Below, in pieces: positions 1 to 64,000 of a stretch of 64,000 nt of DNA. A program made the translations under genes and the position numbers. Origin of the DNA: Marinomonas arctica (GTDB taxonomy: Bacteria > Pseudomonadota > Gammaproteobacteria > Pseudomonadales > Marinomonadaceae); NCBI RefSeq assembly GCF_003259225.1, contig NZ_QHJF01000017.1:1-64000 (forward strand), read 5' to 3'. How positions within the stretch are numbered: position 1 is the stretch's first letter; each line of letters begins with the position of its first letter. The notes below the pieces were generated by a model. The model made no database searches, had not been told where the DNA came from, and saw only the letters and a list, made by a program, of their open reading frames with translations.

Positions 1-66
1 AAACGAGGCTCGAACTCGCGACCCCAACCTTGGCAAGGTTGTGCTCTACCACTGAGCTATTCCCGC
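1..66 (-). tRNA. tRNA-Gly (GCC), 3' end cut by window edge
   Basis: Read on the minus strand from position 66 the sequence starts GCGGGAATAGCTCAGTGGTA, a typical tRNA-Gly acceptor and D-arm, and continues with the anticodon loop TTGCCAA (anticodon GCC) and a T-arm with GTTCGAGC. About ten bases of the acceptor 3' strand and any CCA lie left of the window. It lies downstream of tRNA-Glu on the same strand, 60 bp away, so the two are probably one transcript. Confidence 0.95.
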
Positions 67-126
67 AATTAACACTCTCACTTCGCATTAATTTTATGTA
101 AACTATACGCCAACTGATTTAGAAGA

Positions 127-202
127 TGGCGTCCCATAGGGGGTTCGAACCCCTGTTACCGCCGTGAAAGGGCGGTGTCCTAGGCCTCTAGACGAATGGG
201 AC
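127..202 (-). tRNA. tRNA-Glu (UUC)
   Basis: A complete 76-nt tRNA on the minus strand, starting GTCCCATTCGTCTAGAGGCC and ending GGGACGCCA, so the CCA is encoded. The anticodon loop is CTTTCAC (anticodon TTC). Acceptor arms GTCCCAT/ATGGGAC pair perfectly and the T-loop GTTCGAACC is canonical. Confidence 0.97.
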
Positions 203-235
203 ATCGTTACAATCTTGCTGTGTGAGCGGGTGCGT

Positions 236-263
236 ATATTACTGTTACCAATCTTAAAATCAA
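236..263 (-). promoter_or_regulatory. Probable sigma-70 promoter of the tRNA-Glu/Gly operon
   Basis: On the minus strand a TTGATT -35 (258-263) is followed, after 16 bp, by a TAATAT -10 (236-241). The stretch between the -10 and the likely start is GC-rich (ACGCACCCGC), the kind of discriminator seen in stringently controlled stable-RNA promoters. Visible motif match only. Confidence 0.5.
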
Positions 264-333
264 CAGTTTTTTTCATTAATTTAAGCAACTTAGATAAAAA
301 GTCGCTTTAGAAATCAATCTGATCGGAGCTATT

Positions 334-903
334 ATGCTAAATAAACAACTTTTTTTAACCTTATCCCTATCAACGCTTTTGTTAGCAGGCTGCTCTACAA
401 CCCACTATATAAGCATCACACCACAGGCGGATGTAAAGACCATCGCACTATCTAATGAGCGAGTTATCAATGTCTCCACCAGCACTAGACTAAGCAATGC
501 TGTCGGCTCTATTAAAACCGGAATAAATGAGCGAGCAGATATATTCACTACGAACGACATAAAGCAAAGTGTGCGAGACAGTGTTTTGAGTGGCTTACGA
601 GAAATGGGCTTCACGCCAGAACAAGGCGTCATGCCAGCGGCTGATTTACAAATAGAAATCAGCAAAATGAGCTACACCACAAAAGTTGAAGCATTAAAAA
701 CGGTTGCTACGTTAGAATTTGAACTAAAAACAACATTAGCGGCTAAAGGCCAAACCTATAAAGCAAACTATGGCTCTGAAAAAGTTAGAGAATATGGAAC
801 CATGCCTTATCAACAAGCCATTGAAGACGACATGAATGAATTGGCAAGCCAAACAGTAACACGCCTCTTAAGTGACCCAAACATCATTACTTTGTTAAAA
901 TAG
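334..903 (+). CDS. YajG-family outer-membrane-type lipoprotein
   Basis: A 189-residue protein with a short hydrophobic signal and a lipobox LAGC that places the lipidated Cys at residue 20. Ser after the Cys suggests sorting to the outer membrane. The rest resembles the YajG lipoprotein family (Pfam Lipoprotein_16), about the usual length. Function of the family is not established. A GGAG ribosome-binding site sits 7 bases before the ATG. It stands alone between the divergent tRNA operon and alaA; an 11-bp perfect hairpin (911-921/932-942) follows the stop. Confidence 0.8.
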   Translation: MLNKQLFLTLSLSTLLLAGCSTTHYISITPQADVKTIALSNERVINVSTSTRLSNAVGSIKTGINERADIFTTNDIKQSVRDSVLSGLREMGFTPEQGVMPAADLQIEISKMSYTTKVEALKTVATLEFELKTTLAAKGQTYKANYGSEKVREYGTMPYQQAIEDDMNELASQTVTRLLSDPNIITLLK

Positions 904-910
904 TCTAAAA

Positions 911-942
911 GTCGGCTTTCTAGTCTAGTACAGAAAGCCGAC
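911..942 (+). terminator. Hairpin after the YajG-like gene (weak terminator candidate)
   Basis: GTCGGCTTTCT (911-921) pairs perfectly with AGAAAGCCGAC (932-942). It begins 8 bp after the lipoprotein stop codon. No T-run follows on the plus strand; only a short TTTT follows on the minus strand, so termination is not certain. Confidence 0.4.
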
Positions 943-1065
943 ACCCTCTCCCCCCTGCTCCTACCTAATATTGAGTTTTTTTCTCTCTATGTAAACCTCC
1001 CATCTTGAATGCTCCCAAGTTCAGTGTAGAGTTAGTGTCTTTCACCCAGCTTCAGTAAGGATTAA

Positions 1066-2286
1066 GTGGTGCAAATTCGCAAATCAAATAAACTCGCCAA
1101 TATATGTTATGAAATTCGTGGGCCAGTCTTAAAAGAGGCCGTGCGTATGGAAGAAGAAGGCCATCGCATACTCAAACTTAACATCGGCAACCCTGCCCCA
1201 TTTGGTTTTGAAGCCCCCGACGAAATACTTGTCGACGTCATCCGTAACCTACCTACAGCACAAGGCTATTCCGAATCAAAAGGGCTATATTCGGCACGCA
1301 AAGCGGTCATGCAAAAATATCAAGCCATGGGCATTAAATCTGCTGACGTCAACTATGTGTGGATGGGCAATGGTGTCAGCGAACTGATCGTAATGGCAAT
1401 GCAAGGCTTACTAAATGACGGCGATGAAATCCTCATCCCCGCTCCGGACTATCCACTTTGGACGGCGGCTGCCACATTAGCAGGCGGATATGTTCGCCAC
1501 TATATGTGCGATGAAGGCTCAGGGTGGCAGCCAGACATTCAAGACATCAAGTCAAAAATATCCAACAAAACCAAAGCCATCGTTATTATCAACCCCAATA
1601 ACCCAACAGGCGCGGTGTATGAAAAAGGCGTTCTTGAGGCCATTATCAATCTGGCGGAGGAACACAACCTACTTATCTTCTCCGATGAGATATACGACAA
1701 AATTCTTTATGACGACGCCCAGCACATACCCACGGCCACGTTGACAGAAGGCCGAGCCCCCTGCATCACCTTTGGCGGCCTATCAAAAGTGTATCGTACG
1801 GCGGGCTTCCGTTCTGGTTGGATGGTGATTACTGGCGACCGCAGCGGCATCACTGACTATATAGAAGGGTTAGACATACTTAGCTCTATGAGACTGTGTG
1901 CCAACGTACCGGCTCAACACGCTGTCCAGACGGCTCTAGGTGGGTATCAAAGCATAAACGAGCTTATCGTTCCAGGTGGACGCTTCTATGAACAACGTAA
2001 AGTAGCATGGGAAGCACTAGACTCGATCCCTGGTGTTCATTGCCATAAACCCGAGGGCGCACTTTATCTATTTCCTAGGCTAGACCCCAAAATGTACAAA
2101 ATTAAAAACGACATGGATCTCGTTCTGCAATTTTTACGCGAAGAAAAGGTCCTCATCGTTCAAGGTACAGGATTTAATTGGCCCACACCCGATCACGTAC
2201 GCTTTGTTTTCCTTCCTCATATCGAAGAACTCACCCCAGCCATGGACCGATTTGCGGCATTTTTAGGGCGATTAAGGAAGCGTTAA
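1066..2286 (+). CDS. alaA: Alanine aminotransferase AlaA-type (PLP class I/II)
   Basis: 406-residue fold-type I aminotransferase, very close in length and sequence style to E. coli AlaA/YfbQ, which makes alanine from pyruvate and glutamate. The PLP Schiff-base Lys is K241 in GGLSKVYR; NPNNPTG (from 176) and SDEIYD (from 206) are the usual cofactor-binding motifs. The start is GTG at 1066 with an AAGG site 5 bases upstream; a second in-frame GTG follows at once. Its stop lies just before the htpX heat-shock promoter, so the two genes are probably separately transcribed. Other class I aminotransferase substrates cannot be excluded. Confidence 0.88.
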   Translation: MVQIRKSNKLANICYEIRGPVLKEAVRMEEEGHRILKLNIGNPAPFGFEAPDEILVDVIRNLPTAQGYSESKGLYSARKAVMQKYQAMGIKSADVNYVWMGNGVSELIVMAMQGLLNDGDEILIPAPDYPLWTAAATLAGGYVRHYMCDEGSGWQPDIQDIKSKISNKTKAIVIINPNNPTGAVYEKGVLEAIINLAEEHNLLIFSDEIYDKILYDDAQHIPTATLTEGRAPCITFGGLSKVYRTAGFRSGWMVITGDRSGITDYIEGLDILSSMRLCANVPAQHAVQTALGGYQSINELIVPGGRFYEQRKVAWEALDSIPGVHCHKPEGALYLFPRLDPKMYKIKNDMDLVLQFLREEKVLIVQGTGFNWPTPDHVRFVFLPHIEELTPAMDRFAAFLGRLRKR

Positions 2287-2302
2287 TATAGCGCCATTTT
2301 TT

Positions 2303-2330
2303 CTTGAAATAATCCAATAAACCCCTACTA
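2303..2330 (+). promoter_or_regulatory. Sigma-32 (heat-shock) promoter of htpX
   Basis: CTTGAAA at 2303-2309 is a perfect match to the sigma-32 -35 core, and CCCCTACTA at 2322-2330 matches most of the -10 consensus CCCCATNTA, with 12 bp between. It lies 33 bp before the htpX ATG, within the short gap after alaA. E. coli htpX is a known heat-shock gene, which supports the reading. Confidence 0.75.
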
Positions 2331-2362
2331 TGCTCCTTAACAACTTATTAAGGAGCATACTT

Positions 2363-3241
2363 ATGCGTATCATTCTTTTCTTACTGACAAACCTCGCTGT
2401 CATGGTGGTAGCGGGGATTGTCTTAAGCCTTTTAGGCGTTAACGGTTACATGACCAGCAATGGTCTAAACTTTACGTCTTTATTAATTTTTTGTGCTGTC
2501 TTTGGCTTCACAGGGAGTTTCATTTCTTTATTCCTTTCCAAGTTCATGGCAAAGCGTGGTTCTGGGGCGGTCGTGATAGAGAAACCTCGCAACCACAAAG
2601 AAGCGTGGCTATTAGACACCGTCAAAGAACTGTCTCAAAAAGCCGGCATTCAAATGCCAGAAGTGGCTATCTTCCCTGCTCATGAGGCCAACGCGTTTGC
2701 AACCGGTTGGAATAAAAATGCGGCATTGGTGGCGGTTTCAAGTGGTATGCTAGATCGCTTTTCTCCAGATGAAATCAAAGCCGTACTTGGTCATGAAATT
2801 GGCCACGTAGCGAACGGAGACATGGTTACTCTTACCCTTGTACAAGGTGTCGTGAATACGTTTGTGATGTTCTTCGCACGAATTGCCGCTTATGCCGTTG
2901 ATCAGTTCTTGCGTCGAAATGATAACGAAGGCTCAGTCGGCTGGGGCTACTATATCGCCACATTTGTATTTGAGATCATCTTTGGTGTATTGGCTTCCAT
3001 GATCGTCATGTGGTTCTCTCGCTTCAGAGAGTTCAGAGCAGATGAAGCCGGCGCTAGACTAGCAGGTAAAGGCGCTATGATCGCTGCATTAGCACGACTC
3101 CAACAAGAGCATGAAGAAAGTCGTATGCCTGACTCTATGCTGGCATTTGGCATTCGCCGCGGCAAGACACCAACATTAGGCGAGCTATTCTCAAGCCACC
3201 CGCCAATCGAGGTCAGAATCAAAGCGCTTCAAGCACTTTAA
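2363..3241 (+). CDS. htpX: Membrane metalloprotease HtpX
   Basis: 292-residue inner-membrane zinc protease that clips misfolded membrane proteins. Two N-terminal membrane segments (about 3-25 and 38-58) precede the cytosolic catalytic domain with HEIGH at 144-148; two further hydrophobic segments (about 160-180 and 195-215) follow, and FRADEAG supplies the third zinc ligand. The start at 2363 is chosen because AAGGAG lies 7 bases upstream; an in-frame ATG at 2330 lies within the promoter -10 and has no such site. A strong terminator follows. Length matches E. coli HtpX (293). Confidence 0.95.
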
Positions 3242-3259
3242 GACGCATCCATACAAATA

Positions 3260-3286
3260 AAAAACGCCAGCTTGCTGGCGTTTTTT
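3260..3286 (+). terminator. Intrinsic terminator after htpX
   Basis: AACGCCAG-CTTG-CTGGCGTT stem flanked by A-run on the left and TTTTTT on the right, so it can act in both directions between htpX and the convergent PilZ gene. Confidence 0.85.
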
Positions 3287-3317
3287 ATTGATGGTGTTAA
3301 ACAACCATAAACTGAGT

Positions 3318-4040
3318 TTATTTCGTTTTATTGTGCTGTGTCTCTAAAATAAACGCCATCAATGGAATGCCAAACTCTTTGACAAGATCCACAAAGCGCA
3401 CGCCATACACGTAAAAATATTCGACTCCCATACGCGTGAGGAAATCATTGTCGACCAAACCCGCTTGAACTTGCTCAAGCATCTGAATTTCTTGCGAACG
3501 AATTTCACAGTCTAGCTTTAAAATATGATTGTATGGTCCAATTTTCACATTACAGACTAAGCGCATGGTTTGATTTACCGAGCCAAAATCTTCCTTCGAT
3601 ATCAGCTTAGCACCACCAAAACTGAGATCTATCACAATCGCCGATGAGGAGGCACTAATCGTTTCATCAGAAGTATTTGGTTCCAAATTGCAGATTAAAC
3701 GCGTCTCAACGCGAACCGCTTGCCTTACTTCCGATGTCTCAACATAACTAGGGTACGCAATATGCAAATGCGCAGCTGGCTCCAAATAACTTTTCGCCAC
3801 CTTACTCGAAAAGGCACAAACATGGGTACTGAGCATAAGTCGAACGTTGACAATCTGACCTTCCCTTACCAGAATGTTTTTACCATTTAGCTTAGGGGTT
3901 GATAAAATCAACGATCGCCCAGGAAGACTACCAAGCACTTTCACCATGTAACGCCCAGGCGGAGAAATAAACTCCAACTGAACACTGGTTCCTATTGGCA
4001 CATCAAGATCACCTAAATCGACCTGCATTACTCCAGCCAT
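3318..4040 (-). CDS. PilZ-domain (YcgR-like) c-di-GMP receptor
   Basis: 240 residues. The N-terminal half (about 10-95) resembles the YcgR-type PilZN domain. The C-terminal PilZ domain starts with the RxxxR motif (R106-R110 in RQAVR) and has DLSFGG at 138-143, the two c-di-GMP-contacting motifs, so binding should be intact. By family knowledge such proteins link c-di-GMP to flagellar braking or surface behaviour. No flagellar genes are near. AAGG lies 7 bases before the ATG. It follows pdxB by about 20 bp on the same strand, so it may share the epmC-pdxB transcript. Confidence 0.8.
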   Translation of the reverse strand: MAGVMQVDLGDLDVPIGTSVQLEFISPPGRYMVKVLGSLPGRSLILSTPKLNGKNILVREGQIVNVRLMLSTHVCAFSSKVAKSYLEPAAHLHIAYPSYVETSEVRQAVRVETRLICNLEPNTSDETISASSSAIVIDLSFGGAKLISKEDFGSVNQTMRLVCNVKIGPYNHILKLDCEIRSQEIQMLEQVQAGLVDNDFLTRMGVEYFYVYGVRFVDLVKEFGIPLMAFILETQHNKTK

Positions 4041-4061
4041 GCATTAACCTTAGTTCTCATA

Positions 4062-5195
4062 TTATTTTACTGAAAAGCCGATCGCACCTAACAAAGAAGA
4101 TGCATCACCAGTGGAACCTATTAAACAAGTATTAAACTCGTCTCTTTCTACATAATTCTTACGCAACCAGTCAAACACATTACTTTCTTTGTTTTCTCTA
4201 TACTTATAACGTAATCGAACATCGTCTCGCGCCACATCATAAATAGCCTGAACGCAACGAGCGAGCACCTCTTCATGGGGAAGCTGAATACTCAGATCAA
4301 AAGAAGCGAACCATCCAGCACTAATGGCATCCCCCCTAACAACCGAAGGTGCATCTATCTTTAAATACTCACATAAAGCCAAATACACCATCCATGTCCC
4401 TTTTTCTCGACCTTGCTTGCTGTATCCTGCAATATGAGGTGTCGCAATATCAACGATAGCAGCAAGCTCTTGATTGATGAGAGGCTCACCATCCCAAACG
4501 TCCAACACTAGGTGCATATTACCTTGCAACTGCTTATGGCGCTCAATCAAAGCACTCTCATTGATAACGCCGCCCCGACCCGCCGAAATAATAGCAACAC
4601 CAGATGACAGCTGACTTAATTCTTCGGCACCCAGCATGTCTTTTGTGGGGTAACTTCCTGATGTTGTCAAAGGGGCATGCAGTGAAATAACATCACAGGT
4701 CAATATTTCAGCCAAAGAAACAAAATTCACATCCCCTTGATCCGGCACTTTGAAAGGATCATACACACACACTTCACACCCCATTTGAGCGAAGCGTTGA
4801 TACACGGTTTTCCCAACATTGCCGTAACCAACCACGCCTATTTTCCGCTTCAACCAAGGCAATTTTTTGGTCATATAAAGATGACTTAACGCACTAAAGA
4901 CGTAATCGGCGACCGCCTCAGCGTTGCAACCTGGCGCACTGCTGAACGCAATATTTGCTTGTGCAAGATACTCTAAATCAATGTGATCAACACCAATGGT
5001 CGCGCTCCCGACAAAACGAACTGAACTGCCAGCCAGCAACGCCTGTGTCACCTTAGTCACAGATCGGACTAAAAGAATATCGGCATCTTTCACTTGTTCA
5101 TGAGTTAAATTTCGACCATTTACTAACTCTACAGTACCTAAATGCGAAAACAGGGCTTCCACATTTGGCATATTTTCATCTGCAATAATCTTCAT
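4062..5195 (-). CDS. pdxB: Erythronate-4-phosphate dehydrogenase PdxB
   Basis: 377-residue D-2-hydroxyacid dehydrogenase acting in pyridoxal phosphate synthesis (4-phosphoerythronate to 2-oxo-3-hydroxy-4-phosphobutanoate). Seen: NAD-binding GVVGYGNVGK, catalytic Arg in SAGRGG, Glu in DVWDGEP and His in PHIAGYS, plus the PdxB-specific C-terminal extension. The start overlaps the end of epmC by 20 bp, indicating translational coupling. B6 supply matches the many PLP enzymes in the window, but that is not evidence of co-regulation. Confidence 0.93.
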   Translation of the reverse strand: MKIIADENMPNVEALFSHLGTVELVNGRNLTHEQVKDADILLVRSVTKVTQALLAGSSVRFVGSATIGVDHIDLEYLAQANIAFSSAPGCNAEAVADYVFSALSHLYMTKKLPWLKRKIGVVGYGNVGKTVYQRFAQMGCEVCVYDPFKVPDQGDVNFVSLAEILTCDVISLHAPLTTSGSYPTKDMLGAEELSQLSSGVAIISAGRGGVINESALIERHKQLQGNMHLVLDVWDGEPLINQELAAIVDIATPHIAGYSKQGREKGTWMVYLALCEYLKIDAPSVVRGDAISAGWFASFDLSIQLPHEEVLARCVQAIYDVARDDVRLRYKYRENKESNVFDWLRKNYVERDEFNTCLIGSTGDASSLLGAIGFSVK

Positions 5196-5724
5196 ACTGT
5201 CGCTTCAAAAACTCATCAAATAATACGTTAGGGCAACGCTGTGCCAATAAATATCTAGAAAAAACGTCCGCTCTTTCTGGCAATCCAGAGCGGATATAAA
5301 GACCAACCTGCATCATCACGGCCCGTTCAAAATGCGTTGCGTCATAATCCGGCAAAGACAAATTATCCACGCTTACCCGAAAAGGCAAACCAGCAGCCCA
5401 GTGCAATACACACTCAACGGCTTGCGGCTTGACTTCCACTCGCTCAAATTCTTGTTGTGTTAACAGGTCACGGGTGTCTGACTCATACCAATAGCCATAA
5501 TCTTCGAGCAATCGCCTTTCATCACCTGCGATACACCAATGACTCACCTCATGCAAAGCGCTCGATGGGTAATCATAACGAAAAAAAATCATCGCAGGAT
5601 CATTTGCCATTGCCGGTTGATAGAGAGGTTCATCTGCGCCAGCAATAAGACGAGTATTGAAATTTGAAAAGAAACAGGCGCCAAAAGCGGCCACAAGCTG
5701 CGTTGCACTTGCCAACGATAACAC
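5176..5724 (-). CDS. epmC: Elongation factor P hydroxylase EpmC (YfcM)
   Basis: 182-residue protein matching EpmC, which hydroxylates the lysyl-lysine of EF-P as the last step of that modification. The metal-site HEVSHW motif and the GDERRLLEDYGYWYE region are typical. Overlaps pdxB by 20 bp; epmC-pdxB adjacency is common in gammaproteobacteria by my recollection. The first ATG at 5724 is used; upstream codons in another frame look like noise. Confidence 0.88.
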   Translation of the reverse strand: MLSLASATQLVAAFGACFFSNFNTRLIAGADEPLYQPAMANDPAMIFFRYDYPSSALHEVSHWCIAGDERRLLEDYGYWYESDTRDLLTQQEFERVEVKPQAVECVLHWAAGLPFRVSVDNLSLPDYDATHFERAVMMQVGLYIRSGLPERADVFSRYLLAQRCPNVLFDEFLKRQYEDYCR

Positions 5725-5751
5725 TCCAAAAGTGAAGAATTATACATAAGA

Positions 5752-5794
5752 AACAAAAATGCGCCACGCAAAGGAGCAAACTTCACGTGGCGCA
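5752..5794 (-). terminator. Intrinsic terminator after gcvT
   Basis: Read on the minus strand, GCGCCACG (5786-5793) pairs with CGTGGCGC (5761-5768) around a loop of about 17 nt and is followed by ATTTTTGTTT. It lies about 90 bp past the gcvT stop and before epmC. Confidence 0.75.
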
Positions 5795-5882
5795 CAATAA
5801 ATAAACTGTTAGCAGGATTTTTTAAGATCTCACTTTTTAAGATCTATCAAAGTAGCCAATCATTAAAACAAATTGTCGACTC

Positions 5883-6986
5883 TTACCCGCGATAATAACG
5901 AGCAGCAACAAAAGGCATTGCTGTCAGTGTCAGAGGAATACTTTTCCCCCTCACATTAGCAAACAAGGGCTCACCAGCGTCTAAAACCTGAGTCGATACA
6001 TACGCCATCACAATAGGCTGAGCAAGAGTTGGCGAGAAGCCACCACTTGTGACTGTGCCCTTCACTTCACCTGACGCATTAACAATGTCCACACCTTCAC
6101 GAACTGGCGCACGACCATCAACCAAGAAGCCAACACGTTTTCTTGCGGGTTTATCCGAAAATTGCGGCAATATGATATCAGCACCCGGGAAACCACCAGC
6201 GCGCTCACCCTCTAAGCGGCGTACTTTTTGAATAGCCCAATTAAGAGAAGCCTCGATTGGCGTCGTGGTGGTGTCAATGTCATGACCATACAAGCACAAG
6301 CCTGCCTCGAGGCGCAAAGAATCGCGCGCGCCAAGTCCAATCCACTCCACTTCATCAAACGCTAGCAAGGCATTAGCAAAAGCTTCCGCATGGTCATTTG
6401 ATACCGACACCTCATAACCATCTTCACCCGTGTAGCCAGAACAACTTACCCATAACTCAACACCTTGCCATTCAAACTTCACACTCTGCATGAAGATCAT
6501 GGTTGCCACATCAGGAACCATACGAGCAAACACTTCACGTGCTTTTGGCCCTTGGATAGCAAGCAAGGATCGATCTTCAACAACCTCTACATCACAATCA
6601 ACCAGAGAGGCCTTTAAATAGGCGAAATCTTGCTCTTTACAGCCAGCGTTCACTACCATGAAGACTTCATCCGCTCCCCAATTGGCAAACATCAAGTCGT
6701 CCGTCATACCACCATCAGCTGTGGTAAACATGCCATAACGCTGCATCCCCTCAGCAAGCCCTAGCACATCTACCGGTAAAATTGACTCAAGCGCCGACTT
6801 TACATTTTCACCTCGAAGAATGACTTGCCCCATGTGCGACACATCAAACAGCCCCGCATTTTCACGTGTCCATAAATGCTCTTTCATGACACCCAACGGA
6901 TATTGAACAGGCATTTCGTAGCCAGCAAACTCAACCATTCTAGCGCCAGAGGCGATATGTAGATCACACAGAGCAGTACGTTTCAT
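5883..6986 (-). CDS. gcvT: Glycine cleavage system T protein (aminomethyltransferase)
   Basis: 367-residue GcvT, which transfers the methylene group from aminomethyl-lipoyl GcvH to tetrahydrofolate and releases ammonia. The family hallmarks FDVSHMGQ and CSGYTGEDGYE near the middle are present, and it spans the whole family length (E. coli 364). ATG at 6986 is preferred because AAGG lies 9 bases upstream; an in-frame ATG at 7001 has no such site. Unlike E. coli's gcvTHP operon, gcvT here is transcribed away from glyA-gcvH-gcvP, with a palindromic operator over its probable start site and its own terminator. Confidence 0.95.
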   Translation of the reverse strand: MKRTALCDLHIASGARMVEFAGYEMPVQYPLGVMKEHLWTRENAGLFDVSHMGQVILRGENVKSALESILPVDVLGLAEGMQRYGMFTTADGGMTDDLMFANWGADEVFMVVNAGCKEQDFAYLKASLVDCDVEVVEDRSLLAIQGPKAREVFARMVPDVATMIFMQSVKFEWQGVELWVSCSGYTGEDGYEVSVSNDHAEAFANALLAFDEVEWIGLGARDSLRLEAGLCLYGHDIDTTTTPIEASLNWAIQKVRRLEGERAGGFPGADIILPQFSDKPARKRVGFLVDGRAPVREGVDIVNASGEVKGTVTSGGFSPTLAQPIVMAYVSTQVLDAGEPLFANVRGKSIPLTLTAMPFVAARYYRG

Positions 6987-7017
6987 AACGATAACCTTCA
7001 TTAAAATTGTGATTAGA

Positions 7018-7039
7018 TCTGTTTCCGATTGGAAACAGA
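7018..7039. promoter_or_regulatory. Palindromic operator on the gcvT side
   Basis: A 22-bp inverted repeat with 9-bp perfect arms, TCTGTTTCC-GATT-GGAAACAGA. It starts 32 bp upstream of the gcvT ATG and directly follows a possible -10, so a bound protein would cover the transcription start. The core GTTTCC-N4-GGAAAC recurs on the glyA side. The regulator is not encoded in the window. Confidence 0.7.
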
Positions 7040-7066
7040 GTATCTAAAACAAACTGAGTTTGACAA
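7039..7066 (-). promoter_or_regulatory. Candidate gcvT promoter
   Basis: On the minus strand TTGTCA (7061-7066) and GATACT (7039-7044) are separated by 16 bp, a fair sigma-70 match. The adjoining palindrome begins at the -10. Inferred from motif match only. Confidence 0.45.
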
Positions 7067-7185
7067 GCATTAAGCACTATTTATTGAAGAATATTTGCAA
7101 TCAAATGCAACAGACATCAATAAAAAACCTGTACAAAAGGTCAAATATATTTGAAAACAAACTTTTTAATTACGCCCTGTTTACT

Positions 7186-7201
7186 GTTTCCAATTGGAAA
7201 C
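7186..7201. promoter_or_regulatory. Palindromic operator on the glyA side
   Basis: GTTTCC-AATT-GGAAAC, a perfect 16-bp palindrome that differs from the gcvT-side core by one central base. It overlaps the -35 (TTTCCA, 7187-7192) of a candidate plus-strand promoter whose -10 is TATGAT at 7210-7215 (17-bp spacer). The two sites are 165 bp apart. Confidence 0.7.
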
Positions 7202-7215
7202 TTTTTGATTATGAT
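7187..7215 (+). promoter_or_regulatory. Candidate glyA promoter
   Basis: TTTCCA -35 and TATGAT -10 with a 17-bp spacer, 143 bp before the glyA start. The long leader contains an 8-bp hairpin (7259-7266/7275-7282) with a T-rich loop. I looked for a glycine riboswitch here and saw none. Confidence 0.4.
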
Positions 7216-7357
7216 AAGCAAAATTGACGCAAACCGAACAATGACTGACGCTCTTAGAAAGATGATCTTTTTTCATCATCTTAGACTGCCTTAGTGTTAT
7301 TATACGCAAGACTCATTGTCTTTTGGGCATACATGTTTATTTAAGAGGAATTTCCCC

Positions 7358-8635
7358 ATGGCCAACACCGAAGCCTTTTTCAGCCAAACTCTCGCTGAAC
7401 GAGACCCAGAACTTTTTGCAACGATCGTGGAAGAACAAGAGCGCCAAGAAACTGGCATTGAACTGATCGCATCTGAAAACATCACTTCAAAAGCCGTTTT
7501 AGAAGCCCAAGGTTCTGTTCTAACCAACAAATACGCAGAAGGTTATCCGAATCGTCGTTATTACGGTGGCTGTGAAGCGGTTGATGTGACGGAACAACTT
7601 GCCATTGATCGCGCTAAGCAATTGTTCAGCTGTGAATTCGCTAACGTACAACCTCACTCTGGTGCCCAAGCAAATGGCGCAGTGATGCTTGCCCTACTTC
7701 AACCAGGCGACACAATCCTAGGCATGTCTTTGGATGCAGGTGGTCACTTAACTCATGGTGCGCCACCAGCTCAGTCTGGCAAATGGTTCAATGCGGTTCA
7801 GTACCAAGTTAACCCTGATACACTGTTGATCGATTACGACGCCATTGAAGCGCAAGCGCTAGAATGCAAACCAAAAATGATCATCGCAGGTGGCTCAGCC
7901 ATCCCTCGCGTTATTGATTTCAAACGCTTCCGTGAGATTGCTGACAAAGTTGGCGCTTATCTATTCGTTGACATGGCACACATCGCTGGCCTTGTTGCAA
8001 CAGGGGCTCATCCGTCACCGCTACCGTATGCACACGTTGTTACGACAACCACACACAAAACACTACGCGGACCACGTGGCGGGATGATTCTTTCCAACGA
8101 TTTAGAGCTTGGCAAGAAAATCAACTCAGCGGTTTTCCCAGGCTACCAAGGTGGCCCACTAATGCACGTCATTGCTGGTAAAGCAGTCGCATTTGGTGAA
8201 GCCCTGAAACCTGAATTCAAAGTGTACATCGACCAAGTAGTGGCTAACGCAAAAGCCTTGGCCGCCGTGATGATCGAACGTGGTTGCGATATCGTAACGG
8301 GCGGAACAGACAACCATCTAATGTTGGTTGACCTTCGTCCTAAAGGCTTGAAAGGCAATGTTGTTGATAAAGCACTAGAACGCGCCGGCATCACTTGTAA
8401 CAAAAACGGCATTCCTTTCGACACTGAAAAACCCATGATTACTTCTGGTATCCGTATTGGTACACCAGCAGCAACATCACGTGGTTTTGGTATCGAAGAG
8501 TTCCAAAAAGTAGGCCACCTAATCAGTGACGTACTAGACGGTTTAGTTGACATGCCAGAAGGCAACCCTGAAGTAGAAGCTCGTGTACTTGCAGAAGTTA
8601 AAGAGCTTTGTAAACGCTTCCCACTTTACCGCTAA
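7358..8635 (+). CDS. glyA: Serine hydroxymethyltransferase
   Basis: 425-residue PLP enzyme interconverting serine + tetrahydrofolate with glycine + methylene-THF. The Schiff-base Lys is K234 in [14 protein letters not shown]. The ATG at 7358 has AAGAGGAA 7 bases upstream; an in-frame ATG further 5' at 7316 lacks a ribosome site and would add 14 non-conserved residues. First gene of glyA-gcvH-gcvP, so it links glycine cleavage to serine synthesis. An intrinsic terminator directly after the stop separates it from gcvH. A second glyA elsewhere in the genome is possible but not visible. Confidence 0.95.
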
Positions 8636-8642
8636 AATCACA

Positions 8643-8675
8643 TACCCAAGGACAAACGTCCTTGGGTATTTTTTT
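8643..8675 (+). terminator. Intrinsic terminator between glyA and gcvH
   Basis: TACCCAAGGAC-AAAC-GTCCTTGGGTA, an 11-bp perfect stem with a 4-nt loop followed by seven T. It lies 7 bp after glyA and 17 bp before the gcvH ATG, too close for an ordinary promoter after it, so it probably lowers rather than ends expression of gcvHP. Confidence 0.9.
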
Positions 8676-8692
8676 AAAGAGGCATAAATATT

Positions 8693-9076
8693 ATGAGCAC
8701 TATTCCAGACAATCTAAAATACGCAGACTCTCATGAGTGGGTTTTAGACAACGGTGACGGCACTGTCACTGTGGGCATTACCGACCATGCGCAAGACCTA
8801 CTTGGCGACGTTGTTTACGTTGAGTTGCCAGAAGTAGGCGCAGAAGTCGTCGCGACAGAGCAGTTTTCTCTAGTAGAATCTGTTAAAGCGGCGTCTGATA
8901 TTTATGCTCCAGTGAATGGTGAAGTCATTGCAGTGAATGACGCCCTGAACGATGCGCCAGAACTGATCAACGAAGCGCCTTATGAAGGTGCATGGATTGC
9001 CAAAATCAAGCTAAGCAACACAGCGGATCTTGATAAGCTACTTGATGCTGCAGGCTATTCAGCCACTATCGAATAG
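8693..9076 (+). CDS. gcvH: Glycine cleavage system H protein (lipoyl carrier)
   Basis: 127-residue lipoyl protein that shuttles the aminomethyl group from GcvP to GcvT. The lipoylated Lys is K65 in ESVKAAS, matching E. coli K64. AAAGAGG lies 9 bases before the ATG, inside the 3' side of the terminator region. It is followed by gcvP after 79 bp that hold a 9-bp hairpin. Confidence 0.96.
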
Positions 9077-9085
9077 TCTCAAATA

Positions 9086-9119
9086 TAGGCTCTCCCTCCA
9101 TCTCAGTATTGAGAGCCTA
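9086..9119 (+). other. Hairpin in the gcvH-gcvP spacer
   Basis: TAGGCTCTC (9086-9094) pairs perfectly with GAGAGCCTA (9111-9119) over a 16-nt loop. No T-run follows, so it is not a standard terminator; an RNA-stability or processing element is possible. Confidence 0.5.
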
Positions 9120-9155
9120 ATCTCCCAGATTTTTATCTTAATAGGTGATTGAACC

Positions 9156-12020
9156 ATGACTTCGTGCATCCGCGATTTGTTAAATAACGATGAATTTATT
9201 GCCCGCCATATTGGCCCTGATGAATCAGAACAAGCCAAAATGCTGGCAACGATCGGCATAAATAGCCTTCCAGAACTAATCGAAAAAACCGTTCCAGAAG
9301 CCATTCGTCAAGCAAATCTAGACCTTTCAGCTACACCTATTAGCGAAAGCGAAGCGCTTGCACAACTTAAAGCCATTGCCAATCAAAATAAAGTGGCACG
9401 TTCTTTTATCGGCATGGGTTACCACGACACGCATGTGCCATCCCCTATTTTGCGCAACCTATTAGAAAACCCAGGTTGGTATACAGCATACACACCTTAC
9501 CAACCCGAAATTTCTCAAGGTCGCTTGGAAGCACTGTTAAACTTCCAGCAAGTCATTATCGATCTAACCGGCATGGAAATATCCAACGCCTCTTTGTTGG
9601 ACGAAGCCACAGCGGCGGCCGAAGCCATGACACTCATGAAACGCTCAAACCGTAAAAAGAGCGACACATTGTTCGTTGCCAGCCACTGCTTGCCACAAAC
9701 CATTGACGTTGTTAAAACACGTGCTGAGCTATTAGACATAGAAGTCATTGTGGATGACATCGCTAACTTTGCACAACATGATGTATTTGGCGCGATTTTC
9801 CAATATCCAGGCATTGATGGCACCGTTGCCGATTTGACGACCGTGATCGCACAAGCACACGAACAAGATGCTCTTGTGAGTATTGCAGTGGATTTACTGT
9901 CTCTTGTTCTATTGAAATCTCCAGGCGAAATGGGCGCAGACATTGTATTTGGTTCTGCACAACGCTTTGGCGTCCCAATGGGCTTTGGCGGACCTCACGC
10001 GGCTTTCTTAGCAACCAAAGACGCGTTCAAACGCTCCATGCCAGGTCGCGTTATCGGCGTTTCTAAAGACAGCCATGGCAAACCCGCGCTTCGTATGGCA
10101 ATGCAAACTCGCGAGCAACATATTCGCCGCGAAAAAGCGACATCAAACATTTGTACTGCTCAAGCATTACTTGCCATGATGGCTGGCTTCTATGCGGTTT
10201 ATCACGGCCCTGCTGGCCTTAAAAAAATTGCCAATCGCATCGCTGCACTGACAAATTGCTTTGCTAACGCCATTCACAAACAAGGCTTTACAACCAACGC
10301 AAGCTACTTTGATACCGTCATCGTCAATACGGGTGATCAAACAGACAGTATTATGGCAAAAGGCGCGGCGAAGTTAATGAACTTCTACAAAATGTCTGAA
10401 GGCCAAGTATCTGTCGCGCTAAACGAAACCATCACACCAAACGACCTTATCGATTTGACAGAATGTTTCGGCGCAGAACTGTCATTAGAAGACATCACGA
10501 ATACTGAGGCGGCATATGGTTTTGATGCTGCCATGCTGCGTCAAGATGCCATCCTGACTCACCCAGTGTTTAACAGCCATCACAGCGAAACCGAATTGAT
10601 GCGCTACATGCACCAATTAGAAGTAAAAGACATCGCGCTAAACCAGAGTATGATTCCTCTTGGCTCGTGCACGATGAAGCTAAACGCAGCCTCTGAAATG
10701 ATCCCAGTGACTTGGGCTGAGTTTGGACGAATTCACCCATTTGCACCAAGCAATCAAGTTGCTGGCTACCACGCTTTATTGCAAGAGCTGGTTGAACTGC
10801 TTTCTAAGGCAACAGGTTATGACACCGTTTCTTTGCAACCAAACTCTGGTGCGCAAGGCGAATACGCGGGTCTGATTGCGATCGATAAATACCACAAATC
10901 TCGTGGTGATCATGAGCGTGATGTATGCTTGATCCCAAGTTCTGCCCATGGCACGAACCCAGCCTCTGCTGCACTGGCAGGCATGAAAGTGGTGATTGTT
11001 AAATGCGATGAAAATGGCAACATTGATTTGCTTGATCTTGCAGAAAAAGCTGAAAAATATGCCGCTGAACTAAGCTGTATCATGGCAACTTACCCATCGA
11101 CTCACGGTGTGTTCGAAGAACACATTCGCGAAGTCTGTGACATCGTTCATAAGTTTGGCGGTCAGGTATACATTGATGGCGCAAACCTAAACGCACTGGT
11201 CGGCGTCGCACCTCCAGGCACATTCGGTGGTGACGTGTCTCACCTTAACCTACACAAAACCTTCTGCATTCCACATGGTGGTGGCGGCCCTGGCATGGGT
11301 CCGATTGGTGTGAAATCTCACCTTGCGCCTTTCCTACCAGGTCATACAGTCGCGCCGGTGATGGGCATGCTTGAACAACACGGCGCGGTATCTGCTGCAC
11401 CGTACGGTAGCGCCAGCATTCTAGTAATCACTTGGATGTACATCAAAATGATGGGTGATAAAGGTTTACGTGATGCTACCTTTAATGCCATTTTGAATGC
11501 TAACTACATCGCCAAACGTCTAGGTGAACACTACCCTGTTCTTTACACTGGCAAAAACGGCACCGTGGCACATGAGTGCATTATCGACATTCGCCCACTA
11601 AAAGCAGAGTCAGGCATTAGCGAAGAAGACATCGCTAAACGTTTGATGGACTTTGGGTTCCACGCACCAACCATGTCTTTCCCTGTTGCTGGTACATTAA
11701 TGATCGAACCGACAGAATCAGAAAACATTGAAGAGCTAGATCGCTTCTGTGATTCCATGATTCAGATCCGCAAAGAGATCAGTAAAGTGCAAGCGGGCGA
11801 ATGGCCACTAGAAGACAACCCACTGGTTAACGCACCACATACTGCAGACAGCCTACTGGATATAGAATGGACGCACGCTTACTCTCGTAAAGAAGCGGCT
11901 TATCCATTGAACTGGATCAAGGCACGTAAATACTGGCCGTCCGTTGGACGTATCGACAACGTCTACGGTGACCGCAACTTATTCTGTGAATGCCCACCAA
12001 TTGATAGCTACGAAGATTAA
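9156..12020 (+). CDS. gcvP: Glycine dehydrogenase (decarboxylating), P protein
   Basis: 954-residue, single-chain P protein of the proteobacterial type with both halves fused. It decarboxylates glycine and loads the aminomethyl group on lipoyl-GcvH. The PLP Lys is K701 in HLNLHKTF, followed by the glycine-rich GGGGPGMGP loop; E. coli's is K706. The N-terminal RHIGP motif is present. Last gene of its operon, followed by a strong terminator. Confidence 0.96.
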
Positions 12021-12052
12021 TCTTCCAAGCTTCTAAAAAGTACTCGAAACCA

Positions 12053-12084
12053 AAAAGGTGAATCAGCAATGATTCACCTTTTTT
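12053..12084 (+). terminator. Intrinsic terminator after gcvP
   Basis: AAAAGGTGAATCA-GCAA-TGATTCACCTTTTTTT, a 13-bp stem with a U-run, about 33 bp after the gcvP stop. Confidence 0.9.
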
Positions 12085-12226
12085 TATTCGGTGCTGCCCC
12101 CCAACCTACCCAATGAAACAAATAAAAGTAATTTAAATAAAAATAATATTTAAATTATCAAATAGAATACCAACTTACGTCTCGTGCACGTGCATCGTGA
12201 GTGCGTAATGCACATTAAAAGAAAAA

Positions 12227-12982
12227 CTACTCTTTGCTTAACCCACGACCAAGCAGACTGAAATAATGATAAAAGGCTTGGTTAATTCGATGTCGCTGTT
12301 CGCCTTGAGGGTATAGACCCATTTTGGCTTCTTCAGAATAGCGGCTTCCTTTTACTAAAAAGGTACTGGTAGGTTTTGTGTCTTCAACGAAGGCTTCGAA
12401 GGCTCTTGCTGACATCTCTTCTGGTTTGGCGTAGTAGAGTATTTTTAGCTTTTGGTCTGCAAGGCGGGATGCTTGAAACAACTCACTCGGCTCATCACCA
12501 AGCTCATTTAACATTATGGCTTTAAAACAGTCTGCCAGTAAACCGTTTAAAGGATGAGGCCGATCATTTTTAGACAAGCGGATGGTGGCATTATTCAACC
12601 ATCTTTCAGAGGCGAATTGCGAAGGCAAAGTGTGCTGAAACATTTTTTCGCCCATGTAGTGGTCGAAAGCGTGAAACCATTCGTGTGCCAGGCTACCAGC
12701 ACCTGCATTTTTCGCGAGAGATAACTGTCTTGTAGCCGGTACATAATGCGCCGCAACACCTGGCCTACCACCTTTGCCATATTGAAGACCTAAAGTGCCA
12801 CGCAAAGAGATTAAATGCTCTGGCCCATGCAACACATCCATCAAGTCTTCTAGCGCACGATGAAAATTCACCGCCGCTCTGTCTCTTTCTTGCGGCGTTA
12901 CCCAACGCCCCATTTCAATACCACGGAAGTCGAACTGTCGACGGATCAATACAAAATTCATAGCAGAATAAACAGACGACAT
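12227..12982 (-). CDS. HExxH metallopeptidase-like protein (LPD1/CLCA_X-like)
   Basis: 251 residues, no signal peptide or membrane segment. An N-terminal FDFRGIEMGRWV block resembles the LPD1 domain of large polyvalent proteins, and HEWFHAFDH at 100-108 is an HExxH zinc-protease signature with further His/Asp candidates as third ligand. I recall chromosomal proteins of this sort annotated CLCA_X family; no function is known to me. A zinc hydrolase activity is inference from the motif. It follows the small exported-protein gene by about 20 bp on the same strand. Confidence 0.6.
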   Translation of the reverse strand: MSSVYSAMNFVLIRRQFDFRGIEMGRWVTPQERDRAAVNFHRALEDLMDVLHGPEHLISLRGTLGLQYGKGGRPGVAAHYVPATRQLSLAKNAGAGSLAHEWFHAFDHYMGEKMFQHTLPSQFASERWLNNATIRLSKNDRPHPLNGLLADCFKAIMLNELGDEPSELFQASRLADQKLKILYYAKPEEMSARAFEAFVEDTKPTSTFLVKGSRYSEEAKMGLYPQGEQRHRINQAFYHYFSLLGRGLSKE

Positions 12983-13002
12983 TCTGACTCATAACCACCC
13001 GA

Positions 13003-13467
13003 TTAACTAAGGCTAAATTGCTGGTTAAACTCCACAATTTTCGCATCACGCATTGCTTTTAATGCCAACAATTGATCTTCCACATTGCGTTTTGTCGCCT
13101 CGATCAAATCAACATCATTGCCGTGAGAAAGCTGGGCCAACTCATGCTCATAATGATCAAGCAAAGCGTCAAAATCATCTTGATATGCTTCTTCGACTAA
13201 CGCTAAAGCCATTTGGTGTTGGTAGCTTATTGGTTGTTCGGTACGCTTTTGAACATAAACCAGAGCATTATCTAAATACAATTGCTTAAGATCTTTGCTA
13301 GGAGATCTTGTATTACTCAGCGTATTTCTTCGCTCATCCGTAAACGCTCTAGTTTGAAGCACTTCTGCTTCATAACCGACACTTGCTTGAGCAAAACTAA
13401 CGGGCAACGCATTCAATACCAGAATGGCCGTGAGAGACTGCAATTTTTTAAGAAGTACTTTTTTCAT
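13003..13467 (-). CDS. Small exported protein of unknown function
   Basis: 154 residues. A signal peptide is visible (KK at the N-terminus, hydrophobic core about 9-25, likely cleavage after FAQA). The mature part is charged and helical, with no Cys and no motif that I recognise. The start at 13467 has AGAAGG 7 bases upstream; an in-frame ATG at 13563 would add 32 unlikely residues before the signal peptide. Possibly co-transcribed with the HExxH gene. Confidence 0.6.
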   Translation of the reverse strand: MKKVLLKKLQSLTAILVLNALPVSFAQASVGYEAEVLQTRAFTDERRNTLSNTRSPSKDLKQLYLDNALVYVQKRTEQPISYQHQMALALVEEAYQDDFDALLDHYEHELAQLSHGNDVDLIEATKRNVEDQLLALKAMRDAKIVEFNQQFSLS

Positions 13468-13576
13468 ACAAACCTTCTTACTTTTTATATATTTGCATTT
13501 GATTCTATTGAGCCTAGGCAACAAGAACAACCACCAGCACGCTGATGCACAATTAAATCTCATCTTTTCGCTTTAT

Positions 13577-14215
13577 CTAAGAAAGATAAATTTCCACCCG
13601 CTCTTTCCCCTTACCTACATTTTTTCGCTTCAATTTAATAAGCCCTAATTCTGCTGTACTTTTCACGTGCGTTCCACCACAAGGCACTTGCGCGAAGCCA
13701 TCAATCTTCCAGTAGCGACGCTCTTCATGTTGGTCTGAAAAATCTTTTTCAATCGACAAATCTGCATCAATCAACGACTGAGCCTGAGCTTCAATGTTTG
13801 GCAACAACGATAAAATACTTTCAGGCCATTCAAAGTCGATACGACTTTTATTTTCTGAGATATGAGCCCCCATTTTGGCTAGATTCGGTAATGTCTTATA
13901 AAACAACTCCAAGACAAGCTCCGCAGCAAAATGCAAACGCATTAGGTTGTATCGACGGGGCCAGTCTATTTTAACGAGAACGGCTTGACCAACATAAAAA
14001 GTTGGGGGTTCGGCAAGCGTATAAAGAATAGATTGGCCTATCTTTTCTGCTTTGATCACATCATGACCACCAATACTGCCCGAATCACTTTCTTGCCCTC
14101 CAGACTCAGCATAAAAAATAGTTTCTGCAAGCTGAACTTGATTATGGACAACGTAGGTAACACTTGTTACCAATTCAGTTTGATATGGATCTACCCAAAA
14201 CTGCTTTATGGTCAT
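13577..14215 (-). CDS. AlaX-type alanyl-tRNA editing protein with altered zinc motif
   Basis: 212 residues related to the editing domain of alanyl-tRNA synthetase, which removes Ser or Gly wrongly charged to tRNA-Ala. ESGGQESD near 37 and CGGTHV near the C-terminus are family motifs. The usual HxxxH zinc motif reads HFAAE (H95, E99), so the second His is Glu. Start at 14215 because GAGG lies 5 bases upstream; the ATG at 14230 has none. Stand-alone gene; activity is uncertain given the substitution. Confidence 0.75.
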   Translation of the reverse strand: MTIKQFWVDPYQTELVTSVTYVVHNQVQLAETIFYAESGGQESDSGSIGGHDVIKAEKIGQSILYTLAEPPTFYVGQAVLVKIDWPRRYNLMRLHFAAELVLELFYKTLPNLAKMGAHISENKSRIDFEWPESILSLLPNIEAQAQSLIDADLSIEKDFSDQHEERRYWKIDGFAQVPCGGTHVKSTAELGLIKLKRKNVGKGKERVEIYLS

Positions 14216-14581
14216 TTTTGCCTCGCGCATTCAATTGTCTACTATTAATACAATAAGATGATGATAAAGCTAAGTGATATATCAACAATCGCCTAAAAAC
14301 CGCTAGGCAAAACTTGTAATGTTTGATGTGTTTCAACTTATATGTCCAATCGGTCAAAACTGTCGTCAGCTGCGCACAGAACCCCCTCATAATTGAGCGT
14401 CTTTATGGCAAAACTATGCATAAAAAAAGTTTTTTTTGACGTTTTAAACCTTTTTCTGACCAAAAAGACAGCATTTAAAAATGGTGATTTTATTTCATCA
14501 ATAAAGTGAAAATATGTCGTTTGTTGAGCAAATTTCATCCGCTTATGATCGCGACATTCATCATCCTAAGAGGAAATTGTC
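14216..14581. other. AT-rich intergenic region, no supported gene
   Basis: About 365 bp between alaX and the 51-aa ORF. It is rich in A and T runs. A candidate sigma-70 promoter reading right lies at its end (TTGTTG 14521-14526, 17-bp spacer, TATGAT 14544-14549). A minus-strand frame at 14338-14538 has no ribosome site or recognisable motif and was left out. Confidence 0.5.
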
Positions 14582-14737
14582 ATGGCAACAACAACGAAAA
14601 AAATCACCTTAAAAACCGTAAAAAAAGCCTTATCTCGTGCTTACGCCGTCTATATGATGAAAGACACGTTTAAGAATTTACCCACACTAAAAATAGAAGG
14701 CGTTAGACGGATTGATTGGAGTGGTTGCGATTTATAG
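14582..14737 (+). CDS. Small basic protein, 51 aa, unrecognised
   Basis: ATG at 14582, TAG at 14735-14737. AAGAGGAAAT lies 6 bases before the ATG and a fair promoter ends 33 bp upstream. The peptide begins MATTTKKITLKTVKKALS: seven Lys/Arg in the first 20 residues, then an aromatic stretch (AYAVYMM) and a more neutral end (DWSGCDL) with one Cys. No membrane segment. An inverted repeat follows (14765-14775/14783-14793). The good start site makes me think it is translated; function unknown. Confidence 0.5.
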   Translation: MATTTKKITLKTVKKALSRAYAVYMMKDTFKNLPTLKIEGVRRIDWSGCDL

Positions 14738-14764
14738 TTGCTTACATCCCTTCCTCTTTGATGC

Positions 14765-14793
14765 TTTGGTAAGTCATGACACGACTTACCAAA
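14765..14793. repeat. Inverted repeat upstream of the lipase gene
   Basis: TTTGGTAAGTC and GACTTACCAAA are 11-bp perfect arms around a 7-nt loop. No T-run on either side, so it may be a protein site, or a hairpin stabilising the end of the small-ORF transcript. Confidence 0.5.
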
Positions 14794-14880
14794 AGTTTCA
14801 GCGCACAAGAAACTACTGTTCGACATAACCAATTTTTAGTACCCTGCGCCTTCCTTTTATTATGGTGCTCAAATCCCCTA

Positions 14881-15750
14881 ATGTTAAAAAATGCGCTTCT
14901 CTGTCTATTGCTTATCCTTACCGTGTCTTTTCAGCCGCTCATGGCTGCCCCCGATTTTGTCGCCATAAAAGCCCAAGCCCAATTAGCAGAAGATACCTAC
15001 CTAGAAGCCCATACACTTGAACAACGACTCGAAGAACAAGGCCAATCATTACTTCATCAGTCTATTATTCCTTTGTCTCAAGTAAGCTACTTTTTGAGTC
15101 GTGCCAATGGTGTTCAGACCATTGCTATTAGAGGTACGGCAAATTTAGAAAATGCCATGTTGGATTTGGACCTAGAATTACAACCAGACAGCCTATTGAA
15201 TATAAAGCTGCATCAGGGCTTTGGATCTGGAGCAAAGGCGGTTTACGAAGATATCCAGCCTTTTCTTAGTAAAGAACACCCCATCCACCTAACAGGACAC
15301 AGTTTAGGTGGCGCTATTGCGGTCATTCTTGCCATGTACTTAGAAAAAGACGGCTTTGCTGTTGAACAAGTCATTACCTTTGGTCAACCTAAAGTGACGA
15401 ATGCCACAGGCGCCAAAATGTTTAGCCGCCTGCCACTGACACGAGTTGTCACACCAAACGATATTGTGCCACTGGTTCCACCCATCAGCCCAATGCAAAT
15501 TAAAGACTTAGATATTTTCTGGCATATGGGCGAAGAAGTTATTCTGCTTGGCGGCAAAACATTCACCCAAACAAATGGCATAAAAAGTATGCTAAGAGCC
15601 ACTAAATTCACCACTTCTATACCAAACGAACAAAATCTCATCGCTCACAAAATGACAACTTATGTAAACTTAATTGAAGCGCTACAAACCACTCCGCAAG
15701 AAATGCCTTATAAAACTGACATTAGCCTATTCGGCTTTTCACTCGATTAG
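14881..15750 (+). CDS. Exported class 3 lipase family protein
   Basis: 289 residues with an N-terminal signal peptide (hydrophobic about 5-20, cleavage near MAA). The alpha/beta-hydrolase nucleophile elbow is GHSLGG with Ser141; TPNDIVPLVPP supplies the likely Asp, and the His is probably near HKMTTY. Pfam Lipase_3 type. The ATG at 14881 is chosen since it directly precedes the signal peptide; the frame is open back to an ATG at 14776, which would put 35 extra residues before it. Substrate is unknown. Confidence 0.75.
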   Translation: MLKNALLCLLLILTVSFQPLMAAPDFVAIKAQAQLAEDTYLEAHTLEQRLEEQGQSLLHQSIIPLSQVSYFLSRANGVQTIAIRGTANLENAMLDLDLELQPDSLLNIKLHQGFGSGAKAVYEDIQPFLSKEHPIHLTGHSLGGAIAVILAMYLEKDGFAVEQVITFGQPKVTNATGAKMFSRLPLTRVVTPNDIVPLVPPISPMQIKDLDIFWHMGEEVILLGGKTFTQTNGIKSMLRATKFTTSIPNEQNLIAHKMTTYVNLIEALQTTPQEMPYKTDISLFGFSLD

Positions 15751-16175
15751 GGCATCCCACTTATTGCTGCAATCTAGGCCATAACCTCGCCCTTGAACTA
15801 GATATTTCCATTCTATATTTAACAATCATGAGGGCGCTATAGTGTGATGCAAAAGTCATCAATTAGCGCTCGCTGCCAATAAAAAGCATCCTTACACTCA
15901 GTCTCTTTGTTATTTTCTTAATTCTTCTATTTCTTAAGAAAATAACTTAAATCATTGTTTTTATTAAAATTTATCTTCGATCAAGACAAATAAATAACGA
16001 GATCAAGAAAATTGGCACTTGACTAAGTTAGTTATACATCATACAACTTATTAAAGGTGTAGTGAAACAGCGTTTTAATTTTAAAGTTTAAGCGTTTTAG
16101 TAGATTCTCAAACACCTTATTTAAGCATTAAAAAGTCTCTTAAAAGATAAAAATACTAAACAGGATACTTACTTT
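15751..16175. other. Intergenic region with regulatory signals for the enolase/ABC operon
   Basis: 425 bp without a supported gene and very AT-rich. The right part carries the candidate promoter and palindrome at 16019-16047. TTTCTTAA/TTAAGAAA runs near 15920-15950 form another weak inverted repeat. Confidence 0.5.
16019..16047 (+). promoter_or_regulatory. Candidate promoter overlapped by a GTTxTA-N5-TAxAAC palindrome
   Basis: TTGACT (16019-16024) is a good -35, followed after 17 bp by TACAAC as -10. The 17-bp interrupted palindrome GTTATACATCATACAAC (16031-16047) covers the spacer end and -10. Such short T/A-rich dyads are typical of GntR/FCD repressor sites; no such regulator lies in the window. 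Confidence 0.45.
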
Positions 16176-17330
16176 ATGATCATTAAATCCATTTCAGTGG
16201 ACGTTTTTACTTTTCTTAGCCGTCGATCAGTAGACACCGCAGGCCATGCTCACCCAGGTGATGAAAAGCCAACTAAAATGGCTATGCTGCGAATTACAAC
16301 CGAATCTGGTGACGAAGGTTATGCTTTTGGCCCACCAGAAGTAATACGGAAACACATCCTCGACGCCTTCGCTCGTAAAGTCCTGATTGGACAAAATGCC
16401 ATGCATAGGGAGCGTTTGTGGCAAGAGCTGGCTCACTGGCAACGTGGCAGCGCGGGACAACTAACAGATCGTGCTCTAGCGTTAATTGAGCAAGCGTTAT
16501 GGGATCTTATTGGTCGTAAATTTAACACGCCTGTTTATCAATTACTTGGCGGATACCGCGATAAAGTTTTAGCGTATGGCAGTACCATGTGTGGTGACGA
16601 ACTAAAAGGCGGTCTAGCGACACCAGAGGATTACGCTCGCTTCGCTGAGACATTGGTAAAACGTGGTTACAAAGCCATCAAACTGCATACTTGGATGCCT
16701 CCTGTATCTTTTGCTCCTAGCCCAAAAATGGATATTCAAGCCTGCGCGGCAGTGCGTGAAGCCGTTGGCCCTGACATCGCCTTAATGCTTGATGGATATC
16801 ATTGGTACAGCCGCACTGACACGTTCAAAATTGGTAAAGCACTAGAACGCCTAAATTTTGAATGGATAGAAGAACCCATGCCGGAAGAATCCACGGAGTC
16901 TTATGCATGGCTCGCCAAAAACCTAGATATTCCTGTTTTAGGCCCAGAGTCACTTTCTGGTAAACATTTTAGTCGTGCCAGTTGGGTTAAAAATGAAGCC
17001 TGTGACATTTTACGAGCGGGCGTGGCAGGTGTTGGCGGTATTGGGCCCTGCATGAAGGTTTCCCACCTTGCCGATTCTTTCGGTATGAATTGTGAAATCC
17101 ACGGTAACGGTGCCGCTAACCTTGCGGTGGTGGGTGCGATCAAAAACTGCGCTTGGTATGAGCGTGGATTGCTTCATCCCTTCCTAGAATACGATGACGT
17201 TCCAGCCTATCTAAATAGTATCGTCGACCCTATGGATAAGGACGGTTATGTCCACCTCCCTCAAAGACCAGGTCTGGGTGAAGACATTAACTTCGAATAC
17301 ATAGCTAACAATACGGTAGAAACCTATTAA
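16176..17330 (+). CDS. Enolase-superfamily (mandelate racemase-like) sugar-acid enzyme
   Basis: 384 residues. Mandelate-racemase subgroup architecture: N-terminal capping domain, then barrel. Metal ligands are likely D206 (LDGYHW), E232/E233 (WIEEP) and E258 (GPESL); the His-Asp dyad is H309 (EIHGNG) with D277 (CDILRAG). The second-strand motif is K169-L-H171, a KxH form instead of the common KxK. These enzymes usually dehydrate or racemise acid sugars. Placed first, about 100 bp ahead of a complete Dpp-type importer, it probably acts on what that importer brings in. Substrate cannot be read from sequence. Confidence 0.8.
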   Translation: MIIKSISVDVFTFLSRRSVDTAGHAHPGDEKPTKMAMLRITTESGDEGYAFGPPEVIRKHILDAFARKVLIGQNAMHRERLWQELAHWQRGSAGQLTDRALALIEQALWDLIGRKFNTPVYQLLGGYRDKVLAYGSTMCGDELKGGLATPEDYARFAETLVKRGYKAIKLHTWMPPVSFAPSPKMDIQACAAVREAVGPDIALMLDGYHWYSRTDTFKIGKALERLNFEWIEEPMPEESTESYAWLAKNLDIPVLGPESLSGKHFSRASWVKNEACDILRAGVAGVGGIGPCMKVSHLADSFGMNCEIHGNGAANLAVVGAIKNCAWYERGLLHPFLEYDDVPAYLNSIVDPMDKDGYVHLPQRPGLGEDINFEYIANNTVETY

Positions 17331-17434
17331 TCAACTGACATTAAAATGAAACGCCGTTGCCACTTGTTTAAAACCAACAAAGAAGACAAGCCAGCGGCCA
17401 TGCTTATCCATTACAAAAATAAAGAGGAAGCAAA

Positions 17435-19045
17435 ATGAACGTTTCAAATCTACTTAAATACTGCGCGCTTTCAATGGCAATCGGTATAGCAATTGTGCCA
17501 AATGCAAACGCAATCACACCCGATGATCAACTCGTTATCGGTATGAGCATGGATAACTTGCTGTCCCTCGACCCAGCAGCGGCAAGTGGTTTAGATGTCG
17601 TCGGCGTTAACTCAAATCTATACGATATGTTGATTGAACTTGCACCAAAAGATCCATCCCAAATCTCCCCTGCTGTCGCTCAAAGTTGGACTATTAGTGA
17701 TGATGGTACTCGTATTACGTTTAAACTACGTGACGATGTGACTTTCCACTCAGGTAATAAACTAACAGCGCAAGACGTGGCTTGGTCATTACAGCGTGTT
17801 TTAAAGCTCAATTTAGCCCTCGCTTCTACCTGGAAAACTTATGGTTTCACTGCGGATAACGTCGATCAGGTGGTTCAAGCAATAGACGACTACACACTGG
17901 AAATTACATTACCAGAAATAACGGACCCAAAATTGGTTCTTTATACGCTTGGCAGTTCCCCAAGTGCTTTTATTGTAGATCGAAAAGAAGCGCTTAAACA
18001 CGAAGTCGATGGCGATTTAGCTCACACTTGGCTTACCACTAACGTTGCAGGATCAGGCCCGTTTCAACTGCAAAATTGGCGTGCAAAAGACCGGGTATTA
18101 ATGAACCGCTTTGACGATTATTGGCGTGAGCCATCAGAGATGAAGCGTATTGTAATGCGCCATATGACAGAGTCGCAGTCGTTACGCTTAATGTTACAGC
18201 GTGGTGATATAGACGTTGCTATGGGCATGTCTATACCCGATATAGAAGCCCTAAAACAAGACAGTCATATACGAACAGAGGCGAATACACGAGGCACACT
18301 TTACTACGTTGCTGTCAGTATGAAAGACCCTAAATTTGCCAATAAAAAAGTACGTGAAGCCGTGCGTTATTTAATTGATTATCAGGGTATCAACGAGTCC
18401 ATTATGCCAAACTACGGCGTTTTGCATCAACGACCTGTTAAATCAGGCTTACCTGCAACTCTTCCTGGACCCGGCTATGCCTTAAACGTAGAAAAAGCCA
18501 AAACGCTCTTAGCGGAAGCAGGCTACCCGGAAGGCTTTCAAACCAGCATTCGTGTGCTCTCTCAATTGCCTTTTATTAACATCGCCACCAACGTGCAATC
18601 CACCTTGGCTCAAGCAGGCATTAATGCGGAAATCATAACTGGTACTGGCAATCAGGTTTATGGGGCAATGCGCGAGCGTAACTTTGAAATGCTCGTTGGT
18701 CGAGGTGGTGGTGGCATAGAGCCACATCCACATTCTAGTCTACGTTCATTAGTCTATAACCCTGATAACAGTGATGAAGCCAAACTCACTAATTTCCAGG
18801 GTTGGCGTACGGCATTTTACAGCCCAGACATTAATAGCATTATCGATACCGCTTTATTGGAAAAAGACGCTAAGAAACAAATCAAAATGTATCAAGACGT
18901 CCAAAACCTTTACGACACTCAAATTGGTGCCATTTTCCCTATTTCACAGATGGTCGATACCGTGCTGATTAGAAGCGATGTTAAGCATTACGAAGGTCAT
19001 CAAGCCGCCACAACACGATTACGTGAAGTCACTAAAGAACGCTAA
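17435..19045 (+). CDS. Dpp/Opp-type ABC transporter, periplasmic binding protein
   Basis: 536-residue family 5 solute-binding protein with a Sec signal peptide (cleavage near ANA at about 27). Typical SBP_bac_5 features: VAQSWTISDDG and ITFKLRDDVTFHSG near residues 80-105. AGAGGAAG precedes the ATG. Family members bind peptides, nickel, oligosaccharides or opines; the adjacent enolase-superfamily enzyme suggests a sugar acid or sugar-acid conjugate, which is inference. Confidence 0.88.
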   Translation: MNVSNLLKYCALSMAIGIAIVPNANAITPDDQLVIGMSMDNLLSLDPAAASGLDVVGVNSNLYDMLIELAPKDPSQISPAVAQSWTISDDGTRITFKLRDDVTFHSGNKLTAQDVAWSLQRVLKLNLALASTWKTYGFTADNVDQVVQAIDDYTLEITLPEITDPKLVLYTLGSSPSAFIVDRKEALKHEVDGDLAHTWLTTNVAGSGPFQLQNWRAKDRVLMNRFDDYWREPSEMKRIVMRHMTESQSLRLMLQRGDIDVAMGMSIPDIEALKQDSHIRTEANTRGTLYYVAVSMKDPKFANKKVREAVRYLIDYQGINESIMPNYGVLHQRPVKSGLPATLPGPGYALNVEKAKTLLAEAGYPEGFQTSIRVLSQLPFINIATNVQSTLAQAGINAEIITGTGNQVYGAMRERNFEMLVGRGGGGIEPHPHSSLRSLVYNPDNSDEAKLTNFQGWRTAFYSPDINSIIDTALLEKDAKKQIKMYQDVQNLYDTQIGAIFPISQMVDTVLIRSDVKHYEGHQAATTRLREVTKER

Positions 19046-19117
19046 AGCAATTTTATGTTTGCGTCGACCACTGGCTCATTTTGCGCCGTGGTCTTCCCAC
19101 TATTCTGGAGACTTATT

Positions 19118-20152
19118 GTGTTTACTTTTCAATTATTTAGACCAAAGGTGAAAAGTTTCTTTGGTGGCCTTAGCTCTGTTGCCATCACGTTACTAGGCCT
19201 GCTTGCGCTGACGTTTTTTATTGGTCGGGTTATGCCCATTGACCCCGTTCTATCGGTTATTGGCCCGGACGCCGATAATTCAACATACGAGCAAGTTTAT
19301 CAAGAGATGGGGCTCGATAAGCCCATCTACGTGCAATATCTCTATTACATAAATGACCTTGCTCATGGTGACTTTGGTAATGCCTTACTCACCGGACGCC
19401 CTGTAATAGAAGATATTGCACGCGTCTTTCCAGCGACCTTAGAACTTGCCACTGTGGCCATTATCTTTGGCATTGTTATTGGTATTCCTTTAGGCGTTTA
19501 CGCTGCGGTCAATAAAGGTCGAGTTATCGATCATATCATTCGTGTAATCAGCTTATTTGGTTATTCCACGCCCGTGTTCTGGGTTGGCATGATAGGCCTA
19601 ATTATCTTTTATGCTTGGCTCAATGTCGTTGGCGGATCAGGTCGTGTTGACCTAGCCTACGATGGTTTTGTTGATCCAGTAACAGGGATGTTGCTAATAG
19701 ATTCCGCTCTCGCAAAAGATTGGGACGTTTTTCAAAGTGCTGTCAAACACATTATTTTGCCTGCCTTTATATTGGGTTTAAACGCCGTGTCGTTTATTAC
19801 TCGTATGACACGCAGTTTCATGTTGGAACAACTTTCTCAAGAATACATTTTAACGGCTCAAGTAAAAGGTTTGCCTAAGCATGTTGTCATTTGGCGCCAT
19901 GCATTTCGTAATATTCTTGTGCAATTACTCACTATTATCACCCTCTCCTATGGTTCGCTGCTGGAAGGTGCGGTGTTAATTGAGACTGTCTTTGCTTGGC
20001 CAGGATTTGGGCAATACCTCACCAGCAGCCTTTTGCTTGGTGATATGAATGCCGTCGTCGCCTCTGTTTTACTCATTGGTCTAATCTTTATTTCAATGAA
20101 CTTGCTGACAGATTTGCTTTATCAAGTATTCGATCCAAGGACAAGAAAATGA
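19118..20152 (+). CDS. Dpp/Opp-type ABC transporter permease (DppB-like)
   Basis: 344 residues with about six membrane segments and the BPD permease EAA-type region (near RMTRSFMLEQLSQEYI and KGLPKHVVIWRHAFRN). I place the start at GTG 19118 since GGAG lies 7 bases upstream; an ATG at 19055 in the same frame has no clear ribosome site and would add 21 residues. Overlaps the next gene by 4 bp. Confidence 0.85.
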   Translation: MFTFQLFRPKVKSFFGGLSSVAITLLGLLALTFFIGRVMPIDPVLSVIGPDADNSTYEQVYQEMGLDKPIYVQYLYYINDLAHGDFGNALLTGRPVIEDIARVFPATLELATVAIIFGIVIGIPLGVYAAVNKGRVIDHIIRVISLFGYSTPVFWVGMIGLIIFYAWLNVVGGSGRVDLAYDGFVDPVTGMLLIDSALAKDWDVFQSAVKHIILPAFILGLNAVSFITRMTRSFMLEQLSQEYILTAQVKGLPKHVVIWRHAFRNILVQLLTIITLSYGSLLEGAVLIETVFAWPGFGQYLTSSLLLGDMNAVVASVLLIGLIFISMNLLTDLLYQVFDPRTRK

Positions 20153-21051
20153 TGACAAACTCTACGATGGCGTCATCCGCCACCTCAAAATCCACCAGTG
20201 CTGGCATGGTGATGTTATTGCAAATGCTCGTCCATGGCAGTAAAAGAATCATACATAATCCTTTGACGGCTGCAGGACTTTTTGTCGTGATGTTACTGCT
20301 TATTGTGGCCATGTTCGCTCCATGGATTGCCACCCATAACCCTTTGGCTCAGGAACTTAGCAATAGTTTACAGCCGCCTAGTTCTGAACATTGGTTTGGT
20401 ACCGATGAATTCGGTCGCGATATCTTTAGTCGCTTGGTTTATGGTTCTCGTATCACCTTATACATCATTACCTTAGTCACCGTAATTGTCGGTCCAATTG
20501 GCTTAGCCATTGGCACCATTTCTGGTTACTTTGGTGGTGTAATCGACACCATATTCATGCGCATTACCGATATTTTTATTTCTTTTCCAGGGTTAGTACT
20601 TGCACTTGCTTTTGTCGCTGCGTTAGGACCTGGCTTAGAGCATGCCGTCATTGCGATTGCATTGACTAGTTGGCCACCAATCGCTCGCTTGGCTCGTGCA
20701 GAAACCCTGCAATTGCGCAAAGCGGATTACATTGTAGCGGTCCAGTTACAAGGTGCATCCTCTACTCGCATCATCTTCCGCCATATCGTTCCAATGTGTC
20801 TGTCCTCCGTTATTGTGCGACTTACTATGAACATGGCGGGAATTATTTTGACCGCAGCAGGATTAGGCTTCTTAGGATTAGGCGCTCAAGCCCCCCTTCC
20901 CGAATGGGGAGCTATGATCTCTACCGGCCGCAGTTACATGTTAGAACACTGGTGGCTCGTCGCTGCTCCGGGTGCCGCAATTATGCTGGTCAGTCTAGCG
21001 TTCAACTTACTTGGTGATGGTCTACGTGACCTACTCGATCCTAGAAATTAA
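20149..21051 (+). CDS. Dpp/Opp-type ABC transporter permease (DppC-like)
   Basis: 300 residues. N-terminal membrane segment (about 38-60), then GTDEFGRDIFSRLVYGSR, the DppC-family signature, and the permease domain with EAA loop near KADYIVAVQLQGAS. The ATGA overlap with the upstream permease suggests coupled translation. Forms the heteromeric channel with the DppB-like protein. Confidence 0.9.
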   Translation: MMTNSTMASSATSKSTSAGMVMLLQMLVHGSKRIIHNPLTAAGLFVVMLLLIVAMFAPWIATHNPLAQELSNSLQPPSSEHWFGTDEFGRDIFSRLVYGSRITLYIITLVTVIVGPIGLAIGTISGYFGGVIDTIFMRITDIFISFPGLVLALAFVAALGPGLEHAVIAIALTSWPPIARLARAETLQLRKADYIVAVQLQGASSTRIIFRHIVPMCLSSVIVRLTMNMAGIILTAAGLGFLGLGAQAPLPEWGAMISTGRSYMLEHWWLVAAPGAAIMLVSLAFNLLGDGLRDLLDPRN

Positions 21052-21064
21052 AGGTGTGATTTTT

Positions 21065-21904
21065 ATGCAAAATACAAAGTTAGAAGTCAAAAACCTTCAA
21101 ATTAGCTTTTCACATGAAGGAAACCAAGTAAACGCAGTACGCGACGTGTCTTTTTCTCTTGGGCAAGAAAAACTCGCCATTGTTGGAGAATCTGGCTCTG
21201 GTAAGTCCACGGTAGGACGTAGCTTATTAAAACTACACCCAAAAAACGCCACCGTGGAAGCCGAAAAACTGCTCTTTGGTGATATTGATTTGTTAAAAGC
21301 CAGTGAAAAAACCATGCGAGATATTCGTGGTCGTCGTATCTCTATGATTATGCAAGACCCCAAATACTCACTTAATCCCGTTATGAAAGTCGGTGACCAA
21401 ATTGCCGAAGCGTATCTTGCTCATTACAAGGTGAGCAAAAAAATCGCGCAAGAAAAAGCCTTGGTCATGCTTGAGAAAGTTCAAATTCGTGATCCCAAAC
21501 GCGTTTATTCACTTTATCCTCATGAGGTATCGGGCGGCATGGGACAGAGGGTGATGATTGCCATGATGCTGATTCCCGAGCCAGAAATCATTATTGCAGA
21601 CGAGCCCACTTCTGCTCTTGATGTATCTGTGCAACGCCAAGTGCTGAATCTATTGGACGAGCTGATTAATGAAAGCAACATCGGACTCATTTTTATCAGT
21701 CACGACTTAGATTTGGTGCGCAATTACTGTGATCGTGTACTCGTAATGTACGCTGGTCGCGTGGTGGAATCCATCAAAGCCAGTGAGCTGGAAAATGCTC
21801 ACCATCCATACACACAAGGTTTGCTCAAGGCACCACCAAGAATCGGCGATATTCGACACCGCCTACCTACTTTAGAACGAGACCCTAGCTGGTTATACAA
21901 TTGA
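21065..21904 (+). CDS. Dpp/Opp-type ABC transporter ATPase (DppD-like)
   Basis: 279 residues. Walker A GESGSGKST, signature VSGGMGQRV, Walker B IIIADEPTSALD, and the C-terminal oligopeptide-transporter region (HPYTQGLL). It is shorter than DppD (about 327) because it lacks the Cys-rich tail. The ATG at 21065 lies 13 bp after the previous stop, with AAAGGTG upstream. Confidence 0.88.
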   Translation: MQNTKLEVKNLQISFSHEGNQVNAVRDVSFSLGQEKLAIVGESGSGKSTVGRSLLKLHPKNATVEAEKLLFGDIDLLKASEKTMRDIRGRRISMIMQDPKYSLNPVMKVGDQIAEAYLAHYKVSKKIAQEKALVMLEKVQIRDPKRVYSLYPHEVSGGMGQRVMIAMMLIPEPEIIIADEPTSALDVSVQRQVLNLLDELINESNIGLIFISHDLDLVRNYCDRVLVMYAGRVVESIKASELENAHHPYTQGLLKAPPRIGDIRHRLPTLERDPSWLYN

Positions 21905-21913
21905 GGAGTATTT

Positions 21914-22696
21914 ATGAACATGATCAACATCGAAGGACTCAATTTATCTTTTGGCTCAGGCTCAAACGAAAGCAAAATATTACATGATGTCAATATTCAG
22001 GTTAAAGCCGGTGAATCTTTTGGCTTGGTGGGGGAATCTGGTTCAGGCAAAACCACCGTTTTGCGCTGTCTAGCAGGACAATATCATCATTGGTCAGGGC
22101 AACTTTCCGTTAATGGCAATTCTCTGCAGCATAAGCTCGACAAAAAACGCTGCATCGATATGCAAATGGTTTTTCAAGATCCATATGGTTCGTTGCATCC
22201 AAGACACAGCATTGAAACAGCGCTTGCGGAACCGTTAAAGATCCACAAGATGGACAATAAAGACCAACGCATCAGTAGCATACTCAAAAAGGTAGGATTA
22301 GATGACAGCTTTCGTTATCGCTCACCGCACCAATTGTCTGGTGGTCAACGCCAACGCGTTGCGATTGCCAGAGCCTTAATACTTGAACCCCAAATTTTAC
22401 TCTTAGACGAACCAACGTCGGCACTGGATGTTTCTGTACAGGCAGAAATTCTTAATCTACTAAAAGAGTTAAAAGAAAAAGAGGGGCTAACCTATTTGAT
22501 GGTGACTCATGATCTTGGGGTCGTCACTTATCTGTGTGATCGTGTGGCCGTCATGCAAAATGGACACATTGTCGAAACCATTTCATCCAGTAATCTCGCG
22601 AATCATGGTGCATCAGAGCCTTATACAAAAATGCTTTTGGATTGTTGCTATCACACAGAAGCAAGGCTGAATGACACAACTTCTTTCGCAAATTAG
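21914..22696 (+). CDS. Dpp/Opp-type ABC transporter ATPase (DppF-like)
   Basis: 260 residues. Walker A GESGSGKTT, signature LSGGQRQRV, Walker B ILLLDEPTSALD, H-loop VTHDLGV. GAGGAG lies 5 bases before the ATG. It is also short relative to DppF (about 334). Last gene of the six-gene enolase/ABC operon; a terminator follows. Confidence 0.88.
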   Translation: MNMINIEGLNLSFGSGSNESKILHDVNIQVKAGESFGLVGESGSGKTTVLRCLAGQYHHWSGQLSVNGNSLQHKLDKKRCIDMQMVFQDPYGSLHPRHSIETALAEPLKIHKMDNKDQRISSILKKVGLDDSFRYRSPHQLSGGQRQRVAIARALILEPQILLLDEPTSALDVSVQAEILNLLKELKEKEGLTYLMVTHDLGVVTYLCDRVAVMQNGHIVETISSSNLANHGASEPYTKMLLDCCYHTEARLNDTTSFAN

Positions 22697-22725
22697 TTAG
22701 ATGCTTCAACATTATGAATATTTCG

Positions 22726-22756
22726 AAAGCGTTCGCTCTAAACGGAACGCTTTTTT
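22726..22756 (+). terminator. Intrinsic terminator after the Dpp-type operon
   Basis: AAAGCGTTC (22726-22734) pairs with GAACGCTTT (22745-22753), T-run to 22756. Loop about 10 nt. Confidence 0.8.
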
Positions 22757-22860
22757 ACTTTATTAATAGTGTTATGGACGTTTTCCTACAATAGAGTATA
22801 AAAACTCACATCGTAAAACACGATGTTGCAGATTCCGTTCTATTTTATTGCCCCCTTCTA

Positions 22861-22889
22861 TTACCAATTTTAATAAGAAGCGTTATCAT
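22861..22889 (+). promoter_or_regulatory. Probable Fur-controlled promoter of the siderophore importer
   Basis: TTACCA (-35, 22861-22866), 17-bp spacer, TATCAT (-10, 22884-22889). Read on the minus strand, 22874-22888 is TGATAACGCTTCTTA, which I count as 10 of 14 matches to the 7-1-7 Fur consensus TGATAATnATTATCA; it spans the spacer and -10. The following importer genes make iron control plausible. Confidence 0.55.
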
Positions 22890-22992
22890 TAGCACCGTTT
22901 ATTCGCCTACTAACGTCTTTAGGGTGCCTTATCCTTTTCCAAAGCATTCTAGTAAATACGTCGCTGTAGATATTCAATTCAAAGGAATCATT

Positions 22993-23934
22993 ATGCTGCT
23001 TAACCGACCTTCTTTTAAGAAAATCTTGCTTTGTGCCTGTGTTACCGCTTCTTTCGGCGCTTTTGCCAAGGATCATAGTGTTACAACGAAATATGGCGAA
23101 GTAAAAGTAAACGATAATGTAAGTCGCATTGTGGCACTATCTGAAGACGCTCTAGACAGTGCCATTGCTCTTGGCATTCAGCCTTTAGGGGCCGTTGCGA
23201 CACGTGGTGGAGATTCCGTAGCAGAATACATCCAAGAACGTGCAAAGGGGGTAAATATGGTCGGTACTTCACGTCAAAACAACCTTGAAGCCATTGCAGC
23301 ACAGCGCCCTGATCTTATTTTAGCGTCTGCAAGCTTACCGCAGGACCAATACAATATTTTATCGAAAATTGCGCCGACTATCGTCCCGCTTTCTCCTGGA
23401 ATGGTGTCAGACAGCTGGATTAGTATTGCAAAAGTCTACGCGCAAGCACTCAACAAAAGCCAAGAAATGGACATCATACTAAACGACATAAAAGAGCGTG
23501 AAAACACATTAAAAGACCGTATTACTGCGATCTTACCAGAAGACAAACGTTCAGCTACCTTAGCACGTTGGATGCCTCAAGGCCCTATTGTTATGTCATC
23601 ACAAATCTTCTCGACAGATGTCCTAGCCGCTACTGGCTTCATCATTAATGATGCGGATGTTATCAAAGAAGGCCGCCCTCACAGCAGCCCGCTCAGCCTA
23701 GAAAATTTATCTAAAGTAGACAGTGACTGGCTGTTTTTAGCCACGCTAAATACGGAAGGCAAAGACGCATTAGAAGCCGCTAAAACATCGCCTTCTTTCT
23801 CTCGCCTGAATGTCGTAAAAGACGATAAAGTCATCACAGTAAATGGTCAACTATGGACAAGTGCTGCAGGTCCACTGGCCGCTCATGCAATCTTGGATAA
23901 CATTGAAGCCATTATCGATAATAAGATTCAATAA
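22993..23934 (+). CDS. Iron-siderophore ABC transporter, periplasmic binding protein
   Basis: 313-residue FecB/FhuD-type (class III) binding protein. Signal peptide: KK at 9-10, hydrophobic core, cleavage near FGAFA. The typical start of the domain (TTKYGEVKVNDN, then RIVALSEDALDSAIALGI) is present. The ATG at 22993 has AAAGGAA 6 bases upstream; upstream in-frame codons to 22924 lie inside the leader. First gene of a four-gene importer; no TonB receptor is nearby. Confidence 0.87.
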   Translation: MLLNRPSFKKILLCACVTASFGAFAKDHSVTTKYGEVKVNDNVSRIVALSEDALDSAIALGIQPLGAVATRGGDSVAEYIQERAKGVNMVGTSRQNNLEAIAAQRPDLILASASLPQDQYNILSKIAPTIVPLSPGMVSDSWISIAKVYAQALNKSQEMDIILNDIKERENTLKDRITAILPEDKRSATLARWMPQGPIVMSSQIFSTDVLAATGFIINDADVIKEGRPHSSPLSLENLSKVDSDWLFLATLNTEGKDALEAAKTSPSFSRLNVVKDDKVITVNGQLWTSAAGPLAAHAILDNIEAIIDNKIQ

Positions 23935-23939
23935 ATCCG

Positions 23940-24959
23940 ATGATCAGTTGGTTTCAAACGCCTCCATCACAACGACCACTGTTTCGCGTTTTTGTGTCAG
24001 CACTTTTGGTGCTGGCACTTTGCTGTTTCTGTAGTTTGTTGCTTGGTGCGGGAGGCTTAAGTCCGCAAGCGTCCTTTCAAACATTATTAGGTAATGGTTC
24101 ATCGGACGATCAATTCACCGTCTTTCATTTGCGCACTACTCGAACTCTCGTTGGTGTATTTGTTGGCCTAACATTGGGCATTGCTGGCGCCATGATGCAA
24201 TCTGTCGCACGCAATCCTTTGGCAGAGCCCGGTTTGCTCGGCGTCAGTGCTGGAAGCTCATTTGCTGTCGCACTGACATTAGTGCTTGGGGCGAGCACGG
24301 CCACTCTGACCGTTGGTGTCGCACAATTTGGCGCCTTGTTGGGTTGTCTATGCGTGCTCGGGGTGGCCCGAATGCAAGGGCAGCAAAATGATCCTATTCG
24401 TTTGGTGCTCGCGGGGGCCGCTTTGTCGAGCTTATTATTTGCCATCACCTCTTTGATACTCTTGTTTGATCAAAGAGCCGCCGATGAAATTCGTTTTTGG
24501 GTGACAGGCAGTGTGGCAGGACGAGATATCCAGACATTACTCTCTGTACTACCCTCTATGCTAATGGCTGCCCTCTGTATTCTATACGTTGCTAAACCAT
24601 TAGCTTCCTTAGCGCTAGGGGAACGCGTTGCCATTGGTCTTGGCCATAAACCCAAACGAATTCGTGCTGTGGTCATTGTGGCCGTTGCGTTATTAGTGGG
24701 CGGTGCTACCGCCATCGCAGGGCCAGTGGCATTTATTGGTCTAGTGGTTCCCTTCGCCGCTCGTGCGTTGGTCGGACCAGATATTCGTCGTACCTTGTGG
24801 TTATGCTTGCCTCTCGGCCCCATCATTGTGATTGCTGCAGACGTTGTTTCCCGCCTTGTGGCTCAGCCTGCGGAAATGCCTTTGGGCGTTCTAACCGCTA
24901 TTATTGGTGCGCCAGTACTTTTATTGATTGTGCGATCTCGAAGAATGCCTACTTTATGA
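23940..24959 (+). CDS. Iron-siderophore ABC transporter permease (FecCD family)
   Basis: 339 residues, about nine or ten membrane segments. FecCD signatures: ARNPLAEPGLLGVSAG near 84-99, and GPVAFIGLVVPFAAR in the C-terminal half. Starts 5 bp after the binding-protein gene; overlaps the next permease by 4 bp. Confidence 0.9.
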   Translation: MISWFQTPPSQRPLFRVFVSALLVLALCCFCSLLLGAGGLSPQASFQTLLGNGSSDDQFTVFHLRTTRTLVGVFVGLTLGIAGAMMQSVARNPLAEPGLLGVSAGSSFAVALTLVLGASTATLTVGVAQFGALLGCLCVLGVARMQGQQNDPIRLVLAGAALSSLLFAITSLILLFDQRAADEIRFWVTGSVAGRDIQTLLSVLPSMLMAALCILYVAKPLASLALGERVAIGLGHKPKRIRAVVIVAVALLVGGATAIAGPVAFIGLVVPFAARALVGPDIRRTLWLCLPLGPIIVIAADVVSRLVAQPAEMPLGVLTAIIGAPVLLLIVRSRRMPTL

Positions 24960-26041
24960 TAAATCAAAGTCTTTCTATTACTCACCCAGCAGACACTGTG
25001 TCGGCGCCAAGCGGGCACTACCTGCTGTCTCTAGGTCGTCATATGACGATTCTGATTGAAAAACACGCCATTATCCGAAATATTGGTTTGCTGATTTTAT
25101 TGTCGTGCGCGTGTATTGCCACTCTTGCCATTGGTACCATGCCAATATCGCCAAAAGATGTCATCGCGGTATTATTGGGTCACGGTGACGCCATGAGCCA
25201 GTTCATTGTGCAAGATTTACGCTTGCCACGTCTACTGGCCGCGCTGTTTACGGGGGCCGCGTTTAGTTTGGCTGGATGTTTAATGCAAACGATGGCTCGT
25301 AATCGGCTCGCGACACCGGGCATTATTGGCATAGATAACGCCGCCATGGCTTTTGCCGTCTCTTCCGTGGTTGGGATGGGCATTTCTTTAGCCCCCTCCG
25401 CTATGGCACTAGCGGGCGCCGCCACAGCAACGGCTCTGGCGTTTGGCCTAGCCGGTGGCAGCGGCACACGGGGCTACCGCTTTATTGTGGCCGGCATTGG
25501 CATTGGCGCTATTGCCGGCGCGGTAACACAATTACTATTAAGCCAAGTCAGTATTGATGTGGCCAACAGTGCCTACCCTTGGACCGTTGGTAGCCTAAGC
25601 GCTCGAGACCCTTTCATGGTGAATCTTTTGGGAGCTGGTATCGCCCTTTGTCTTATCGCTTGCCTGCTATTTTCCACTCAATTCGCCTTAATGCCCTTTT
25701 CAGATCAAGTGATTACAGGACTAGGAGCGAACATAAGACACATAAGAATCTTGGCTTTGGTGTTGTGCGTAACGCTCACAGGATTGGCTGTTGCCGTGGC
25801 GGGACCCGTTGGTCTAGTCGCCCTGGCCGGACCTGAAATTGCCCGTGTGCTGGCACGTTATCGAGGCATTCCGCTAATCAGCTCTGCACTAACGGGTGCC
25901 CTAGTGATGGTTTTAGCCGATTTGTTTGGCCGCACGATTTTATCCCCAATTGAACTGCCAGTCGGCATTGTAACCGCCGTCGTTGGTGGCCCTTATTTAA
26001 TTTGGATATTGATTCGACGCACCTCAAGGACTTCCCTATGA
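24956..26041 (+). CDS. Iron-siderophore ABC transporter permease (FecCD family)
   Basis: 361 residues, second half of a heterodimeric permease. ARNRLATPGIIGIDNAA and AGPVGLVALAGPEIAR are the matching family motifs. The ATG at 24956 overlaps the previous stop (ATGA). The first about 40 residues are a non-membrane extension, so a later ATG (MTILIEKH, residue 30) could be the real start. Upstream in-frame codons lie inside the previous gene and are not used. Confidence 0.87.
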   Translation: MINQSLSITHPADTVSAPSGHYLLSLGRHMTILIEKHAIIRNIGLLILLSCACIATLAIGTMPISPKDVIAVLLGHGDAMSQFIVQDLRLPRLLAALFTGAAFSLAGCLMQTMARNRLATPGIIGIDNAAMAFAVSSVVGMGISLAPSAMALAGAATATALAFGLAGGSGTRGYRFIVAGIGIGAIAGAVTQLLLSQVSIDVANSAYPWTVGSLSARDPFMVNLLGAGIALCLIACLLFSTQFALMPFSDQVITGLGANIRHIRILALVLCVTLTGLAVAVAGPVGLVALAGPEIARVLARYRGIPLISSALTGALVMVLADLFGRTILSPIELPVGIVTAVVGGPYLIWILIRRTSRTSL

Positions 26042-26868
26042 CCGTCACGACTCTGCATCAGCAGACTTCAACACACTTCATGAAATCTCGTCTCAGTGCC
26101 GACAATCTGACGTTAAAACATGGCAAGGTCAGTATTATTGAGCACTTAACTGTCAGCTTACCAGAAGGCAAAGTAACGGCTATTGTCGGACCAAATGGCT
26201 GCGGCAAGTCTACCCTATTGAATGGTCTATCACGTGTACACTCACCCAGCACAGGTGCGGTACTGCTCGATGGCAAAGACATTCACTCATTGCCATCCAA
26301 AGAAGTCGCCAGACGTCTTGCTTTACTACCACAAGACACACTCGCACCTGATGGCATTACTATTGAAGAGCTGATTCGCTTTGGTCGCCACCCTCACCAA
26401 AGCCTCTTAAAACAGTGGGCCATGGACGATCAAGAAGCCATTCAATACGCATTACATGCAGCGGACTTGATTGGATTAAAAGACCGACTACTAGACACTT
26501 TATCAGGGGGACAACGACAACGTGCTTGGATCGCCATGTCGATTGCCCAAGAAACCCCTTTGCTGTTACTGGATGAGCCTACATCCGCATTGGATTTAGG
26601 TCATCAAATTGAAGTTTTTGAATTGATTAGAGACCTATCGAGACAAGGCAAAACACTCGCCATGGTGGTTCATGACCTACCCAGTGCTTGTCGATATTCT
26701 GATCATATTATTGCGATGAAGAAAGGTGAAATCATCACCCAAGGCAGCCCTAAAGACGTGATGACAAAAGAGTTAGTACGTGAATTGTATGGCGTTGAGT
26801 GCGACCTGATACCAGACCCTATGACAGGCAGCCCCATTCTTATCAATATGAAGCGAGTCAGGAACTAA
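26038..26868 (+). CDS. Iron-siderophore ABC transporter ATPase (FecE/FepC-like)
   Basis: 276 residues. Walker A GPNGCGKST, Q-loop LLPQDT, signature LSGGQRQRAW, Walker B LLLLDEPTSALD, H-loop VVHDLP. Overlaps the permease by 4 bp (ATGA). A residue-20 ATG (MKSRLSAD) would also fit the family start. Closes the importer; a bidirectional terminator follows. Confidence 0.9.
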   Translation: MTVTTLHQQTSTHFMKSRLSADNLTLKHGKVSIIEHLTVSLPEGKVTAIVGPNGCGKSTLLNGLSRVHSPSTGAVLLDGKDIHSLPSKEVARRLALLPQDTLAPDGITIEELIRFGRHPHQSLLKQWAMDDQEAIQYALHAADLIGLKDRLLDTLSGGQRQRAWIAMSIAQETPLLLLDEPTSALDLGHQIEVFELIRDLSRQGKTLAMVVHDLPSACRYSDHIIAMKKGEIITQGSPKDVMTKELVRELYGVECDLIPDPMTGSPILINMKRVRN

Positions 26869-26880
26869 ATCAGCCAGAAA

Positions 26881-26925
26881 GCAGGTCTGATCTGGTGAGA
26901 TATCGCCGGATCAGATCTGCTTATT
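26881..26925. terminator. Bidirectional terminator between siderophore and Hsp70 operons
   Basis: GCAGGTCTGATCTGG (26881-26895) and CCGGATCAGATCTGC (26906-26920) form a stem of about 15 bp with one or two mismatches, followed by TTATTTT. It sits between two convergent operons. Confidence 0.65.
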
Positions 26926-26931
26926 TTGTGG

Positions 26932-29661
26932 CTACAAACGCAACCCGATTGGCAAACTCTCCCCAACTAATGCATTAAGCTCGTCACTATTAATCTCAAT
27001 TTGACTCTCTAAGCGCTCCAGCCATTGAGCGGGACATTTGTCTTTTTTAAGCTTATTAGCCACTTTCTTGCGCAAAGCAACGAGTTTATCGGATTCACCG
27101 ACACTGACTTGACTCATCAAAACCGCCGCTAAACCTGCTTGTTTTCGTTTTTTCCAGTCTTCTTTAAGCACCGTCTCTAAAATGGGAAACAAACTGTCTT
27201 CTGCAATGCGTTGTTCTTGCTTACCACAAAGAAGGTGTCGGGAAGCAATTCGCCCTATCGTCCACCACGCTGTATCCGGCTCAGACGTTTTCTGTAAACG
27301 CTTCAGTAGCCAATCGATCGTGGTGACTTTGTCATCGTTTGATAACCCCTCCAACGCCCCTACCAAGCGAATCAAATCATCGCTGGACTTGGTGGTGAGG
27401 TCTTTCATTTTATCCCGTGAACGTTGTCCTGTGGGCGAATAATATTGGCTAAATTGTTTGAACAAAAGGGTCTGTTGTTCCAAGGTTAACCCACCCGCAA
27501 TGCGACGATATAAGGTCCAATATTGTCCCCAAACTGGCGCTGTATCAAACTGAGCTCCCGCCTTAGTGGCGTTCACTACTTGCTGTACACGAGCCAAATC
27601 ATCCGCTGCACCAAAACCGGGACGCAAACAATAGCCCATTAACTGCAACCACTGGCGCTCATGTTGCGCGCTTTTCGTTCGACCCGATTTTACACTCAGA
27701 AGTTTATCCACTAGGCGACGTGACGTAACAAGGTTCCAGTCGTCTCGATTGCCCAATAATTGATCCAAATCTTGCTTCAGAGATTTCACTAAGTCAGGGT
27801 GTTGCTTTTGACCGGCGCTCGAAAAGCATTTCGTTAAATGCTCTTCAGCCTGTCCCATATTGGCATGCAGTAACCCCCTTTCATCCGCTTGTTCAGAGTC
27901 TTGAGGCGAACTGGCACGAGCGGAAAAATCCAAGCGCCATTGATCTTTCTGATTATTAGCGTTTAACATCACTTGCAAAACACCGACTTCGGTCATTTGC
28001 ACTGACAAGATCACCGACATTTCTTGCGAATCGCTAGTGCCATCCAGTTCTGTCATCAAAGTAGAGATATAATGCAATCCCTCTTGATTACGTACTTTGC
28101 CAATGACACAGTCAAGATGATCGTCAGAGCGATACAAAGGGAATTGTACTTGTTGACCAAGAGTGACAAAGAACTCTTGCTCTAAACGAATGACTTCGCC
28201 TTTTAACGTACCCTTTGGCAAAATGCCGACGAATTGATCCTCGCCAACTTGCAGATACAAACTGTGTGCAACACCGCTTTCAATACGCGTACTGTCACCC
28301 ACCAAGGCATTCAAATACATGGCCGCCCCTTTGGCCACCGCGTCGTTAGGCTCATCCGCGCTACAAGCAAGAATCGGCTTGGCAGACCAAGCATTAAGCT
28401 GTTCTAACAAACGCGCTTTTAACACAGGGCTGTTAAATAAGCCGCCGTTAAATAAAACGGCATCCGGCATAGACGAGCCCGTTGCCGCCTCGATTACGGT
28501 TTTATGCTGCTGTAAAAACGCCGCTAAATGGCGTGTAAAAGCAGGATCCGATTCGTAGGGCAAGCCCAAGGTGTGCATGGCGTAATCGCTCTTTTGCACC
28601 TTGTCATCAAGGCTTACCAAAGGAAAAAAGCCACTACGAATTTGTTCTAATAGGGTGTCTCTCGACACCTCAAACTTTTGTGAACCGCCGATTAAACGAC
28701 TACCACCACCCAGCACGGTAATACTTAATGACTCGGGCGCGTCTTTGCCTAGCAAGGTTTCTTTGGCTTGACGTGTCTGTTGAACCAAAGCGCCTAAGCG
28801 GGTCGCTGACAAGGCAGAAATTTGCTTCGGATCGAGCTGGAACGCCAAGGCTTGATCTAAATTATCGCCCCCCAGCAACAGATGTTCCCCTACCGCGATA
28901 CGCTTAAGCGCCACGCTGGTATTTTTTGTCGATGTCGGCTGAATAGCAACCAAACTAAAGTCACTGGTCCCCCCACCAATATCGACAACCAAAAGCATTT
29001 TTTTATCGGCCAGCGCGGCAAGCCTTTCGTCATTATTAATGTAATGGTAACAAGCCGCTTGTGGCTCTTCTAAAAGGTATAAATCGTTTAGACCAGCCAG
29101 TTTAGCGGCTTCCAGTGTTAATGCTCGCGCCTCTTCGTCAAAAGAAGCTGGCAAGGTTAACGCGATCGTTTGAGACTCTAACGGCGCATCGGCAAAGCGA
29201 TGGTTCCAGCTCTGCTTAATGTGCAATAAGAGCATTTTACTCGCCTCAAGTGGACTGAGCTTTTTAGGGAATTCACTGGCCCATGGCAAAATCGCCGAGC
29301 GACGATCTACTTGACGATGGCTCAACCAGCTTTTCGCACTTTGGATGAGCTGACCAGCTCGACGTTGACCTAAAGCTAATGCCCCAACACCAAGGATTCG
29401 TTCTTTATCGCAATGACGCCATGGCAAAACCGGATCGAGTTTACCCACTTCATCAGACGCCAATACGTAAATGGCACTCGGCAAATAGGTAAATTCTTGC
29501 ACTGAACCATCGACCATCACTTGTGGAATAGACAGCAACTCTGGTTCAGCTTGCTTAGGAAAAGTTCCATCACCATAAATAGGAATGAAGGAGACAACGC
29601 AATTGGTTGTCCCTAAATCAATGCCTACTCGATATTTGTTTTGAAAAGCCGCTTGCGCCAT
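26932..29661 (-). CDS. Long Hsp70-family protein with C-terminal helical extension
   Basis: 909 residues. The N-terminal 530 or so are an Hsp70 ATPase-type region with phosphate-1 GIDLGTTNC (near 13), phosphate-2 VVDIGGGTSDFS (near 225), GGDNLDQAL and an adenosine-site FNGGLFNSP (near 405). The remaining about 350 residues are helical and charged, resembling the DUF3731 domain found with such Hsp70s; they replace the usual substrate lid. Last gene of uup-DUF2760-hsp70-hsp70, 3 bp after the previous gene. ATPase residues look intact; client and co-chaperone are unknown. Confidence 0.8.
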   Translation of the reverse strand: MAQAAFQNKYRVGIDLGTTNCVVSFIPIYGDGTFPKQAEPELLSIPQVMVDGSVQEFTYLPSAIYVLASDEVGKLDPVLPWRHCDKERILGVGALALGQRRAGQLIQSAKSWLSHRQVDRRSAILPWASEFPKKLSPLEASKMLLLHIKQSWNHRFADAPLESQTIALTLPASFDEEARALTLEAAKLAGLNDLYLLEEPQAACYHYINNDERLAALADKKMLLVVDIGGGTSDFSLVAIQPTSTKNTSVALKRIAVGEHLLLGGDNLDQALAFQLDPKQISALSATRLGALVQQTRQAKETLLGKDAPESLSITVLGGGSRLIGGSQKFEVSRDTLLEQIRSGFFPLVSLDDKVQKSDYAMHTLGLPYESDPAFTRHLAAFLQQHKTVIEAATGSSMPDAVLFNGGLFNSPVLKARLLEQLNAWSAKPILACSADEPNDAVAKGAAMYLNALVGDSTRIESGVAHSLYLQVGEDQFVGILPKGTLKGEVIRLEQEFFVTLGQQVQFPLYRSDDHLDCVIGKVRNQEGLHYISTLMTELDGTSDSQEMSVILSVQMTEVGVLQVMLNANNQKDQWRLDFSARASSPQDSEQADERGLLHANMGQAEEHLTKCFSSAGQKQHPDLVKSLKQDLDQLLGNRDDWNLVTSRRLVDKLLSVKSGRTKSAQHERQWLQLMGYCLRPGFGAADDLARVQQVVNATKAGAQFDTAPVWGQYWTLYRRIAGGLTLEQQTLLFKQFSQYYSPTGQRSRDKMKDLTTKSSDDLIRLVGALEGLSNDDKVTTIDWLLKRLQKTSEPDTAWWTIGRIASRHLLCGKQEQRIAEDSLFPILETVLKEDWKKRKQAGLAAVLMSQVSVGESDKLVALRKKVANKLKKDKCPAQWLERLESQIEINSDELNALVGESLPIGLRL

Positions 29662-29664
29662 GTA

Positions 29665-31443
29665 TTAAGACTCCCTAACTTGAAACTCAATCGTCCAACT
29701 TAGGTCAGATTGGGTATCATGTGCTTGCAATAACAGCAATCCCAATTCGGTGACACGCGACGTTAAATACACTCGAACCATCTCACCAGACGAATAATGA
29801 CCCGCATCTAAACGAACCGACAAGGGATTGAGCTCCTCGAGTTGAGCAAGCGAAAAAGCCCCAATAACCTTACCCACGGCATGCGCTTCGCTTATTTTAG
29901 ATTGGAAGAAACGGAAGGTCACACTTTCACCCACCACTAGCGAAAACTCGTTCGGAAGCATCTGCTCTTCTGAGCCTTCTTCTAGCCCAAAAGGAGCGAC
30001 ACAGATCGCATCGACTGGTGGTGCCATACCCGGTATGGCTGGCATTGGACTAGCCACACCAATGTAATAATTAGCCGCCAAACCACTCTTTACTTTAACA
30101 CCGCCTTGCGCTTGCACTTGAGCATAGTAAGTCGCGCCTTTGGCGACCGCGTGATCCAAATGCGATGGCGTCAGCATGGTTAATTCACGGCCACTTAACG
30201 ACTCAGACAACATGGCTGCCAAGCGAGTTTCTAACGTGCTGCGAATCACACTGGCGTTAAACACACCGCCGTTTAACAATACTTTGCTGGGCTTCACATC
30301 ATGCTGTGCTATAAACTCACTGATGTGACGGGTAATCGCTGGATCCCCTTCGTAATCCAAGTTGATCGCACTAAAACCACTGCGCGCTGCTTTTTGAGCT
30401 TGCTCACCCAGTTGCACCTGTGGAAAGAAACCATCGATCAAAAGCTGCTGAACGTCATTTTGTGTCAAGGTCGCTTTGATGCTGTTATTGAACAAACTGC
30501 GACCCCGACTTGGAACGACAACACTGACGTCCTCTAGGTCAGCATTAGACAACAAGCGCTCTTTTGCCTCCCGACAAGCTTGCGTTAAACCGCTGATTTG
30601 CCAAGGTTCGAGATGGGTACCGTTTTGTGCCAGTTGCGCGGCTACATGATAAGTCAGCGTCAGATCCATATTGTCGCCACCAAGCAAAATATGACGACCC
30701 ACTGCCACTCGCTCTAAACCAAGCGCACCCTCTTGTTCAACCACTTGGATTAATGACAGATCCGTGGTACCACCGCCAACATCCACAACCAAAATATGAT
30801 CATTGACGACTAGGCTGTCTGCCCAATTTTGCTGGTCACTCAGCCAAGCGTAAAACGCCGCTAGTGGCTCTTCGATCAAACGGGCACGCAAACCGACTTT
30901 CTCTGCCGCTTGCTCAGTAATGGCGCGAGCTGCAGGATCAAATGATGCGGGTACGGTAATCACAACGGTTTGCTCGGCAATGGGAGCATGAGGAAATTGA
31001 CTCGTCCATGCACTCACCAGATGGGCCAAAAGCGTTTCCGTGACTTGCGCAGGAGACACTTTTTCCACTTCTTCCAGTGCATCCACCGGCAAAACCGCTT
31101 CATCCGCACCGACGCGAGAATGACACAACCAACTCTTCGCACTTTGCACCAATCGACCAGAAGACTTAGCGCCCAATTCACGAGCCAATTGCCCCACAAT
31201 GGACGTCGCTTTACCCCAAGGCAGTAGCAAGTCGCTTTCTAGAAACTCCGTTTTATGAGGAAAATAGACAAACGAAGGCAGTAAGGGTCGAGCATCCACC
31301 TGACCTGCCGCAATAAACTGCGGAATGGCCAATTGCTGAATGCGCCCTACTTGGTTGGTTTCTACCCCAGCTGGATTAGATGGCGAATAATAGACAGCCG
31401 AATGCGTGGTACCCAAGTCGATACCAATGAAATATTGACTCAT
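29665..31443 (-). CDS. Hsp70-family protein (shorter paralogue)
   Basis: 592 residues. Phosphate-1 GIDLGTTHS (near 7), phosphate-2 VVDVGGGTTDLS (near 225), GGDNMDL and adenosine-site LNGGVFNAS are conserved. After the ATPase domain comes only a short beta-rich part (about 460-592) and no standard helical lid, so it is shorter than DnaK (638). Clearly related to its downstream neighbour but divergent. Gaps of 3 bp on both sides make tight co-translation with the DUF2760 gene and the long Hsp70 likely. Confidence 0.82.
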   Translation of the reverse strand: MSQYFIGIDLGTTHSAVYYSPSNPAGVETNQVGRIQQLAIPQFIAAGQVDARPLLPSFVYFPHKTEFLESDLLLPWGKATSIVGQLARELGAKSSGRLVQSAKSWLCHSRVGADEAVLPVDALEEVEKVSPAQVTETLLAHLVSAWTSQFPHAPIAEQTVVITVPASFDPAARAITEQAAEKVGLRARLIEEPLAAFYAWLSDQQNWADSLVVNDHILVVDVGGGTTDLSLIQVVEQEGALGLERVAVGRHILLGGDNMDLTLTYHVAAQLAQNGTHLEPWQISGLTQACREAKERLLSNADLEDVSVVVPSRGRSLFNNSIKATLTQNDVQQLLIDGFFPQVQLGEQAQKAARSGFSAINLDYEGDPAITRHISEFIAQHDVKPSKVLLNGGVFNASVIRSTLETRLAAMLSESLSGRELTMLTPSHLDHAVAKGATYYAQVQAQGGVKVKSGLAANYYIGVASPMPAIPGMAPPVDAICVAPFGLEEGSEEQMLPNEFSLVVGESVTFRFFQSKISEAHAVGKVIGAFSLAQLEELNPLSVRLDAGHYSSGEMVRVYLTSRVTELGLLLLQAHDTQSDLSWTIEFQVRES

Positions 31444-31446
31444 GAG

Positions 31447-32055
31447 TTATACCTCGATTTCAGCTGGCGCTAGAATATTCAGACTGTCAGTGTTGGTGAT
31501 TTTCGGCAAACGTGTTTCGGTCACTTTCCAACCTGGATGAATCAGGGTTCCGGTATATGGACCATCACCTTCCAGACGACCTTCAAGCTTGATCTGTTTT
31601 GCATCGTAACCAGAGGGTACTTCGACACGGCTATTCTCTACCGCTGTATTGACAACATCCATAGACACAACATCGATCGTGAAGTGCTGCTTCAATACTT
31701 TGGCGCAACCCGCGTGGATCTGACGAGACGCCGCCCCCACATCCGCATCGCTATAATCATCAATACTTTCTTGAATGAAGTCGATAAAGCGCGCTTCTTG
31801 TTGCAACAATTGCAATAACTGATGTGCACCGTCCGTGTTGACCGAATCCAAAGCAGGCGCTGCGACTTCGATTTCACGAATCACTTCGACTTCTTCCGTA
31901 ATCACTTTCGGTTCCACTTCGAAGGCAAACTGCTCGCCTTGACCAACCGTTTGACAACGAGCGGCATAATCGCCGCTCCCCATGTATTTAAAAAACTGAC
32001 CAAACGCACCGAAAAAGCGCGGCACAAATGAAACTGGTTTGATTTTATTCGTCAT
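31447..32055 (-). CDS. DUF2760 protein linked to the Hsp70 pair
   Basis: 202 residues, apparently soluble. An N-terminal segment (PRFFGAFGQFFKYMGSGD) is followed by an acidic middle, a helical part rich in Gln/Glu (LLQLLQQEARFIDFIQE) and a beta-rich end (GTLIHPGWKVTETRLP). I recognise the DUF2760 family, which I recall next to such Hsp70 genes. A co-chaperone or substrate adaptor role is inference. It begins 21 bp after uup. Confidence 0.75.
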   Translation of the reverse strand: MTNKIKPVSFVPRFFGAFGQFFKYMGSGDYAARCQTVGQGEQFAFEVEPKVITEEVEVIREIEVAAPALDSVNTDGAHQLLQLLQQEARFIDFIQESIDDYSDADVGAASRQIHAGCAKVLKQHFTIDVVSMDVVNTAVENSRVEVPSGYDAKQIKLEGRLEGDGPYTGTLIHPGWKVTETRLPKITNTDSLNILAPAEIEV

Positions 32056-32057
32056 AA

Positions 32058-32090
32058 TTTACCCGTTTTGCACAGTTTACCCGTTTTGCA
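32058..32090. repeat. Tandem 15-bp direct repeat at the uup stop codon
   Basis: TTTACCCGTTTTGCA occurs at 32058-32072 and again at 32076-32090 (18-bp period). The right copy encodes the last uup codons and stop (CAAAACGGGTAA on the minus strand); the left copy repeats this after the stop, in the spacer ahead of the DUF2760 gene. Confidence 0.85.
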
Positions 32091-34011
32091 TCTCTTCAAG
32101 CTCTAGCCAGCGCTCCATCGCACTTTCAAGCTCTTCTTCTTTATGAGCTAACTTCGCTAAGGTTTTTTGCACAAGATCTGCCTCTCCTGTATAAAATTCA
32201 GGAGCACTTGTCGTGGCATGTAACGCCGCAATATCTGACTCTAACTTGGCTATCGTGGCTGGCATATCGTCAAATTCACGCTGTAATTTATAACTTAGCT
32301 TGGCTTTGGGCTTAGCTTGTGCAGCAGTCGTACTTTGATTTGTTTCTTCTGTTTTTTTCGCGTCAGCTTTGGCTTTTTCTTTTTTGCTTACTACATTGTC
32401 CGTTTGCGATGTGGACTCTGTGGGAAACTTGCCCCCTTGACGAATCCAGTCTTGATAACCGCCAACGTATTCTTTGACTCGGCCTTCGCCTTCAAACGCA
32501 ATCACACTGGTGACAACATTATCTAAGAAAGCACGGTCATGGCTGACCAACAACAAAGTACCTTCGTAATTCATTAGCAGCTCTTCAAGCAATTCTAATG
32601 TTTCCACATCAAGGTCGTTGGTTGGCTCATCCATAATCAGAAGGTTAGCTGGACGGGTAAATAATTTCGCCAGCAGCACACGGTTTCGCTCACCACCAGA
32701 CAAGGCTTTTACAGGTGTTCGAGCACGCTCAGGTGGGAAAAGGAAGTCACCCAAGTAGCCAATCACGTGTTTATTTTGACCATTGATCTCAATAATGTCT
32801 TTGCCTTCGCCGACGTTTTCTGCGACGGTTTGCTCTGGATCAAGTTGCTCGCGCAATTGGTCGAAATACGCTACGTTGAGTTTGGTACCCTGACGAACCG
32901 AACCCGTTTCAGGTTCAAGATCCCCTAATAAAATTTTCAGGAAGGTACTTTTACCGCAACCATTTGGACCAATTAGACCAATACGATCACCGCGATTGAC
33001 CACGAAATCCATCGGTTGCAGGATCACCTTGTCTTCAAAAGAATGTCCGACTTGGGTGAATTCAGCCACCAACTTGCCAGACTTATCTTTGGTTTCAATG
33101 GCCATTTTGGCGTTACCTTGGCGATTGATACGCTCAGAACGCTCTTCACGTAACGCTTTTAGAGCACGAACTCGGCCCTCGTTGCGGGTACGACGTGCTT
33201 TAATGCCTTGTCGAATCCACACTTCTTCTTCTGCCAAACGTTTGTCGAACAAAGCGTTTGCACGCTCTTCCTCTTCAAGCATTTTTTCTTTAAAAGCAAG
33301 AAACGCCGTAATATTACCGCTGAACGAAATCAGGTTACCGCGATCAAGTTCAATAATACGGTTGGCCAATTTTTCCAGGAAACGACGATCGTGGGTAATG
33401 AATAGGATCAACCCTCGGAACTGTTGAAGCTGTTGCTCCATCCACTCTATGGTCGGTACGTCCAGATGGTTGGTTGGCTCGTCGAGCAATAAAACATCTG
33501 GATTCGAAATCAAGGCTTGCGCTAGGATAACGCGACGACGCCAACCACCCGACAGCTCAGACATCAGCTTATCTGCTGGCAAAGCCAAGCGTTGAATCAT
33601 GTGATTGACTCGTTGCTCCAGATCCCAACCTTGAATGCGGTCCAACTCCGTCTGAATATCACTTAATTCGTTCGAATGATCATTTTCGAAGTCTTCTAAT
33701 AACTTAAAATAGCGGCTCATCAATGAATGGGCTTCACCCGCCCCTTCACTAACCACTTCACGGACGGTTTTTTCATTTGCATCAGGCAACTCTTGTGGGA
33801 GCTGTCCAATGGTCATACCGCCTTCTAGACGCACGACACCCTCATCCGGAATTTGCTCGCCTGAAATGACTTTTAACAGCGTGGATTTACCTGCACCGTT
33901 ACGACCGATAATGGCAACACGCTCTCCAGCTTCCGCTGAAAAACTGATTTTTGACAGCAGCGGATTATGCCCAAAAGCAACACTGATCTGTTCTAACGAC
34001 AATAGACTCAT
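32077..34011 (-). CDS. uup: ABC-F ATPase Uup
   Basis: 644 residues with two ABC domains and no membrane part: GRNGAGKST with LSGGWRRRV, and GPNGCGKST with LSGGERNRV. The inter-domain linker (about 235-300) is long and charged, and the C-terminal about 90 residues are a coiled-coil extension after a low-complexity Lys/Ala linker, as in Uup, which acts on ribosomes and affects transposon excision in E. coli. First gene of the operon with the DUF2760/Hsp70 genes. Confidence 0.87.
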   Translation of the reverse strand: MSLLSLEQISVAFGHNPLLSKISFSAEAGERVAIIGRNGAGKSTLLKVISGEQIPDEGVVRLEGGMTIGQLPQELPDANEKTVREVVSEGAGEAHSLMSRYFKLLEDFENDHSNELSDIQTELDRIQGWDLEQRVNHMIQRLALPADKLMSELSGGWRRRVILAQALISNPDVLLLDEPTNHLDVPTIEWMEQQLQQFRGLILFITHDRRFLEKLANRIIELDRGNLISFSGNITAFLAFKEKMLEEEERANALFDKRLAEEEVWIRQGIKARRTRNEGRVRALKALREERSERINRQGNAKMAIETKDKSGKLVAEFTQVGHSFEDKVILQPMDFVVNRGDRIGLIGPNGCGKSTFLKILLGDLEPETGSVRQGTKLNVAYFDQLREQLDPEQTVAENVGEGKDIIEINGQNKHVIGYLGDFLFPPERARTPVKALSGGERNRVLLAKLFTRPANLLIMDEPTNDLDVETLELLEELLMNYEGTLLLVSHDRAFLDNVVTSVIAFEGEGRVKEYVGGYQDWIRQGGKFPTESTSQTDNVVSKKEKAKADAKKTEETNQSTTAAQAKPKAKLSYKLQREFDDMPATIAKLESDIAALHATTSAPEFYTGEADLVQKTLAKLAHKEEELESAMERWLELEEMQNG

Positions 34012-34414
34012 ATCTATCCATATAAAGTAAAAATTTTGTGGCCGTATAGTATCATCCTTCTGAGAGAAGGTTCACCAAAAAACGGTTGAATACACGCTAG
34101 GTTCTTGTTTAATCGAGGGTGAAAAGGATAATTATCCGACGCATTAAGCACTTTAATTAAAATAGCCTTGTTTCATTCTTCTTCGCTATTTTGTTTTTCA
34201 AAGACTTGACCTATAGGCTACCGACAGGTTTTACACTTTATATCGGATAATAAAAAGTCGTTAATAGAGGCACCAAAGTACGCTTACGTTATTCATCCAT
34301 AACGTGTGTAAAGCGCGTGTTAACAATTTTTGAATCAAACCCCTTTATTGATCATTATTTGAGAATATACTGAGCGTAATATAATGATATTTCTTCTGTC
34401 TAATGGAGCATTTA
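34012..34414. other. Divergent intergenic region between uup and RND pump genes
   Basis: About 400 bp, AT-rich, without a supported gene. It must hold both divergent promoters. I could not settle on one for either gene; TTGAGA (near 34359) with a TATAAT 15 bp later is the best plus-strand pair. A short CCTTCTgagAGAAGG dyad lies near 34056-34070. Confidence 0.45.
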
Positions 34415-35509
34415 ATGGATGTAAAAAGTAAGGTAGGGCCGATCACAGCGGTAGTCGTTGCGGCAGCGGCTGTGACATGGATGTGGGTAGGAGGAAATGG
34501 CGTCACGGTCAGTCCAACGGAGCCAACACCAAAAGAAAACACGGTGTCATCACAAACTGCTGAAAGCCAACTTATCTATCCTGTTCAAGCGAAGACCTTA
34601 ACGGCAACATCCATCGAGATGCACTTACCCTTGAGTGGCAAAACTCAAGCCGATGAGACCTTACAACTCATTAACAGCTATCCGGGACGAATAATCAAAC
34701 TGCCGATAGAAAAAGGCCAATTTGTTAAAAAAGGCAGCACCATTGCCCAAATAGACACCCGCACACTAAAAGCTCAGATAGCGCAAGCTGGACTACTGGT
34801 CAAACAAAGGCAATTAGAACTTGAGGGCATCAAAAAGCTCAATGTGCAAAATTTAACATCAAAAGTGAATCTAGCCCAAGCGGAAACCGATCTAGCTTCG
34901 GCTCAAGCAACAGAGAAAGCTTTATTAGTGGATTTGGAAAACGCCACGATTACTGCGCCTTTCACCGGTATATTGAACACTTTAACGGTGCAAGAGGGAC
35001 AAGTTCTTGCAGCGGGGGCTAATATTGGCACATTAATATCCATTAACCCCATTAAAATCAGCGTCAACATCCCACAAAATAAAATCCAACAGGTGACACT
35101 TGGGACACAAGGCAATATTCGCCTTGAATCAGGCTACACAGCCGAAGGTTTTGTTTCTTATATCAGTGCTACAGCGAATGAATCCAGTCGTACGATTACC
35201 GTCGAAATGCAAGTTGATAATCCAGGAAATAACATTCCAGCAGGCTTAACTGCCGCGGTTGAGTTTATTTTAGACGAGCAAAAAGCGCATGCGTTTTCAG
35301 CGGCCCTGCTCACTTTAGACGATGCTGGCAGAACAGCCGTTAAAACCATCGACTTAGACAATCGGGTGGTCATTTTACCGGTTGACATCGTCAAATCAGA
35401 ACGTGATCAAGTTTGGGTACGCGGGCTTCCCGATAATGTAAACATTATTACTGTTGGACAAGGGTTTGTGTCTGCCGGCGATAAAGTTGACGCGCATTAT
35501 CAAAACTGA
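34415..35509 (+). CDS. RND efflux pump periplasmic adaptor (MFP)
   Basis: 364 residues. N-terminal membrane anchor (about 6-25, no lipobox), then barrel-sandwich (lipoyl) halves with GRIIKLPIEKGQFVKKG near 92 and a short alpha-hairpin (QIAQAGLLVKQRQLELEG). Length is typical of HlyD/AcrA-type adaptors. The ATG at 34415 has GGAG 6 bases upstream; an ATG at 34403 overlaps that ribosome site. It starts 402 bp after the divergent uup and is followed by the pump gene 11 bp later. Confidence 0.85.
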   Translation: MDVKSKVGPITAVVVAAAAVTWMWVGGNGVTVSPTEPTPKENTVSSQTAESQLIYPVQAKTLTATSIEMHLPLSGKTQADETLQLINSYPGRIIKLPIEKGQFVKKGSTIAQIDTRTLKAQIAQAGLLVKQRQLELEGIKKLNVQNLTSKVNLAQAETDLASAQATEKALLVDLENATITAPFTGILNTLTVQEGQVLAAGANIGTLISINPIKISVNIPQNKIQQVTLGTQGNIRLESGYTAEGFVSYISATANESSRTITVEMQVDNPGNNIPAGLTAAVEFILDEQKAHAFSAALLTLDDAGRTAVKTIDLDNRVVILPVDIVKSERDQVWVRGLPDNVNIITVGQGFVSAGDKVDAHYQN

Positions 35510-35520
35510 GGAGGCTAAGT

Positions 35521-38500
35521 ATGCAAACATTAATTGAAGCGGCCTTAGCTCGCTCACGGACCGTCATGATGCTTTTTGTTCTCATTTTAATAATGGGAAC
35601 GGTGTCATATATCGAGATTGCCAAAGAAAATGATCCTGACATTACCATTCCTATGGCCTATGTTTCCGTAACCTTAGAAGGCATTTCCCCAGAAGACGCT
35701 GACAGCTTACTCGTGCATCCACTCGAAAAAGAATTAAAAGGCCTTGAGGGGCTGAAAGAACTCAAGTCTACTGCTTCAGAGGGTCATGCCTCGATTATGC
35801 TGGAATTTTTATCTGGTGTAGACATTGATCAGGCGATCATCGACACAAAAGACAAAGTCGATAGAGCAAAAAGTGAATTGCCAGACGACGCTGATGAACC
35901 GACTGTTACAGAAATAAACCTTTCAACTTTCCCTGTGTTGCGGGTCAATTTATCTGGCAATGTGGATTTTGCCACTCTTAGCCGCACCGCAAAAAACCTA
36001 CAAGATGCGATTGAAGCGGTGGATGGTGTCTTAGAGGCCAACATCAGTGGTGACAGAGAACAGCAGGCGCAAATTATTATTCGCCCTGAACAGCTTGAGT
36101 CTTACAACTTATCCTTGACCGAAGTTGCCAACTTTGTTTCTGGCAATAATCGCTTGGTGGCCGCGGGTAATTTAGATACCGGTGCAGGCCGTTTCTCATT
36201 AAAAGTACCTGGGTTACTAAAGACCAAAGAAGACATCATGAACTTGCCCATCAAAGCCGATGGTGATCAAGTCGTTTTGTTAGGGGATATAGCCACAGGC
36301 GAGTTAACGTTTGAAGATCCTACTAGCTATGCTCGTGTAGAAGGCAAGCGCAGCATTACCTTAGCGGTATCAAAACGCGTTGGCGCTAATATCATTAATA
36401 CTATCGCCGCCGTCAAGACAGTGGTCGAAAATGAGAGTCAGCAGTGGCCTAGCGGCGTTGAATACAATTTAACAGGAGACAAATCTACGGATATTGAAAC
36501 CTCCCTTAATGACCTATTTAATAACGTGTTAGCCGCCACATTGCTCGTGATGATCGTCATCGTTTGGGCCTTGGGCATTCGCAGCGCCCTCTTGGTTGGA
36601 CTGGCAATACCTGGGGCCTTCTTAGCGGGTATTTTAATACTCGACCTACAAGGCTATACCATCAACATGGTGGTGCTTTTTGCGTTAATCCTAAGTGTCG
36701 GCATGCTGGTAGATGGGGCTATTGTCGTCACCGAGTATGCCGATAGAAAGCTTGCTGAAGGGGCGTCTAAGATGCAGGCCTACAGCGAAGCCGCTAAACG
36801 CATGGCTTGGCCAATAACCGCCTCTACAGCAACGACCTTAGCCGTCTTTATGCCTTTACTGTTTTGGCCAGATATCGTTGGCGAATTTATGCGTTTTATG
36901 CCCATTACCATCATTGCGACTTTGGCCGCTTCCCTCGTAATGGCATTAATCGTATTACCCACTATAGGCTCCATGATCGGTAAAAAAGGCGCCTATACCG
37001 AAAAAACCATGCACGCTTTACAAATTACCGAAACAGGCGACCTAAGTGAACTCACTGGTCCAACCGGATTATACGGCCGAATGCTGACTCGTTTAGTAGA
37101 ATATCCTATATGGGTTCTCCTCTTCACCATCGCCCTACTGATCAGTGTCTTTATCAGTTATGGCCACTTTGGAAAAGGCGTGGAGTTCTTTCCCAATATT
37201 GAACCTGAATCGGCCAACTTAGACATACGCGCCAGAGGCGATTTATCCCTTGATGAGAAAGACGCATTGGTAAGGCAAGTGGAACAACAAGTGCTTGGTA
37301 CACCTGAATTAAAAAGTGTTGTGGTAACCTCTTATTCAACGCCGGGTAATAACGCAGCACCTGATAGCATTGGCTCCATCAGTGTGGAGTTTATTGATTG
37401 GTATCAACGTGAGTCTGCCAGCGTCATATTAGATCGCATTCGAGAAAAAACGAAACAAATACCAGGCATCGAAGTCAGTGCCGAAAAAGAGCAAGGCGGC
37501 CCTCAGTCTGGAGCCGACATACAATTGCAATTAAGTTCAAACTACAGCGAAGCCCTTAACCTAGCCGCTGACGAAATCAGCAAACAACTTTTGGAAAGAG
37601 ATGAAATCATGACCGTCAGTGATGATCGCTCATTACCCGGTATTGAATGGCGTATTGACATCAATCGCGCAGAGGCAAGCCGCTATGGCGTGGATGTCAA
37701 CAGTCTAGGCAATGTTGTTAAGTTGGTCACGACGGGGATTACCTTAAGCGATTTTCTCCCCGAAGGGGCCGATGACAAAATTGACATAGTGTTACGCTAT
37801 CCCGTCAATCAACGCAGCTTGGAGCAGTTAGATCAACTACAAATCCCAACCAACCAAGGCAGTATTCCTGCCAGTAACTTTATTTATCGTTATGCTGCCC
37901 CTAAGCAAGGCGTTATCAATAGAACCGATGGCAAAAAAACCATCGCTATTGATGCCGATGTAAAAGATGGCCTTGTTGTCGATGAAGTCATCAAAGCCAT
38001 TAAAGCGAAATTGGACGCAGCCGGTATAGACAAGTCTGTTAGCTATGAATTTCGCGGCAATACAGAAGAACAGCAGAAATCCATGGTCTTCTTAATCAAG
38101 GCATTTGGTGTGGCGTTCTTCATCATGGCTATTATTTTGGTCACCCAATTCAATAACTTTTTCCAATGCCTACTCATCTTAAGCGCGGTCATTTTCTCAA
38201 CCATAGGCGTATTAATTGGTCTAATGGTAAAAGGACAACCATTTGGTGTGGTAATGAGTGGTGTTGGCGTTATTGCTTTAGCGGGCATTGTTGTGAATAA
38301 CAATATCGTGTTAATCGACACCTATAACGGCTTACGAAAACAAGGAATGATGGTTCGAGAAGCCGCAATACGAACAGGTGTGCAGCGATTAAGACCTGTT
38401 ATGTTGACTACCATTACGACTATTCTTGGCTTGGTCCCCATGGTTTTCCAATTCAATATTGATTTGATTCATCAATCATTTAGCATTGGCGCGCCATCGG

Positions 38501-38697
38501 CTCAATGGTGGACCCAGTTATCAACCGCCATTGCTGGTGGCCTCACTTTCGCTACCCCATTAACATTGATACTGACACCTTGTCTGTTGGTTTTAGTGGC
38601 TCGACGCAAAGAGAAAAAACAACTGGAAGCGTTACAAGCAGCAACCATACGGCATGAAGAAACGCGCTATAATGAGGGTAATAACAAAACAGAATGA
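35521..38697 (+). CDS. RND efflux transporter permease
   Basis: 1058 residues, AcrB-like, with twelve expected membrane segments in two repeats and two large periplasmic loops. In the TM4 proton-relay site the usual DD pair reads LVDGAIVV, i.e. one Asp followed by Gly. Such permeases export hydrophobic compounds; substrate unknown. GAGG lies just before the ATG. No outer-membrane channel gene is linked, so the pump likely uses a TolC-type channel encoded elsewhere. Confidence 0.88.
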   Translation: MQTLIEAALARSRTVMMLFVLILIMGTVSYIEIAKENDPDITIPMAYVSVTLEGISPEDADSLLVHPLEKELKGLEGLKELKSTASEGHASIMLEFLSGVDIDQAIIDTKDKVDRAKSELPDDADEPTVTEINLSTFPVLRVNLSGNVDFATLSRTAKNLQDAIEAVDGVLEANISGDREQQAQIIIRPEQLESYNLSLTEVANFVSGNNRLVAAGNLDTGAGRFSLKVPGLLKTKEDIMNLPIKADGDQVVLLGDIATGELTFEDPTSYARVEGKRSITLAVSKRVGANIINTIAAVKTVVENESQQWPSGVEYNLTGDKSTDIETSLNDLFNNVLAATLLVMIVIVWALGIRSALLVGLAIPGAFLAGILILDLQGYTINMVVLFALILSVGMLVDGAIVVTEYADRKLAEGASKMQAYSEAAKRMAWPITASTATTLAVFMPLLFWPDIVGEFMRFMPITIIATLAASLVMALIVLPTIGSMIGKKGAYTEKTMHALQITETGDLSELTGPTGLYGRMLTRLVEYPIWVLLFTIALLISVFISYGHFGKGVEFFPNIEPESANLDIRARGDLSLDEKDALVRQVEQQVLGTPELKSVVVTSYSTPGNNAAPDSIGSISVEFIDWYQRESASVILDRIREKTKQIPGIEVSAEKEQGGPQSGADIQLQLSSNYSEALNLAADEISKQLLERDEIMTVSDDRSLPGIEWRIDINRAEASRYGVDVNSLGNVVKLVTTGITLSDFLPEGADDKIDIVLRYPVNQRSLEQLDQLQIPTNQGSIPASNFIYRYAAPKQGVINRTDGKKTIAIDADVKDGLVVDEVIKAIKAKLDAAGIDKSVSYEFRGNTEEQQKSMVFLIKAFGVAFFIMAIILVTQFNNFFQCLLILSAVIFSTIGVLIGLMVKGQPFGVVMSGVGVIALAGIVVNNNIVLIDTYNGLRKQGMMVREAAIRTGVQRLRPVMLTTITTILGLVPMVFQFNIDLIHQSFSIGAPSAQWWTQLSTAIAGGLTFATPLTLILTPCLLVLVARRKEKKQLEALQAATIRHEETRYNEGNNKTE

Positions 38698-38728
38698 AGA
38701 CCAAAACAGCGTAGTGTGAATAAATCTA

Positions 38729-38766
38729 AGCACTAAAAAGCGGACTCCAGTCCGCTTTTTAGTGCT
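38729..38766. terminator. Bidirectional terminator between RND pump and metZ
   Basis: AGCACTAAAAAGCGGACT and AGTCCGCTTTTTAGTGCT form a nearly perfect 18-bp stem with a tiny loop, centred at 38748. Internal A5/T5 tracts make it active in both directions. Confidence 0.9.
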
Positions 38767-38801
38767 AAATATACATACTATTTAAGATAACTGTTTAAAG
38801 C

Positions 38802-39977
38802 TTAGAATAACTGTGCCAAGGCAGCTTCTACATCGGCAATAATATCGTCGATATCTTCCAAACCTACAGACACACGAATTAAACCTTCAGCAATACCTGC
38901 TTTGGCTTTTTCTTCATCCGTTAGGCGACCGTGTGTCGTCGTAGCTGGGTGAGTCACTAAGGTTTTGGTGTCGCCTAAATTGCCGGTAATAGACATCAAT
39001 TTTGTGGCATTGATCACAGACCAAGCGGCTTTACGTCCGCCTTCTACTTCAAACGACAACAAACCACCAAAGTCTTTTTGTTGCTTTTTAGCCAACTCAT
39101 GATACTTGTGGTTTGGCAGCCCACCATAATTTACCTTAATGACTTTAGGGTGCGCTTCTAGATACGTTGCTAATTTTAATGCGTTTGCCGAATGCGCTGC
39201 CATTCGCAAAGACAAGGTCTCAAGCCCATTCAATAACACCCAAGCATTGAACGGACTCATACATGGCCCAGCACTGCGCATAAAGGCCGTGAAAACATCC
39301 ACTATCTCTTGGCTGGCTATTAACGCACCACCCAAACAACGACCTTGCCCATCAATAAACTTAGTCGCAGACTGCATAACGATGTCAGCGCCTTGAGTAA
39401 GAGGATTCTGCAACGCAGGCGTCGCTAAAACCGTATCCACACAAAGCAACGCACCTTTGGCATGAGCCAACTCAGCAACACGTGCAACATCGACCACTTC
39501 ATACAGTGGATTAGAGGGTGTTTCAAAATAACAAAACCGTGTATTTTCGTTAATCGCTTCTTCCCAGGCGGCGTAATCCGTTGCATCAACATAGACTACT
39601 TCCACACCAAATTTGGTTGTGTAGGTATTAAAAAACTTAACGGTTGAACCAAAAATATTACGTGAGCAAACAACTCGGTCGCCTGCGCTCAACAAACTGT
39701 AAGCCAAGGTCATTAGCGCCGCCATACCAGAGCTTGTTGCAATCGCTGCTTCGCCTTTCTCCAGAGTCGCTAAGCGTTTCTCAAATAGCTCAACCGTTGG
39801 ATTGGTGAATCGAGAATACACATTCCCCTCTTCTTCGCCAGAAAACTTCCCCGCCGCTTCTTCCGCACTACCATAAGCAAAGCTTGAGGTCATAAAAATG
39901 GCTTCGCTGTTTTCCTGTTCTTGTGTTTGACGAATACCAGCACGAATCGCATTCGTTGCATCTTTATAATCAGCCAT
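38802..39977 (-). CDS. metZ: O-succinylhomoserine sulfhydrylase
   Basis: 391-residue Cys/Met-metabolism PLP enzyme. The Schiff-base Lys lies in QSATKFIDGQ, and YSRFTNPTV is typical. By context (purF neighbour, as in Pseudomonas) it is MetZ, which makes homocysteine from O-succinylhomoserine and sulfide. ATG at 39977 has GGAG 7 bases upstream; an ATG 18 bp earlier lacks one. Cystathionine gamma-synthase (metB) is the alternative reading. Confidence 0.85.
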   Translation of the reverse strand: MADYKDATNAIRAGIRQTQEQENSEAIFMTSSFAYGSAEEAAGKFSGEEEGNVYSRFTNPTVELFEKRLATLEKGEAAIATSSGMAALMTLAYSLLSAGDRVVCSRNIFGSTVKFFNTYTTKFGVEVVYVDATDYAAWEEAINENTRFCYFETPSNPLYEVVDVARVAELAHAKGALLCVDTVLATPALQNPLTQGADIVMQSATKFIDGQGRCLGGALIASQEIVDVFTAFMRSAGPCMSPFNAWVLLNGLETLSLRMAAHSANALKLATYLEAHPKVIKVNYGGLPNHKYHELAKKQQKDFGGLLSFEVEGGRKAAWSVINATKLMSITGNLGDTKTLVTHPATTTHGRLTDEEKAKAGIAEGLIRVSVGLEDIDDIIADVEAALAQLF

Positions 39978-40013
39978 TACTTCACTCCAAGCCATTCTTT
40001 CAAAAAATTAAAC

Positions 40014-40050
40014 CCAAAAACAACTAAGCCAGGCGTGACCTGGCTTAGTT
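40014..40050 (-). terminator. Intrinsic terminator after purF
   Basis: On the minus strand AACTAAGCCAGG pairs with CCTGGCTTAGTT (12 bp, loop 5), followed by GTTTTTGGG. It separates purF from metZ. Confidence 0.8.
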
Positions 40051-40076
40051 CTATCTGTCACAAAATACAGCCCAAA

Positions 40077-41585
40077 TTACATAGGGTGCATCATATCACT
40101 CGCTTCTTGGTCTTCAACAGACGCTTTATTTAAATCATTGCGGGCGCCTTCGATACTGGCCAAATAGGCCGCATCAATATTACCTGTGATGTATTTTGCG
40201 TCAAAAACCGATGTATCAAATTCACGCACGTCTGAATGCTTCTCATCAATACACGCATCGATCAAATCTTGCAGGTCTTGAAAAATAAGCTTATCAGCGC
40301 CAATCAGTTCGCAAATTTCATCCACGTTACGATTGTGCGCAATCAGTTCTTTCGCAGCGGGCATATCAATACCGTACACGTTCGGATAACGGACTTCCGG
40401 AGCGGCGGACGCGATATATACCTTCTTCGCACCTGCTTCCCTTGCCATTTCAATGATTTCCTTACTCGTCGTACCACGCACGATGGAATCATCAACAAGC
40501 AGAACGGTTTTGTCTTTGAACTCAAAAGGCACTGGGTTTAGTTTCTGACGCACAGACTTCTTGCGCACAGCCTGTCCTGGCATGATAAATGTACGACCAA
40601 TATAGCGGTTTTTAACCAACCCCTCACGAAACGGAATATTCAGCGCTTGGGCAATTTGTAAGGCCGCGGTACGGCTCGTATCAGGAATAGGAATGACGAC
40701 ATCAATATCATGATCTTTCCATTCGCGTTGAATCTTAGCCGCAAGACGATCACCCATATTAATGCGCGCTTTGTAAACAGAAATACTATCAATGACCGTA
40801 TCAGGACGTGCAAAATACACGTATTCAAATAAACAAGGACGCGCGGCTTTTTTGGGTGTGCATTGACGAACGTGAACATTGTGATTCAAATCGAAGAAAA
40901 TCGCTTCACCCGGCTGAATATCACGCTCAATTTTAAAACCAGCCGCATCAAGTGCAACACTCTCAGAAGCCACCATGTACTCAACGCCGGCTTCCGTTTG
41001 ACGAGAGCCATAGATCAGTGGACGAATACCATCAGGATCACGAAAGGCCAAAATGCCGTAGCCAGTTATCAAAGTCACGACGGCATAGCCACCTTCGATA
41101 CGCTTATAAACACGCTCTAAAGCATTAAATATATCTTCTGGCGTTGGTATTAACTTACCTTCTTCATGAAGCTCGTGCGCCAACACATTCACTAACACTT
41201 CAGAATCAGACGTGGTGTTAATATGGCGCAGATCCGATTCAAACACCTCTTGTTTCAATTTTTCGGTATTGGTCAGATTGCCGTTGTGTGCAAGAGAAAT
41301 ACCATAAGGTGAGTTAACATAAAAAGGTTGTGCTTCTGCTGAGCTAGAAGTGCCTGCCGTTGGATACCGGACATGCCCTATACCTATGTTACCGTGTAGT
41401 TTTTTCATATGACGAGTGCGAAATACCTCACTCACCGGACCATTGTCTTTACGTAAACAGAGTCGTCCATTATGGCTTGTCACCATACCCGCAGCATCTT
41501 GCCCACGATGCTGAAGAAGGGTTAACGCATCAAAAATAGCTTGGTTAACCACAGACGTGCCTACGACACCAACGATACCACACAT
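40077..41585 (-). CDS. purF: Amidophosphoribosyltransferase
   Basis: 502-residue first enzyme of purine synthesis. Cys2 (MCGIVGVVG) is the glutaminase nucleophile after Met removal; the PRPP loop is [14 protein letters not shown]. Full length (E. coli 505). Downstream of cvpA, as in most gammaproteobacteria. No PurR box recognised by eye. Confidence 0.97.
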
Positions 41586-41660
41586 GTTCTAGATCCTCGT
41601 GTTGGGGAATTACGGTAAACACCGTAAAGGTTCTTTATCTAATTCGCTGTAAAACAACAG

Positions 41661-42194
41661 CTAGTTACCAAGGGCGCGGTCAATGAGAGACGAATCCATC
41701 AGATTCGAACTCTTGCCTACCATATCTCGCGTCCAATCATTCAATTGACTCAATTGAGGAATCAATTGCGATGTTTTCCAAAACTCACTTTGCTCAATAG
41801 CTGGACTCAAGCTTAATAAGGCAACAAAAGCGATAACAATCAAACTACCGCGAGCAAAACCGAACAACATACCAAGCACCCTATCAGTGCTCGATAAGCC
41901 CGTCACTTGAATCAAAGAGCCCAGTAAAAAACTCACTAAAGCGCCTACTATCAAGGTGGCAATAAATAAGGTTATAAATGCCACTATGTAGCGAATTTGA
42001 TCATTTTGCACTTGTTCAACCAGAAGCACTTGCATTTGGTTGGAAAACTTTACTGCGACTACAAAAGCGATAACCCACGTTAACAAGGACAACACTTCTT
42101 TTACAAACCCCCTTTTTAAACTCAAAAGGGTCGAAAGAATCACCACAGCAATGATCAGCCAATCAATGGTTGTTATTGAACTTACTTGCTCCAT
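41661..42194 (-). CDS. cvpA: CvpA family membrane protein
   Basis: 177 residues with four predicted membrane segments (about 10-28, 32-50, 65-90, 103-122). Matches CvpA, needed for colicin V production/export in E. coli; real role is envelope-related. The family-typical N-terminal DWLIIAVVILSTLLSLKRGF is present. Lies between dedD and purF. Confidence 0.92.
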   Translation of the reverse strand: MEQVSSITTIDWLIIAVVILSTLLSLKRGFVKEVLSLLTWVIAFVVAVKFSNQMQVLLVEQVQNDQIRYIVAFITLFIATLIVGALVSFLLGSLIQVTGLSSTDRVLGMLFGFARGSLIVIAFVALLSLSPAIEQSEFWKTSQLIPQLSQLNDWTRDMVGKSSNLMDSSLIDRALGN

Positions 42195-42269
42195 GAGTAC
42201 CTCTAAAATTTGCTGCGCAGTGTAACAGATGGCCTAGGCATTCAAAATACTGAGCACCCAGACCACACA

Positions 42270-42884
42270 TCAATTCACAGAATATTTTGTAACAAATCCC
42301 GTTAAACTAAATTTCTGTTTAATCTCTTCACGCATTTTTTCAGCGGTCTCACGCTTAAACTCAGGGCCAACATACACTTTGTATAGTGAATTTGTCGTTA
42401 AACTGTAGGCGGCATAATTGCCTTCTTTTAGCTTTTCAACCAAACGGACGGCATTATCTTTGCTCTTAAAAGTCGCAATCTGTAATGTCCAACGATCAGC
42501 CACCGCTGACGCAGCAACATTCTCAACTGGCGCTTTTACTTCTGGCTTAACTTGAGGTGTAGTTTTCGGCGTTGTTTGAGGAGCCACGGTTGTAGATGAC
42601 ACGTTTTCGGGCACTTCGACGTCGTTCGCAGGTTGTGGTACAGGTATCAATTGAATATCGTCAACGGCGCTCTCTTCTTCTACAAAAGGCTCCACTGGCA
42701 AACGCTCCACGGGCTGAACAGAAGCAATTTCTAACGGTTGAAATGCAGGAGGCGTTGTGACCTGGACTTGAACATCAAGCTCAGCAGGACGCTCACCATC
42801 TAAAATTAAAGGCAAAATAATGGCGGCAGACAAGACCATGATGCCAGCACCAATCAGCCTATAGGTTATCGTTTTATCTATCAT
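42270..42884 (-). CDS. dedD: SPOR-domain protein DedD-like
   Basis: 204 residues: one membrane segment (about 10-28), a Pro/Val/Glu-rich linker, and a C-terminal SPOR domain (about 130-204; WTLQIATFKSKDNA and YKVYVGPEF) that binds denuded septal peptidoglycan. Starts 3 bp after folC. Confidence 0.9.
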   Translation of the reverse strand: MIDKTITYRLIGAGIMVLSAAIILPLILDGERPAELDVQVQVTTPPAFQPLEIASVQPVERLPVEPFVEEESAVDDIQLIPVPQPANDVEVPENVSSTTVAPQTTPKTTPQVKPEVKAPVENVAASAVADRWTLQIATFKSKDNAVRLVEKLKEGNYAAYSLTTNSLYKVYVGPEFKRETAEKMREEIKQKFSLTGFVTKYSVN

Positions 42885-42887
42885 AAA

Positions 42888-44144
42888 TTACTCTTTTGTT
42901 TGGCTTAGAGCCAAATAGTCTGAAACCGTGACGAAGGAACCAAACACAATCAGCGCACGCTGTTCTTCTTTGGCTTTTAATACCGCGGCATCAAAAGCCT
43001 CTTTAACGGAAGGGAAAGCATACATATGTGAAGAAAGGCTTGGTGCATACAATGAAATGTTTTTCATCAACTCTTGAGCTTTCGCGCCCCTTGGCCCACC
43101 TAAATCACAGCAAAACCAGTCAGAAAAGGAACTTGAAAGATGTGACACCACGCTGGCAATATCTTTGTCTTTCAACATGCCACAAACCGCAATGGGTTTA
43201 CTTGCAAAAAAGCTAACACGTTGAGCAAGTTCAATAGCGGCTTCTGGATTATGTGCCACATCAATATAGACATCAGGTGACGAAGCTACCTGCTGAAAAC
43301 GCCCCGTTAATTGAGCTGTGCTAAATAACGTTACCAAATCAGCCGAAGTGGGAATCAACCCCATATAAACTAACACAGCAATCACCGTAGCCGCATTTTG
43401 CAAAGGCAAGGAAGGTATTGGTAAATTTTCATATTGCAGGCCATGACCAGACCATGACCATTTATCAGACAAGCGATGAAAACTAAAATCGATATTTTTC
43501 TGTTTTAGGCATGCCCCAATGTCTGCTGCAGTGGCGGCAATAGCTTCAGGTGGGTTAACAACCCCGCTAATTAAAAGCTTATCTTTTCTGGCAATGCCGG
43601 TTTTTTCCCGAGCTATAACCTCCAGATTATCGCCTAGCCAGTCCATGTGATCCAATGCAATTGAGGTAACTACCGCCACATCGGTATCGACCATATTGAC
43701 GGAATCTAAACGCCCGCCTAAACCGACTTCCAGTACCCAATAATCTAACCCTGATTGATCAAAAATCCATAAGGCTGCCAAAGTGCTGAACTCGAAATAC
43801 GTCAAGGATATATTTTCACGAGCCGCTTCAATCACTTCAAACGCACGGCAAATAAATGCATCGTCACAAGACGCATTATTGAGCGCGATACGCTCGTTAA
43901 AAGCAAGAAAATGTGGGGATGTGTACGTACCGACCGTATGGCCTTGTGAGCAAAGATATTGTGTCAACATGGCACAAGTAGAACCTTTTCCATTGGTTCC
44001 TGCCACCGTGATGACTTTTTGTTTTGGCCGAGACAAATGCAATCTGGATAAAACCAGATTGCCTCTGTCTAAACCTAACTCTATCTCAGAGGGATGTTGG
44101 CTCTCAATGTATGAAAGCCAACTCGCTAATGACGTATGCGTCAT
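42888..44144 (-). CDS. folC: Dihydrofolate synthase / folylpolyglutamate synthase
   Basis: 418 residues of the Mur-ligase fold. The P-loop is TVAGTNGKGSTC; LEVGLGGRLD and the C-terminal DVAHNPEA motif are present. It adds glutamate to dihydropteroate/folates. Spacing to accD is 4 bp and to dedD 3 bp, so it is co-transcribed. Confidence 0.95.
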   Translation of the reverse strand: MTHTSLASWLSYIESQHPSEIELGLDRGNLVLSRLHLSRPKQKVITVAGTNGKGSTCAMLTQYLCSQGHTVGTYTSPHFLAFNERIALNNASCDDAFICRAFEVIEAARENISLTYFEFSTLAALWIFDQSGLDYWVLEVGLGGRLDSVNMVDTDVAVVTSIALDHMDWLGDNLEVIAREKTGIARKDKLLISGVVNPPEAIAATAADIGACLKQKNIDFSFHRLSDKWSWSGHGLQYENLPIPSLPLQNAATVIAVLVYMGLIPTSADLVTLFSTAQLTGRFQQVASSPDVYIDVAHNPEAAIELAQRVSFFASKPIAVCGMLKDKDIASVVSHLSSSFSDWFCCDLGGPRGAKAQELMKNISLYAPSLSSHMYAFPSVKEAFDAAVLKAKEEQRALIVFGSFVTVSDYLALSQTKE

Positions 44145-44148
44145 TTAA

Positions 44149-45015
44149 TTACGCAACCTTATTGGCAGTAAGCAAAGATAAAATATTATGCAGTCGAGAA
44201 CGCATTTCATCACGTTTAATGATCATATCTAGCGCGCCCTTATCCAGTAAGAACTCACTTCGCTGAAAACCTTCAGGCAATTTCTCACGAACCGTTTGCT
44301 CTATAACGCGCGGACCTGCGAAACCAATCAAAGCATTAGGTTCAGCCACATTCAAATCGCCAAGCATCGCAAGGGACGCCGATACACCACCAAACACAGG
44401 ATCCGTCATAACTGAAATATAAGGAATGCCTTCTTGTTTCATGCGCTCTAAAGCCGCGCTTGTTTTCGCCATTTGCATCAACGAGATCAGTGCTTCTTGC
44501 ATACGCGCACCACCACTGGCAGAAAAACAAACCAGAGGAATACGTTTTTCCAAGCAAACGTTCACGGCTTGTATAAAACGCTCACCAACAATGGCCCCCA
44601 TAGAGCCACCTAAGAAACTAAACTCGAACGCCACAACAACAATAGGCATGCCGCTCAAAGCGCCTTGCATTGCAACCAAGGCATCTTTTTCACCCGTGGC
44701 TTTTTGTGCATCTGCCAAACGATCTTTGTAGCGTTTAGAATCTTTAAACTTTAATTTATCTTCAGGCTCAAGATGTGCACCAATCTCATGACGACCTTCT
44801 TTGTCCAAAAAGATGTCCAAGCGACGGCGAGCACTAATACGAAGATGGTGGTTACATTTAGGACAAACATCTAAGTTCTTTTCTAATTCTGGGCGATATA
44901 AAACATTTTCGCATTTAGGGCACTTTTTCCAAAGACCCTCAGGCACAGAACCGGCACTACGCTTTGATTCGCTGCGCACAATGGAAGGGACAAATTTATC
45001 TAACCAGCTACTCAT
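44149..45015 (-). CDS. accD: Acetyl-CoA carboxylase carboxyltransferase subunit beta
   Basis: 288 residues. N-terminal four-Cys zinc ribbon (C32, C35, C51, C54), then the carboxyltransferase fold with [10 protein letters not shown] and [10 protein letters not shown]. Works with AccA to make malonyl-CoA. Position between trpA and folC is conserved. Confidence 0.96.
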
Positions 45016-45047
45016 TTATTTCTCCAAATTTCTCGTTTGCTGTCGCT

Positions 45048-45854
45048 TTAAGCATCCATTTCTTTGCGCATAGGCGCCAAAATAGCCTCTAAGGCATCAG
45101 CTATATATTCTTTTTGATGATCTTTATTTGCAGCGATAGCATTCACTAATACACTACCCACAATAACACCATCAGCACATTTACTTACTGCCGCCGCTGT
45201 TTTTGCATCGCGTATACCAAAACCAACACCAATAGGTAAGGTGGTGATTTCACGCAATGAATCAACATGCTTTTTAACACTATCAACATCCAGCTCTGCG
45301 GAACCAGTCACACCTTTTACAGAAACGTAATACACATAACCTGACGCTAAATCACAAATTTTCTTTGCGCGCTCAGGTGTTGTTGTAGGTGACAGCAAAT
45401 AAATAAGATCTATCTCATTTTCTCGGAAGCATTCTACTACATCTGTCGCCTCTTCAGGAGTCAGATCTACTAATAAAACACCGTCAACGCCTGCTTCTTT
45501 TGCCGAATCTGAAAAAGCTTGATAACCAAAAAATTCAATGGGATTTAAATAGCCCATCAAAACAATCGGTGTGTCTTTATTGCCTTGCCTAAATTCAGTG
45601 ATGATTTGCAGCACTTTTTTAACGCTAGTACCCGCCGCTAAACTACGCTCACAAGCCAGCTGTATAACAGGACCGTCAGCCATTGGATCAGAGAAAGGCA
45701 TTCCAATTTCGATCACGTCCGCTCCGGCATTTACCAAAGCATTCATTAAAGTCACAGTATAGTCTGGACCAGGGTCGCCAGCGGTAATATACGGAATGAG
45801 CGCCTTTTTACCAGATTTTTCTAAATTATCAAAACATTGTTTAATGCGACTCAT
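45048..45854 (-). CDS. trpA: Tryptophan synthase alpha subunit
   Basis: 268-residue TIM barrel cleaving indole-3-glycerol phosphate. The catalytic Glu is in [12 protein letters not shown] and the catalytic Asp in that same FSDPMADGP region. Its start overlaps the trpB stop (ATGA, 4 bp). Confidence 0.97.
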
Positions 45855-47062
45855 ACTTCAATCCCATCCAATTCTGCCACCGTGAGAATGTCTTTATCAC
45901 CTCGACCAGACAAATTAATCACCACGATTTTATCTTTATCCATAGTAGAAGCCAACTTCATACCATAAGCGACCGCGTGGCTCGATTCCAATGCCGGCAT
46001 AATCCCCTCTAAACGGGTAAGATCACGGAACCCATCCATTGCCTCGTCGTCATTAATGGCTACATAATTAGCGCGGCCTATGTCTTTTAACCATGCATGT
46101 TCAGGCCCAACACCTGGGTAATCCAGCCCTGCAGAAATAGAGTGGGTACCAATAATCTGACCATCATCATCAGCCATTACATAAGTACGGTTACCATGCA
46201 GAACACCAGGGCGACCTGCACTCAAAGGCGCGGCATGGCGACCCGTTTCAATGCCGTCGCCACCGGCCTCAACACCATACATGGCAACGCTTTCGTCCTT
46301 GATAAAAGGATGGAACATGCCAATTGCATTTGAGCCACCGCCAACGCAAGCGACCAAGGCATCTGGTAAACGCCCCTCTTGCGCTAAACATTGCGCCTTG
46401 GTTTCACGGCCAATAATAGACTGGAAGTCTCGAACCAATTTAGGATAGGGATGAGGACCTGCCGCCGTTCCAATAATATAAAAGGTATCATCTACATGAC
46501 TGACCCAATAACGCATGGCTTCGTTTAGCGCATCTTTTAATGTTTTTGTGCCAGATTCAACAGAGACTACCTCAGCACCCAACAACTTCATGCGGTATAC
46601 ATTCAGTGACTGGCGACGAATGTCTTCGGCGCCCATAAAGACCTTGCACTTTAATCCCAAACGAGCGGCCACAGTTGCTGATGCAACCCCATGCTGACCC
46701 GCCCCCGTTTCAGCGATAATATTTGGCTTACCCATGTGCTTGGCGAGCAAAGCTTGACCAATTGTATTATTGATTTTATGGGCACCAGTGTGGTTCAAGT
46801 CTTCGCGTTTTAAATAAATTTTTGCCCCGCCCGCTTTTTTCGTTAGACGTTCGGCAAAATAAAGCGGCGAGGGACGCCCAACATAATGCGCCAAGTCATA
46901 ATCAAATGCGGCTTGAAAGTCACTATCTTTGGACAACCGCTCATACATTTTCGCTAAGTCATCCAAAGCAGACATGAGCGTTTCAGAGACAAAAGTACCA
47001 CCATAAGGACCAAAACGACCATGAGAGTCCGGTAAATCTAAATTGATGTCTTTGCTATCCAC
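45851..47062 (-). CDS. trpB: Tryptophan synthase beta subunit
   Basis: 403-residue PLP enzyme joining indole and serine. The Schiff-base Lys is in HTGAHKINN, with GGGSNAIG phosphate loop. Start: GTG at 47062 has GGAG 6 bases upstream; an ATG at 47074 (4 codons earlier) is the alternative. Both lie inside the end of trpF, so translation is coupled. The open frame reaches 47134 but those codons are inside trpF. Confidence 0.94.
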
Positions 47063-47672
47063 ATTTTGCTCCATTAATAAATTCTTGAACTTTAGGCTCA
47101 CTTTTAATGCCTTTAGCCAACTCAACACCGCCACTTACATCGACAGCGTAAGGACTGACTTGATGTATTGCCTGTTTCACATTACTCGGAGTTAAACCAC
47201 CCGCCAAAATAATAGGCTTAGATAAACGCGCAGGAATAATAGACCAATCAAACAATTCCCCAGTACCACCAGGGACACCTTCTTTATATGCGTCTAACAG
47301 CATGGCGCTTGCGCTAGGATAACGATCCACTAATGCCGCCACATCATCGCCCTGCTTTACTCTTAGAGCCTTCACGTAAGGACGCTGATAAAACAGGCAC
47401 TCAGATTCAGACTCGTTACCATGAAATTGAATAAGCCAACGACTGCAGCCTTTTAGCACAGAGTCAATTAAGGACGAATCCGCGTCAACAAACAAAGCCA
47501 CTGGAGTCACAAATGGAGGCAACTGCGATACGATGTCATTCGCCATTTCTGGTGAAACATACCTTGGGCTCTTTGCATAAAAAACAAAACCCAATGCATC
47601 TGCACCGTAATGACATGCCATCAAAGCATCTTCTACATTCGTTATTCCGCAGATTTTAACTCGGCAACTCAT
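47055..47672 (-). CDS. trpF: Phosphoribosylanthranilate isomerase
   Basis: 205-residue TIM barrel. CGIT near the N-terminus (catalytic Cys) and DVSGGVE near the C-terminus are hallmarks. A stand-alone trpF beside truA, not fused to trpC as in E. coli; overlaps truA by 17 bp and trpB at the other end. Confidence 0.96.
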
Positions 47673-48480
47673 AGGATGGCTCGTCTACATAAGGTAAAAA
47701 ATGAGGACCTAAAGGTCTTTTAGGTACATTAAAGATTTCGGGGTATTGGGCATCAACAAAGTACAAGCCTGACGGCGATGCAGTAATTCCGCCTTTGGTT
47801 CGATCTTTCGCGTTTAGCGTCTCTTTCGCCCAAGAAATTGGCTTTTCACCAGATCCAATCGACATCAAAACACCGGCAAAATTACGAATCATGTGATGTA
47901 AAAATGCATTCGCTCTCACATCCAGAACAACATATTGCCCTAATTGATGTACTTCAAAATTTAACACGGTTCGAAAAGGCGTTTTGGCCTGACAACCAAT
48001 TGCGCGGAAAGATGAAAAATCATGAGTGCCCAAAAAGACTTTAGCGGCTTTTTGCATCGCCGCCACATCTAGCACTTTATGAGTCCAAGTAACACCTTTC
48101 GACAAGGTTGCTGGGCAAAAATCAGACGAGTAAATAACATATCGATAGCGGCGACTCAAAGCACTAAAGCGTGCATGAAACTCATCCGACACGTAACGCG
48201 CCGCCACCACGGCAATAGTATCAGGAAGGTAAGTATTCACCCCTATTGTCCACGAACGCTCACTTCGCTCAACATCCGTTTCAAAATGAACAACCTGAGC
48301 ACTAGCATGAACGCCAGCATCCGTTCGACCAGCGCAAACCACCTTAACAGGGTGGTTTGCGATCACTGACAAGGCTTTTTCTAAATTCTCTTGAACGCTG
48401 GGAACACCAAATTTTTGCGCCTGCCAGCCCTTGTAATCAGAGCCATCATATTCAACAACCAGTACAACTTTTTTAGTCAC
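47656..48480 (-). CDS. truA: tRNA pseudouridine(38-40) synthase
   Basis: 274 residues. The catalytic Asp is D54 in AGRTDAGVHA. Makes pseudouridine at positions 38-40 of many tRNAs. Overlaps fimV (8 bp) and trpF (17 bp). Confidence 0.96.
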   Translation of the reverse strand: MTKKVVLVVEYDGSDYKGWQAQKFGVPSVQENLEKALSVIANHPVKVVCAGRTDAGVHASAQVVHFETDVERSERSWTIGVNTYLPDTIAVVAARYVSDEFHARFSALSRRYRYVIYSSDFCPATLSKGVTWTHKVLDVAAMQKAAKVFLGTHDFSSFRAIGCQAKTPFRTVLNFEVHQLGQYVVLDVRANAFLHHMIRNFAGVLMSIGSGEKPISWAKETLNAKDRTKGGITASPSGLYFVDAQYPEIFNVPKRPLGPHFLPYVDEPSYELPS

Positions 48481-50704
48481 TTGGGAACATTCGCTCCATC
48501 ATATTTTGCGCTTCGGCAATTTGTGTCTCATTTCCGGATTCAATCACATCCTCTAAGATAACGCGAGCACCCTCTTCATCACCCATATCCATATAAGCTC
48601 TTGCTAAATCAAGCTTTGTAGCAACCTCATCACCACTGGCATCAAAGAAGTCAAACTCTTCTTCATCATCATTTATTTCTTCATCTTCAGCGGCTTCTGC
48701 TTCGCCAAATGCTGGAAACTCAGAATCATCTTCTTGCTGCGCTTTTGCCAACGTTTCTTCAATAGAATTAGCTAAAGAATCGTTCGGTGTACCATCAAAA
48801 ATCGCTGCTTCATCCACGTCTTCTTGATCAACATCATTCAGTAAACTAGAAACAAAAGACTCTTCCTCACTTTCTGCCTCATCATTTTGATCGGCTTTGC
48901 TTTCCAATTCACCCGCTTCTGGTGTTACGGTGGGAATATCCTCTTCTGTAAACGCTTCTAACTCATCGTCTAAATCATCTTCCAGGTCTAAGACAGGATC
49001 AGGCAAATCATCATTCTCATCAAATGACGCAAACATATCGTCAATGTCATCGCTTGATGTATCTTCTAAACCACTTTCCAGCTCATCACTGTCATCCATT
49101 TCATCAAATGTTGGGTCAGCAATATCGTTAGAATCAATGTCATCACCCGCAAACGCACTGAAATCTTCCGTCTTATCATCTTGATCAGGCGTGTCAAAGT
49201 CAAAAGCAAACGGGTCTTCTTCTTGCCATTCTGGTTTCTCTTCAACCTTATCTTTCTCGTCCGACAGATAGTCTGCAGCAGCGACCGCGGCAACAGGCGC
49301 AACCACCGCTGCACTAGAAAGATCAAATTCATTCTTTTTTGATGAATCATGCTCCTCCTGTTTTTTGCCAGCTTTTCGCATCACTAAACCAATCAAGAAA
49401 CCAAGTAATAGCAAAACAACAGCACCGATAGAGACCACTATTGGATTACTGAACATTTTATTAACAAGGGAGTCGGCCTCTGCCAGCTCTTTTTCTCTAC
49501 GAATTTGATCCGCTTCTAGCAGTTGATCAACCGTATTTTTTTGCTCTTGAAGCGTTTGCTGTGCACTGGCAAACTGCTGTTGCAAATCGGCCAATTGCTT
49601 ATCTTTTAAACTAATTAATTTCTCAAGCGTTTCTAACTGCGTATTTAAATCGCCTAACTGATTTGACAACTCAGTTTTCTCACGCTGCTCTTTGTCGAGC
49701 ATCTCTTTCGATGCTGACAAGGCTCCCTGCAACGCACTGAGTTTAGTATTTTGATCGGAACCCGCATTAGACCCCGCATTACGCTCTGGCAGCACACTTT
49801 GTCCAGACGCCAAAGTGAGTTTATCGCCATTTTTAGCGGGCGTATTCGCAGCCGCCTTGGCTTTTGCTTGGGTATTTAATTGCGCTTGATCAACAGCCGC
49901 TCGGTTTTTATTACCTTTCAATGCCATCCATGCATCATGCTGACGTTCAAATTCCTCTTTTGAGACCGCTTGGTTGAACAGCGCTACCTGCTCTTGGGTC
50001 GGCAAGCGTAAAACAACCCCTTCTTTCAATAAATTAATATTATTAGAATAAAAAGCGTCTTTGTTAAGAGCCTGAATGGCCATCATGGTTTGATAAATGG
50101 TTAATTGATTTGCTGGGGTATTTTCTCCAGCAATTGACCAAAGCGTATTGCCTTTCACCACATTGACTCGCCCTTTCGAAGGCATGTTGGTTGCCGCTAT
50201 CGTTTCTTGGCGAAAAACCGTTCCTGACGAATCGGTTTTGGTAACTTTGGGAGTCGTTGGCGTTTTGGCAATAGGAACAGACTGAACCACTTCATTCTGC
50301 GACTTATTGACCAATGCAGATTGGTTTAATGGTGTTTGGTATTCTCGAACCACTTGCCCACTAGGCCAACGAGCAGCCAATATAAAATGCAGCTCTTCTA
50401 CCTGCAATGGCTGATCAGAAGATACCGCCACAACAAGATTGTTATTTTCACGAACCACATCAAACTTTAATTGAGACAGCACTCGCGTCGGAGCAAAACC
50501 CGCTTGTCGAAATTCACTTTCGCTGCCTAAACGAATCAATATATCGTTGTCTGTTAAGGACCCAACATCTGATAATGCAATCTTACCACGGTAAGGTTCA
50601 TTTAAATTTGATTGAGAGGTCAACTCGCCCAGTTCCAATGCGTAACTGCTGGACACAAAAAGCGCGCCTGATACAGCAATACTAACGAGGGTTTTTCTGA
50701 GCAT
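48473..50704 (-). CDS. fimV: FimV-type polar/inner-membrane scaffold protein
   Basis: 743 residues. Signal peptide, then the FimV N-terminal domain starting LGELTSQSNLNEP, a LysM-like motif (VVKGNTLWSIA), a coiled coil (about 330-405), one membrane segment, a long Asp/Glu-rich cytosolic region and the C-terminal FimV TPR motif (TKLDLARAYMDMGDEEGA). By family it organises polar pili and chemosensory machinery. Start at 50704 with AAGGGAAG upstream; ATG at 50749 would put 15 residues before the signal peptide. Confidence 0.9.
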   Translation of the reverse strand: MLRKTLVSIAVSGALFVSSSYALELGELTSQSNLNEPYRGKIALSDVGSLTDNDILIRLGSESEFRQAGFAPTRVLSQLKFDVVRENNNLVVAVSSDQPLQVEELHFILAARWPSGQVVREYQTPLNQSALVNKSQNEVVQSVPIAKTPTTPKVTKTDSSGTVFRQETIAATNMPSKGRVNVVKGNTLWSIAGENTPANQLTIYQTMMAIQALNKDAFYSNNINLLKEGVVLRLPTQEQVALFNQAVSKEEFERQHDAWMALKGNKNRAAVDQAQLNTQAKAKAAANTPAKNGDKLTLASGQSVLPERNAGSNAGSDQNTKLSALQGALSASKEMLDKEQREKTELSNQLGDLNTQLETLEKLISLKDKQLADLQQQFASAQQTLQEQKNTVDQLLEADQIRREKELAEADSLVNKMFSNPIVVSIGAVVLLLLGFLIGLVMRKAGKKQEEHDSSKKNEFDLSSAAVVAPVAAVAAADYLSDEKDKVEEKPEWQEEDPFAFDFDTPDQDDKTEDFSAFAGDDIDSNDIADPTFDEMDDSDELESGLEDTSSDDIDDMFASFDENDDLPDPVLDLEDDLDDELEAFTEEDIPTVTPEAGELESKADQNDEAESEEESFVSSLLNDVDQEDVDEAAIFDGTPNDSLANSIEETLAKAQQEDDSEFPAFGEAEAAEDEEINDDEEEFDFFDASGDEVATKLDLARAYMDMGDEEGARVILEDVIESGNETQIAEAQNMMERMFPSD

Positions 50705-50849
50705 AAGCTTCCCTTTATTTGCAAATAATGGAGATAAATATCTTAACAAGTATCTTACACGGGTGGCGATTTATCAATAGCTTTAGAATCAATGGTTTGC
50801 CATAAAGACATGAGAAATCAAAAAAAATCAAAAGCAACGCTTTTTCAGT

Positions 50850-51572
50850 CTAATAACATAAAAAAAGTGGCTTATAATAAAACCCTTGCACAAAATCTAC
50901 GCCAATAGATCGAGCAAACTGTAGATCTTCTTCAACTTCGACACCTTCCAATATGACTTGTTTGCCTGTCGCATGGGCGAAATCGATTATTTTCGATACA
51001 AATATCATAAAATGCTTGTCGTATCTATTTTCTAGCACGCACTTATCTAACTTAACCCATTCAACTAACTGCAATACAGCAACAGATAACATAGATTTAG
51101 GATTGCATAAATCATCTAGAGCTGTGCGAATTCCCAACCCATTAAACACCTCAATCATCGACAAGCTCATTAAAGCGTCGCTCATTTCAGAGTTTTCGAT
51201 CAATTCAACAACAACCTTATCGCGCCCAGCCGACAAAATAAGATCAACAAAAGGATTCTCTGCTGCGGTTTGTCCGCACGCATAAAACGCATCCTGATCC
51301 AAATTAACAAAGATTTTTTCTGAACAAACAAGCCTTTCTAGCTGGATTTTTTTCTGAGCAAGCTCCACTTGAAATAACAGCAGCGGATTATCATGTAATG
51401 CCGCGTAAACATGATCAGGTCGTATATAAGCACCATCCATCGCCCTAAACCGAGAAAGCGCCTCATAGGCAAACAAATCCCCAGTTTTCAACTCTATAAT
51501 TGGCTGATACTCCACGCCAAAACGCTTAGACTCAACCAACTCCAACAAAACCTGTGGCGACAACCCATCCAT
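50850..51572 (-). CDS. Stand-alone EAL-domain protein (possible c-di-GMP phosphodiesterase)
   Basis: 240 residues, EAL domain only. The signature AYEALSRF has catalytic Glu37. Other site motifs: IFVNLDQDA (Asn), ELIENSE (usual ELTE altered but Glu kept), ALDDLCN (the DD pair), VKLDKC (Lys), GVEVEED and QGFYYKPL (Gln). All expected catalytic residues seem present, so it may be active. With the PilZ protein at 3.3 kb it is a second c-di-GMP gene here. It has no sensory domain. Confidence 0.8.
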   Translation of the reverse strand: MDGLSPQVLLELVESKRFGVEYQPIIELKTGDLFAYEALSRFRAMDGAYIRPDHVYAALHDNPLLLFQVELAQKKIQLERLVCSEKIFVNLDQDAFYACGQTAAENPFVDLILSAGRDKVVVELIENSEMSDALMSLSMIEVFNGLGIRTALDDLCNPKSMLSVAVLQLVEWVKLDKCVLENRYDKHFMIFVSKIIDFAHATGKQVILEGVEVEEDLQFARSIGVDFVQGFYYKPLFLCY

Positions 51573-51634
51573 TCAGCAAATCCTAAGAGAGTAAATAAAA
51601 ACAATACACATTATCAAGGAGAAATAATTATAAA

Positions 51635-51665
51635 AAAAAACCCCGCCAAATAGCGAGGTTTTTCT
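51635..51665. terminator. Terminator between groL and the EAL gene
   Basis: AAAAACCCCGC and GCGAGGTTTTT pair with one mismatch around a short loop, with A- and T-runs on each side. It serves groL on the minus strand. Confidence 0.75.
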
Positions 51666-51690
51666 TTTTTATCAATGGGTTAGAGGGAGA

Positions 51691-53361
<1,671 letters not shown>

Positions 53362-53391
53362 TTACAAATCGAATATGAACTACAAAACGAA

Positions 53392-53682
53392 TTAGGCTTC
53401 AACAACGCCGTAGATTTCGTCTTCCTTCATGATAAGTAGCTCTTCACCATTGATTTTCACTGTTTGACCAGAGTATTGACCAAACAACACAGTGTCACCA
53501 ACGCTAACAGCCAATGCTCGCACATCACCGTTAGATTGAATACGACCAGTGCCAACAGCCAAAACCTCGCCTTGTGTAGGCTTTTCTGTAGCAGATCCAG
53601 GCAATACGATACCAGACGCTGTTGTTGTCTCTTCTTCTTTACGGCGAACAACGACACGATCGTGCAAAGGACGAATATTCAT
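53392..53682 (-). CDS. groS: Co-chaperonin GroES
   Basis: 96-residue lid of GroEL. N-terminal [11 protein letters not shown] and the mobile loop (about 17-32; [12 protein letters not shown]) are typical. GGAG lies about 10 bases upstream of the ATG. The promoter candidate is at 53771-53799. Confidence 0.98.
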
Positions 53683-53770
53683 TTATCATCTTCTCCAATT
53701 AAAACAATACCAGGACTCCCCTGGCTGGATAACCCTACCGCATACATAGTAGGAATCTTTAACAAGTGTC

Positions 53771-53799
53771 TATATACGGCTAGACAAACCGATTTCAAC
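53771..53799 (-). promoter_or_regulatory. Sigma-32-like promoter of groSL
   Basis: On the minus strand GTTGAAA (53793-53799; consensus CTTGAAA) is followed after 13 bp by CCGTATATA (53771-53779; consensus CCCCATNTA, 6 of 8). It also reads as a sigma-70 site (TTGAAA-16-TATATA). I see no CIRCE element. Confidence 0.5.
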
Positions 53800-53811
53800 C
53801 CTATTAATAAA

Positions 53812-54291
53812 TTATTTTTTATCTATTAACTCATTGTCATCTTTAGGTTCTTTTGAGTACTCACCATCAATCGTTTCACCTCGATGCTGAGCACTAGCAT
53901 TACCGTATGGCGCCCATTTAGACCCCTTTTTCACCATGGATGCAACGAAATTCACCAACAAGCCAGCCGCGAACAACTTGCGCAATGGCGGTATTAACAA
54001 CAAGCCACCGATAATATCGGTTACAAAACCTGGCATTAGCAAGCATAAGCCTGCAAAAATCAGCATAATACCTTCTGCCACTTCAGAGGCAGGAAGTTCA
54101 CCACGACGCATTTTCTCTTGGGCTTTCAGTGACGTTTCTAAACCTTGCTTACGAATTAACGTCACACCTACAATAGCGGTTAAAAAAACCAAACCTACCG
54201 TTGCCAGCGCGCCAATTTGACTACCAACTTTTATCATTACTGATAGCTCAATGACGGGAATGAGTATGAAAAGCAAAAGTGCAAATCTCAT
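53812..54291 (-). CDS. fxsA: FxsA-family inner-membrane protein
   Basis: 159 residues. Membrane segments at about 3-20, 26-44 and 75-105, with FxsA hallmarks LIRKQGLETS and LLMPGFVTDIIG. In E. coli FxsA affects F-exclusion of phage T7; native role not clear. Divergent from the alkyltransferase-like gene and upstream of groSL on the same strand. Confidence 0.88.
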   Translation of the reverse strand: MRFALLLFILIPVIELSVMIKVGSQIGALATVGLVFLTAIVGVTLIRKQGLETSLKAQEKMRRGELPASEVAEGIMLIFAGLCLLMPGFVTDIIGGLLLIPPLRKLFAAGLLVNFVASMVKKGSKWAPYGNASAQHRGETIDGEYSKEPKDDNELIDKK

Positions 54292-54339
54292 ATTTACCTT
54301 CTTTGTTATAAAGTGTAGCTATTTATTTAAGGGCTAAAT

Positions 54340-54666
54340 GTGACAAATCAAGCAATGACACACTTTAAATCCCAAGTGTTTCTCATTTTAAACGAGCTAC
54401 CATCCGGTGAATGCATTGGCTATGGGGAGCTGGCAAAGCAAGCCGGCTTCCCAGGCTATGCTCGACAAGTTGGGCATCTCATGAAAAACCTTCCCAAAGA
54501 CAGCAAATTACCTTGGCATAGAGTGGTTAACTCACAACGCAAAATCAGCTTTGCTGAAAATACAGACGCTTACTGGCAGCAGAGACACAAGTTGGAAAGT
54601 GAGGGCTGGATCATTGTGGGAAATAAATTAACCCTCAATGAATTTGATCAAAAAGAAGAGCGTTGA
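54340..54666 (+). CDS. Alkyltransferase-like (ATL) protein
   Basis: 108 residues related to the C-terminal domain of O6-alkylguanine-DNA methyltransferase. The active-site PCHRV reads PWHRVV, so the alkyl-accepting Cys is Trp, the mark of ATL proteins, which recognise O6-alkylguanine and pass it to nucleotide-excision repair. The helix-turn-helix region GELAKQAGFPGYARQVG keeps the Arg finger. Start is GTG with AAGGG 6 bases upstream. E. coli's ATL (YbaZ/Atl1) also has Trp here. Confidence 0.85.
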   Translation: MTNQAMTHFKSQVFLILNELPSGECIGYGELAKQAGFPGYARQVGHLMKNLPKDSKLPWHRVVNSQRKISFAENTDAYWQQRHKLESEGWIIVGNKLTLNEFDQKEER

Positions 54667-54686
54667 CAGTAAAAATGCAACGCTCT
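54657..54686 (-). terminator. Probable terminator after yajQ
   Basis: AGAGCGTTG and CAACGCTCT are 9-bp perfect arms; on the minus strand CTTCTTTTTG follows. It overlaps the last codons of the convergent ATL gene. Confidence 0.5.
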
Positions 54687-54694
54687 GTATTAGA

Positions 54695-55180
54695 TCAATC
54701 TCTAAAATTCGTAAATTGAACAGGCTGCGCTAAGTCAGCATTGCGCAACAATGCCATGACTTCCTGAAGATCGTCACGCTTTTTACCCGTAACACGGAGC
54801 TGATCCCCTTGTATCTGCGCTTGCACCTTCGCCTTACTGTCTTTGATCATTTTAACAATTCTTTTCGCCTCATCAGACTCGAGACCTTCTTTCATTTTGA
54901 TCGCCTGAGACGCGCGCATATTTCCCTTTACAACGTCTTCTTTTTCTAAACTCTTTAAATCAATTCCACGCCCAACCAGTTTTTGATTTAGAATATCAGA
55001 CATCTGGCGAAGTTGAGGCTCTGCTTCTGCTTCCATCACAACACTGGTTTTGTCTTTAATTTCGTAGTGCGCTTTCACGCCTTTAAAGTCATAACGAGTG
55101 GTAATTTCTCTGTTAGCCTGATCGACTGCGTTGCTGACCTCGTGCCAGTTCAGCTCAGATACTACGTCAAATGATGGCAT
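54695..55180 (-). CDS. yajQ: YajQ family protein
   Basis: 161 residues matching the YajQ/UPF0234 family with PSFDVVSELNWHEV at the start and TRYDFKG. Some homologues (Xanthomonas) bind c-di-GMP and others nucleotides or RNA. AGGAG lies 8 bases before the ATG. Alone between two plus-strand genes. Confidence 0.92.
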   Translation of the reverse strand: MPSFDVVSELNWHEVSNAVDQANREITTRYDFKGVKAHYEIKDKTSVVMEAEAEPQLRQMSDILNQKLVGRGIDLKSLEKEDVVKGNMRASQAIKMKEGLESDEAKRIVKMIKDSKAKVQAQIQGDQLRVTGKKRDDLQEVMALLRNADLAQPVQFTNFRD

Positions 55181-55263
55181 TTTCTGCTCCTTTGCATTTT
55201 CAATAATGTATTTTGGGGCGATAATAACAGGGATTGAAATAAAACACCTAATGGAAACCTATT

Positions 55264-56211
55264 ATGAAGAACACGCCTTGGTTGGTTATCGGCGCTGGTG
55301 CTATCGGTCTTTTTTGGGCTTGCAAGCTAGAAAAACTCGGTAATAAAGTCCATCTAGTATATCGATCTGAAAGTCCCGGTAAAAAAATTACCTTGGAATC
55401 GCTCACCGATGAAGACGGTCAACAGCAAGTCAGTGTCTCAAAGCATAAAATCAAAAGCCTCACAGCTCATGAGCTCACAGATCAATACGACAAAGTCCTC
55501 ATCTGCACAAAATCTTTTGACCTAAAGAACGCGTTCTCTCAAGTCTCCGCATACATTACACCCGACGCAGACATAGCCTGCTTATGCAATGGCATAGGCG
55601 CTCAAGAAGAGTTGCAACACATTCTACTAGACACTCAGACGCTCTGGGCAGGCATAACCAGTGAAGGCGTTTTAAAAGTAGAAGCCGATCACATCAAACA
55701 TACCGGCTTAGGTGACACGTATTTTGGTGAATGGCAACCCTCAAACCCTGCAAAGACCTTCCCAATTGAAGACCTGACAGTAACAAACATTCGCCAACGA
55801 ATGATAGAAAAACTAGCAGTCAACGCAGTGATCAATCCGATTACCGCGATATTTAACATACACAATGGTGACCTTTTAAATGATGAGTTCAAGCCATTAA
55901 TGAGCGCCACCCTATCCGAACTGGCCAGCGTTTTTGCTCATCCTAAATTCAGCTACGCTCAAGAAAGCCAACATTTAACCTCGGACAATTTGAAAAACAG
56001 AGTCAATACAATTGCCCAACTGACCCGCCTAAATCGCTCATCAATGCATGAAGATGTCAGGCTACAACGACAAACCGAAAACAGCTTTATCTCTGGCTTT
56101 CTTCTTGATAACAGCCCAATTGATCTTCCGGTACAACGCTTGCTGTTTGAAGGCGTTGCCTTTGCAGAACAGCGTGAAGAGGTGAAAAAAAAGCTGCTGA
56201 GCATTGCTTAG
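55264..56211 (+). CDS. panE: 2-dehydropantoate 2-reductase-type protein
   Basis: 315 residues. NADP-binding VIGAGAIG (from residue 8), and KLAVNAVINP with the catalytic Lys, as in ketopantoate reductases (PanE/ApbA), which work in pantothenate synthesis. Sequence divergence leaves open a related 2-oxoacid reductase. The last codons form one arm of the terminator. Confidence 0.75.
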   Translation: MKNTPWLVIGAGAIGLFWACKLEKLGNKVHLVYRSESPGKKITLESLTDEDGQQQVSVSKHKIKSLTAHELTDQYDKVLICTKSFDLKNAFSQVSAYITPDADIACLCNGIGAQEELQHILLDTQTLWAGITSEGVLKVEADHIKHTGLGDTYFGEWQPSNPAKTFPIEDLTVTNIRQRMIEKLAVNAVINPITAIFNIHNGDLLNDEFKPLMSATLSELASVFAHPKFSYAQESQHLTSDNLKNRVNTIAQLTRLNRSSMHEDVRLQRQTENSFISGFLLDNSPIDLPVQRLLFEGVAFAEQREEVKKKLLSIA

Positions 56212-56220
56212 CAGCTTTTC
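56189..56220. terminator. Terminator between panE and the CvfB-like gene
   Basis: AAAGCTGCTGA and TTAGCAGCTTTT form an 11-12-bp stem with one G-T pair and flanking A/T runs; it includes the panE stop codon. Confidence 0.7.
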
Positions 56221-56235
56221 GTTATAAAACGTGCG

Positions 56236-57069
56236 TTAAATCTTAGTGATTTTCTCTTTGGTTAAGAGAATTTTTTTCTCTTTATAAAGAGCACCAAGCG
56301 CTTTTTTATACGTCGCTTTACTGACTTTAAAAACCGCATAAATGGCTTCTGGAGAGGCCTTATCTGTCAAAGGCGACTCTCCACCCTGCGCGTCCAAATA
56401 ATCCAAAATATCATCCAAAATATTGCGTACTTTCTTGTAGCCAACTTCCTGTAAACTCAAGTCGATTTTACCATCTTCACGCAATTGCTTAATAAAACCA
56501 GTGGTTTTTTCACCTTTTCGCAGCTGTCTAAACGCATCTTCAAAAAACAGCACGCCCCAAAAGCGATTATCAATAACACACTTAAAACCGATATTTGTTT
56601 TGTCGCCAATGATAATAGACACTTTATCGCCCACTCGATAAGGCGCCGCCTCACGGTTGAGTAAAGCATCTACTTTTGTTGTTGCCACAATTCGGTTAGT
56701 GATATTGTCCAAATAAATAAAGAGCAGATGCGTCTCGCCTTCTTCAACCCGAGTTTTCTGTTGGCTAAAAGGCACCAGCAAGTCTTTTGGTAGCCCCCAG
56801 TCAAAAAATGCGCCGACTTGGTTGACCGCTATCGCGGTCAACGCCGCAAATTCCCCTACCTGTGCTTTAGGAAAATCCGTCGTCGCAATTAACTTGTCAT
56901 CGGAATCTAGATAGACGAACACGTCCACGTCGTCATCAATCGTCGCACCTTTTGGCACATAACGTTTAGGCAGTAAAATTTCACCTAATTGATCGGCGTC
57001 TAAATACACCCCAAAATCTTTCTCTTTCACTATTCTTAATGTATTTAAACGCCCAATTTGTGTGGCCAT
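56236..57069 (-). CDS. CvfB-like S1 RNA-binding protein
   Basis: 277 residues. Starts IGRLNTLRIVKEKDFGVYL, as in the CvfB family (S1-like domains followed by a C-terminal winged helix; here VGYKKVRNILDDIL onward). CvfB affects virulence and translation in Staphylococcus; proteobacterial members are unstudied as far as I know. Start at 57069 because GGAGAA lies 5-8 bases upstream; the frame is open to 57135. Confidence 0.8.
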   Translation of the reverse strand: MATQIGRLNTLRIVKEKDFGVYLDADQLGEILLPKRYVPKGATIDDDVDVFVYLDSDDKLIATTDFPKAQVGEFAALTAIAVNQVGAFFDWGLPKDLLVPFSQQKTRVEEGETHLLFIYLDNITNRIVATTKVDALLNREAAPYRVGDKVSIIIGDKTNIGFKCVIDNRFWGVLFFEDAFRQLRKGEKTTGFIKQLREDGKIDLSLQEVGYKKVRNILDDILDYLDAQGGESPLTDKASPEAIYAVFKVSKATYKKALGALYKEKKILLTKEKITKI

Positions 57070-57148
57070 GAGTTCTCCGGCAAGCAATTTTTTTCGCACT
57101 ATACGCACTTCATTCATAAGCGCAATACAGATCATTTTAAATCTCGAA

Positions 57149-57709
57149 TCAGTCGTTATCTACTTTCATACAAGTTGTAAATATATCGTCTAACTTAGAC
57201 TTCCCAATCTCGTCCATTTTTTCAATATTGTGATTTGGTATTTCAGAAGTGTCGCCAAAAAACTCAATCGCTTTATCAACACTGGCCTCCCTCAACAAGT
57301 GCAACATAGGGTAAGGTGAACGGTTGGTATAATTCGAGACATCATCCGGTTCAGCACCAGAAAAACAATAATCAGGATGAAACGTCGCTAATTGATAAAC
57401 GCCTTCACAACCTTGATCAAACATGAGATTTTCTGCCGTTTCCACAAAGTCCAAATAACGATGAAAGTCTTTAAAAAGAGTCGGAAAAATCAACAGCGTC
57501 GTCTCTGTCTCTGGGTGCTCGTCTAACCACTGCACCTCAGCCATCAACTCCTCTAAAGCCACATCCATCTTCTTTGAACGCAACACCATGCAACGAACAC
57601 TTTGCCTTTCCACTTCGCGCTTTGCAAAGGGGCAAACATTTAACGCCACAATAAAGTCTTTTACCCACTTCATTGTTTGAGCAGTGACCAACTCATCAGA
57701 TAACAACAT
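57149..57709 (-). CDS. DUF1415 family protein
   Basis: 186 residues. NVCPFAKRE near 24 and YQLATFHPDYCFSG near 105 are the hallmark conserved blocks of DUF1415; the Cys residues and charged motif hint at a catalytic or redox role but no function is known to me. The start at 57709 has AAGAAG upstream. Same strand as the CvfB-like gene, about 80 bp before it. Confidence 0.75.
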   Translation of the reverse strand: MLLSDELVTAQTMKWVKDFIVALNVCPFAKREVERQSVRCMVLRSKKMDVALEELMAEVQWLDEHPETETTLLIFPTLFKDFHRYLDFVETAENLMFDQGCEGVYQLATFHPDYCFSGAEPDDVSNYTNRSPYPMLHLLREASVDKAIEFFGDTSEIPNHNIEKMDEIGKSKLDDIFTTCMKVDND

Positions 57710-57783
57710 AACCAGTCTTCTTATCAATATTTGTTTGTATTTTAGAACAAACCACACAAAGGGTCTAACTTATCCAACAGACC

Positions 57784-57813
57784 TTTTGAGGTTTCGATTT
57801 CGAAACCTCAAAA
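57784..57813. repeat. 30-bp perfect inverted repeat in the helicase leader region
   Basis: TTTTGAGGTTTCG (57784-57796) and CGAAACCTCAAAA (57801-57813) flank a 4-nt loop. It lies between the divergent DUF1415 and helicase genes, about 130 bp before the helicase ATG. Confidence 0.8.
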
Positions 57814-57941
57814 AACAAGGTATCATGGCAAACAATACAGTCCATTATAGTGGCTATAGGCCCATATTTAGTATGATAACCATAATCAATTTATGAAATT
57901 CATAGGTGGTCTTGCCATTTATCCCGCTACAGAGAGTTTAC

Positions 57942-59147
57942 ATGTCATTTGCTGAATTAGATTTGGATCCCACCATCGAACAAGCCATTAGTGATCTCGG
58001 CTTCGAAACCCCAACAGAAATACAAGAGCAAGCCATTCCAATCGCCCTAGATGGCTCTGACCTTCTTGCCACTGCACCAACAGGCACAGGCAAAACCATC
58101 GCCTTCTGCGCACCAGCTATTCAGCATATTCTTGACCGTGATGAACAATCCACCACAGCACCAAAGGTACTGATATTGGCCCCAAGCCGAGAGCTTGCAC
58201 GTCAAATTTTTAATGTGGTTGAACAACTAACCAAGCACACACGCATCCAGTCACACCTGATTATTGGTGGCACACCCTACGGCATGCAACAACAACAATT
58301 AAGCGAACCATGCGACATCCTTGTGGCCACACCAGGTCGATTGGTCGAGTTGGATGAAAAACGCTGGCTCGATCTCACCGATGTGACTTACTTTGTTATC
58401 GACGAAGCTGACCGCATGCTAGACATGGGGTTTGTTAGCGCTATCAATCATATTGCCAAAGAATTACCACAAGAACACCAAACGCTGATGTTTTCCGCCA
58501 CATTAGAAGGCGAAAAAATGGGGCGTTTTGCCAGCGCATTGCTAAACAGCGAAACACAACAAATTCGCCTAGGTGAGTCATCTCGCACTGTTCCTAGCCA
58601 AATTCGTCAAATCGCTTATCGTGTAGACAGTGAAGAACACAAAGAGGCTGTATTAAAACACCTACTCACTCAGGAGCGAGTTCAACAAGCCGTATTGTTT
58701 GTTTCGAACCGTGAGCATGTCGATGTTTGGGTACAGCGTGTTCGTAATATGGGCTTAATGTGTGACGGCCTGCACGGCGAAATGAAACAAGGCGACCGCA
58801 GCGAACATATGAAACAAATGAAACGCGGACGCTTACAAGTATTAGTCGCAACCGACGTTGCCTCACGCGGTATCGACCTGCCGGAAATAAATACCGTGAT
58901 TAACCTTCGTTTACCACGTAAGGCGGACTCTTACATTCATCGAGCTGGGCGCGCGTCAAGAGAAGGCGCACCGGGCGATTGCATTTCGTTAATCGACATT
59001 AACGATCTGCCTATGATCGAAAAAATTCAACGCTTTATGCAAGCCAACATCAAGTTTGGTCGCATTGAAGGCCTAGAACCGAAGACCAAAGCACGCTCAC
59101 CAAGCAGCAAGAAGAAAAAGAAAAAACCAGCACCAAGTAAAAAATAA
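57942..59147 (+). CDS. SrmB-like DEAD-box RNA helicase
   Basis: 401 residues: Q motif (FETPTEIQEQAI), Walker A APTGTGKT (45-52), PSRELA, TPGR, VIDEADRMLD, SAT, RGID and HRAGRASR. The last reads as a variant of HRIGRTGR. Resembles SrmB, which helps 50S subunit assembly; the C-terminus is a Lys-rich tail (SSKKKKKKPAPSKK). The ATG at 57942 fits the family start; the frame is open to 57906. Confidence 0.87.
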   Translation: MSFAELDLDPTIEQAISDLGFETPTEIQEQAIPIALDGSDLLATAPTGTGKTIAFCAPAIQHILDRDEQSTTAPKVLILAPSRELARQIFNVVEQLTKHTRIQSHLIIGGTPYGMQQQQLSEPCDILVATPGRLVELDEKRWLDLTDVTYFVIDEADRMLDMGFVSAINHIAKELPQEHQTLMFSATLEGEKMGRFASALLNSETQQIRLGESSRTVPSQIRQIAYRVDSEEHKEAVLKHLLTQERVQQAVLFVSNREHVDVWVQRVRNMGLMCDGLHGEMKQGDRSEHMKQMKRGRLQVLVATDVASRGIDLPEINTVINLRLPRKADSYIHRAGRASREGAPGDCISLIDINDLPMIEKIQRFMQANIKFGRIEGLEPKTKARSPSSKKKKKKPAPSKK

Positions 59148-59170
59148 GGCTGGTTAAGCACTATAGAAAC

Positions 59171-59199
59171 AAAAAAAGGCACCGTTGGCGCCTTTTTTT
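59171..59199. terminator. Bidirectional terminator between helicase gene and ribA
   Basis: AAAAAGGCACC and GGCGCCTTTTT pair except for one mismatch, with A-runs left and T-runs right. Confidence 0.8.
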
Positions 59200-59230
59200 A
59201 TGGGTAATGTAGCGTTCAATATTTCACTAC

Positions 59231-59845
59231 CTACTCGGGATCAAACTTCAATGTATGCAATTTTCGCTTAGCTTTGGTTTCCAGATAAGATCGATTGTGT
59301 TGATTAACATGCACTTTCGTCGGCACAAGTTCAACAACGTCAATGCCATGCTCTATTAGTTGCTGCGCTTTATCCGGGTTATTCGTTAATAAACGTACTT
59401 TTGCGACACCAAGTGCTTGCAGCATTTCTGCCGCAATACCAAAATCGCGCCCATCATCAGGCAAATGCAACATTTCATTGGCTTGATACGTATCATAACC
59501 TTGATCTTGCAAAGCATAGGCTTCAAGTTTTGCGTACAAACCAATACCACGGCCCTCTTGACGCAAATAAAGAATATAGCCACCTTCCTCATTAATGCGG
59601 TCAATCGCTTCGTCTAACTGCTCACCGCAATCACAACGGCCGGACCCGAAAACATCGCCCGTCAGACACTCGGAATGAAGACGTACTAATGGCACACTGG
59701 CGTTGGTTTGCTTTTGCTTTCCTTCAAAAAATATCCCTATATGCTCCTTGCCTGAATCATCTCCATCAAAAGAAATGAATTCGGCCATCACGTCGCCCGC
59801 CCTGACGGGGATAATTACTCGACGCTTGATTGTCAAATTACTCAT
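59231..59845 (-). CDS. ribA: GTP cyclohydrolase II
   Basis: 204 residues, first step of riboflavin synthesis. Zinc ligands are C60, C71, C73 in [29 protein letters not shown] carries catalytic residues. Stand-alone RibA like E. coli's (196), without the fused RibB domain. Confidence 0.94.
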
Positions 59846-59946
59846 AATGTTTCTCTACTAGGGACTTATTTTTTACTTTCACAAGTATATCGCCCATTTA
59901 TTTGGTCAAAAGCTGAAATATCAATGCTAAATAAGGAAATAGCACC

Positions 59947-60420
59947 TTAAATCAAATGGTCCAAAGGCAAAGATGTGCTCTCTTTTACACTACGCAGTAA
60001 AAAACTCGACTGCACACCAGTGACACCAGGAATACGGGTAAGCTTACCCAACAAAAAATCGTGGTACTTCTCCATGTCTTCTACCACGACTTCTAATAAA
60101 TAATCGCAGTTTTGCCCTGTCACCAGATTACAGTTTCTTACCTCGGGAAAACTGTCTACCTGTTCTTCAAACACATTAAAACGATCCGGTGTATGTCGAT
60201 CCATACTGATCTGAATAAACGCGGTGAGTTTTAAACCTAAGCTTAATCGTTTTAACAACGTCACCTTTCGATCTATGATACCACTTTCTTCTAATGCCTT
60301 TACACGCCGCAGACAAGGTGAAGCAGATAACCCTACGCGATCTGCCAACTCTTGGTTGGTTAAGCTAGAATCTTGCTGTAACTCTCGCAAAATACTCAAA
60401 TCAATTTTATCGAACCCCAT
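59947..60420 (-). CDS. Lrp/AsnC-family transcriptional regulator
   Basis: 157 residues. N-terminal winged helix with LTNQELADRVGLSASPCLRRV, C-terminal RAM domain (about 67-145) for an amino-acid effector. Divergent from leuA, so a role in leucine or branched-chain metabolism is plausible but inferred. Start is ATG 60420; an in-frame TTG just before is less likely. An AT-rich palindrome lies 40 bp upstream. Confidence 0.87.
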   Translation of the reverse strand: MGFDKIDLSILRELQQDSSLTNQELADRVGLSASPCLRRVKALEESGIIDRKVTLLKRLSLGLKLTAFIQISMDRHTPDRFNVFEEQVDSFPEVRNCNLVTGQNCDYLLEVVVEDMEKYHDFLLGKLTRIPGVTGVQSSFLLRSVKESTSLPLDHLI

Positions 60421-60459
60421 CAATCACCCCAAAAGCTCTAAAATACAAACGTATTGCGC

Positions 60460-60478
60460 AATATAATGCCATTATATT
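60460..60478. promoter_or_regulatory. AT-rich palindrome, candidate autoregulatory site of the Lrp-type gene
   Basis: AATATAAT-GCC-ATTATATT, 8-bp perfect arms. The minus-strand TATAAT within it (60471-60476) is probably the -10 of the regulator gene, with TTGCGT (60496-60501) as a -35 at 19 bp. Size and composition suit an Lrp-type site. Confidence 0.5.
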
Positions 60479-60613
60479 TGTTTTTTCTATAAAAAACGCA
60501 ATCTTTTACTCAATAAAATTCGTTATGATAGAAACCAGAGAAAGTCACTTAACCAAGTGAATGCAATAACCACTAGAGCTTACCAGCTCCAATACAGAAA
60601 GAAGGGAAAGATC

Positions 60614-62302
60614 ATGACATCTTTTGACCATACAGCTTTTGACCATAGAAAATACACGCCATTCAAGCCTGTTGCTATTGAAAACCGCACCTGGCCTGAC
60701 AAAACAATCACTAAAGCGCCGATTTGGTCTAGTGTAGACTTACGCGATGGCAACCAAGCATTGGTTGAACCTATGACGGTGGAACAAAAGAAACAATTTT
60801 TTGCCCTTCTAGTGGACGTGGGATTTAAAGAAATCGAAGTGGGTTTCCCTGCCGCTTCTCAATTGGATTTTGACTTTGTTCGCTGGTTGATTGAAGAAGA
60901 CCAAGTACCAGATGACGTGTATATCCAAGTATTGACTCAAGCGCGCCCTGAATTGATTGCTCGCACTTATGAGTCACTAAAAGGGGCCAAAAAAGCCATC
61001 GTGCACGTCTACAACTCAACCTCAACGACGCAACGTGAACAAGTATTCCGTATGGACATGGATGGCATCAAGCAAATCGCTGTCAACGGCGCAAAATGCG
61101 TAAAAGAACATGCAGAGAAACACCCAGAAACAGAATGGGTGTTCCAGTATTCTCCTGAAAGTTTTACGGGCACAGAAATCGATTACGCGATTGAAGTGGT
61201 CGATGCGGTTGCCGACGTGTGGCAACCTACACCAGACAATAAAATCATCATTAATTTGCCCGCTACCGTTGAAGTATCAACACCAAACCGTTATGCGGAT
61301 CAAATTGAATATTTTTGTCGCCACGTGAAAAATCGCGACTGTATGTTTATTAGCTTGCATACACACAATGACCGCGGCTGTGGCGTCGCGGCAGCAGAAT
61401 TAGGCATTATGGCTGGCGCAGACCGTATTGAAGGCACCTTGCTTGGCAACGGTGAGCGCACAGGCAACATGGACGTCGTCACTATGGCGATGAACATGTA
61501 CAGCCAAGGAATTGATCCAGAGTTGGCGTTAGGCGATATGGACCGCATCATAAGTGTGGTTCAAGCCTGCACCTTGCTACAAGTTCACCCACGTCATCCA
61601 TACGCAGGCGAATTGGTGTTTACCGCTTTCTCTGGCTCTCATCAAGACGCCATTAAGAAGTGTTTGGCAAACCAAACCGATGACAAACCTTGGGATGTGG
61701 CGTATTTGCCCATTGACCCTCGTGATGTGGGCCGTAGCTACCAAGAAGTTATTCGCGTCAACAGCCAATCAGGCAAAGGCGGTGTGGCTTATACTCTTGA
61801 GCAAGAATACGGCTTGGCTTTGCCGCGCTGGTTGCAAGTTGAATTCAGCCCTGTAGTCCAACGCTTTGCTGAAAAAGATGGTGGGGTTGTCGATGCAGAG
61901 TCCATGAAAAACTTGTTTGAGACAAGCTTTATGACAGGCAACGCACCTTATAAATTGGGCAAATACGATCTTACTAAGGACGATGTGGACACAGTCAACG
62001 CTGAATTGATTAGCACTAGCACAAAAGTGAAAATCACGGGGAATGGCAATGGTGCGTTGTCTGCTTTTAGTGAAGCATTAGGCAAGCACTTCAACATGCG
62101 AGTGGACATTATTCAATATCAAGAGCACGCATTGACCGTTGGTAGTGACTCGCAAGCCATTGCCTATGTTCAAGCCAACATTGAAGGTGATCGTTTCAAC
62201 GGTGTCGCCATTGATAACGACATTGTTTCGGCCTCCATTCAGGCACTATTGGCCACAGTGAACCAAAAAGTTGCTCAAAACCAAAACGTTGCTGTCGCTT
62301 AA
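60614..62302 (+). CDS. leuA: 2-isopropylmalate synthase (long form)
   Basis: 562 residues, of the about 560-residue Pseudomonas-type form (E. coli's is 523). Metal/substrate motifs DLRDGNQAL near 46 and HTHNDRG near 250; the C-terminal about 120 residues are the regulatory domain for leucine feedback. First committed step of leucine synthesis. The ATG at 60614 has AAGGGAAAG upstream. I found no leader peptide with Leu codons. Confidence 0.94.
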   Translation: MTSFDHTAFDHRKYTPFKPVAIENRTWPDKTITKAPIWSSVDLRDGNQALVEPMTVEQKKQFFALLVDVGFKEIEVGFPAASQLDFDFVRWLIEEDQVPDDVYIQVLTQARPELIARTYESLKGAKKAIVHVYNSTSTTQREQVFRMDMDGIKQIAVNGAKCVKEHAEKHPETEWVFQYSPESFTGTEIDYAIEVVDAVADVWQPTPDNKIIINLPATVEVSTPNRYADQIEYFCRHVKNRDCMFISLHTHNDRGCGVAAAELGIMAGADRIEGTLLGNGERTGNMDVVTMAMNMYSQGIDPELALGDMDRIISVVQACTLLQVHPRHPYAGELVFTAFSGSHQDAIKKCLANQTDDKPWDVAYLPIDPRDVGRSYQEVIRVNSQSGKGGVAYTLEQEYGLALPRWLQVEFSPVVQRFAEKDGGVVDAESMKNLFETSFMTGNAPYKLGKYDLTKDDVDTVNAELISTSTKVKITGNGNGALSAFSEALGKHFNMRVDIIQYQEHALTVGSDSQAIAYVQANIEGDRFNGVAIDNDIVSASIQALLATVNQKVAQNQNVAVA

Positions 62303-62331
62303 TATCGCACAACGGTTTAACAGTTAACTAA

Positions 62332-62367
62332 AAAAAACCGAAAATCCTTGAGATTTTCGGTTTTTTT
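62332..62367 (+). terminator. Intrinsic terminator after leuA
   Basis: AAAAAACCGAAAATC pairs with GATTTTCGGTTTTTTT (14 bp, loop CTTGA). Confidence 0.9.
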
Positions 62368-62394
62368 ATCACTCGCTCTATTCAGCAAAAAAGA

Positions 62395-62646
62395 TTAAGG
62401 CAATAATTTATCCACCAAAACACAATCCCCAGTCTCGTTTCTATTCGCCTTCACTCTGTCTAGAATTTTTTGTGCAACGTCTTTTTGGCGTTGACTGACG
62501 TACTTAGAGTCCACGGTTTTCTGCACATTACTCAAATACGCGTCTAGCTTAGGCGTACAATAATCGTCAAATGCCAAAGCATTACTAGACGTGGCAATAG
62601 TAACGGCACTAACAAAAGCGACAGAGAACAAGGTTTTTGGTGACAT
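62395..62646 (-). CDS. Small exported protein of unknown function
   Basis: 83 residues. Signal peptide (cleavage near ALA at about 24) and a 59-residue mature part with two Cys (YCTPK, GDCVL), which may form a disulfide, and a Lys/Gln-rich helix between them. I do not recognise a family. Start at 62646 with TTAGGAAA upstream; the frame is open to 62751 but those residues would precede the signal peptide. Confidence 0.6.
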   Translation of the reverse strand: MSPKTLFSVAFVSAVTIATSSNALAFDDYCTPKLDAYLSNVQKTVDSKYVSQRQKDVAQKILDRVKANRNETGDCVLVDKLLP

Positions 62647-62807
62647 AATATTTCCTAATAAAGATGTGCATTTAGCAAAAATTAGACCACAGGCCGTCCG
62701 ATAATTAAACAGAAAGCAGCATTTGTGCTGTGCTTTTGCATATTTAGACAATCCAACAAGTAGGCAGATTTTTCACCACCTACTTATTTGAGAAACAACA
62801 TTGCCCT

Positions 62808-64000
62808 CTATAGGGTAATGACTGTATCACAAGTTTTGCGGACCAAATCAGGATCGTGACTCACCATAAGGACAGCGCACCCTGTTTCCCGCGCCAACTC
62901 TACCAGCAAATTTGTGACATCCTTAGCCGTGATTGGATCTAAGCGCGACGTCGGTTCATCCGCAAATAAAAACACAGGATCCAAAAGCAAAGCTCGCAAA
63001 ATGGCAAAGCGCTGCAACTCGCCTCCAGAAACATCAAGACAGGTACGCTGCAAAATGCTTTCCGGCAGATTCAAGCGAGTCATCAAAGGCACAATTCGTT
63101 CTTGTGCTATGTTATGCAAATCTACCAGATCCTTTAATAAGGTGCCTAATGACACACTTGATGTAAACGCGGACGGAGGATCTTGATATAACTTTAACCA
63201 TTGATAGGGCTTCGCCGTATGATTTGATCGAGTCACTAATCCTGCCGACACGGGCAAAAGTCCTAGCAACGCATCCCCTAGAGATGACTTACCACAACCA
63301 CTGTCACCCACGACACCAACCACTTCGCCTTTGTTAATTGAAAAAGACACGTTCTCAAACAAAGTTCGCCCGCCTCGCTCAATAGCAAGATTCTCTGCCA
63401 CCAGCACCGTTTCTGTCGTTTTATTCGCCAAAGCGACGCTAACATCTGGCCACGACTTTGGCTCCGCTGCAATCAATTCCCGAGTGTAATGATTCTGTGG
63501 ATTAGTCAGCACATCTAGGGCATCGCCCTGCTCTACTAATCGCCCTTGTTTCATCACTAACAGCGAACCACCTAGCTGACGAGCAATCGCCACATCGTGG
63601 GTAATAGTCAACAAACTGCCCTCTATCGAACGCGATTGCAGTAAGCGCACGATACCGTCGCGACGAGAAACGTCCAAACCTTTGGTTGGTTCATCCGCCA
63701 AAATCACATGAGCACCGCCCGCCGTCGCGGCCGAGATAGCCAAACGCTGAGCCATCCCACCTGACAATTGGCCTGGCCGTTTGTGCGCGCTATCAGCCAA
63801 ACCAACATCAAGAAGATCTTGCTGTGCAGAAGCTTGCGCGTCATTCTGACTCTTGCCTTGCACATGCTGATATACCTCAGCCACCTGATTGATACCCTTC
63901 ATCAACGGATCCAAAGCATGCCAAGGCTCTTGGGGTAACATCACCAAATCCCGCCCCCACAAGGCCTGCCGTTGTTCGAGAGTCAAGGCTTTACCAAATA
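62808..64000 (-). CDS. Tandem-domain ABC transporter ATPase, 5' end outside window
   Basis: At least 397 residues, still open at the right edge. The first ABC domain lacks its Walker A in the window but has LSGGMAQRL, VILADEPTKGLD and THDVA; the second has GDSGCGKSS, VSGGELQRF and LFADEPTSRLD. The layout (two ABC domains in one chain, Dpp/Opp type like GsiA/YejF) suggests a peptide or nickel importer whose permeases lie to the right. Some second-domain residues are loose matches, so which substrate is carried is unknown. Confidence 0.8.
   Translation of the reverse strand, partial: FGKALTLEQRQALWGRDLVMLPQEPWHALDPLMKGINQVAEVYQHVQGKSQNDAQASAQQDLLDVGLADSAHKRPGQLSGGMAQRLAISAATAGGAHVILADEPTKGLDVSRRDGIVRLLQSRSIEGSLLTITHDVAIARQLGGSLLVMKQGRLVEQGDALDVLTNPQNHYTRELIAAEPKSWPDVSVALANKTTETVLVAENLAIERGGRTLFENVSFSINKGEVVGVVGDSGCGKSSLGDALLGLLPVSAGLVTRSNHTAKPYQWLKLYQDPPSAFTSSVSLGTLLKDLVDLHNIAQERIVPLMTRLNLPESILQRTCLDVSGGELQRFAILRALLLDPVFLFADEPTSRLDPITAKDVTNLLVELARETGCAVLMVSHDPDLVRKTCDTVITL

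Follow-up and report, generated by a model that had tools for sequence, protein, structure and literature searches.

A DUF2760 protein encoded with two paralogous Hsp70-type ATPases: a gene set of Marinomonas arctica and distant bacteria that may form one chaperone machine

The locus in Marinomonas arctica

The window, i.e., the whole stretch of 64,000 nucleotides of Marinomonas arctica DNA that was analysed, carries a DUF2760 protein and two Hsp70-type ATPases, hereafter D, A, and B, encoded in this order as a single minus-strand run with 3-bp gaps, and 21 bp separate D from a uup-like gene (Table 1). A reading made from the sequence alone had reported exactly this arrangement, and open reading frames and coordinates agree with it. 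D matches PF10816 with 154 bits (cut-off 25), which secures the DUF2760 identity proposed for it, as the score is above the gathering cut-off. A matches PF00012 with no further domain, and B matches PF00012 together with PF12531 (DUF3731, 249 bits, cut-off 25). Convergent with B lie ABC transporter genes of the iron-siderophore type (positions 21914–26868), and the strong hairpin between them is a probable terminator on the plus strand. As the sequence-only reading had noted, no DnaJ or GrpE gene is linked to the trio; no gene for any J-protein or for GrpE turned up anywhere in the 64-kb window. A PF00012 search of the genome to which the window belongs returned DnaK, A, B, a YegD-like protein and an MreB-like protein of 349 aa only; no HscA was seen in this search, which is unusual for the class.

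Table 1. Positions of the gene trio and adjoining features in the window.
Feature	Position	Strand	Evidence
Hairpin of 20 pairs with a T run, separating B from the convergent ABC-transporter gene	26879–26922	.	
B, Hsp70-type ATPase with DUF3731, 909 aa	26932–29661	minus	ORF, Pfam, alignment, structure model
DUF3731 (PF12531) coding part of B, residues 664–909	26935–27672	minus	Pfam
A, Hsp70-type ATPase, 592 aa	29665–31443	minus	ORF, Pfam, alignment
D, DUF2760 protein, 202 aa	31447–32055	minus	ORF; PF10816 at 2.2e-45
uup-like ABC-F gene, directly upstream of D	32077–34011	minus	ORF

A and B as members of the Hsp70 superfamily

Both large proteins have the features of the Hsp70 superfamily (PF00012), i.e., the catalytic residues and a beta domain following the nucleotide-binding domain (NBD). 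A consists of the NBD and a predicted substrate-binding beta domain and stops right after the latter, so that the lack of a helical lid, already suspected, is confirmed; the beta domain is kept in all A sequences of the alignment. B is predicted to comprise an NBD (residues 8–455), a beta domain (about 464–580) and a helical DUF3731 region (602–899) of about 20 helices (model pLDDT 81), which is the large helical extension previously ascribed to it. Residues 8–582 of the B model, including the beta domain, align with DnaK and BiP over 460–470 residues at Z 32–35, and both rank above Sse1 in Foldseek.

The ATP-site motifs attributed to both proteins are likewise retained. The equivalents of D8, T11, E171, D194, T199, and D201 of DnaK do not vary among the 33 A and 31 B sequences compared, and the invariant residues of A are D9, T12, K103, E192, D221, T226, and D228. 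The counterpart of K70, placed by profile alignment to DnaK and by invariant columns, is K103 in A (within SAKSWL) and K110 in B, and is invariant in both. The linker VLLLD of DnaK is replaced by [IV]xxG in A and B, and N170 and T173, which we take to contact the J-domain in DnaK, are replaced in both, as is D393. R167, which in DnaK is the arginine opposite the HPD loop of a J-protein (PMC7289447), persists in only 10 of 33 A and 14 of 31 B. Neither the canonical hydrophobic linker nor most of the J-domain contact residues that were checked are kept in A and B.

Assignment to a known family falls short throughout. The two Hsp70s score 69 and 57 bits against the DnaK equivalog cut-off of 648, and 32 and 49 bits against that of YegD (PRK11678, 331). 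HscA is their best NCBIfam match by score, with 89 and 81 bits where the cut-off is 620, and 83 and 78 bits where it is 709. The profile by which A-type Hsp70s were called (A3) aligns with B proteins along almost its entire length of 610 positions (about 380–690 bits); against DnaK it scores about 60 bits only, confined to the NBD. In a tree of 45 Hsp70s, including DnaK, HscA, and HscC of E. coli, YegD, and other Hsp70s of the same genomes, A and B group together at 99/99 on a long branch apart from all of these; E. coli HscC, itself on a long branch, falls on the DnaK side at 100/100. Within their clade A and B form largely two lines, and each of them could have had a single origin. By tree and profile A and B are paralogues within a single Hsp70 subfamily of their own and are more than divergent DnaKs.

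The DUF2760 protein

AlphaFold2 predicts for D hydrophobic N-terminal helices (residues about 10–38), a disordered linker (39–73) and an alpha/beta core (74–190), at medium confidence (pLDDT 68), and the conserved part of the protein spans residues 75–202 (Pfam; alignment of 45 sequences). Foldseek and a second look gave no convincing PDB fold match to this model of pLDDT 68, and no PDB chain matching D by sequence was found. A clear N-terminal transmembrane helix followed by basic residues is present in 17 of 75 D sequences (Methylococcaceae, Moritella, Psychromonas, and others), and by the positive-inside rule these residues would leave the conserved part of D in the cytoplasm. In the other 58, including those of Marinomonas, the N-terminus is shorter and only mildly hydrophobic, for which reason their membrane attachment can only be guessed at. 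The putative adaptor D is probably membrane-associated.

The C-terminal ends of D and B are conserved where their models are unfolded. D of the window ends in ILAPAEIEV, the conserved tail (AEVEL) recurs as A[EQ][VI]E[LV] in 35 of the 36 D proteins from the genome samples (seven with one extra residue), and no variation is seen at E199 and E201 in the alignment of 45 sequences. B carries GE[SA]LPxGL near its end (GESLPxGLRL, likewise conserved, in the window), with G900, P904, and G906 invariant. Conservation of ends that the models leave unfolded hints that they dock to a partner.

Co-occurrence of the three genes

Among 398 Pseudomonadota genomes D is present in 28, A (called by profile A3 at E up to 1e-60) in exactly these 28, and B in 27, which leaves 370 genomes with none of the three. 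The phylum of a Planctomycetaceae record (139 genomes) gives the same picture: D occurs in 18 genomes, 17 of which also have B, and A in all 18 D-positive and none of the 42 D-negative genomes checked. In the sole Pseudomonadota genome with D and A that is negative for B, A lies 85 bases from a contig end, and in the one D-positive genome without B of the other phylum A is again near a contig edge. All B-positive genomes are thus D-positive (27 of 27 and 17 of 17; hypergeometric p about 5e-41 and 7e-21, values which ignore relatedness and are inflated by the kinship of the genomes), and counted by genus the coincidence of D and B has p of about 1e-18. Independent scattering of the genes in other genomes, named beforehand as the outcome that would speak against a common module, was not seen.

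The order D-A-B recurs in both samples. Outside Marinomonas, D and A overlap by 4 bp at stop and start in 36 of 43 loci, and the two are usually translationally coupled. B does not adjoin A in many genomes, above all in Methylococcaceae and part of Accumulibacter; a search of the genomes found such a B elsewhere in the same genome in 18 of 20, and in one Deltaproteobacteria bin and one Planctomycetaceae bin D, A, and B are on three separate contigs. It is therefore well supported that the three genes occur as a set or not at all, even when unlinked. Over 53 loci the pairwise distances of the three proteins are correlated with one another (r = 0.95–0.99), as expected for common inheritance; high values also arise from shared phylogeny alone. 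DUF2760 is carried by 46 of 48 Marinomonas genomes, so that the module is close to core in this genus.

Some exceptional copies were noted. One Methylococcales genome (G667, C42 and C46) has two B genes and one A match. Stops interrupt B in Methylocucumis oryzae (G658:C341:28673-29417), and in Marinomonas rhodophyticola (L017:12174-13449) both A and B are split; either case may reflect decay or errors of draft sequencing.

A proposed machine and its nearest parallels

The best reading, to which we give a probability of about one half, is that D, A, and B constitute one obligate chaperone machine, in which a fixed Hsp70 pair works with a membrane-associated adaptor that replaces the J-protein. 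The roles, binding, activity, membrane recruitment and clients of the three proteins that we infer for it would be as follows. D would sit at the cytoplasmic membrane via its N-terminus and hold the Hsp70s there with its alpha/beta core and C-terminal tail, thereby taking the targeting job that a J-protein has for DnaK or HscC. The lidless A would cycle on and off extended client segments, and B would bind beside A, with the DUF3731 helices standing in for the lid as a surface for holding or docking; B may also influence A in the way that Hsp110 influences Hsp70. The clients would probably be membrane or membrane-associated proteins, and J-protein and GrpE would probably be dispensable. Against a single machine counts that B is often unlinked from D-A. 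The idea, put forward in the sequence-only reading, that two specialised chaperones work as a pair with an adaptor of their own fits everything found, with three refinements: uup lies in front only in Marinomonas and is not a member, A and B are more than divergent DnaKs, and the adaptor is probably membrane-associated.

A more tentative step, which we would at present rather doubt than assert, is to see here a further bacterial Hsp70 system beside DnaK, HscA, and HscC, without J-protein and GrpE and made up of a membrane-associated DUF2760 adaptor in the place of the J-protein and a paralogous, heteromeric couple of the Hsp70/Hsp110 kind, one partner lidless and the other with the DUF3731 helices.

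The nearest functional parallel would be HscC of E. coli, a specialised Hsp70 with a proposed function at the plasma membrane that probably works with the membrane-anchored DjlB and DjlC (PMC8215388). The likeness lies in a specialised Hsp70 with membrane-anchored, in that case tail-anchored, partners; HscC, however, belongs to the DnaK side of the tree, keeps its lid and has no second Hsp70, and its partners are J-proteins, whereas D is without HPD. The nearest structural parallel would be the eukaryotic Hsp70-Hsp110 couple, as there too two Hsp70 paralogues are found together, one with a long C-terminal extension. This comparison is by fold alone, and the extension of B is DUF3731 and B is closer to DnaK and BiP than to Sse1 (Foldseek). 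HscA/HscB resembles the trio as a dedicated Hsp70 with an adjoining helper gene and gives the best NCBIfam score, but the trio is far below the HscA cut-offs, has neither HscB nor isc linkage and forms a separate clade. With the DnaK-DnaJ-GrpE system A and B share the fold of NBD and beta substrate domain and the catalytic residues; they differ from it in the absence of the VLLLD linker, of a lid in A and of any consistent J-protein or GrpE linkage, and in the DUF3731 helices of B. As a lead, MXAN_5323 of Myxococcus xanthus, a divergent Hsp70 of 925 aa whose deletion reduces both sporulation and survival of H2O2 (PMC8265645), resembles B in length and divergence, a likeness drawn from its description.

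In the literature searched, which left subscription journals mostly outside, no paper named DUF2760, DUF3731, PF10816 or PF12531. The module adds a pair of paralogous Hsp70s that accompanies a putative adaptor other than a J-protein, both across distant phyla and on plasmids. If the proposed machine is real, it would offer a test of whether a J-domain is indispensable to Hsp70 machines, and the uncharacterised families DUF2760 and DUF3731 would gain a concrete, testable role.

Alternative explanations

A and B may instead be Hsp70-fold ATPases that do not fold proteins and form, together with D, a membrane switch or scaffold in the manner of actin-fold regulators. The fixed three-part composition and the loss of the canonical linker in both proteins and of the lid in A speak for such a role. 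We nevertheless consider it unlikely, as the beta substrate domain is kept in all A and that of the B model is part of the long alignment to DnaK and BiP.

About equally unlikely is that D drives the ATP cycle of both Hsp70s, either as a dedicated, GrpE-like nucleotide exchange factor or as a J-protein substitute of unrelated fold, with membrane attachment being secondary. D is coupled to A, and the order of its elements (an N-terminal helix, two helices and then a small beta domain) recalls GrpE. The GrpE reading was first suggested by the C-terminal part of D, which recalls the beta domain of GrpE. Profile comparison with GrpE gave a probability of 0.2%, and GrpE is not listed among the PDB matches of the D model (Foldseek and the second look), a model of medium confidence, so that the reading is kept as a rival only. 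The HPD motif, by which J-domain proteins are recognised, is absent from all 75 D sequences. J-domain hits occur in only 3 of 75 fetched loci, all of them of Marinomonas. These three (L028, L030, and L048) encode a J-domain protein of about 450 aa with HPD, some 3–4 kb beyond B on the opposite strand.

That the trio is a mobile accessory or anti-phage module, rather than the membrane-associated chaperone machine preferred here, seems improbable. Its distribution is patchy, and it is carried by plasmids: the complete trio is found between trb genes and a topoisomerase on pCC829_3, a 110-kb conjugative plasmid of Bradyrhizobium barranii, and also on a Comamonadaceae plasmid, and on one plasmid of Candidatus Thiodictyon syntrophicum D-A without B adjoins the anti-phage-associated DUF499, DUF3780, DUF1156, and phospholipase D-like genes. 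The near-core status in Marinomonas, where all 32 fetched loci share one position behind uup, speaks against mobility. PADLOC returned no family beyond a weak, generic Hsp70 match, and with this match and the single Thiodictyon context the case for a role in defence is weak.

For chance adjacency of unrelated genes nothing speaks beyond the variable flanking genes, and the coinciding presence counted in each of the two phylum-level samples, with the D-A-B order recurring in both, refutes it.

The flanking genes themselves differ between lineages. In other genomes inspected the position of uup is occupied by other genes, and uup was therefore rejected as a functional partner; it is a Marinomonas neighbour and no member of the module. 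Genes for RNase R, CcmB, an M48 peptidase and a DEAH helicase with DUF3418 beside the module were set aside as specific to Methylococcaceae, and the genes next to unlinked copies of B (among them a multicopper oxidase and an alpha/beta hydrolase) have no common theme. In 11 loci of Methylococcaceae and relatives (L060, L066, L069, L091, and others) a conserved protein of 100–158 aa, without a Pfam match and with a start like that of a signal peptide or lipoprotein, is encoded directly upstream of D.
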